Source: a virus. Taken from it: 31,734 nt of DNA. Under the pieces are notes generated by a model. It saw nothing but the letters and a program-made list of their open reading frames with translations, had not been told where the DNA came from and ran no database searches. Each line of letters opens with the position of its first letter. The stretch's first letter is position 1. Shown piece by piece: positions 1 through 31,734 of the stretch. A program made the position numbers and the translations under genes. Where the stretch lies: IMG/VR virus record IMGVR_UViG_3300017786_000072, positions 1-31,734 of that record. One strand, given 5' to 3'.

Positions 1-1356
1 ACAAACAAAACATTAACAAGTCCTGTTTTAAATACTGCAACTGTGGGAACTTCAATCGTGCCTGCAAGTGCAGACGGAGCGACACTTGGTACTGCAGCCG
101 CAGAATTTTCTGATTTATTTCTTGCAGATGGTGGAACAATACAATTTGGTAACGACCAAGAGATTACACTAACACACGTTGCAGATACAGGTCTTATACT
201 TAAACACGCAGCCACAGCAGACGATAAGTTTCCAACACTTACTCTACAAACTGGTGATACGGACATTGCAGCCAATGATAAATTGGGTGTTTTAAATTTT
301 CAAGCACCAGATGAGGGAACTGGTTCTGGAGATGCGATATTAGTTGCAGCTGGTATCGAAGCAGTATCAGAGGGTGACTTTAGTGCAAGTAATAATGCAA
401 CTAAACTATCTTTCAAGACTGCTGCCTCTGCGGCCGCAGCCGAAACAATGTCACTAAGTTCTGCTGGACTATTAACCACTTCTGCTGGAATAACGTCAGG
501 TGCTTTAATTACCTCAGGCGCTGGTCTAGTTATTGCAGACGCTGGTACAATAGGTTCTGCCTCTGACACAGATGCAATTGCAATCGCAGCAAATGGTGTT
601 GTTACATTTAGTCAAGCAGTATCAGGAACGTCAGCAGACTTTGATGGTGGTGTGACTATAGATAACTTCTCCATAGACGGAACAACTTTTGCCTTAACTT
701 CTGGTGACTTAACAGTTGATGTTGCTGGTGATATTTCTCTAGATGCTAATGGTGGTGATATAAATTTTAAAGATGATGGAACTCAATTTGGTTCTCTTAC
801 TAACTCATCTACAGATTTTGTGGTAAACACCACTACTTCTGATAAAGATTTTATATTAAAAGGTAATGATGGTGGTACACAAATTACTGCACTTACTATT
901 GATTATTCTGCTGCTGGAGCTGCAACATTTAATGCTGATGTTACTGCGTTCTCAGATGAAAGAATCAAGACTGATATAAAAACCATAGAAAATGGTCTAG
1001 AGAAGTTAATGAAACTTAGAGGTGTTTCTTACAAGAGATCAGATATTCAAGATGCAAAAACACAAATAGGTGTTATCGCACAAGAAGTAGAGGAAGTAGT
1101 TCCAGAGGTAGTGAAAACTGCTGATGATGAAATGGGAACTAAATCAGTTGACTATGGTAAGTTAACTGCTCTACTCATAGAGTCAGTAAAAGAACTAGGT
1201 CAAGTAGTAGCATCAGATGTACAAAGAATTGAAAAACAAATGGAAAGTCTGAAGAACTACGTTTACGACAACCTTAGTTCTTACGGAGAAGATATAAAAG
1301 AATTAAAAAAAATGCATAGTAAAAATGGTCATGTTGGAGATCATGACCACGAATAA
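1..1356 (+). CDS. Tail fibre protein with C-terminal S74 self-cleaving chaperone domain (5' end missing)
   Basis: The frame is open from the first base, so the gene begins upstream of the window; the GTG at 43 is only the first internal start-like codon. The visible part is low-complexity beta-rich fibre sequence (Ala/Gly/Thr/Asp modules such as LTVDVAGDISLDANGG) typical of marine T4-like tail fibres. From about nt 952 the sequence is an intramolecular chaperone of the endosialidase/peptidase S74 type: a Ser codon at 952-954 begins SDERIKTDI, followed by the conserved IGVIAQEVEEVVPEVV block near 1066-1113. In that family the chaperone helps trimerise the fibre and cuts itself off just before this Ser. 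The last ~50 residues are helical and His-rich. A distal or short tail fibre subunit is likely; host specificity is unknown. Confidence 0.85.
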   Translation, partial: TNKTLTSPVLNTATVGTSIVPASADGATLGTAAAEFSDLFLADGGTIQFGNDQEITLTHVADTGLILKHAATADDKFPTLTLQTGDTDIAANDKLGVLNFQAPDEGTGSGDAILVAAGIEAVSEGDFSASNNATKLSFKTAASAAAAETMSLSSAGLLTTSAGITSGALITSGAGLVIADAGTIGSASDTDAIAIAANGVVTFSQAVSGTSADFDGGVTIDNFSIDGTTFALTSGDLTVDVAGDISLDANGGDINFKDDGTQFGSLTNSSTDFVVNTTTSDKDFILKGNDGGTQITALTIDYSAAGAATFNADVTAFSDERIKTDIKTIENGLEKLMKLRGVSYKRSDIQDAKTQIGVIAQEVEEVVPEVVKTADDEMGTKSVDYGKLTALLIESVKELGQVVASDVQRIEKQMESLKNYVYDNLSSYGEDIKELKKMHSKNGHVGDHDHE

Positions 1357-1372
1357 TAATTAGGAGACTTAA

Positions 1373-2320
1373 ATGACACTACAAAATTCTGGAGCAATAT
1401 CAATCGGTGAAATCGCTGGAGAGTTTGGTGGAACTACACCCCATAGTTTAAGTGAATTTTATGATGCGGCTTCTGGTATCCCAAGTTCTAGTACAATATC
1501 AGTAAGTGAGTTCTACGGAACATCAAACGCACAGTATGTTCAAGCAACTGGTGGTAATTCAAACTTCACTAGTGGAAATAATAGAATACACGTTTTCAAT
1601 GGTAGTGGAACACTCACAGTTACCAACGTAGGAAATAGTGCTGGAAACCAAGCAGTTGAGTATCTCATTGTCGCTGGAGGCGGCGGTGGAGGTCGAGGAG
1701 ACAACGGATACGGAGGCGGTGCTGGTGCTGGTGGTATGCGTACAAGTTATGGTACTCAAGGTGGTGGTCATGGTGCCGCTGGAGATACATCTTTTTCAAC
1801 AACTGGTGGACACTATGTAACTATCGCTGGTGGGGGTGGAAGTAACTCTCAAGGTGGTGCTTCAAACTTCAATGGTATTACTGCAACTGGTGGTGGTTAT
1901 GGTGGTAATAAAGACCAAGGCGGTGGTTCTTCGCCAGGTGGTTCTGGAGGCGGTGGAGGTCAAGGCGCTGGTGGGGGTCATGGAGGAACTTACGGATATG
2001 ATGGTGGTTCAAACGCTGGTGGAGGCGGAGGCGCTGGTGGAAACGGCGGTGGTGGCGGTGGAGGAGGCGGTGGAAACTGCAAAGCCTCTAACATAAGAGC
2101 AACCAACACAAACTATGCCGCTGGTGGAACTGGTGGACAAAGTACATCAAGAACTTGTAGTATTGGTGGTGGTGGAGAAAATCCAACCAACGCTGGTAAC
2201 GGAACTGCTGGATCTGGTAATACTGGTTCTGGTGGTGGTGGAAGAAGAAGTGATGGAAGTCCAGGCGGATTTAATGGTGGTTCTGGAATAGTCATTGTTA
2301 GATATCAGTATACATCGTAG
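1373..2320 (+). CDS. Glycine-rich tail fibre adhesin-like protein
   Basis: Starts 16 bases after the S74 fibre with a good ribosome site (TAGGAG). Residues 1-50 form a small N-terminal module with two SxSEFYG/D-like repeats that recurs in marine phage virion proteins. Residues ~52-98 are beta-rich and end in YLIVAGGGGGG. Residues ~99-300 are dominated by Gly runs broken by Ser, Asn, Tyr, Asp and short loops, and the C-terminus (GGSGIVIVRYQYTS) looks like a closing beta strand. Gly-rich blocks alternating with variable loops are the hallmark of gp38-type adhesins of T-even relatives (polyglycine sandwich tips), so a receptor-binding tip role is a reasonable inference. Sequence identity to gp38 is not claimed; a generic glycine-rich structural protein is the alternative. 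Confidence 0.7.
   Translation: MTLQNSGAISIGEIAGEFGGTTPHSLSEFYDAASGIPSSSTISVSEFYGTSNAQYVQATGGNSNFTSGNNRIHVFNGSGTLTVTNVGNSAGNQAVEYLIVAGGGGGGRGDNGYGGGAGAGGMRTSYGTQGGGHGAAGDTSFSTTGGHYVTIAGGGGSNSQGGASNFNGITATGGGYGGNKDQGGGSSPGGSGGGGGQGAGGGHGGTYGYDGGSNAGGGGGAGGNGGGGGGGGGGNCKASNIRATNTNYAAGGTGGQSTSRTCSIGGGGENPTNAGNGTAGSGNTGSGGGGRRSDGSPGGFNGGSGIVIVRYQYTS
1672..2300 (+). repeat. Degenerate GGT/GGA/GGC codon repeat tract (polyglycine-coding)
   Basis: Imperfect tandem Gly codons encode the glycine-rich part of the adhesin-like protein. The densest stretch, about 2020-2075, is a near-continuous run of GG dinucleotides spaced by one base on the + strand. The tract is far more G-rich than its surroundings. 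Such tracts can slip or recombine, changing loop number between relatives. Confidence 0.65.
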
Positions 2321-2328
2321 GAATGAAT

Positions 2329-2793
2329 ATGGGACATTGGGCAAAAGTTGAGAACTATACAAACAACGTAGGAACAGTAACAGAAATTGTTCATGTAACA
2401 GATGATGCAGATGTATCTGGTGGGAAACTGTCTGGTTCTCCATCTGATTGGGTTCAGTACAGTTTTAATATGTTTGGTGGTGTTCATTATGTAGCAGATG
2501 CTACAGGTGAAAACTCATTCAAAACTCCATCTGATGATCAATCAACAGTAATAGCCGCACAAGATGGTAGACAACGTAAGAACTGTCCAGGCGTGGGTTA
2601 TAAGTATAATAGAACAAGTGATATGTTCTATGAAGCACAACCATATGCAAGTTGGACTTTAAATACATCAACTGGTTTATGGGAGGCTCCAATAACTCTG
2701 CCTACCGATCAAGATAACGCTTATTATTGGGACGAGTCTGCCTATCAAGCAGATAATACAGTAGGGTGGACAACAGTAAACCCAGATGGATAA
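2329..2793 (+). CDS. Small conserved phage protein, probable virion/fibre accessory
   Basis: Two in-frame ATGs lie at 2323 and 2329; the second (MGHWAK) is preferred because GTAGGA ends six bases before it, whereas it touches the first. The C-terminal half has a pattern familiar from small proteins of marine T4-like phages: GVGYKYN, an aromatic PYASWTLN block, then LWEAPI and a YYWDE motif. These Trp/Tyr-rich strands suggest a compact beta domain. No catalytic motif is seen. It sits directly after the adhesin-like gene and is followed by another small gene before a late promoter, so it probably belongs to the same fibre transcription unit. An adhesin chaperone or fibre accessory protein is possible; the function is not known. 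Confidence 0.65.
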   Translation: MGHWAKVENYTNNVGTVTEIVHVTDDADVSGGKLSGSPSDWVQYSFNMFGGVHYVADATGENSFKTPSDDQSTVIAAQDGRQRKNCPGVGYKYNRTSDMFYEAQPYASWTLNTSTGLWEAPITLPTDQDNAYYWDESAYQADNTVGWTTVNPDG

Positions 2794-2795
2794 TT

Positions 2796-3017
2796 ATGAT
2801 TACAAGACGACCTAAAACAACGAAACATGATAATGGATACAGTATAGTAGATATGATTCTTGTCAGATTAGACGAAATGAGTGAACGTAAGATGTCTGAT
2901 TGTCATGAGTGTGACCATAATCATTATATTGACGATTTACAAGAGTTAAAGCATCAAATCACCAAACGATTAGTCAGTGGTGACCTTTTGCATGGTGATA
3001 AAAGTAACTCTTTATAA
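2796..3017 (+). CDS. Small hypothetical protein with a Cys/His cluster
   Basis: A 73-residue frame begins with MITRRPK two bases after the preceding stop codon; an in-frame ATG at 2766 would overlap the previous gene by 28 bases and lacks a better ribosome site. The centre contains CHECDHNH, two Cys and two His in eight residues that could bind a metal, flanked by charged helix-forming sequence (DDLQELKHQITKRLV). The reading frame ends inside the TATAAATA late promoter of the next gene. The protein is not recognised. Its position at the end of the fibre operon and its tight spacing argue for a real gene; the function is unknown. Confidence 0.5.
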   Translation: MITRRPKTTKHDNGYSIVDMILVRLDEMSERKMSDCHECDHNHYIDDLQELKHQITKRLVSGDLLHGDKSNSL

Positions 3018-3020
3018 ATA
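3013..3020 (+). promoter_or_regulatory. T4-type late promoter (TATAAATA)
   Basis: Exact TATAAATA. With the T4 late rule (element at -13 to -6), transcription would begin at about 3026, giving a 13-base leader that contains the AAGAGGA ribosome site for the gene at 3039. The element overlaps the stop codon of the preceding small gene. Confidence 0.75.
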
Positions 3021-3038
3021 CCTATAAAGAGGATTTTT

Positions 3039-4604
3039 ATGGAAAAAAGTGCAAAAAACAAATTCAGTAAAATCTTTGAGAAGTTAGAAGCTGAAGTTAA
3101 GAGAAATAAATCTCAGACAGTAGAACCTATTGTAGAGGAAGTTGTTGAAGAAGAAGTACAACTTTCTAAAAAAGAGGAAAAAGGTCTGGATTTGTTCTCT
3201 AGTCTTATGGAGTCTCTTTCAGACGATAATAAGAAAAAAGAAGAGTCAGAGATACAAGATGACCCAACTGATGATGTCGGTAAAGAAGTATCAGATTGGA
3301 TAAAGAAAGACGTTGAGAAGAATGATAAAAAGGTTGAAGCACTAGGAGAACTGTTCGCACCTTTAATTCCAGAAGATGAAAACTTTGAACCTGTAGTAGA
3401 AGAAACATCTGAGATACCAGATGAACTATTAAAAGAATTTCAAGAAAAACCAGTACAACCTAAGAAACCTAGACCAATCAAAAAAGCTATGATATCTGTG
3501 AAAGAACAGAAGTATATGTCTAATTTCTTAGATGAGATTGCAAAACTACCCCCAGAAGAAAAACCAGTTGATATGAGTGAACAAAGTTTTCCAAACTCTA
3601 TCAAGGATAGTCTACTTACCCCAGACGAAACATCATTACAAAGAAAAGTTGCACAACCAGATGATAGTCTTACTAGACTACGCAAAGAGTTTGAACAGTT
3701 TAGAACTGTTATGCAACGTAATCTTGAAGCAAAACAAAACGCATATGATGGTAACAGTGGTAGTGGTGCAGTTAAGATACAGGATATGGATGATGTTGAT
3801 ACAGACTCCGCTCTTGTAGATGGTAGAATTTTTAGATTTAACGCAACAAAAGGTAAGTTTGATGGTGTAGACCCAGAAACAGAAAATCTTATTACAGAAG
3901 ATGGAGATTTCCTTGCATTGGATGGAACTAACTCTGACCAAGATGATGCTGGTAGTCGTTTAGATTTAGAAGATGGTACGTTTGGTGGACTATCAACTTT
4001 TGCAGATAGTACAGTATTTAATGATGGACGAGTTCTTGCATACAAAGCCTCAACTGGTAAAGTCGAGGGTATAGTAAGAGTAACAGAAGCGATAGTTTTA
4101 GAAACAAACGAAAAGGTGTTGTTAGAGGGCACTGACTCAGATGGTGCAAACGAGGGTGATTTCTTTAACTTAGAAAATGATACTTTTGGTTCAGTTGGTT
4201 TTGATAATATTTCAGAGGACATAATACCAGACCAAAACAATGTAAGAAGTTTAGGTTCAAATGGTAAGAGATTTAAAGACTTATTCTTATCTGGACAAAC
4301 CATTGACTTAGGTGGTGCAACTATTTCTTCTGATGGTTCTGGTACAGTTACGATTTCCTCTGATGGTGTTACTCTACCTAGTGGTTCAAAGGTTGTTGAC
4401 GACAACATTGCGATTGCTGGAAGTAATGGTAAAACTTCAACTAGTGTTGAGTTTTTCAGTAGAGCTGGAGGAACATCAACGGCAAACGCAACATTTAAAT
4501 TTCAATCAAAGGGTCTTAGTTATGTTTTCACTGATGCTGGTTCATTTACATTGTCAGATGGAACTGCATTAGAAGACTCTAACCCAGAATTGTTTAGTTT
4601 TTAA
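3039..4604 (+). CDS. Virion structural protein with helical N-terminus and fibre-like C-terminus
   Basis: Two halves are visible. Residues 1-~235 are highly charged, Glu/Lys-rich and probably coiled coil (for example EEVVEEEVQL and the LRKEFEQFRTVMQRNL helix). From ~245 the protein turns into Gly/Asp/Ser beta modules, including two copies of the DGTD...LEDGT module (nt 3885-3999 and 4087-4203), then a fibre block containing DIIPDQNNVRSLGS, KRFKDLFLSG and GGATISSDGSG, which is typical of marine myophage fibre proteins. A late promoter and strong ribosome site precede it, and another fibre-type gene follows 13 bases on. It is probably a baseplate-attached fibre or whisker-like component; the exact T4 counterpart is unclear. 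Confidence 0.7.
   Translation: MEKSAKNKFSKIFEKLEAEVKRNKSQTVEPIVEEVVEEEVQLSKKEEKGLDLFSSLMESLSDDNKKKEESEIQDDPTDDVGKEVSDWIKKDVEKNDKKVEALGELFAPLIPEDENFEPVVEETSEIPDELLKEFQEKPVQPKKPRPIKKAMISVKEQKYMSNFLDEIAKLPPEEKPVDMSEQSFPNSIKDSLLTPDETSLQRKVAQPDDSLTRLRKEFEQFRTVMQRNLEAKQNAYDGNSGSGAVKIQDMDDVDTDSALVDGRIFRFNATKGKFDGVDPETENLITEDGDFLALDGTNSDQDDAGSRLDLEDGTFGGLSTFADSTVFNDGRVLAYKASTGKVEGIVRVTEAIVLETNEKVLLEGTDSDGANEGDFFNLENDTFGSVGFDNISEDIIPDQNNVRSLGSNGKRFKDLFLSGQTIDLGGATISSDGSGTVTISSDGVTLPSGSKVVDDNIAIAGSNGKTSTSVEFFSRAGGTSTANATFKFQSKGLSYVFTDAGSFTLSDGTALEDSNPELFSF
3885..3999 (+). repeat. DGTD/LED module, first copy in the structural protein
   Basis: Encodes LALDGTNSDQDDAG followed by LDLEDGTFGG. The Leu-x-x-Asp-Gly-Thr, Ala-Gly and Leu-Glu-Asp-Gly-Thr landmarks match copies in gp18 and the virion-like protein at 16507. 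Confidence 0.6.
4087..4203 (+). repeat. DGTD/LED module, second copy in the structural protein
   Basis: Encodes VLLEGTDSDGANEGD followed by NLENDTFGSVGF, a diverged copy of the module at 3885-3999 within the same gene. Confidence 0.5.
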
Positions 4605-4617
4605 AGGATAATAAGAT

Positions 4618-5385
4618 ATGGCAGATGCAGCTCCAATTAAAGCAGTTTTTAACGCAAGTAATGTTGCGACAGGTCTTGCAGAATTTCAAGCATCAGATAC
4701 AGTTGCACTTAGTAACGGAGGTCTGGGTGTCGCACTCACAATAGGAACTGCTGGTCAAGCACTTAAAGTTAATAGTGGTGGAACAGCGGTTGAGTTTGGA
4801 ACACCAACAGTACAAGGTACAGACTTATCTGGTTCGACACTTGCGAGTGGTATAACTGCATCAAGTCTTACGTCAGTTGGAACACTCACGACACTCACAG
4901 TAGATAATGTGATAATAAACGGAACTACGATAGGTCATACTGATGACACCGACTTGATGACACTTGCAAGTGGTACTCTCACAGTCGCTGGTGCTGTTAG
5001 TATATCTGGTGACTTGACTGTTTCTGGAACGACTGTAACCACAAATCAACAGGTGATAAATGTTACAGAAGCATTTGTATTTGAAGGTGCAACAGCAGAT
5101 TCAAATGAAACAACTTTTAGTATAGATGAACCTACTGCTGACAGAACAGTCGCATTACCAGATAAGACAGGAACAATAGAACTTTTAGATGGATTGATAC
5201 TAAATAGTACAGATGGTTCTGCAAACGCTGGTGATAACATAGTACAGAACACATCTGTAAATGAAAACGATAGAATACTACTTGAAGATGCAACCTCAGA
5301 TGTTTTATTAGTTCTTGCATCACATGGAATAACACTATCTGGTGTAGGATGGAATACATTCCAGTTTGATAATGATCACTCATAA
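4618..5385 (+). CDS. Tail fibre-like virion protein
   Basis: A 255-residue, Thr/Ser/Gly/Asp-rich protein with almost no Cys or aromatic clusters. It carries modules common in marine T4-like fibres: SLTSVGTLTTLTVDNVIING, then VSISGDLTVSGTTV and TTFSIDEPTADRTVALPDKTG, the last a block often seen near the tips of such fibres. The C-terminal third contains a version of the DGTD/LED module (LNSTDGSANAGDNIV...RILLEDATSD). The ribosome site is AAAGGA nine bases upstream, 13 bases after the previous fibre gene. It is likely co-transcribed with that gene from the late promoter at 3013 and into the neck genes. No enzymatic motif is seen. Confidence 0.65.
   Translation: MADAAPIKAVFNASNVATGLAEFQASDTVALSNGGLGVALTIGTAGQALKVNSGGTAVEFGTPTVQGTDLSGSTLASGITASSLTSVGTLTTLTVDNVIINGTTIGHTDDTDLMTLASGTLTVAGAVSISGDLTVSGTTVTTNQQVINVTEAFVFEGATADSNETTFSIDEPTADRTVALPDKTGTIELLDGLILNSTDGSANAGDNIVQNTSVNENDRILLEDATSDVLLVLASHGITLSGVGWNTFQFDNDHS
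5179..5310 (+). repeat. DGTD/LED module in the fibre-like protein
   Basis: Encodes LLDGLILNSTDGSANAGD and, after a short spacer, RILLEDATSD. The order of landmarks (Thr-Asp-Gly, Ala-Gly-Asp, Leu-Leu-Glu-Asp) is that of the other copies. Confidence 0.5.
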
Positions 5386-5396
5386 GGACTATTTAA

Positions 5397-6212
5397 ATGG
5401 CGATACCTACAACTAGGTCTACTTTTAAAGATTACTGTTTACGCAATCTTGGGTTTGGTGTTATTGATATCAATGTATCAGATGCACAAGTAGACGATAG
5501 AATAGATGAGGCACTACAGTACTTTGCACAATACCACTATGATGGTGTTGAGAAGATGTATTTAAAATACAAAATGACACAGGATGATATTGACAGAGCC
5601 GCAACAAACGACTCAACAACTGCAACAGATACAAAAGACGGAACTATATCTGCAACATTTCTAGAGGGTAAGAACTTTATACCCATGCCTCCTGCTGTTG
5701 TGTCGGTTTTACAAATATTTCCATTTGATGATGCGAACACAAATAATATGTTTGATATTCGTTATCAACTTAGACTTAATGACCTGTATGACTTTTCATC
5801 AACATCTATTCTACAATATCAAATGACAATGCAACAACTGGACTTTCTATCACACATATTGGTAGGAGAGAAACCAGTACGTTTTAATCAACACCAGAAC
5901 AGATTATATCTGGATATGGACTTTGCAAACGATATAGATGTGGGCGAACATCTTATCATAGAGTGTTACAGAAAGATAGATCCAGCATCTTATCCAGACA
6001 TCTTTGATGATATCTATCTCAAGAGATATACAACTGCACTTATCAAAAGACAATGGGGTGCGAACCTCTCTAAGTTTCAAGGAGTACAACTACTTGGTGG
6101 TGTTGAGATGAATGGTGCAGAGATATACTCACAAGCACAAGAAGAAATCAACAGATTAGAAGAACAGATACAACTTGCATTTGAACTACCACCAGAATAC
6201 ATGATGGGATAG
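5397..6212 (+). CDS. 13: Neck protein gp13
   Basis: Recognised as T4 gp13-like head-completion/neck protein. The N-terminus (TFKDYCLRNLGFGVIDINV, then DRIDEALQYFAQYHYDGVEKMYLK) is the conserved block of this family in marine myophages. At 271 residues it is slightly shorter than T4 gp13 (309). In T4, gp13 and gp14 form the collar that seals the filled head and receives the tail. The start at 5397 has AAGGA nine bases upstream. Immediately downstream lie gp14 and gp15 in the T4 order 13-14-15-16-17, which strongly supports the call. No unusual insertions are seen. Confidence 0.9.
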   Translation: MAIPTTRSTFKDYCLRNLGFGVIDINVSDAQVDDRIDEALQYFAQYHYDGVEKMYLKYKMTQDDIDRAATNDSTTATDTKDGTISATFLEGKNFIPMPPAVVSVLQIFPFDDANTNNMFDIRYQLRLNDLYDFSSTSILQYQMTMQQLDFLSHILVGEKPVRFNQHQNRLYLDMDFANDIDVGEHLIIECYRKIDPASYPDIFDDIYLKRYTTALIKRQWGANLSKFQGVQLLGGVEMNGAEIYSQAQEEINRLEEQIQLAFELPPEYMMG

Positions 6213-6216
6213 TGTT

Positions 6217-7350
6217 ATGGCTGTCAACGCAATATTCAAAACAAATAACCTTGCATCAATACAAGCAGAAAGAAATCTATATAGTGACCTAATAAAAGAG
6301 GCGATACAGATATACGGACATGATGTATACTACATGGATAGAACTTTGGTTGCAAGAGATAATGTTTTGGGTGAAGACTCTCTCAGTAAGTTTACCACAC
6401 AACACCCCATAGAAATGTATGTTGAAGATGCAACTGGTGGATACGCTGGTGAAAAAGAACTAATATCTCAGTTTGGATTAGAAAATAGAAACGAGATAAC
6501 CTTTGTTGTTAACAAAAAACGATTTCAAGAAATGGATAGTCAAATTACTCTTGAAGATGGAACTGGAACTACAGGTGGTTCAATACAATTAGAAGCTGGT
6601 ACGATAGACCAGACTACAACATCATCAAGACTAGAGACACAAATTACACAGAGTTTTGTAACTCTAAGTGGAACTGATAGTTCATCTACTAATGCAGATG
6701 ATAAGATTATGTTAGAAGATGATAATACATCTTTTATATTGTCTGAAGAAAGTGGTAGTGAGTTCTACCTTATCAATGATACTGTGACCACAGATGCAGA
6801 CAGACCACTAGAGGGTGACTTAATATTTACACCTATACTTAACAAACTATTCGAAATTAGTTTTGTTGACCATGATGAACCTTTTCATCAATTAGATAAC
6901 AACCCTGTATATAAATTAAGATGTAAACAGTATGAGTACAGTCAAGAAGCGATTGATACTGGTATTACAGTTCTTGACAACATAGAGTCAGACCTATCTG
7001 CCGATACTGGACAATATCAGTTTACACTAGAACAATCCTCTACTTATAATGAGGGACTTGAAATTAACGATACTGTCAATACCTTTGGTGTATTACTTGA
7101 AGAAACTGATGGTGATAATATTATTATGGAAGACGAAGACACTTCTGCTGGTGAGAATATGATACTTGAAAATGCAGCTGATAGTGGTGATAAACAATAC
7201 TTGTTACAAGAAACCTATATAGTAGGTGACTCAAGTACAACGACTACAGACTTAGATACGTCTGCACAAAATGAACTATTTGATCAACTGGACGATGATG
7301 TTCTGGATTTCTCAGAAACAAATCCATTTGGTGATGCTGGAGGAAAATAA
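6217..7350 (+). CDS. 14: Neck protein gp14 with two inserted repeat modules
   Basis: The first ~105 residues (NLYSDLIKEAIQIYGHDVYY, FGLENRNEITFVVNKKRF) and the block around 198-245 (RPLEGDLIFTP, LFEISFVDHDEPFHQLDNNP) are conserved gp14 neck sequence. The protein is 377 residues against about 256 in T4. The excess is explained by two Asp/Gly/Thr-rich insertions: residues ~108-190, placed exactly between the KKRF and RPLEGD blocks, and ~270-340 near the C-terminus. Both contain LED-type module motifs (ITLEDGTG, LSGTDSSSTNADDKIMLEDD, NIIMEDEDTSAGENMILEN). gp14 joins gp13 on the filled head. The stop codon overlaps the gp15 start (TAATG). The insertions are unlikely to be core-forming and may be exposed on the neck surface. 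Confidence 0.9.
   Translation: MAVNAIFKTNNLASIQAERNLYSDLIKEAIQIYGHDVYYMDRTLVARDNVLGEDSLSKFTTQHPIEMYVEDATGGYAGEKELISQFGLENRNEITFVVNKKRFQEMDSQITLEDGTGTTGGSIQLEAGTIDQTTTSSRLETQITQSFVTLSGTDSSSTNADDKIMLEDDNTSFILSEESGSEFYLINDTVTTDADRPLEGDLIFTPILNKLFEISFVDHDEPFHQLDNNPVYKLRCKQYEYSQEAIDTGITVLDNIESDLSADTGQYQFTLEQSSTYNEGLEINDTVNTFGVLLEETDGDNIIMEDEDTSAGENMILENAADSGDKQYLLQETYIVGDSSTTTTDLDTSAQNELFDQLDDDVLDFSETNPFGDAGGK
6538..6786 (+). repeat. DGTD/LED module array inserted in gp14 (first)
   Basis: Residues ~108-190 of gp14 contain TLEDGTGTTGG, LSGTDSSSTNADDKIMLEDD and a trailing ILSEESGSEFYL. The insertion interrupts otherwise continuous conserved neck-protein sequence. Confidence 0.6.
7039..7221 (+). repeat. 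LED-type module array in gp14 (second)
   Basis: Residues ~275-335 of gp14 contain VLLEETDGDNIIMEDEDTSA, then GENMILENAADSGDKQYLLQ: successive Leu-Leu-Glu or Met-Glu-Asp units spaced by Asp/Gly/Ser linkers. Confidence 0.55.
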
Positions 7351-8177
7351 TGTTAGGACAACAATTTTACCATGAGACAATGCGAAAAGTCATTATTTCA
7401 TTTGGTACACTATTTAATAATATAAATTTAGTAAGAAAAAATAACAGTGGTACTGTTACACAGACAATGAAAGTTCCACTCGCATACGGGCCGAAACAAA
7501 AGTGGTTATCTAGATTAGATGCAGATGCAAACTTAAATACAAAGGTTGCAATCACATTACCACGATTAGGTTTTGAGATACAGAACCTTGCATATGACCC
7601 AGCAAGAAAACTAAATCGTGTGCAGAAGTTTAAGAAAGTTAAAACTGCCTCTGACGATTCTAATAAATTAGACTCACAGTTTATGCCTGTTCCATATAAC
7701 CTAGACATGGAACTATATGCAATGGCAAAAAACTCAGATGATGCTTTACAGATAATAGAACAGATAGTGCCTTTCTTTCAACCAGACTATACACTTACAA
7801 TAAATGACATGGCAGACATGGGTGTTAAAAGAGATATACCCATTGTTCTTAACAGTATAAGTTATGAAGATAGTTATCGTGGTGATTATGCAGATAGAAG
7901 AGCCATTATCTATACACTCGCTTTTACAGCAAAGTTTTATCTATACGGCCCTGTTACTTCTGCAAAAGTTATCAAAACTGTACAAGTTGACCAATATGCA
8001 AATCTACAAGACCAATCACCAAAGAGAGAACAGAGATACACAGTTACACCAGACCCAGTTTCTGCCGACTCTGATGACGATTTTGGTTTTAGTGAAACTG
8101 TATCTTTCTTTCAAGATGCAAAGGATAGAGATACAACTCAACCAGCTGGTACGGACAAGACATCAACCAATGATTAG
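7350..8177 (+). CDS. 15: Proximal tail sheath stabiliser gp15
   Basis: 275 residues, matching T4 gp15 (272). Conserved opening MLGQQFYHETMRKVIISFGT is followed by VPLAYGPKQKWLSRL and LPRLGFEIQNLAYDPARKLN, all landmarks of the tail-completion protein that caps the sheath and tube and joins the tail to the neck. Residues beyond ~240 are acidic and polar and look disordered. The start overlaps the gp14 stop by one base (TAATG), implying translational coupling. Its place between gp14 and gp16 is the canonical T4 order. Confidence 0.92.
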   Translation: MLGQQFYHETMRKVIISFGTLFNNINLVRKNNSGTVTQTMKVPLAYGPKQKWLSRLDADANLNTKVAITLPRLGFEIQNLAYDPARKLNRVQKFKKVKTASDDSNKLDSQFMPVPYNLDMELYAMAKNSDDALQIIEQIVPFFQPDYTLTINDMADMGVKRDIPIVLNSISYEDSYRGDYADRRAIIYTLAFTAKFYLYGPVTSAKVIKTVQVDQYANLQDQSPKREQRYTVTPDPVSADSDDDFGFSETVSFFQDAKDRDTTQPAGTDKTSTND

Positions 8178-8179
8178 TT

Positions 8180-8587
8180 ATGAAAGATGCAGATGACATA
8201 CTCAATGAGGTTCTAGGAGTTTCAGAACCTACATCAAAAGAAGTTGTTGTCAGCGAACCTATACCCAAACCATCTGATGACTTAGATGATGTTGATGCAG
8301 ATTACAAATATCAAAGAGATAACTTTTATAATCTAATAGAAAAAGGTCAAGATGCAATACAGGGAATACTGAATGTTGCAAAAGAGTCTGACCACCCTAG
8401 AGGTTATGAAGTTGCTGGTAATCTAATCAAACAAGTTGCAGAGGTCACAGAGAAACTTGGTGACCTACAGGAGAAGATGAAAAAACTCAAAGAAGTTCCA
8501 AACTCTGCACCCAAGAATGTTACCAACGCATTATTTGTTGGTTCTACGGCTGAACTACAAAAAATGTTAAAAGGAAAAAGTGAATGA
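8180..8587 (+). CDS. 16: Terminase small subunit gp16
   Basis: A 135-residue, largely helical protein in the gp16 position. The central block YQRDNFYNLIEKGQDAIQGI, then SDHPRGYEVAGNLIKQVAEV, is characteristic of T4-type small terminase, with a Lys-rich helix following and a short C-terminal segment ending LFVGSTAELQKML. T4 gp16 is 164 residues. It forms a ring that recognises concatemeric DNA and stimulates the gp17 ATPase. The first 40 residues are acidic and likely flexible. Only two bases separate it from gp15, and its stop overlaps the next start (ATGA). The next gene is an oxygenase rather than gp17, which departs from T4 order. Confidence 0.88.
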   Translation: MKDADDILNEVLGVSEPTSKEVVVSEPIPKPSDDLDDVDADYKYQRDNFYNLIEKGQDAIQGILNVAKESDHPRGYEVAGNLIKQVAEVTEKLGDLQEKMKKLKEVPNSAPKNVTNALFVGSTAELQKMLKGKSE

Positions 8588-9162
8588 GAGAATATGAAAT
8601 AGACAATAATACTTTTATCGGTGGTTGGTATATGCCCGAAGAAGTGTGTGATAGTGTAGTTGACGTACTTAATTCAGAACAAGATAAATTGGTAGATGGT
8701 GAGTGTGGTCGTGGATTAAACCCAGAGTGGAAAAAATGTAAAGATTTGTATGTACCACCAAATGAATTTGGAAAAATATCAAATTACCTAGACCATTTGA
8801 GTGATTGTTTAAATTTATATAAGGAGAGATATCCGTTTTGTGATGAGGTTGGTGTTTACAGTCTAAATGACAATAATATAAAGATACAACACTATATGCC
8901 TGGTGATGGGTTTTACAAGTGGCACATGGAGAATGGTGGTATCGGTAAATCTTTATACAGACACTTAACTTTCATGACTTATCTAAATACTTTAGATAAC
9001 GCTGGTACAGAATTTTGGTATCAGAAAACTACAACACCATGTGAAAAAGGACTAACAATAATATGGCCTGCAGCTTGGACACATACTCACAGGGGTGTTA
9101 CAAATTACGAAGGCGAAAAGTCTATAATAACAGGGTGGTTCAGTTTTCATGCAGACCAATGA
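8584..9162 (+). CDS. 2OG-Fe(II) oxygenase-like protein inserted between gp16 and gp17
   Basis: A 192-residue double-stranded beta-helix type protein. The iron-binding pattern appears as YKWHMEN (His114, Glu116), then LTFMTYLNTLDNAGTEFWY, and a distal WTHTHRG with His167/His169. The 2-oxoglutarate-binding basic residue may be Lys179 or Arg170. The canonical motif is HxD...H; here Glu takes the Asp place, as far as can be read. Members of this prolyl-4-hydroxylase-like group hydroxylate proteins or other substrates, and the substrate here is unknown. The gene overlaps gp16 by four bases (ATGA) and gp17 by 14 bases, so it is co-expressed with packaging genes, suggesting a late modification step. 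It was probably acquired as an extra (moron-like) gene, though seamlessly embedded. Confidence 0.75.
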   Translation: MREYEIDNNTFIGGWYMPEEVCDSVVDVLNSEQDKLVDGECGRGLNPEWKKCKDLYVPPNEFGKISNYLDHLSDCLNLYKERYPFCDEVGVYSLNDNNIKIQHYMPGDGFYKWHMENGGIGKSLYRHLTFMTYLNTLDNAGTEFWYQKTTTPCEKGLTIIWPAAWTHTHRGVTNYEGEKSIITGWFSFHADQ

Positions 9163-10798
9163 GTTCACATATCTAGGTAATCCAAACCTAAAAAAGGCGA
9201 ATGTTCAACAGGAGTGGACAAAGAAACAACTCCAAGAATACGCACGATGTATGGAAGACCCACTCTACTTCATACAAACCTATGTCAGAATTGTATCTCT
9301 AGACGAGGGTTTAATACCATTTAAGATGTACCCCTTCCAAAAGGAGATGGTGGGTACATTTCATAAAAATCGTTTTACAATCTGTAAGTTACCCAGACAG
9401 TCTGGTAAATCCACGACTATGATATCCTACCTACTACACTACTCACTTTTCAACCCAAGTGTTAATATAGCGATACTTGCAAACAAAGCTGCAACTGCAA
9501 GAGATTTGTTAGGACGACTGCAACTTGCATACGAACATCTACCGAAGTGGTTACAACAGGGAGTTATGTCATGGAACAAAGGTTCACTAGAATTGGAGAA
9601 TGGGTCTAAAATACTCGCTTCCTCCACTTCTGCGAGTGCTGTAAGGGGTGGAAGTTACAACATCATATTCTTAGACGAGTTTGCGTATGTACCATCAAAT
9701 GTTGCAGAACAATTCTTTAGTTCTGTGTATCCTACAATATCGTCTGGTAAGTCTACAAAGGTTATGATAGTTTCCACACCACATGGTATGAATATGTTCT
9801 ATAAACTCTGGACAGATGCAGAGGAGAAGAGGAACACTTATATACCAATAGAAGTGCATTGGAGTGAAGTGCCTGGTCGTGATGACAAGTGGAAACAAGA
9901 AACAATCGCAAATACAAGTGAACAACAGTTCCAAACAGAATTTGAATGTGAGTTTCTTGGTTCTATTGATACACTCATCACACCACGCAAACTTAGAACA
10001 CTTGCGTATAAGACACCACTACAGTCTAACGCTGGTCTGGAAATATACGAACAACCAAAAAAAGACCACACATACTTTATGGTTGCAGACGTATCAAGGG
10101 GAACTAAAAATGATTACTCTGCGTATATTGTTTTTGATGTAACACAAGTTCCTTATCGTGTAGTTGCAAAGTTTAGAGATAATGAAATCAAACCATTATT
10201 GTTTCCACAAAAAATATATCATGTTGCGAGAGCATACAATCTTGCGTTTGTTCTTATAGAGGTAAATGATATTGGAGAACAGGTTGCAAATGCAATGCAA
10301 TTTGACATGGAGTATGATAATCTAGTTATGGCATCTATGAGGGGTCGTGCTGGTCAAATCATGGGTGGTGGTTTCTCTGGTGGTAGAGCCCAGTTGGGTG
10401 TAAGAACTACTAAAGCAGTTAAGAAGATTGGGTGTTCTAATCTAAAACAACTATTAGAGAGTGATAAGATAATAGTTGAGGATTTTGACTGTATCAATGA
10501 ATTGTCTACATTTATAGTTAAAGGGTCATCCTTTGAAGCAGATGATGGTTGTAATGATGACTTAGTTGCGTGTATGTTTATATTTGGTTGGGCGACAGAC
10601 CAAACATATTTTAAAGAACTTACCAACAATGATGTGAGAGAACAAATGTTCAAAGACCAACAAGATCAACTAGAACAGGACATGGCCCCCTTTGGTTTCG
10701 TTGTAAACGGACTGGAAGATGAAAACATAGGTGAAATGGTTGACGAGTATGGTACTAAGTGGAATCCTATAGTAAGGAACTATAACTCTAACTGGTAA
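9149..10798 (+). CDS. 17: Terminase large subunit gp17 (packaging ATPase/nuclease)
   Basis: Full two-domain large terminase of 549 residues (T4: 610). Walker A is PRQSGKST at 82-89; Walker B is FLDEF at 174-178 with catalytic Glu177; the coupling motif STPHG follows. The C-terminal RNase H-fold nuclease shows its acidic triad as Asp314 (ADVSRG), Glu371 (IEVND) and Asp470/471 (NDDLVA). gp17 docks on the portal, hydrolyses ATP to pump DNA into the prohead and makes the headful cut. The start overlaps the oxygenase gene by 14 bases. The 3' end overlaps, tail to tail, a minus-strand gene ending at 10788. All key residues appear intact. Confidence 0.95.
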   Translation: MQTNEFTYLGNPNLKKANVQQEWTKKQLQEYARCMEDPLYFIQTYVRIVSLDEGLIPFKMYPFQKEMVGTFHKNRFTICKLPRQSGKSTTMISYLLHYSLFNPSVNIAILANKAATARDLLGRLQLAYEHLPKWLQQGVMSWNKGSLELENGSKILASSTSASAVRGGSYNIIFLDEFAYVPSNVAEQFFSSVYPTISSGKSTKVMIVSTPHGMNMFYKLWTDAEEKRNTYIPIEVHWSEVPGRDDKWKQETIANTSEQQFQTEFECEFLGSIDTLITPRKLRTLAYKTPLQSNAGLEIYEQPKKDHTYFMVADVSRGTKNDYSAYIVFDVTQVPYRVVAKFRDNEIKPLLFPQKIYHVARAYNLAFVLIEVNDIGEQVANAMQFDMEYDNLVMASMRGRAGQIMGGGFSGGRAQLGVRTTKAVKKIGCSNLKQLLESDKIIVEDFDCINELSTFIVKGSSFEADDGCNDDLVACMFIFGWATDQTYFKELTNNDVREQMFKDQQDQLEQDMAPFGFVVNGLEDENIGEMVDEYGTKWNPIVRNYNSNW

Positions 10799-11420
10799 CT
10801 CTAAAAGTTAAATTGCCGGATATAGTAATTCTATAGTCATTACTTGTGTAGAATGGATATACACCATGCACCTGTGATGATTTGAACATTATCATTTTTC
10901 CCTCATAACTTTTATCTACGTTTAGACTAACCAAATCTATACCGCCTGGATATCTATGGTCTGGTGAGAAAAATGCAAACTTTGATGCTTGTTTATTGTT
11001 CGCCTCCTTGAACATATCTTCCTCATCCTGTAGGTCATAGGGTATACTCATGAATATTACAAATGAAACAAACCCAGAGTGGGTGTGTAGTGGATTGAAC
11101 TCATGTTTCTTTTGATAGTTTACCCACAAGTTACTTAACATTATAGGTGCATTTTCATTTAACACAACCATTTCTCTCCATGATTGATATACGTTTCCAG
11201 TTGTGGAACAAGTTGCTAACCAACTTTCAAATTCTCCACTTCTATCTTTTATTTCATATTCTTCTGATAGTTGACCAGCGAGATTACTACGATAGTCTTT
11301 ACCATTTTTCTTTGCTTCAAGTGCAACATCTTTCAACCATTGGAATAGGGTTTCTGGAACTTCATTTCCAGAAACATTTAACTTATTTAAGTTATCTTGG
11401 TCAGTCATCCAATTACTCAT
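10788..11420 (-). CDS. 2OG-Fe(II) oxygenase-like protein (minus strand)
   Basis: A 210-residue protein read from the minus strand, converging on gp17 with an 11-base overlap. The block LSNLWVNYQ, then FNPLHTHSGFVSFVIFMSIP (His112, His114), a distal VHGVYP (His185) and YRITISGN (Arg197), matches the phage family of putative 2OG-Fe(II) oxygenases (PF13759-like) also represented by the gene at 22089 (NMWGN...HSHSNNFLSGVFYL). Substrate unknown. Upstream on the same strand, four bases away, lies a small zinc-ribbon gene; the two probably form one transcript. Orientation opposite to all neighbours suggests an inserted cassette. Confidence 0.75.
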   Translation of the reverse strand: MSNWMTDQDNLNKLNVSGNEVPETLFQWLKDVALEAKKNGKDYRSNLAGQLSEEYEIKDRSGEFESWLATCSTTGNVYQSWREMVVLNENAPIMLSNLWVNYQKKHEFNPLHTHSGFVSFVIFMSIPYDLQDEEDMFKEANNKQASKFAFFSPDHRYPGGIDLVSLNVDKSYEGKMIMFKSSQVHGVYPFYTSNDYRITISGNLTFRVTS

Positions 11421-11423
11421 ATT

Positions 11424-11708
11424 TTATTCTCCTATAATATCCGAATCTAATTTTTGAAAACAATTTCTACATACAATTTCGTTTTTTGATATATACTCCA
11501 GTACTTCAGTTTTATCCTCAGTTCTTTTAGACAGGGCTCGTATCTTTCTGTCATCTGGATAGAACTGTAAACATATGAGTTCAGACTCACCACAATGTGA
11601 ACAGGAGTTAGACATCAAATAATCAGCAATCCACTTATCTTTTAACAATCTGTGTCGCCTTGCAACTTTTTTGATAGTTTCTTTATATTTGTTATAATGT
11701 TGATTCAT
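11424..11708 (-). CDS. Degenerate HNH-type zinc-ribbon protein (minus strand)
   Basis: A 94-residue basic protein. It has the scaffold of small phage HNH endonucleases: a helical Lys/Arg-rich N-terminus, CSHCGE (Cys36, Cys39), a hydrophobic strand ICLQF, and a closing VCRNCF (Cys80, Cys83). In active members the strand ends in Phe-Asp-His and the last motif is CxNCH; here the corresponding residues are Tyr50-Pro51 and Phe84, so both catalytic histidines look lost. It may be a retired homing endonuclease kept as a DNA-binding zinc protein. The minus-strand TATAAATA at 11714-11721 predicts transcription starting on the A of this ATG. A TTG at codon 21 with an upstream AAGG is an alternative start. 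Confidence 0.6.
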   Translation of the reverse strand: MNQHYNKYKETIKKVARRHRLLKDKWIADYLMSNSCSHCGESELICLQFYPDDRKIRALSKRTEDKTEVLEYISKNEIVCRNCFQKLDSDIIGE

Positions 11709-11713
11709 AGTGA

Positions 11714-11721
11714 TATTTATA
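11714..11721 (-). promoter_or_regulatory. T4-type late promoter on the minus strand (TATAAATA)
   Basis: The + strand reads TATTTATA, so the minus strand carries an exact TATAAATA. Counting -6 at 11714 puts +1 at 11708, the A of the downstream ATG, which would give a leaderless message. It is divergent from the gp18 promoter 41 bases away. Confidence 0.55.
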
Positions 11722-11762
11722 ACTTCTGAATATAAAGGTTTAGTTTTTAGAATGTTGTTTTT

Positions 11763-11770
11763 TATAAATA
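11763..11770 (+). promoter_or_regulatory. T4-type late promoter of the tail/head operon (TATAAATA)
   Basis: Exact TATAAATA upstream of the sheath gene. Predicted +1 is near 11776, giving a 35-base leader with the GAGGGAG ribosome site before the ATG at 11811. gp18 and the following head/tail genes would be transcribed from here. Confidence 0.8.
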
Positions 11771-11810
11771 TTAGGAAATAATCTCAATTTAATAGAGGGA
11801 GTAGAAAAAC

Positions 11811-13913
11811 ATGGCATTTTTAGTTTCTCCTGGCGTTCAAGTCAAAGAAGTAGATTTAACGAATGTCGTACCAGCAGTTGCAACATCAATCGGTGCAATT
11901 GCGTGTCCTTTCGAAAAAGGGCCTGTTTCTGAAGTAACGAATATATCTTCAGAGGAACAGTTGGTAAAGATATTTGGTAAACCTCAAACTACAAGTAACC
12001 AATATGAGTGGTGGTTCACAGCTGCAAACTTCTTGCAGTATACAAACCAACTCAACGTAGTAAGAGTAGAATCTGGCATCCTAAACGCAACCGCTGGTAG
12101 TACAGGACTACTCATAAGAAATACAGACCACTATCTAGAAGCATTTGGTGACGGACAAGGTTCAGTCGGTGAATGGGCATCTAGAACTGCTGGAACACAT
12201 GGTAACTCACTAGGAGTTTCAATATGTTCTAGTGCAAACAATTATTCACAAAATGCAGTCACAACAACAAGTGCAGAAGAAGCTGAGGGACAGACCACAA
12301 TATCTGTTACTGATGCAAGTGTGTTTAGTGTTGGTGACTTAGTGAACTTTGGTGAAACAGATGGTTTCGAATATGAAGTTACTTCTGTAAATGATAGTGG
12401 AAGTGCAGATACCATAGTTATTAAACTTAAAGATGACGTAAATGGTGCTGGACTACAAAGTACAATATCAAGTGGAACAAACATTCGAAGAAGATGGAGG
12501 TTCTACGATTTATTTGATGCAGCTCCAGGCACATCAGATTACGCATCCCAAAATGATAGAGGAACACTAGATGAGATACACATAGTTGTTTACGATACAT
12601 CTGGTGCGATATCTGGTTTTAGTGTAGATGCAAATGGACAAAGAACAACCGCTGTTCTAGAAATATTTGCAAACCTTTCAGTCAACAGTAACGCAAAAGG
12701 GCTACAAGGAGATAGTATCTTCTACCCAGATGTAATATACAGACAATCTAATTTTGTATACTGGATGGATCATAATACTGGTGGAACAAACTGGGGAACA
12801 GATGTAGACGGAACTCAAGAGGGTGACATTTTACTTGATGGTCATTCTGCAACAGAGGGTGCTGGTGACAAACTTTTACTAGACGGCACAGATGGTTCAT
12901 CAACAGACAATGGTGATAACATTGACTTAGAAGATGGTTCATCAACATATGCAACACTTTCTTTACCAACAAGAAGTGAACTCTCTGGTGGAACTGATGA
13001 CTATGCAGTAACCGCTGGTGAACTTAAAACTGCATACGACAGATTTGCAGATACAGAATCACTTGACGTAAACCTAATCTTAGGTGGACGAGGTGGTGGG
13101 TCTGGTGATAGTTCATCACTACAAGACACACACGTTACAATGTTGACAGCATTCGTTGAAACACGAAGAGATTGTGTCGCATTTGTATCACCACACAGAA
13201 GTGCAACAGTTAATGTAAATAGTTCACTTACACAAACAGATAATGTGATAGATGCATTTAATTTATGTCCATCATCATCTTTTGTGGTATACGATAGTGG
13301 ATACAAGTATATGTACGACAAGTACAATGACTTATTCAGATTTGTACCACTCAACGGAGATACTGCTGGATTGTGTGCATTCACAGACCAAATTGCAGAT
13401 TCATTCTTCTCTCCTGCTGGTTTCAACAGAGGTAGAGTGAGAGGTGCAATCAAACTCTCTTACAATCCGAACAATGCAGAGAGAGATAGATTGTATCGTG
13501 CAAGAGTAAATCCTGTGGTGAACTTTTCTGGACAAGGTGTGACACTCTTTGGAGATAAGACTGCGTTAACAAAACCAAGTGCGTTTGATAGAATAAATGT
13601 AAGACGACTATTCTTACTACTTGAAAAAGCAATCGCAACTGCGGCTAAGTTCCAACTCTTTGAGTTCAATGACGAATTTACAAGGGCGCAATTTAGAAAC
13701 TTGGTAGAACCTTTCTTACGAGATGTTCAAGGTAGACGAGGTATAACAGACTTTAGTGTGATTGCAGATGCAACCAACAATACTGGTGAAGTCATAGATA
13801 GAAACGAGTTTGTTTCAGACATCTTCATCAAACCAAACAGGTCAATTAACTTCATCACTCTGAACTTCATTGCAACGAGAACTGGTGTCGCATTTACTGA
13901 GGTAGGAGGTTAA
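11811..13913 (+). CDS. 18: Tail sheath protein gp18
   Basis: A 700-residue contractile sheath subunit (T4: 659). The opening FLVSPGVQVKEVDLTNVVPA is the conserved sheath N-terminus, where a strand exchanges between neighbours. The C-terminal domain (INVRRLFLLLEKAI, then FNDEFTRAQFRNLVEPFLRD and FITLNFIATRTGV) is the inner domain that contacts the tube. Between residues ~337 and 385 lies a repeat-like insertion of the DGTD/LED type. Sheath outer domains tolerate insertions, so this segment is likely on the outside of the tail. A late promoter and strong ribosome site precede it, and gp19 follows two bases after the stop in canonical order. Confidence 0.95.
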   Translation: MAFLVSPGVQVKEVDLTNVVPAVATSIGAIACPFEKGPVSEVTNISSEEQLVKIFGKPQTTSNQYEWWFTAANFLQYTNQLNVVRVESGILNATAGSTGLLIRNTDHYLEAFGDGQGSVGEWASRTAGTHGNSLGVSICSSANNYSQNAVTTTSAEEAEGQTTISVTDASVFSVGDLVNFGETDGFEYEVTSVNDSGSADTIVIKLKDDVNGAGLQSTISSGTNIRRRWRFYDLFDAAPGTSDYASQNDRGTLDEIHIVVYDTSGAISGFSVDANGQRTTAVLEIFANLSVNSNAKGLQGDSIFYPDVIYRQSNFVYWMDHNTGGTNWGTDVDGTQEGDILLDGHSATEGAGDKLLLDGTDGSSTDNGDNIDLEDGSSTYATLSLPTRSELSGGTDDYAVTAGELKTAYDRFADTESLDVNLILGGRGGGSGDSSSLQDTHVTMLTAFVETRRDCVAFVSPHRSATVNVNSSLTQTDNVIDAFNLCPSSSFVVYDSGYKYMYDKYNDLFRFVPLNGDTAGLCAFTDQIADSFFSPAGFNRGRVRGAIKLSYNPNNAERDRLYRARVNPVVNFSGQGVTLFGDKTALTKPSAFDRINVRRLFLLLEKAIATAAKFQLFEFNDEFTRAQFRNLVEPFLRDVQGRRGITDFSVIADATNNTGEVIDRNEFVSDIFIKPNRSINFITLNFIATRTGVAFTEVGG
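12819..12965 (+). repeat. DGTD/LED module inserted in gp18
   Basis: Residues ~337-385 of the sheath encode GDILLDGHSATEGAGDK, LLLDGTDGSSTDNGD and IDLEDGSSTYATL: three successive units of the module shared with gp14, the fibre proteins and the gene at 16507. Confidence 0.65.
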
Positions 13914-13915
13914 TC

Positions 13916-14449
13916 ATGGCAAATATAGATGACTTTAAAGCAAACCTTATCGGTGGTGGTGCTCGTGCAAACCAATTTAGGGTAACTGTAACACCACCCT
14001 CTGGAATTGCAATAGGACTTGATGTAAGACGAGCATCATTCCTAGTGACTGCAAGTATCTTACCAGCATCAACACTTGGTGAGATTGCAGTTCCATTCAG
14101 AGGTCGAAACATCTATGTTTCTGGAGATAGACCAGCACCAGACGTATGGTCAACTACTTTCTACAATGATACAGACTTTATGATAAGAAATGCGATGGAA
14201 CTATGGCACAATGGTATTAACGACTTTGCAAATAATACTGGTGTTGTCAATCCATCTGATTATCAGACAGACTTATTTGTAGAACAGTTAGATAGAGATG
14301 ACACAATTCTGAAGACATACATCTTTAGAAATGCGTATCCTTTGACCATCGGTGATATTGCATTAAGTAGTGCAGAAGCTGGTGAGATAGAAACATTTGA
14401 AGTATCTTGGAGATACCAACACTACGAACCATCTGGCGTAAGTTTCTAA
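13916..14449 (+). CDS. 19: Tail tube protein gp19
   Basis: A 177-residue tail tube subunit (T4: 163). The beta-barrel signature is visible as NQFRVTVTPPSG, ASILPASTLGEIAVPFRGR and SGDRPAPDVWSTTFYND, followed by the helix IRNAMELWHNGINDF and a closing FEVSWRYQHYEPSGV. Hexameric rings of this protein form the DNA conduit inside the sheath. An AGGAGG ribosome site eight bases upstream is among the strongest in the window, consistent with high copy number. It lies two bases after gp18. A paralogous fold appears in the gene at 20606. Confidence 0.95.
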   Translation: MANIDDFKANLIGGGARANQFRVTVTPPSGIAIGLDVRRASFLVTASILPASTLGEIAVPFRGRNIYVSGDRPAPDVWSTTFYNDTDFMIRNAMELWHNGINDFANNTGVVNPSDYQTDLFVEQLDRDDTILKTYIFRNAYPLTIGDIALSSAEAGEIETFEVSWRYQHYEPSGVSF

Positions 14450-14458
14450 ATCTAACCT

Positions 14459-14466
14459 ACTAAATA
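14459..14466 (+). promoter_or_regulatory. Variant late promoter (ACTAAATA) before the portal gene
   Basis: ACTAAATA differs from TATAAATA at two positions. Predicted +1 is near 14472, leaving a 17-base leader that holds the TAGGAG site for gp20. The same octamer precedes the gene at 20606. Confidence 0.45.
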
Positions 14467-14488
14467 CAAATAGTAAGTAGGAGATATT

Positions 14489-16093
14489 ATGGCAGAACTA
14501 TTTGGTTTCAAGTTTGAAAGAATCAAAGATAGTAAGGGTGGTGAGAAGTTCACCGCCCCTACGTCTAATGATGGGGCTATCGACCTAAGTGGTGGTGGTT
14601 TTTATAGTCAAGTTCTAGATGCAGATGGTAGAGATCGCACAGAACAAGACTTAATCAGAAGATATCGTGATATATCACAACAACCAGAGTGTGACTCTGC
14701 GATTGAAGATATTGTAAACGAGGGTATCGTTGCTGATGAAAGAGATCAATCGGTATCTATTGTTTTAGATAGATTACCATATCCCAAAAGAATAAAAGAT
14801 AGAGTGAGAGAAGAGTTTGATAGTGTTCTCAGACTTTTAGACTTTGATACAAAAGGTCACGATATCTTTCGTAGATGGTATGTTGATGGTAGATTATACT
14901 ATCACAAAGTGATTGATAAGAAAAATCCAAGACAGGGTGTGATGGAACTTAGGTTTATTGAACCCAGAAAAATCAAGAAAGTTAGAGAACTAGTAAAACA
15001 ACCTAAGAGTGGTACTAGTTTAAATTTAATTAAAAAAGTAGAAGAGTATTACCTTTACAATGAAAAAGGTATGGCGATGACAGGAACATCTGAGGGTATA
15101 AGAATATCACCAGATAGTATTACATATTGTCCATCTGGTTTGGTAGATGCAAACAAAGGACACGTTCTATCGTATTTACATAAAGCGATAAAACCTGTAA
15201 ACCAGTTACGCATGATTGAAGATGCGTTAGTTATTTACAGGATATCAAGAGCCCCAGAAAGAAGAATATTCTATATTGATGTGGGTAACTTACCGAAGAT
15301 AAAAGCAGAACAGTATCTAAAAGATGTGATGAACAGATATAGAAACAAACTGGTCTATGATGCATCTACTGGTGAGATACGAGATGATAGAAATCATATG
15401 TCAATGTTGGAAGACTTTTGGTTACCAAGACGAGAGGGTGGTAGAGGAACAGAGATTACTACACTGCCTGGTGGTTCTAATCTTGGTGAGATAGATGATA
15501 TAATTTACTTTCAGAGAAAACTATACAGGTCACTCAATGTTCCTATCTCAAGACTAGAAGCAGAACAAGGTTTCAGTCTTGGTCGTTCCACAGAGATTAC
15601 AAGAGATGAACTTAAATTTACTAAGTTCGTACAAAGATTAAGAAAAAAGTTCACACCTCTATTCACAGATATTTTGAAAACCCAACTAGTTCTCAAGGGT
15701 GTTATTACTCTTGAGGATTGGGATAAAATGAATCAACACATACAGTATGACTTCATGCAAGATGGTCATTTTGCAGAACTCAAGAAAGCAGAGATACTCA
15801 GAGAACAAGTTGATATGTTAGGAACTATCGACTCTTATATCGGAACATTCTTTAGTAAACAATGGGTGCAAACAAACGTATTGCAAATGACAGACTATGA
15901 GATTGAAGAAATGCAAAAACAAATGAATAGAGAAGCAGGAGAAGATGTTGAAGATGGTGGAGTAGATTTACCCCAAAACACAGATGGTGTCACAAGATAT
16001 CCATCACAAGGTGGTAATATTATCGGTGCAGATGATGTAGATAAATATGATAATGATGAACCACCAAAACAAGGAGGAGATAATAATGAGTAG
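14489..16093 (+). CDS. 20: Portal protein gp20
   Basis: A 534-residue portal (T4: 524). Landmarks of the family are DLIRRYRDISQQPECDSAIE, DIVNEGIV, FDTKGHDIFRRWYVDGRLYY and the stem/channel region with SRAPERRIFYIDVGNLPK and VPISRLEAEQGFSLGRSTEI. A dodecameric ring at one head vertex initiates prohead assembly, docks gp17 during packaging and later binds gp13/gp14. The C-terminal ~60 residues are acidic and Gly/Asp-rich and look disordered. The 3' end overlaps the next small gene by eight bases. Confidence 0.95.
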   Translation: MAELFGFKFERIKDSKGGEKFTAPTSNDGAIDLSGGGFYSQVLDADGRDRTEQDLIRRYRDISQQPECDSAIEDIVNEGIVADERDQSVSIVLDRLPYPKRIKDRVREEFDSVLRLLDFDTKGHDIFRRWYVDGRLYYHKVIDKKNPRQGVMELRFIEPRKIKKVRELVKQPKSGTSLNLIKKVEEYYLYNEKGMAMTGTSEGIRISPDSITYCPSGLVDANKGHVLSYLHKAIKPVNQLRMIEDALVIYRISRAPERRIFYIDVGNLPKIKAEQYLKDVMNRYRNKLVYDASTGEIRDDRNHMSMLEDFWLPRREGGRGTEITTLPGGSNLGEIDDIIYFQRKLYRSLNVPISRLEAEQGFSLGRSTEITRDELKFTKFVQRLRKKFTPLFTDILKTQLVLKGVITLEDWDKMNQHIQYDFMQDGHFAELKKAEILREQVDMLGTIDSYIGTFFSKQWVQTNVLQMTDYEIEEMQKQMNREAGEDVEDGGVDLPQNTDGVTRYPSQGGNIIGADDVDKYDNDEPPKQGGDNNE

Positions 16094-16265
16094 TGAAGAT
16101 TTCGTAGATGCGTTACAAATGGGTAAGAACCTTGAAGCAGAAAGTTCTTTCAAATCTGCAATGCAAAATAAGATTGGTGCGGCTTTAGAAACTAAACGTA
16201 GAGAAGTTGCAAATAGTTTTGTAAAAACTGTAGTAAAGGACGATGGAGATGTCGAAGAAGTTTGA
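16086..16265 (+). CDS. 67: Small prohead core protein (gp67-like)
   Basis: A 59-residue helical protein starting at MSSEDFVDAL, with AGGAGATAAT just upstream; it overlaps the portal gene by eight bases. Sequence such as NLEAESSFKSAMQNKIGAAL, then ETKRREVANSFV, resembles the small core protein found between gp20 and gp21 in marine T4-like phages, the place of T4 genes 67 and 68. In T4, gp67 (80 residues) is an internal scaffold component degraded by the gp21 protease. Identity rests mainly on position, size and helical character. The downstream gene overlaps it in another frame. Confidence 0.7.
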   Translation: MSSEDFVDALQMGKNLEAESSFKSAMQNKIGAALETKRREVANSFVKTVVKDDGDVEEV

Positions 16266-16497
16266 TTCATTTTATACTCCAGTAACGGAGAAAGATGAAC
16301 ACAAAAAATCTAAGTTATATAAGAAGTTATCTCCAAAGATGCGAGATGCAGTTGACGATATCTTTAAAAAAATGGACTCTAAACCTCAAGATTTCCTAAA
16401 TACTTTTGAGAAAACTATACAACAAATCTCTAAAAAGTACAGGGTTTCCGAAAAAGAACTCATGGGTTATTTTGAAAAAGAAATGTTAACAATTTAA
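16249..16497 (+). CDS. 68: Small prohead core protein (gp68-like)
   Basis: An 82-residue, Lys-rich helical protein. The ATG at 16249 is favoured over the in-frame ATG at 16243 because AAAGGA lies eight bases before it. It overlaps the gp67-like gene by 17 bases. The sequence KLYKKLSPKMRDAVDDIFKK, then FEKTIQQISKKYRVSEKELM, suggests two or three amphipathic helices. Position directly after the gp67-like gene and before the protease argues for the gp68 role (prohead core, head shape), although T4 gp68 is longer (141). No clear catalytic residues are present. Confidence 0.6.
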   Translation: MSKKFDSFYTPVTEKDEHKKSKLYKKLSPKMRDAVDDIFKKMDSKPQDFLNTFEKTIQQISKKYRVSEKELMGYFEKEMLTI

Positions 16498-16506
16498 GGA
16501 AGAGAG

Positions 16507-16992
16507 ATGGCTTTAAAATTAATTAGACACGTTGGTACGATTACTGCATCAACTCTGGGTGACGATGCGGCTCATGGACTTGCACTAGGAAAATTAGGAA
16601 ACGGAAATGCATTTAGAGTAAACGAATTTGGTGGAAATGATGTTTTCATAAAGGTAACAAGTATTGATCAGAGAACAGCAGTCACATCATCAAATGGATT
16701 ATACCTCAGAGCAAATAATACAGTAAACATTGTACCAGAGGGAGACAGGTCACCGATAGTTGGAGGTGATACAGGTGCTAGGGTCGCATTAGACGGAACA
16801 GACTCAGACCAATCAGATGCTGGGTCTTTAATTCACTTAGACGGAACAGATGCAGATGGTTTGAACGCTGGAAGTGGTGTATTAATCAACGCTGCTGAGG
16901 AAAACTATTTTATATCAGTCATCAATGAAACAGGTAGTGGTAGTGATGGTGCAGTCCACATAGAAGTAGTAACACAGGCGAATCCAGTATGA
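16507..16992 (+). CDS. Virion-like protein carrying DGTD/LED modules, inside the prohead operon
   Basis: A 161-residue protein not found in the T4 head operon. Residues 1-~85 look like a compact beta domain (KLIRHVGTITAS, FRVNEFGGNDVFIKV). Residues 91-~135 carry two tandem copies of the DGTD module (ALDGTDSDQSDAGS, then HLDGTDADGLNAGS), and the last strand is DGAVHIEVVTQANPV. A GGAAGAGAG ribosome site precedes it, and its stop overlaps the gp21 start (ATGA), so it is coupled to the protease gene. A head decoration or internal head protein is a plausible guess; the function is unknown. Confidence 0.65.
   Translation: MALKLIRHVGTITASTLGDDAAHGLALGKLGNGNAFRVNEFGGNDVFIKVTSIDQRTAVTSSNGLYLRANNTVNIVPEGDRSPIVGGDTGARVALDGTDSDQSDAGSLIHLDGTDADGLNAGSGVLINAAEENYFISVINETGSGSDGAVHIEVVTQANPV
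16777..16911 (+). repeat. Tandem DGTD modules in the 161-residue protein
   Basis: Two adjacent units, LDGTDSDQSDAGSLIH and LDGTDADGLNAGSGVL, share codons as well as residues (TTAGACGGAACAGA occurs in both), suggesting a recent local duplication. Confidence 0.65.
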
Positions 16993-17648
16993 CACAGACA
17001 GTAAAACTAATATCAGAAGAAATTCAAAACGTAGAGTATATCTGCGAGGAACAAGAGAACGGAAAGAAAAATTATAAGATACGAGGTGTCTTTATGCAAG
17101 CAGACATAAAGAATAGAAATGGTCGTGTCTATCCTATGGAAGTACTAAATAAAGAAGTAAACAGATATAATAAAGAATATATCAACGAGAATCGTGCGTT
17201 TGGAGAGTTGGGACACCCAGATGGCCCAACAGTAAATCTTGAGAGAGCATCACATATGATAACATCTCTCAAACCAGACGGAAAGAATTTCATTGGTGAG
17301 GCGAAAATACTCAAAACACCAATGGGAAATATTGTTAAATCTTTGATGGACGAGGGTGCAAAACTTGGAGTTTCATCAAGAGGAATGGGGAGTTTAGACC
17401 AAAAGAATGGTGCTAACTATGTGAGAAGTGACTTTTACCTGGCGACTGCAGCCGACATCGTTGCAGACCCTTCCGCTCCGAATGCTTTCGTAGAGGGTAT
17501 CATGGAGGGAAAAGAGTGGGTTTGGAACAATGGTTCATTAGTTGAGGCAGAACTAGAACGTCAAAAACGAAGAATAAATGAACGAGTACGCAAACGACAG
17601 GAAAACGAGAATGCCTTAGAATTTTTAAGGTTTCTCAAAAAGTTATAA
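16989..17648 (+). CDS. 21: Prohead core scaffold protease gp21
   Basis: A 219-residue protease (T4: 212) of the U9/S77 type with a herpesvirus-like serine protease fold. Conserved motifs are NRNGRVYPMEVL, FGELGHP (His76 as catalytic His) and LGVSSRGMGS (catalytic Ser129 or 130), then AADIVADPSAPNAFV. It sits in the prohead core, cleaves scaffold and the capsid N-terminus after (I/L)xE, and finally digests itself. The C-terminal tail is Arg/Glu-rich and probably helical. The start overlaps the preceding gene by ATGA. The neighbours gp22 and gp23 are its substrates. Confidence 0.93.
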   Translation: MTQTVKLISEEIQNVEYICEEQENGKKNYKIRGVFMQADIKNRNGRVYPMEVLNKEVNRYNKEYINENRAFGELGHPDGPTVNLERASHMITSLKPDGKNFIGEAKILKTPMGNIVKSLMDEGAKLGVSSRGMGSLDQKNGANYVRSDFYLATAADIVADPSAPNAFVEGIMEGKEWVWNNGSLVEAELERQKRRINERVRKRQENENALEFLRFLKKL

Positions 17649-17650
17649 CT

Positions 17651-17658
17651 TATAAATA
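17651..17658 (+). promoter_or_regulatory. T4-type late promoter of the scaffold gene (TATAAATA)
   Basis: Exact TATAAATA three bases after the gp21 stop. Predicted +1 is near 17664, with a 21-base leader containing GAGGAG before the ATG at 17685. Confidence 0.8.
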
Positions 17659-17684
17659 AATATTAAAATAGAGGAGACATCCCC

Positions 17685-19163
17685 ATGTCAAATACAGAAA
17701 AAACTATAGAAGAGCTAGAGGCGGAAGTTATGGCCGAGCTCGAAGAGGGTATGCATGATGCACCAAAAAAAGGTGCAGTCGCAGCCGAACCAATGAAGAA
17801 AAAAGCGAATGGTGAAGTACAAGACACTGGTAAAGCAGTCGTTTCACCAACTCAAGGAGATGCACCAGCGAAGAAAGTTGCCGGAGCTGCCAAAGAGATC
17901 GGTGGTGATGCACAACAAAAAGGTGAGGGTGCTCCAGACAAAATGAAAAAACTCAATGCAATGGCCCATAAAAAGAAGAATGGAAAAGATATGGAAGAAG
18001 GATATTCAGACGAGGAAATCAGAGAACTATGTCACTCAAAAGATCACGATTGTGCAACAGTCGTAGAACATCCAGTATGGGGTAAAGGTAAACCAGTTCA
18101 TGGTTCACACGCAATACCAGATGATGAGGGTTTTGTACAGTGGTATGATGTCCAGTTCAAACATGGTATCGAAGAGAAAGTCATGGCAGAAGATATGCAA
18201 ATAATGGTATCTGAAGCACATCATGAAGACATGGAAGACCCAAAGAAGATGACCAAAGAGAAACTTCATGCCGGTATGAACAAAATGTTAAACAACAAAA
18301 TGACAAAACCACAAATGATGGCTATGTATGCAGCTATGCAGAAAATGGGTGCTCATGACGATGACGAAAAAGATGATGATGACGATATGAATGAAGCAAT
18401 CGAAGCTCGATTAAAGACTGTCGATGTTTCAGAACACGTTAATGCACTTATGAACGGAGAGGGTGACCTTTCAGAAGAGTTCAAGAGAAAAGCTGCAACA
18501 GTATTCGAAGCCGCTGTAAAATCTAAAATTAGAACCGAAGTCGAAAGACTAGAGGGTCAATATAAATCAGAATTAGATGAATCTATAGAACAGACAAAGG
18601 AAGAGTTATCAGAGAAAGTTGACACTTATCTGAACTACGTTGTCGAAGAATGGATGAAAGAAAATGAACTCGCAGTCGAAAGAGGCCTAAAAGGCGAAAT
18701 TGCAGAGGATTTCATTTCTGGGTTGAAGCAACTATTTGAAGATCATTATGTAGACGTACCAGATGAAAAGTATGATGTACTAGAAGCACAATCAGAGAAG
18801 ATTACTGAGTTAGAGGGTAAACTTGATGAAGCAATATCAAATATTGTAACATTAAGACAAGACAAAACCTCTCTAATAAAGGAAAAGGCGATATCAGAAG
18901 CTACTGACGATCTCGCTGAAACAGAAATTGAAAAGTTTCGCTCTCTTACTGGAGATGTGGAGTTCACAGACGAAAGTTCTTTCAAAGAAAAGTTAGACAC
19001 TCTAAAAGAGTCTTACTTTCCTAAAGTTGGAAAGAAAACACCAGTAGAAACTGAAACTGTAATTGATGATGAGGAGACTGGATCTGCACAGGACGTTGAT
19101 ACTACCGACTCTATGCACTCATATATGAGGGCAATCGGTAAATTTGGCAATGGTGCAAAGTAA
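17685..19163 (+). CDS. 22: Prohead core scaffold protein gp22, enlarged
   Basis: A 492-residue acidic protein in the gp22 position; T4 gp22 is 269. The second half (from ~235) is the recognisable scaffold: long Glu/Lys helices and coiled coil, for example FEAAVKSKIRTEVERLE, YLNYVVEEWMKENEL and ISGLKQLFEDHYVDVP. The first half adds an Ala/Lys-rich low-complexity N-terminus and, at ~115-180, a compact beta-like domain with VEHPVWGKGKPVHG and FVQWYDVQFKHGIEEKVM, followed by a Met-rich helical segment and an acidic run. In T4, gp22 forms the inner core that is digested by gp21. The extra domain resembles small SH3-like barrels; its role is unknown. Confidence 0.85.
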   Translation: MSNTEKTIEELEAEVMAELEEGMHDAPKKGAVAAEPMKKKANGEVQDTGKAVVSPTQGDAPAKKVAGAAKEIGGDAQQKGEGAPDKMKKLNAMAHKKKNGKDMEEGYSDEEIRELCHSKDHDCATVVEHPVWGKGKPVHGSHAIPDDEGFVQWYDVQFKHGIEEKVMAEDMQIMVSEAHHEDMEDPKKMTKEKLHAGMNKMLNNKMTKPQMMAMYAAMQKMGAHDDDEKDDDDDMNEAIEARLKTVDVSEHVNALMNGEGDLSEEFKRKAATVFEAAVKSKIRTEVERLEGQYKSELDESIEQTKEELSEKVDTYLNYVVEEWMKENELAVERGLKGEIAEDFISGLKQLFEDHYVDVPDEKYDVLEAQSEKITELEGKLDEAISNIVTLRQDKTSLIKEKAISEATDDLAETEIEKFRSLTGDVEFTDESSFKEKLDTLKESYFPKVGKKTPVETETVIDDEETGSAQDVDTTDSMHSYMRAIGKFGNGAK

Positions 19164-19170
19164 CGAAAAT

Positions 19171-19178
19171 TATAAATA
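19171..19178 (+). promoter_or_regulatory. T4-type late promoter of the capsid gene (TATAAATA)
   Basis: Exact TATAAATA seven bases after the gp22 stop codon. Predicted +1 is near 19184, and the AAAAGGAGA ribosome site precedes the ATG at 19207. A dedicated promoter suits the most abundant virion protein. Confidence 0.82.
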
Positions 19179-19206
19179 AGTAGATAATATTAAAAGGAGA
19201 AGCATT

Positions 19207-20535
19207 ATGTTTCAGACAGAACATCTACAAGAGAAGTGGTCACCAGTCCTTGCACACCCAGATCTACCTAAGATTGAGGATGCATACAAAAGGGCAGTTA
19301 CTACTTTAATTCTTGAAAACCAAGAAAAAGCACTCAGAGAGGACAGAGCGTTCTTGAGAGAGGCAGCACCAGAAAACGCAACTGGTACTTCAATAGATAA
19401 TTGGGATCCAATTTTGATCTCACTTGTCAGAAGGTCTATGCCTAACTTAATCGCTTATGACATCTGTGGTGTACAACCTATGACAGGCCCCACAGGTCTT
19501 ATATTCGCAATGAGATCTAGAAAGACTTCACAAACTGGTGCAGAAATGCTCGCAGACGAGTCACAACAAGATTTCTCAAACCAAAACGCACAAGGAACAA
19601 CAGGTGGTGGAGATATCACTGATACTGCAACTAACCCTGCTGTTCTTAACGATAGTCCTGTTGGAACATACGAAACTGCGACAGGTATGACCACTGCACA
19701 AAGTGAAGCGTTAGGTGATAACTCATCAACAAACACTTTTGCACAAATGGCGTTCTCAATTGAGAAGCACACAGTTACCGCTGTTACTAGGGCTCTAAAG
19801 GCCGAGTACACAATGGAACTTGCACAAGACTTAAAAGCGATACATGGTCTTGACGCTGAAACAGAACTTGCAAACATCTTATCTGCTGAAATACTTGCAG
19901 AAATAAACAGAGAAGTTGTTAGAAATATCTACGTTTCTTCTGTAAAAGGTGCTCAAGTGAACACAACTACCGCTGGTATCTTTGACTTAGATACAGACTC
20001 AAATGGTAGATGGTCAGTTGAAAAGTTCAAAGGTCTAATGTTTGCTCTTGAAAGAGATGCTAATGCAATCGGTCAACAAACTCGTAGAGGAAAAGGTAAC
20101 ATGGTTATATGTTCTGCTGATGTTGCCTCTGCACTACAAATGGCTGGTGTACTTGACTACACACCTGCTCTTGCGAACAACCTAAATGTTGACGACACAA
20201 CAACTACTTTTGCTGGAGTTCTTAACGGACGATACAAAGTGTATGTTGACCCATATTCTGCAAACGTAGCCGCTTCTCAATACTACGTTGTTGGATACAA
20301 AGGAACATCACCTTACGATGCTGGTATGTTCTACTGCCCATACGTTCCACTACAAATGGTTCGTGCAGTTGGGGAACACACTTTCCAACCAAAAATTGGT
20401 TTTAAAACTCGATATGGTATCGCCGCCAACCCATTCCACACAGGAACAGTTGCAGCTTCTGCTGAGGGTGGTATTTCCATAACTGCAAATACTAACAAGT
20501 ATTACAGAAGAGTTAAAGTTTCAAACCTCATGTAA
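19207..20535 (+). CDS. 23: Major capsid protein gp23
   Basis: A 442-residue T4-type major capsid protein. Conserved family blocks are NWDPILISLVRRSMPNLIAY, DICGVQPMTGPTGLIFAMRS and the C-terminal YVPLQMVRAVGEHTFQPKIG with KTRYGIAANP. The N-terminus (1-52) is a probable delta-domain: FLREAAPEN contains a gp21-type site (LxE) with predicted cleavage after Glu52, matching the position and context of T4 cleavage after FLTE. The protein is shorter than T4 gp23 (521), as is usual in marine relatives. It has its own late promoter and a strong terminator 29 bases after the stop. Confidence 0.97.
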   Translation: MFQTEHLQEKWSPVLAHPDLPKIEDAYKRAVTTLILENQEKALREDRAFLREAAPENATGTSIDNWDPILISLVRRSMPNLIAYDICGVQPMTGPTGLIFAMRSRKTSQTGAEMLADESQQDFSNQNAQGTTGGGDITDTATNPAVLNDSPVGTYETATGMTTAQSEALGDNSSTNTFAQMAFSIEKHTVTAVTRALKAEYTMELAQDLKAIHGLDAETELANILSAEILAEINREVVRNIYVSSVKGAQVNTTTAGIFDLDTDSNGRWSVEKFKGLMFALERDANAIGQQTRRGKGNMVICSADVASALQMAGVLDYTPALANNLNVDDTTTTFAGVLNGRYKVYVDPYSANVAASQYYVVGYKGTSPYDAGMFYCPYVPLQMVRAVGEHTFQPKIGFKTRYGIAANPFHTGTVAASAEGGISITANTNKYYRRVKVSNLM

Positions 20536-20563
20536 TCAGTATACTATTATTAGTGTAAACTTG

Positions 20564-20591
20564 GAGGGGTCGCAAGACCCCTCTTTTTTTT
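20564..20591 (+). terminator. Intrinsic terminator after the capsid gene
   Basis: Perfect 8-bp stem GAGGGGTC / GACCCCTC closed by a GCAA tetraloop, followed by eight T residues. It would end the capsid transcript and insulate the next gene. Confidence 0.92.
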
Positions 20592-20592
20592 G

Positions 20593-20600
20593 ACTAAATA
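20593..20600 (+). promoter_or_regulatory. Variant late promoter (ACTAAATA) after the capsid terminator
   Basis: The same octamer as at 14459, two bases after the terminator. If it acts like a T4 late element, +1 falls on 20606, the A of the next ATG. Confidence 0.4.
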
Positions 20601-20605
20601 GTAGT

Positions 20606-21193
20606 ATGGCAACACAATTCGGAATAAATAGACAACCAACTCAGTTAGACTATGCAAGTCCTACTCAGTTTAAGTTTAATATTGTTCAACTACCAAAAGT
20701 TGAATATTTTACGACTGCGTGTAATCTTCCAAGCATTACTCTTGCAGATGCAATATTTCCTACACCATTTACTGATATTCCTGTTATGGGGGATAAATTA
20801 ACATTTGACAATCTAATTATAAGTTTTATAGTAGATGAAAGTTTAGAAAACTATGTACAGTTACAGAATTGGTTGAGAGGTATAGGTTTTCCAAAGAATA
20901 GACAAGAGTTTAGTAATTTTAGAGGAGAAGAGTCCGTTACACCTATTGCGAAACAAGGTATTAGTAATGACATAGGTGATGTAAAACCAGCGACTTCATC
21001 AAGAGCTTTATTCGGAGATGCGACCCTTACAATACTTTCAAATAAAAATAATCCACTCGCAGAGGTTAGATTTAGAGATGTCTATCCAGCGTCATTAAGT
21101 GGACTAGAATACAATCAAAATGCAACTGATGTTGAATATCTTACTGCAACGTGTGATTTCAAATATACTTTGTATGACATTGTGACATTATAA
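20606..21193 (+). CDS. Second tail-tube-fold virion protein (gp19/gp54-like)
   Basis: A 195-residue protein whose landmarks run parallel to gp19 of this window: TQFKFNIVQLPK (gp19: NQFRVTVTPPSG), CNLPSITLADAIFPTPFTDI (ASILPASTLGEIAVPFRGR), GDKLTFDNLIISFIVDE (GDRPAPDVWSTTFYND), the helix YVQLQNWLRGIGF (AMELWHNGINDF) and VRFRDVYPASLSGLEY (YIFRNAYPLTIGDIAL). This suggests the same beta-barrel fold, as in tube initiators or tail completion proteins; T4 gp54 and gp48 are longer. No convincing ribosome site lies before the ATG. A gp3-type tail completion role is an alternative given its place between gp23 and uvsY. Confidence 0.7.
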   Translation: MATQFGINRQPTQLDYASPTQFKFNIVQLPKVEYFTTACNLPSITLADAIFPTPFTDIPVMGDKLTFDNLIISFIVDESLENYVQLQNWLRGIGFPKNRQEFSNFRGEESVTPIAKQGISNDIGDVKPATSSRALFGDATLTILSNKNNPLAEVRFRDVYPASLSGLEYNQNATDVEYLTATCDFKYTLYDIVTL

Positions 21194-21205
21194 TGGAGAT
21201 TAGAT

Positions 21206-21646
21206 ATGACATTATTCAAAGACCCCAACGATTACAATTATATTTTTTATGGTGCAATAATAGTTCTTGCAGTCTTAGGTAGTCTATTTTGGGGTGAACC
21301 AGCAAGTCCAGAACATCTGAAAAATAAAAGTAAAGAGTACGTTGAAACACAAAAAGATAGACTTAAATATCATAAGTTTATGGACAACGAATTAACAAGT
21401 GCATCAAAACCTATTTTTTGCAATCACCCAGATACCATAATACAAATACTAGATACTTGGGGTGAACAACCAAAAATGACCATGAATAATGTGTCACCAA
21501 ATCTGAAGAGTGAGTTACTTCAAACTGTCGTTGTTTTTGGAATGAATGCAGAAACTAATACTTGGAGTATAGTTGAGTTTGTTAATCCAAGTTGGGCTTG
21601 TATTCTTGCAAACGGAGTAGGTGCAGATGTCCTTATAAATAAATGA
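21206..21646 (+). CDS. Membrane-anchored hypothetical protein
   Basis: A 146-residue protein with one clear N-terminal membrane segment (residues ~13-30, IFYGAIIVLAVLGSLFWG), preceded by a short polar stretch, then a charged linker (KNKSKEYVETQKDRLKYHKF) and a soluble domain with two Cys and a WSIVEFVNPSWACILANG block. The positive-inside rule predicts a soluble domain on the cytoplasmic side, though lack of a cleavage site means topology is uncertain. A GGAGAT ribosome site is present. It follows the tube-like gene by 12 bases and ends inside a TATAAATA element before uvsY. The family is not recognised. Confidence 0.65.
   Translation: MTLFKDPNDYNYIFYGAIIVLAVLGSLFWGEPASPEHLKNKSKEYVETQKDRLKYHKFMDNELTSASKPIFCNHPDTIIQILDTWGEQPKMTMNNVSPNLKSELLQTVVVFGMNAETNTWSIVEFVNPSWACILANGVGADVLINK
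21634..21641 (+). promoter_or_regulatory. Possible late promoter before uvsY (TATAAATA)
   Basis: Exact TATAAATA overlapping the end of the membrane-protein gene; predicted +1 near 21647 leaves a 17-base leader with TGGAGAA before the ATG at 21664. Its placement inside coding sequence lowers confidence. Confidence 0.5.
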
Positions 21647-21663
21647 AACATGATGGAGAATGA

Positions 21664-22092
21664 ATGACGTTAGATGAATTGAAACTTCAAGTCAAAAAAG
21701 ACTTGGAGGTAGATGATGAAACACTCGACAAAGAGTCCTACAAAAATCAAGAACTTTACGCAAAATACCTAGACCACAAAACAAACTTTGAACTCCTATT
21801 GTATAAAGCAAAAGGCGACTACAAAGTTTTGTTTAGAGATAAGTGGGAGTATTATGGTGGTAAAGCAGATGCAAAAATTTATGTGACCAAACCATTTGAT
21901 CTAAAAGTTCTCAAGACTGATTTGAGTATATACATAGAGTCTGATGAAGAAATAATAAAACTAGAACACAAAATTGCATACCTTGAAACAACAATCAAAT
22001 ATATTGACGGAGTTTTGAGGTCGATACAAAGTCGTGGTTGGGATATTAAAAATGCGATTAGTTGGAAACAGTTTGAGGCTGGTATGATATGA
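21664..22092 (+). CDS. uvsY: Recombination mediator UvsY
   Basis: A 142-residue helical protein, the size of T4 UvsY (137). The pattern NFELLLYKAKGDYKVLFRDK followed by WEYYGGKADAKIY and IKLEHKIAYLETTIKYIDGV and ending in RGWDIKNAISWKQFEAGM is the recognisable UvsY signature. UvsY binds ssDNA covered by gp32 and loads the UvsX recombinase, starting recombination-dependent replication and repair. Its stop overlaps the start of the next gene by four bases (ATGA). UvsW follows after one inserted gene, preserving the T4 uvsY-uvsW neighbourhood. Confidence 0.88.
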   Translation: MTLDELKLQVKKDLEVDDETLDKESYKNQELYAKYLDHKTNFELLLYKAKGDYKVLFRDKWEYYGGKADAKIYVTKPFDLKVLKTDLSIYIESDEEIIKLEHKIAYLETTIKYIDGVLRSIQSRGWDIKNAISWKQFEAGMI

Positions 22093-22712
22093 GTATAGAA
22101 AGACACGATTTTTTCCCAACTTGTCTATACAGGTTCAAACATGAATTTAAAGACAACGAACTCAACCAAATGGTAAAACATATTGAGGACAATAGTTTAG
22201 TAGAAAAAAATAAACAGATGGTTAAGATAACAGGAAGTCAACCACAGAACGAATTGCATAAAATAGATACGTTTGCAAATCTAACTAAAACAATTACAGA
22301 TGTAACTAAAACTATCTTAGAAGAACAAGAGTACATGGGTGAGATAGAGATTACAAATATGTGGGGTAATATATTACGACCACAATCTCAAAGAGCTCAC
22401 GCACCACACTCACACTCAAACAATTTTTTATCTGGTGTCTTTTATCTAAAGACATCATCTGATACGTCACCGATACAATTCTTTGACCCAAGACCACAAT
22501 CAAGTGTATTCAAACCAAGAAAGAGTGGATTTAATAAACTTAACTCTGACATGGCCGAGTTTCAATCTGAAACTGGTTGGGGTGTGGTATTTCCATCTTG
22601 GTTGGTACATTGGGTGCCCGAAACAAAAGACGAAAGAATTAGTATTGCGTGGAATATAATAGTTCGTGGTGAATATGGTGAACCAAACACACTCCAAAAT
22701 GCACATATCTAA
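22089..22712 (+). CDS. 2OG-Fe(II) oxygenase-like protein between uvsY and uvsW
   Basis: A 207-residue member of the putative 2OG-Fe(II) oxygenase family (PF13759-like). Motifs are ITNMWGNILRP, HAPHSHSNNFLSGVFYLK (His107/His109), FFDPRP (Asp133), VFPSWLVHWVPE (His174) and Arg183 in DERISIAWNI, together a plausible Fe/2OG site. It shares block order with the minus-strand gene at 10788, so the two may be paralogues. Overlaps: four bases with uvsY and 14 with the preferred uvsW start. Substrate unknown; hydroxylation of phage or host protein is a guess. Confidence 0.8.
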   Translation: MSIERHDFFPTCLYRFKHEFKDNELNQMVKHIEDNSLVEKNKQMVKITGSQPQNELHKIDTFANLTKTITDVTKTILEEQEYMGEIEITNMWGNILRPQSQRAHAPHSHSNNFLSGVFYLKTSSDTSPIQFFDPRPQSSVFKPRKSGFNKLNSDMAEFQSETGWGVVFPSWLVHWVPETKDERISIAWNIIVRGEYGEPNTLQNAHI

Positions 22713-24156
22713 AGTAAACGAGGTTTACTTAAATCTGGAAGTTGACTCAGGGTTGGGTCAGGAACTTGCAGACTATTTTACCTTTGATGTGCCTGGTGCA
22801 AAGTTTATGCCCATGTATAAGATACGTATCTGGGATGGTAAGATAAGATTATACTCACAAAAAACTGGTAAGATATATTGTGGTCTTCTACCCTATGTAA
22901 AAAAGTTTTGTTCAAAAAACTCCGTTGAATATATACTTGAGGAGGGTATCGAAGATGACAGGAATCTTATTTACGAGGATGTTAGAAAATTTACCGAATC
23001 ACTACGTCCACAATCGAAAGGGAAGAAACTTGATATACGAGATTACCAAACGAATGCCATACTTCATTGTCTACGAGAACATCGTTCTCTTATTATTTCT
23101 CCTACTGCATCTGGGAAGTCATTAATAATATATGCATTGGTTAGGTATTATAACCTACTACTTAAAGATAAGAAGATACTAATACTTGTACCAACGACAT
23201 CACTTGTAGAACAGATGTATTCAGACTTCATAGATTATGGTTGGGGTGATAACTGTGTGCATAGGATATATTCTGGACATGAACGAACTACAGATAAACC
23301 TGTAGTCGTATCCACATGGCAGTCATTATATAAAATGCCTAAGAAATACTTTGAGGACTTTGGTTGTATCATAGGTGATGAAGCTCATCTATTCAAGGCA
23401 AGGTCACTCACAAGTATTCTAACAAAATTAGAAAACTGCAAGTATCGACATGGTTTCACAGGAACACTAGACGGAACACAAACTCACAGGTTGATACTTG
23501 AGGGTTTGTTTGGTTCAGTAGAAAAGGTGGTATCAACAAAAGACTTAATAGATAAGAACACACTCGCAAAACTTACTATCAAGTGTATTGTATTGAAACA
23601 CCCAGAAGAAGAATGTAAAAAAGTGAAAGGAAGTAAGTATGCAGAAGAGATTGAACACTTGGTTTTATATCCTACTCGTAATAGTTTTGTTACTAACCTT
23701 TGCAAGCGATTACATGGTAACACATTAGTATTATTTCAACTAGTAGAAAAACATGGTAAAGTTCTCTATGACATGATGAAAGACTTTGACAGGAAAGTAT
23801 TCTTTGTGTATGGTGGAACAGATACACAAACAAGAGAGGATATCCGTGAAATCACAGAGAATGAAAGAAATGCAATTATTGTTGCTAGTTATGGTACTTT
23901 TAGCACTGGTATCAATATTCGCAATCTCCACAACATCGTGTTCTCCAGTCCATCAAAGAGTAGAATACGAGTTCTCCAATCAATTGGAAGAGGCCTGCGT
24001 ACATCATCAACTAAAGATTCTACTATAGTGTTCGATATTGCAGACGATTTATCACATGGTCATTGGACTAATTTTACATACAACCACTTTCAAGAACGAA
24101 TAAATATTTACAACGAAGAAGAATTTAACTATCAAATAGACAAGGTAAAGTTATGA
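22699..24156 (+). CDS. uvsW: DNA helicase UvsW
   Basis: A superfamily 2 helicase of 485 residues from the preferred ATG at 22699 (MHISKVNEVYL), which aligns with the T4 UvsW N-terminus; an in-frame ATG at 22666 would add 11 residues. Motifs: Walker A PTASGKS (135-141), DEAH box (227-230), FTGTL, and the C-terminal SYGTFSTGINIRNLHNIVF followed by QSIGRGLRT (motif VI arginine finger). UvsW unwinds and migrates branched DNA and R-loops, switching T4 from origin to recombination-dependent replication. The N-terminal ~100 residues are the UvsW-specific substrate-binding domain. Its stop overlaps the next start (ATGA). Confidence 0.95.
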   Translation: MHISKVNEVYLNLEVDSGLGQELADYFTFDVPGAKFMPMYKIRIWDGKIRLYSQKTGKIYCGLLPYVKKFCSKNSVEYILEEGIEDDRNLIYEDVRKFTESLRPQSKGKKLDIRDYQTNAILHCLREHRSLIISPTASGKSLIIYALVRYYNLLLKDKKILILVPTTSLVEQMYSDFIDYGWGDNCVHRIYSGHERTTDKPVVVSTWQSLYKMPKKYFEDFGCIIGDEAHLFKARSLTSILTKLENCKYRHGFTGTLDGTQTHRLILEGLFGSVEKVVSTKDLIDKNTLAKLTIKCIVLKHPEEECKKVKGSKYAEEIEHLVLYPTRNSFVTNLCKRLHGNTLVLFQLVEKHGKVLYDMMKDFDRKVFFVYGGTDTQTREDIREITENERNAIIVASYGTFSTGINIRNLHNIVFSSPSKSRIRVLQSIGRGLRTSSTKDSTIVFDIADDLSHGHWTNFTYNHFQERINIYNEEEFNYQIDKVKL

Positions 24157-24542
24157 GTAAAAACGCACATATTGTAAAGTTGTCAAATGGTGAAAATATC
24201 ATTTGTAATGTAGTCGGTGATACAGATGGACATATAGAAATAGAATCACCGCTCAAGATGGAAACAATATCTAGAGTGACAAAAAGTGGTGTTGTTGAGT
24301 CTTTGAGTTTGGGTAAGTGGTTACAACCATTTAGTGATGAAAAAACTTTTAGTTTAAATAAAAATTTAGTGATTATAAACTTACCTGTCACAGTAGGTCT
24401 TGGTAAGTACTATGAGTTTATATTGAAAAAGATGGACATTGATATTGACGGCCCATCTGAGGAAGATTTGAAAGCGATTGAAGAAGAGGAAAAACAAGAA
24501 CAAATGTTAGAATATATCAAAGATGGTATAACTATACATTAA
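24153..24542 (+). CDS. Small conserved phage protein with a possible Sm-like N-terminus
   Basis: A 129-residue protein coupled to uvsW by ATGA. Residues ~5-40 (HIVKLSNGENIICNVVGDTD, then GHIEIESPLKME) alternate as in a small five-stranded barrel of Sm/LSm type, and residues ~65-85 (NLVIINLPVTVGLGKYYEF) give further strands and a helix. The last 40 residues are a Glu-rich charged helix (DLKAIEEEEKQEQMLE). I believe a similar gene lies next to uvsW or gp55 in other marine myophages, but I cannot name a function. RNA or nucleic acid binding is a guess from the fold impression only. Confidence 0.6.
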   Translation: MSKNAHIVKLSNGENIICNVVGDTDGHIEIESPLKMETISRVTKSGVVESLSLGKWLQPFSDEKTFSLNKNLVIINLPVTVGLGKYYEFILKKMDIDIDGPSEEDLKAIEEEEKQEQMLEYIKDGITIH

Positions 24543-24605
24543 TTTTATATACAACACTGTTGATTATACACACAAGTATATAGTTTGTCAAGACTAAATT
24601 AGGTA

Positions 24606-24634
24606 TTGACATAGATTTATTTTTATGGTACATT
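24606..24634 (+). promoter_or_regulatory. Sigma70-like promoter of gp55
   Basis: TTGACA at 24606-24611, 17-base spacer, TACATT at 24629-24634, with an upstream TGG giving an extended -10. It sits in the 129-base gap between the uvsW operon and the late sigma gene, fitting transcription by unmodified host polymerase. Confidence 0.75.
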
Positions 24635-24671
24635 GGTTCTAATAACTATTTTTTTTATGTAAAGGATTATT

Positions 24672-25223
24672 ATGGCAAGAGCTAAAAAGAAAAAACCCAG
24701 CGCACACTATGTTGACAATGCAAAGTTTTTAGAAGCGATGAAAGAATGGAAAGACCAATGTAAAGATGCAGAAGCTTCTGGTGATGATAAACCAAGAATA
24801 TCTAATTACATAGGTGAGTGTTTTCTCAAGATTGCAAACGGACTTTCTTATAGACCAAACTTTATCAATTACTCATATAGACAAGAAATGATATCAGATG
24901 GTATAGAAAACTGTCTGCAATATGTACATAACTTTGATCCAGAAAAATCCAAGAACCCCTTTTCATATTTTACCCAGATAATATATTTTGCATTTATTCG
25001 TAGAATACAAAAAGAAAAGAAGCAATCACACATAAAAAATAAGATGATAGAGAAAAGGTCATACGATACCTTTACAGTTATGGAGGGTGATGACACTCAA
25101 TATCAAGTAAGAGGTTTTGACCCAGACTTGATGTTACCAGATGAAGATGTATACAAACCCAAGAAGAAAGAAACCACAACAAAAACAAATGGATTAGAAA
25201 ACTTTATGGGGTCTGACGATTGA
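24672..25223 (+). CDS. 55: Late transcription sigma factor gp55
   Basis: A 183-residue T4 gp55-type sigma factor (T4: 185). The core region matches sigma region 2: FLKIANGLSYRPNFINYSYR, then DGIENCLQYVHNFDPEKSKN and PFSYFTQIIYFAFIRRIQKE. It directs host RNA polymerase to TATAAATA late promoters, several of which occur in this window. The N-terminus is Lys-rich and the C-terminus ends in a short polar tail (LENFMGSDD). AAAGGA lies seven bases before the ATG, and a sigma70-like promoter lies 38 bases upstream. The stop overlaps the TTG start of gp47. Confidence 0.95.
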   Translation: MARAKKKKPSAHYVDNAKFLEAMKEWKDQCKDAEASGDDKPRISNYIGECFLKIANGLSYRPNFINYSYRQEMISDGIENCLQYVHNFDPEKSKNPFSYFTQIIYFAFIRRIQKEKKQSHIKNKMIEKRSYDTFTVMEGDDTQYQVRGFDPDLMLPDEDVYKPKKKETTTKTNGLENFMGSDD

Positions 25224-26281
25224 AGATAGCTCTACTTACTGACACACACTTTGGTGCAAGAAACGACAATCTAAACTTTAACGATTATTTCTATGAGTTC
25301 TATGAGGGAGTATTCTTTCCTTATCTGCAACAAAACAATATTAAACATTGTATTCATCTTGGAGATTTGATGGATAGAAGAAAGTATGTGTCTTACAGAA
25401 TACTTAAAGATTTTAGAGAAAGATTTATACAACCATTTGTGCATCTAGAAATAGACTTACATATACTCGTAGGTAATCATGATATCTATTTTAGAAACAC
25501 TAATGATATAAACTCTCTAGAAGAATTACTAGGCAATAAACATAAAAATATACATTTATATTCAGAGGCACAAGAGGTAAACTTTGGTGGGTTTCCAATA
25601 CTGATGATGCCTTGGATAAATCCACAGAACGAAATATATTCTTTTGGTATGATGGACGAAACTAAAGCAGACATAATGATGAGTCACTTAGAGGTGGTTG
25701 GATTTGAAATGCATGGTGGTCACTTTTCTGAGTCTGGTTTTAACAAAGAACAGTTCAAACGATTTGATACCATATTTTCTGGACATTATCACAAGAAGTC
25801 AGATGATGGCCAGATATATTATCTTGGTACACCATATCAAATGACATGGAGTGATTATAACTGTCCAAAAGGTTTTCATGTGTTTGATACAGAAACAAGA
25901 GAACTAACACGAATAGTAAATCCACAAAAGATATTTGAAAAGATATACTATGATGATACAAAAGAAAACTATGATACTCATAATGTTAATCAGTACAGAA
26001 ACAAATATGTAAAACTTGTGGTAGTAAACAAAAATGATTTGTATAAGTTTGATAAATTTACAGACAAACTATTCAAAGCAGATTGTCATGAAGTAAAGAT
26101 AATAGAGGATTTTACAGACTTAGATGCAAATACAGTATCAGATGATATCGTAGAAAACACACAAGACACTATGACACTACTAGGAAAATACATTGATGAC
26201 CTAGATGTAAACCTAGATAAAAGTAAACTAAAAGGTGATGTATCAAAACTATATCACGAAGCACAAGATTTGGAACTGTGA
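25220..26281 (+). CDS. 47: Recombination nuclease subunit gp47 (SbcD/Mre11-like)
   Basis: A 353-residue calcineurin-like phosphoesterase (T4: 339). Metal-binding motifs in order: DTHFG (Asp8, His10), HLGDLMDRR, LVGNHD and SGHYHKK, with MMSHLEV between. With gp46 it forms the Mre11/Rad50-type complex that resects DNA ends for recombination-dependent replication. The start is a TTG that shares bases with the gp55 stop (TTGA); no in-frame ATG lies near, and the conserved strand KIALLTDTH begins immediately, so TTG is well supported. A weak GGGG site lies upstream. The C-terminal third is charged and presumably binds gp46. Confidence 0.95.
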   Translation: MKIALLTDTHFGARNDNLNFNDYFYEFYEGVFFPYLQQNNIKHCIHLGDLMDRRKYVSYRILKDFRERFIQPFVHLEIDLHILVGNHDIYFRNTNDINSLEELLGNKHKNIHLYSEAQEVNFGGFPILMMPWINPQNEIYSFGMMDETKADIMMSHLEVVGFEMHGGHFSESGFNKEQFKRFDTIFSGHYHKKSDDGQIYYLGTPYQMTWSDYNCPKGFHVFDTETRELTRIVNPQKIFEKIYYDDTKENYDTHNVNQYRNKYVKLVVVNKNDLYKFDKFTDKLFKADCHEVKIIEDFTDLDANTVSDDIVENTQDTMTLLGKYIDDLDVNLDKSKLKGDVSKLYHEAQDLEL

Positions 26282-26291
26282 GGATAGGTGA

Positions 26292-26492
26292 ATGATAAAA
26301 GAATGGTTAAGTGTCTTAGGTGTCAAACGACAGACAGAAGAACTAGATGATGCAGATGTAGATACTAAGGTGAACATACATACCCTATATAAACATAGAT
26401 GGGTGTGGTATCACTTAATTTTGTGCATACAGATGATTTTGACTAACGTATTACTCATTGCAATATTATTAACACTGGCGATAAAATTATGA
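26292..26492 (+). CDS. Small membrane protein between gp47 and gp46
   Basis: A 66-residue protein with a charged N-terminal 35 residues and one long hydrophobic stretch (WVWYHLILCIQMILTNVLLI, running to the C-terminus). AGGTGA lies just before the ATG. It starts ten bases after gp47 and overlaps the next micro-gene by ATGA. No recognised family. T4 also has small uncharacterised genes between 47 and 46, but homology is not claimed. Confidence 0.6.
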   Translation: MIKEWLSVLGVKRQTEELDDADVDTKVNIHTLYKHRWVWYHLILCIQMILTNVLLIAILLTLAIKL

Positions 26493-26572
26493 ATAAAGAA
26501 GTAGTGATAACACATTTTATAATGTTTATACTTGGTTGTGTTACTATGTACATGATGGTAAACTATCTATGA
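26489..26572 (+). CDS. 27-residue membrane micropeptide overlapping the gp46 start
   Basis: A complete short frame, MNKEVVITHFIMFILGCVTM plus seven residues, forming a single hydrophobic helix. It overlaps the upstream 66-residue gene by ATGA and the gp46 start by ATGA, filling the gap exactly. That double overlap is the main argument for translation; a weak GGCGAT is the only ribosome-site candidate. It could be a small membrane peptide or only a coupling frame that carries ribosomes to gp46. Confidence 0.45.
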   Translation: MNKEVVITHFIMFILGCVTMYMMVNYL

Positions 26573-28281
26573 TAACATTTAAATATGCAAGGTGGAAAAA
26601 CTTTCTTTCCACAGGTAATACTTTCACAGAGATACAACTAGATAGAAGTCCTACGACACTTATCATAGGTGAGAATGGTGCTGGTAAATCTACGATATTA
26701 GATGTTCTATGTTTCGGTCTATTTGGTAAACCATTTAGAGGTATCAACAAAAATCAACTAGTCAACTCAATTAATAACTCATCAACAATGATAGAGATTG
26801 AGTTCTCTATCGGTACAAGAGATTACAAAGTTATTCGTGGTATCAAACCAAATAAGTTTGAGATATACCAGAATGGTAAGATGATGAACCAAGAGGCAAA
26901 CGTCAGAGATTACCAGAGAATACTAGAACAACAAATACTCAAACTTAACTATCGGTCATTTACACAAGTTGTGATACTTGGTAGTTCAACATTTGTACCT
27001 TTTATGCAACTCAAGGCCACACACAGACGAGAGGTCGTAGAGGAGATACTTGATATCAAAATATTCTCTGTGATGAACTTACTTGCAAGACAACAACTCA
27101 AAAGTCTTTCTGATGAAATCCGTGAGGTGGATTATGAATATGATATTACTTCTGAAAAGATACAACTACAAGAAAACTTTATTGAAGACATTAAGAAAAA
27201 CAAAGATACTATTATAGAAGAAAAACAAACTACCATATCTAAGAATGATGAACAGATATCAGAAAGAGGTATATCGAAGATGGGCTTTGAAACAGAGGTT
27301 GAACTATTACTAGAAGAGATGTCTGATGAAAAATCTACGATAGATAAACGAGATAGACTCAAAGATATGCAGTTCTCTATCAAAGATAAACACCATCGTG
27401 GGTCAACACTCATACAGTTCTTTGAAGATAATGATGATTGTCCTACTTGTGAACAACATATAGATGAAGAGTTCAAAAGAAAAAGTATAGAGAGTAAAAG
27501 TGTAGAGGTTGAAGAACTATCTAAAGGCTTACAAAAAATGTCAGATGAGATGACTAAGATTGAAACTCAGATAAAAGAGTTTACCACAAAATCCAAACAG
27601 ATACAAAGACATCGTGTCGAGATTGGAAAACTTGCAAGTAGTATTACTGAACTACAAAAGTTCAATGACAAGTTGCAATGGGATATCGAAGCATTAGAAA
27701 AAGGTAATGTGAGTGATGTAGACACAGAGAAACTCAGAAACCTTAAAGAAGTATTTGCAAAGATAGATGACCAGAGAAAAGGTTTGAAAGAAGAGAAAAC
27801 CTATGTAGATGCGATTAGGTCGATACTACAAGACACAGGCATCAAGACAAAGATAATCAAACAGTATTTACCCATAATGAATAAACTGATAAATACATAC
27901 TTGACATCTATGGAGTTCTACGTCAACTTCACACTTAATGAAAACTTTGAGGAAACTATCAAGTCAAGGTTTCGTGATGAGTTTACCTACTCATCATTTA
28001 GTGAGGGTGAGAAGATGCGTATTGACCTTGCATTACTTTTTACATGGAGAGCTATTGCAAAGATGAAAAACTCTGCGAATACAAATCTACTAATACTTGA
28101 TGAGATATTCGATAGTTCACTAGACGGAACAGGAACGGATGAGTTCCTAAAAATACTCAATACACTAGGTGGTGAGAATGTATTTGTGATTAGTCATAAA
28201 CAAGATGCACTCGCAGATAAGTTTAAAGAAACCATTCGATTTGTAAAAGAAAAGAATTTTAGTCATATATCAAATGGGTAA
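26569..28281 (+). CDS. 46: Recombination nuclease ATPase subunit gp46 (SbcC/Rad50-like)
   Basis: A 570-residue SMC-type ATPase (T4: 560). The start MITFKYARWKNFLS at 26569 is preferred over an in-frame ATG 33 bases upstream because it matches the family N-terminus. Walker A is GENGAGKST (34-42); the coiled-coil arms flank a zinc hook CPTC (Cys291, Cys294); the signature YSSFSEGEKMRIDLAL and Walker B NLLILDEIFD follow. With gp47 it processes DNA ends. The start overlaps the micropeptide stop, and the end overlaps the methyltransferase-like gene by eight bases. Confidence 0.96.
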   Translation: MITFKYARWKNFLSTGNTFTEIQLDRSPTTLIIGENGAGKSTILDVLCFGLFGKPFRGINKNQLVNSINNSSTMIEIEFSIGTRDYKVIRGIKPNKFEIYQNGKMMNQEANVRDYQRILEQQILKLNYRSFTQVVILGSSTFVPFMQLKATHRREVVEEILDIKIFSVMNLLARQQLKSLSDEIREVDYEYDITSEKIQLQENFIEDIKKNKDTIIEEKQTTISKNDEQISERGISKMGFETEVELLLEEMSDEKSTIDKRDRLKDMQFSIKDKHHRGSTLIQFFEDNDDCPTCEQHIDEEFKRKSIESKSVEVEELSKGLQKMSDEMTKIETQIKEFTTKSKQIQRHRVEIGKLASSITELQKFNDKLQWDIEALEKGNVSDVDTEKLRNLKEVFAKIDDQRKGLKEEKTYVDAIRSILQDTGIKTKIIKQYLPIMNKLINTYLTSMEFYVNFTLNENFEETIKSRFRDEFTYSSFSEGEKMRIDLALLFTWRAIAKMKNSANTNLLILDEIFDSSLDGTGTDEFLKILNTLGGENVFVISHKQDALADKFKETIRFVKEKNFSHISNG

Positions 28282-28795
28282 AAGAAGTGATTTTGAAAGA
28301 GTAGAAAGAGATTTCTATCCAACACCATATAAAGCAGTAGAACCTTTACTACCACATTTACCAGAGAGTTTTACTTTTGCAGAGCCTTGTGCTGGTGATG
28401 GAAGATTAATTAGTCACTTGTTAAAAAATGGTGGTAATATTAGATATGCATTTGATATTGAACCTATGCACGAATGGGTAACATATGGTGATGCATTATC
28501 TAAAGGGTATACACAATGTGATTACATTATCACCAATCCGCCATGGAATCGCAAAATTTTACACCCCATGATAGAACACTTTGTTGATTTTAAACCGACA
28601 TGGTTATTATTTGATGCAGATTGGATGCATACAAAACAATCAATTCCTTATATAAAATACCTTATTAAAATTGTGAGTATTGGTAGAGTTAAGTGGATTG
28701 AGGATAGCTCTGGTGTTGGTAAAGATAATTGTTGTTGGTATCTCTTTAATAAAAATAAAAGTGAAGAAATTAAGTTTGTAGGCAGAAATATTTAA
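28274..28795 (+). CDS. DNA N6-adenine methyltransferase-like protein
   Basis: A 173-residue class I SAM-dependent methyltransferase. Motif I is FAEPCAGDG (35-43) and the catalytic motif IV is NPPW (88-91), with DFYPTPYKAV near the N-terminus, a common opening in phage adenine methyltransferases. NPPW is a DPPY-type motif used for amino-group methylation of adenine or cytosine. No target-recognition domain is obvious in so small a protein, and no restriction nuclease gene is nearby, so an orphan methylase is likely. It overlaps gp46 by eight bases and ends before a sigma70-like promoter. Confidence 0.8.
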   Translation: MGKRSDFERVERDFYPTPYKAVEPLLPHLPESFTFAEPCAGDGRLISHLLKNGGNIRYAFDIEPMHEWVTYGDALSKGYTQCDYIITNPPWNRKILHPMIEHFVDFKPTWLLFDADWMHTKQSIPYIKYLIKIVSIGRVKWIEDSSGVGKDNCCWYLFNKNKSEEIKFVGRNI

Positions 28796-28803
28796 AATAA
28801 AAC

Positions 28804-28832
28804 TTGACATTCGAATCAATTTCCTGTATTCT
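28804..28832 (+). promoter_or_regulatory. Sigma70-like promoter of the VWA/metalloprotease-like gene
   Basis: TTGACA at 28804-28809, 17-base spacer, TATTCT at 28827-28832. Transcription would begin near 28839, and GAGAG before the ATG at 28864 serves as ribosome site. Spacer length and -35 match the gp55 promoter. Confidence 0.75.
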
Positions 28833-28862
28833 ATAAGTAGAGTTAATAGAGAGTGATTCGAA
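28810..28862. repeat. Inverted repeat around the VWA gene promoter (possible operator)
   Basis: TTCGAATCA at 28810-28818 and its exact complement TGATTCGAA at 28854-28862, 35 bases apart, bracket the -10 element and touch the start codon. A third copy of the core, CGAATCA, lies in the spacer of the next promoter (31241-31247). Confidence 0.5.
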
Positions 28863-28863
28863 A

Positions 28864-31221
28864 ATGACACAAACATTTACAAAAGACAATACAGTTCTTG
28901 CGAAATTGTTCGCAGAAGAAGATATTCACGTTGTTCATAAACAGGCACATACTGCTTCGTTCAATGTCAAGAAACGTGAGTTAGTTTTACCAATACTAAA
29001 ATATATGTCAAAAGACATTCAAGACCTTATGACACTTCATGAGGTCGGTCATGCATTTTGGACTACGTTAGATATGCTAACAGAGTCGCAAACTAGAAAG
29101 ATACATCATACTATTGTGAATATCCTAGAAGATGTTCGAATAGAGAAAATGATACAAGATAAGTACAAGGGTTCTAAGGTAGTTTTTAAAAGAGGTTATC
29201 AAGAGTTAATCAAGAATAACTTCTTTGAAACTTATGGTAAAGATATCAACTCTTACAATCTTATTGATAAGATAAACCTACACTTCAAACATCACGAAAA
29301 TGTTGAGTTCTCTGATGATGAAATGGTGTGGGTCGAAAAGGCTAACGCAACAAAGACTTGTGCAGATGTTTTAGATCTTGCAGAGGAGTTGCACACATTT
29401 ATGAAAGAACAACAAGAGTCACAAGAGACAATGACCGATATGAGTGCCATGTCTGCACCTAGTGATGGTGAGTCTAGTGATGATGGTATGGGTGATGGTG
29501 AGGACTCTGGTGAACAAGAAATGAAAGAGATGCTTCAAGATCCTTTCACTTCACCTACAGAGTCAGAAGAGTCTGAGGGTTCGGAGTCTGGTGAGTCTGA
29601 GTCAGAGAGTTCAGATAGTTCTGATACTACTGATGGTGAGTCTGATGAGAGTTCAGAAGAAAAATCAGATGGTTCTGATGGTGAAGAAACTGAAGATACC
29701 ACTGATGAGAAAACCACAAGTTCAGATATTACAAACTCTATTCAAAGAGAGGGTGGTTCTGGTGGTGAGGCTCCAGAGATTAGAGGTCTTACTGATGATG
29801 CAAGTTACAACTCAACTCAAAAGATGAGAGATAAAGAGATTGAAGAAATTCAATATGCAAGTATTCCAAAGATTGATTTGAAAAACGTGATAGTAGATTA
29901 CAAAACAGTTATGAATGTTTTCAACAAAGCATATTCAAAACCAAGTGGTAACTCCGAACAGAGATACATCGACTCAAATCTACAAGAGTTAAATGACCAC
30001 TTCAAAGATAATAAAAAAGTTATCTCATACATGGTAAAAGAATTTGAGATGAAGAAAGCTGCAGACCAATATGCAAGGGCGTCAGTTTCAAAAACTGGAA
30101 CTTTGGATATGGGTCGGTTACATACTTACAAGTACAATGATGACCTATTCAGAAAAGTGACTACGTTGCCTGGTGCAACAAATCATGGTCTAGTTCTTTT
30201 CCTAGATTGGTCTGGTTCAATGGCTTGGAACTTGACAAACACACTCAAGCAGTTATTCAACATTATACATTTCTGCAATAGAGTAAAAGTTCCTTTTGAG
30301 GTTTATGCATTTTCTACTGAGTGGGTATATGCTGACAAATATTCAAAAATCAAAGATTTACCTAAACTACAAAAGTTCAAAGTTGGTGATTTGAAGATTT
30401 CAGAAACTACAAGATTGTTGAATATGTTATCAAGTAATATGACTAAAAATGAACAGAATAAAATGATGCACAATCTTTTAATGTTCTCAAACTCTATGGT
30501 TCGATATAGAGATTGGACATCAAAAGGATATCCTATTTATCCAGAGCGATGCACTCGACTTGGTGGTACTCCACTGAATGATACGATTGTATGTGCGATG
30601 GACATAGTTCCACAGTTCAAGAAAAACACTGGTGTTCAGAAAGTTCACTCAATATTCCTTACTGATGGTGATAGTGTTAATATCAATACTAAGTTTGATA
30701 TAGTTAGAAAAAGAGATGACGAGTATGGCGAGGGTACTGCTGGTTTTAGAAGTTATGGTAACTCAGTTTATACTGACCCTGTTACAAACAATCGACTAAC
30801 TGATATAACTCAAGATTCTAGAAATTGGACAAGAAATGACCAGACCATCTCATTACTCAAGTTACTCAAGAAAAGAGTTGATGGTATGAACGTGGTTGGT
30901 TTCTTTGTTGCAAACTCTACAAAAGGTGGTAACATTCCAAAAGATATTATTGAGAGTAAGTTTGGTATCAACAAGTTTCAAGATTGGGTCAAGTTCAAGT
31001 CAATAGTAGATGAAGTTAAAAAGACTAATGTTGCAGTTTGCACAACTGAGGGATATGACGAGTTCTACATAGTGCCTGGTCAAGTTCCAGAAACATCTGA
31101 CGAGTTAGATGTTGAAGTCGGTGCAAACAAAGGTGCATTGAAGAGAGCATTTATGAAATCTGCAAATAACAGAATGAAAGCAAAACCCATGTTAAATAAA
31201 TTTATTTCAATGGTTGCATAA
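28864..31221 (+). CDS. CobT-like VWA protein with an N-terminal HExxH metalloprotease motif
   Basis: A 785-residue, three-part protein. Residues 1-~190 are helical and contain HEVGH (59-63), with an acidic pair at 89-90 in NILEDVRIE that could give the third zinc ligand, as in gluzincin-like proteases. Residues ~195-295 are an extreme Ser/Glu/Asp linker. From ~440 a von Willebrand A domain shows an intact MIDAS: DWSGS (448-452), a Thr in GGTPLND and LTDGD. Bacterial CobT has a similar plan (VWA after an acidic linker) and works with the AAA+ protein CobS in cobalt chelation; a CobS-like gene follows here. As I recall, CobT lacks HExxH, so proteolysis or protein remodelling is an alternative role. 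Own sigma70-like promoter. Confidence 0.8.
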   Translation: MTQTFTKDNTVLAKLFAEEDIHVVHKQAHTASFNVKKRELVLPILKYMSKDIQDLMTLHEVGHAFWTTLDMLTESQTRKIHHTIVNILEDVRIEKMIQDKYKGSKVVFKRGYQELIKNNFFETYGKDINSYNLIDKINLHFKHHENVEFSDDEMVWVEKANATKTCADVLDLAEELHTFMKEQQESQETMTDMSAMSAPSDGESSDDGMGDGEDSGEQEMKEMLQDPFTSPTESEESEGSESGESESESSDSSDTTDGESDESSEEKSDGSDGEETEDTTDEKTTSSDITNSIQREGGSGGEAPEIRGLTDDASYNSTQKMRDKEIEEIQYASIPKIDLKNVIVDYKTVMNVFNKAYSKPSGNSEQRYIDSNLQELNDHFKDNKKVISYMVKEFEMKKAADQYARASVSKTGTLDMGRLHTYKYNDDLFRKVTTLPGATNHGLVLFLDWSGSMAWNLTNTLKQLFNIIHFCNRVKVPFEVYAFSTEWVYADKYSKIKDLPKLQKFKVGDLKISETTRLLNMLSSNMTKNEQNKMMHNLLMFSNSMVRYRDWTSKGYPIYPERCTRLGGTPLNDTIVCAMDIVPQFKKNTGVQKVHSIFLTDGDSVNINTKFDIVRKRDDEYGEGTAGFRSYGNSVYTDPVTNNRLTDITQDSRNWTRNDQTISLLKLLKKRVDGMNVVGFFVANSTKGGNIPKDIIESKFGINKFQDWVKFKSIVDEVKKTNVAVCTTEGYDEFYIVPGQVPETSDELDVEVGANKGALKRAFMKSANNRMKAKPMLNKFISMVA
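29450..29735 (+). repeat. Ser/Glu/Asp-coding low-complexity linker
   Basis: Repeated TCTGAG, TCAGAG and GATGGT codon pairs encode an acidic linker (for example SEGSESGESESESSDSSDTT) between the HExxH domain and the VWA domain. Similar acidic linkers occur in CobT and ChlD/BchD. Confidence 0.7.
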
Positions 31222-31227
31222 AAAGAC

Positions 31228-31256
31228 TTGACTTTTGAAACGAATCATGGTAGCTT
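31228..31256 (+). promoter_or_regulatory. Sigma70-like promoter of the CobS-like gene
   Basis: TTGACT at 31228-31233, 17-base spacer, TAGCTT at 31251-31256 with TGG just upstream (extended -10). The -10 is weak (3 of 6). It lies in the 72-base gap after the VWA gene. Confidence 0.55.
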
Positions 31257-31293
31257 GTATGTATAGTGAGAATTTAATTAGAGAGGTTATATT

Positions 31294-31734
31294 ATGTATT
31301 TTTCACCACAAAAACAAAAGTTTATTGATGCCGCTGTCGATATGTTCGGTGATGGTGTCGTTCTAGATAAACAAGGTGTTCGTGACGCTTCTGTGAAAGC
31401 AGGAGTTCCACTCGCTGGTTGGTTTATGAAAACCTATAAAGTAGGTTACAATCAGTTCAAACTTCCGTCTGAAACACAAAGTGTTGTTCAGACTAATGTA
31501 GTATCAGAACCAGAAGTTCAGACTACAGTAAACTTAGTGGCAACCAATATGGAATCACAAAATTTAGTTCCTAGTGCATTCGAAGGTTTTGTGCCTTGGG
31601 GTCATCACTCGACAATCAAACAGATTGTAAAGTCTGGTTTGTTCTATCCTGTGTTTGTTACAGGTTTGTCTGGTAATGGTAAAACTCTGATGATCGAACA
31701 GATTCATGCAGAGATGAAAAAAGAACTCATTAGA
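31294..31734 (+). CDS. CobS-like AAA+ ATPase (3' end missing)
   Basis: The frame starts at MYFSPQKQKFIDAAV, with GAGAGG eight bases upstream, and is still open after 147 codons at the window edge. Residues 1-~60 form a small helical domain. After a Gln/Val/Thr linker, FVPWGHHSTIKQIVKSGLFY is a typical entry to the AAA+ core, and GLSGNGKT is a clear Walker A. This matches the MoxR/CobS branch of AAA+ proteins, annotated as CobS in many marine T4-like phages. Such ATPases act with VWA-domain partners, and the preceding gene encodes one. Walker B, sensor and arginine-finger residues lie beyond the window. Confidence 0.85.
   Translation, partial: MYFSPQKQKFIDAAVDMFGDGVVLDKQGVRDASVKAGVPLAGWFMKTYKVGYNQFKLPSETQSVVQTNVVSEPEVQTTVNLVATNMESQNLVPSAFEGFVPWGHHSTIKQIVKSGLFYPVFVTGLSGNGKTLMIEQIHAEMKKELIR

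Follow-up and report, generated by a model that had tools for sequence, protein, structure and literature searches.

The window (the whole 31.7-kb stretch of a virus record analysed here) carries T4-like genes for terminase, sheath, tube, portal, prohead protease, scaffold and major capsid protein, together with genes for UvsY, helicase, late sigma factor and gp47-like and gp46-like proteins. Toward its end lie a gene that encodes a metallopeptidase-type HExxH motif and a VWA domain (hereafter, the HExxH-VWA protein) and a gene for a CobS-like ATPase (Table 1). A preliminary description of this DNA had reported an HEVGH motif, a downstream Glu-Asp within NILEDVRIE, a long acidic linker, a complete MIDAS and a CobS-like Walker A protein next door, and all of these were found in the sequence. 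The MIDAS comprises DWSGS (residues 448–452), T569 and D601 (i.e., D448, S450, S452, T569, and D601), and the Walker A motif of the CobS-like protein (GLSGNGKT, 31663–31686) is present in a reading frame that is cut at the window end. Elsewhere in the window, there are two 2OG-Fe(II) oxygenase family genes (phrog_81; 10788–11420 on the minus strand and 22089–22712 on the plus strand) and two tail-tube-like paralogues (phrog_45), one beside the sheath gene (13916–14449) and one beside the capsid gene (20606–21193).

Table 1 Features of the HExxH-VWA/CobS-like locus and its upstream neighbours (positions in the window).
Feature	Position	Strand	Residues	Remark
gp47-like SbcD/Mre11 subunit	25220–26281	+		Context
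gp46-like SbcC/Rad50 recombination nuclease subunit	26536–28281	+		Context
DNA methyltransferase-like protein (phrog_799)	28274–28795	+		Between gp46 and the HExxH-VWA gene
HExxH-VWA protein (phrog_459 'peptidase')	28864–31221	+	785 aa	N-terminal zincin-like domain, acidic linker, C-terminal VWA
N-terminal zincin-like domain	28891–29409	+	about 10–182	AlphaFold2 model, fold matches
HEVGH	29038–29052	+	59–63	H59, E60, H63
NILEDVRIE	29119–29145	+	86–94	N86, E89, D90, R92, E94
Candidate third metal ligand	29131–29133 or 29128–29130	+	D90 or E89	
Acidic Ser/Asp/Glu-rich linker	29410–29772	+	about 183–303 (121 residues)	Predicted disordered
VWA domain	30178–31218	+	about 439–785	
CobS-like MoxR/AAA+ ATPase (phrog_249)	31294–31734	+	first 147 within the window	Cut at the window end

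The phrog_459 profile matches the HExxH-VWA protein over its full length (E-value 2.2e-188, residues 10–785), placing it in the same family as the GenBank 'peptidase' of T4-like cyanophages (Kyanoviridae). The motif itself is thus not new, given that the gene already bears this label; in the literature searched, we found neither a published mechanism for the phrog_459 'peptidase' nor an experimental study of the HExxH-VWA protein. Searches of Pfam, NCBIfam and PDB sequences with the window protein yielded no usable family (Pfam gave no match at all), and the PDB sequence search detected no relation of the N-domain to minigluzincins or other zincins. The neighbouring phrog_249 is described as 'porphyrin biosynthesis', and intact relatives of the CobS-like protein carry AAA_5. 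The linker is rich in acidic and small residues (34% D+E, 44% S+T+G, 3% K+R) and is disordered in the AlphaFold2 model of the full protein.

Because a fold search with the full-length model was dominated by the VWA domain, the N-domain was also folded alone (pLDDT 89). Both AlphaFold2 models place HExxH in a helix (residues 50–66) and N86, E89, D90, and E94 in a second helix (residues 82–100), accompanied by beta strands. Among the best matches of a blind PDB fold search with the N-domain were jannalysin, abylysin and selecase (minigluzincins), ArdC and PprI/IrrE, and further matches included BepA, BlaR1 and SPRTN/Wss1-type entries. Most of the matches are HExxH metallopeptidase folds; the zincins named share with the model the HExxH helix, a beta-strand frame and a next helix with an acidic residue, with each single match lying under the secure level of the tool (Z ≤ 7.0; Foldseek E ≥ 0.13). 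For example, ArdC of plasmid R388 was matched with Z 6.7 (123 aligned residues, rmsd 4.2). For the VWA model, NorD within NorQD (Z 15.6, 254 residues aligned, rmsd 7.5) and the human midasin MIDAS domain (Z 15.6, 214 residues aligned, rmsd 3.2) were among the best matches. As in the phage pair, NorQD, RavA-ViaA and midasin combine a VWA fold and MIDAS with an adjoining MoxR-type ATPase. Among the zincins matched by the N-domain, we know of none that has a fused VWA domain together with a MoxR ATPase partner. Proteins with DUF2201_N (PF13203, 'putative metallopeptidase domain') have, like the phage protein, such a domain ahead of a VWA-like domain; there was no Pfam match to this family, however, and hhalign gave no significant match to the single PF13203 example compared, which itself lacks HExxH.

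Relatives of the HExxH-VWA protein were found by tblastn in 463 of 50,697 phage records, and those of the CobS-like protein in 461 records of the same phage groups. Carriers are nearly all cyanophages, with additional phages of Pelagibacter, Stenotrophomonas, Pseudoalteromonas and Ochrobactrum; among T4-like marine cyanophages, the gene pair is near-universal and is usually labelled as vitamin B12 genes. To determine if the motif is conserved, as the preliminary description had proposed to check, relatives were fetched from viral contigs with patterns that excluded HExxH. All 77 relatives that cover the region carry it (four more end before the region), showing that the motif is not a chance occurrence, and its position ahead of the LEDVRIE segment was likewise confirmed in the window protein. 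Among 19 diverse relatives with identities down to 21%, H59, E60, H63, N86, E89, D90, R92, and I93 are invariant. N86, E89, D90, R92, and E94 are also invariant in a 61-row alignment, which has independent weight only for these residues since its rows were pre-filtered for HExxH. The five MIDAS residues are invariant in both alignments. The Ochrobactrum phage protein (21% identical) reads HESAH...NVCEDVRID, and Pseudoalteromonas phage XG4 has HEVSH...NIVEDIRIE on a reading frame separate from the VWA domain. In XG4 (3676–5936), the order is VWA, HExxH domain and CobS, with a disrupted CobS frame; a sequencing error is possible, as the record carries an UNVERIFIED tag.

The module extends beyond these phages. 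One query returned 1769 records of large plasmids, most of them conjugative and including IncC and IncHI1B types, in which the genes are arranged as AAA+/DUF3150/VWA. HExxH and the Asp are kept in all 11 plasmid proteins picked regardless of motif, in three genome-contig proteins that were picked with the motif, and in the phages SSU5 (Salmonella), RHEph10 (Rhizobium), CRP-810 (Roseobacter), HVTV-1 (haloarchaea), ICP2 (Vibrio) and GTE7 (Gordonia). D90 is retained in every mobile-element version examined, including ICP2 and a Shewanella plasmid, which have Val and Asp, respectively, at the E89 position. Stenotrophomonas phage ANB28 (2891–4876) retains both genes and an ED-R-type segment but has DREVST in place of HExxH, apparently an independent loss of the site as judged by sequence, and this implies that the machine can act without it at least once.

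The CobS-like gene lies directly downstream of the HExxH-VWA gene in 77 of 94 testable loci, and in most exceptions it is slightly further off or on the opposite side. Among T4-like phages, the pair sits between gp46 (or a methyltransferase adjoining gp46) and gp45 or hsp20 (e.g., S-PM2, HTVC008M of Pelagibacter, and the Ochrobactrum phage). On plasmids, the module adjoins Bet/RecT and exonuclease genes (IncC and others) or a toprim protein, and in SSU5, RHEph10 and ANB28 it lies near DNA ligase or DNA polymerase genes. Distant carriers (T4-like phages, plasmids, and SSU5, RHEph10 and ANB28) thus have recombination or replication genes as their shared neighbours, which suggests that substrates of the pair are located on or near replicating or recombining DNA. 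Many metagenome-assembled contigs labelled Chloroflexi, Flavobacteriales, Euryarchaeota and others also contain the T4-like gp47-gp46-VWA-CobS-gp45 block, and these appear to be phage sequences that were binned with bacterial or archaeal genomes.

The phage pair resembles CobT (PF06213/PF11775) and CobS in the combination of AAA+ and VWA proteins, the acidic linker and an N-domain homology that is established stepwise. The window protein differs from CobT in two respects: it has no match to PF06213 or PF11775, the homology being distant and bridged, and it has HExxH plus NxxED instead of the CobT signature RGxxD-AxALR...HHDxxxH. Compared directly as profiles, the phage N-domain and CobT gave no significant match (E-value about 0.04), and a second direct alignment (nonsignificant and gapped) would put HExxH near the CobT HHDxxxH. 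As the match of the window protein to CobT is weak, the homology rests on bridging proteins: those of SSU5, CRP-810, Methylomicrobium and IncC pass the Pfam CobT cut-off (PF06213), and all four carry HExxH, with the first three (not the IncC protein) also passing the CobT_C cut-off. An HMM built only from alphaproteobacterial CobT aligns its RGeaDaiALrlrhHd segment to RGYVDHEAGHVRHSD of CRP-810 and to RGFLDHEVAHILFTD of SSU5, ungapped across RGxxD, which places HExxH at the CobT A-x-A-L-R. Through these proteins, the N-domain is, by sequence comparison, homologous to CobT, and its EDxRxE segment corresponds to EQARxE. A CobT search of viral contigs returned only proteins with a CobT-type VWA half.

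The statement in the preliminary description that CobT lacks HExxH proved correct: none of 27 CobT sequences has His at either His position, Glu at the Glu position or Asp at the D90 position (Gln, Thr or Leu occurs there), whereas 26 of the 27 retain residues equivalent to E89 and E94. The joint absence of both His residues, the Glu and D90 is what a lost metal site would be expected to show, and it suggests D90 as the third ligand. The proposed 'Glu/Asp around 89–90' can accordingly be narrowed; the acidic pair does lie on the next long helix in the models, and D90 is the likelier ligand of the putative zinc site, because it is kept in all mobile-element versions and lost together with HExxH in CobT, which retains the E89 equivalent. 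In a CobS tree (unrooted, no outgroup, long branches), canonical CobS forms one clade next to the HExxH-bearing CRP-810, followed by SSU5/RHEph10/ANB28. CobT looks like a relative of the phage protein without the zinc-protease-type site, and the likely direction of change is site loss in CobT.

These results bear on the published view of phage CobST as a true cobaltochelatase motor that takes over host CobN to raise cobalamin production, in which the cyanophage cobT was called "mistakenly annotated as a peptidase" (PMC8651126). The homology of the bridging proteins to CobT agrees with this proposal. The function of phage cobS has been described as uncertain (PMC11288001). The absence of a CobN-like gene from view was borne out on a broader scale, with CobN (PF02514) found in none of 10 complete carriers of the pair and in two of 50,697 phage records. 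A member of PF02514, a family that also takes in Mg-chelatase H subunits, is encoded by Synechococcus elongatus. Cyanobacteria have CobN without cobS or cobT (PMC9227772), making a host partner for cyanophages conceivable. The gene context of the pair is nevertheless DNA metabolism rather than cobalamin, and phage proteins have the HExxH/Asp site that CobT lacks. Hosts of phages and plasmids with the pair also include enterobacteria and Pelagibacter, for which corrin-ring synthesis by the CobN route is not known. A chelatase role of the phage pair is weakened and appears improbable, with host CobN being in principle present for cyanophages. The suggestion that the pair is mislabelled as cobalamin biosynthesis holds in part: the N-domain is homologous to CobT, and the same phage proteins were already labelled 'peptidase' in GenBank and PHROGs. 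The data favour a peptidase-type reading of the N-domain with the CobT relationship upheld, and the statement on the peptidase label in PMC8651126, which contradicts what is a label only, needs revisiting. Among 41 alphaproteobacterial genomes with CobT (PF06213; the sampled genomes may be incomplete), 20 lack a CobN/BchH-type protein (PF02514), and Caulobacter vibrioides, the control, has CobT but lacks CobN; in cells as well, CobST may function without CobN.

HExxH motifs can have non-proteolytic roles, and the pair might instead be a metal-insertion or protein-maturation chaperone in which HExxH carries or senses metal without cleavage, similar to NorQD. NorD is among the closest VWA folds, CobT itself is a chelatase subunit, and NorQD inserts iron (PMC13036017). 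However, E60 is as invariant as both His residues, for which a pure metal carrier has no obvious need, and the descriptions of NorD consulted mention no HExxH site or N-terminal HExxH domain; we consider such a chaperone unlikely. A protease that serves host takeover or counters host defence, similar to the antirestriction protein ArdC of plasmids, would fit the presence of the module in both lytic phages and conjugative plasmids, and ArdC of R388 ranks high among the fold matches of the N-domain. This match is modest, though, and the syntenic position within a T4-like replication/recombination block points to a role in replication more than to a variable defence locus, leaving anti-defence with a similarly low probability.

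The explanation that we consider fairly probable is a MoxR-type AAA+ ring with a VWA partner that bears an intact zincin-type site (HExxH plus Asp) and cleaves its substrate. The conserved zinc-protease-type site, absent from true CobT, supports the idea that the pair is probably an ATP-driven protein-cutting or protein-remodelling machine near DNA replication. The ATP-driven metalloprotease or remodelling machine envisaged in the preliminary description is thus supported in part, by the conserved HExxH and acidic residue, the predicted zincin-like fold and the MoxR/VWA-type pairing; zinc binding, cleavage, ATP coupling and a DNA-linked substrate are what we infer. In such a machine, the VWA domain would bind the AAA+ hexamer in the way that NorD docks on NorQ, with the long acidic linker tethering the N-domain. 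ATP-driven movement would present or remodel a protein substrate, and the N-terminal zinc site would cut or trim the substrate presented by the ring. Cooperation of an ATP-driven MoxR ring with a VWA arm has been shown for NorQD (PMC13036017). The weakest step is the DNA-linked role, with substrates on or near replicating or recombining DNA, which we regard as quite possible.

Within the literature searched, the combination of a zincin-type site, a MoxR/VWA motor, CobT homology with concerted absence of the site, and a recombination/replication context appears to be new. More tentatively, and with some doubt, phages and conjugative plasmids may carry widespread AAA+-driven zinc proteases acting at replicating or recombining DNA, from which CobST would have been derived by loss of the zinc site, and the cyanophage 'cobS' would not be a vitamin B12 gene. 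The cyanophage core gene cobS is among those that the literature treats as auxiliary metabolic genes for vitamin B12. Should its partner prove to be a zinc protease, and should the two act on proteins close to DNA, this much-quoted example of phage-modified host metabolism would need rewriting. Given the related module on more than 1,700 plasmid records, its function also bears on plasmid biology, and this scenario, if true, would indicate how a protease-type machine gave rise to a metal-inserting chelatase motor.
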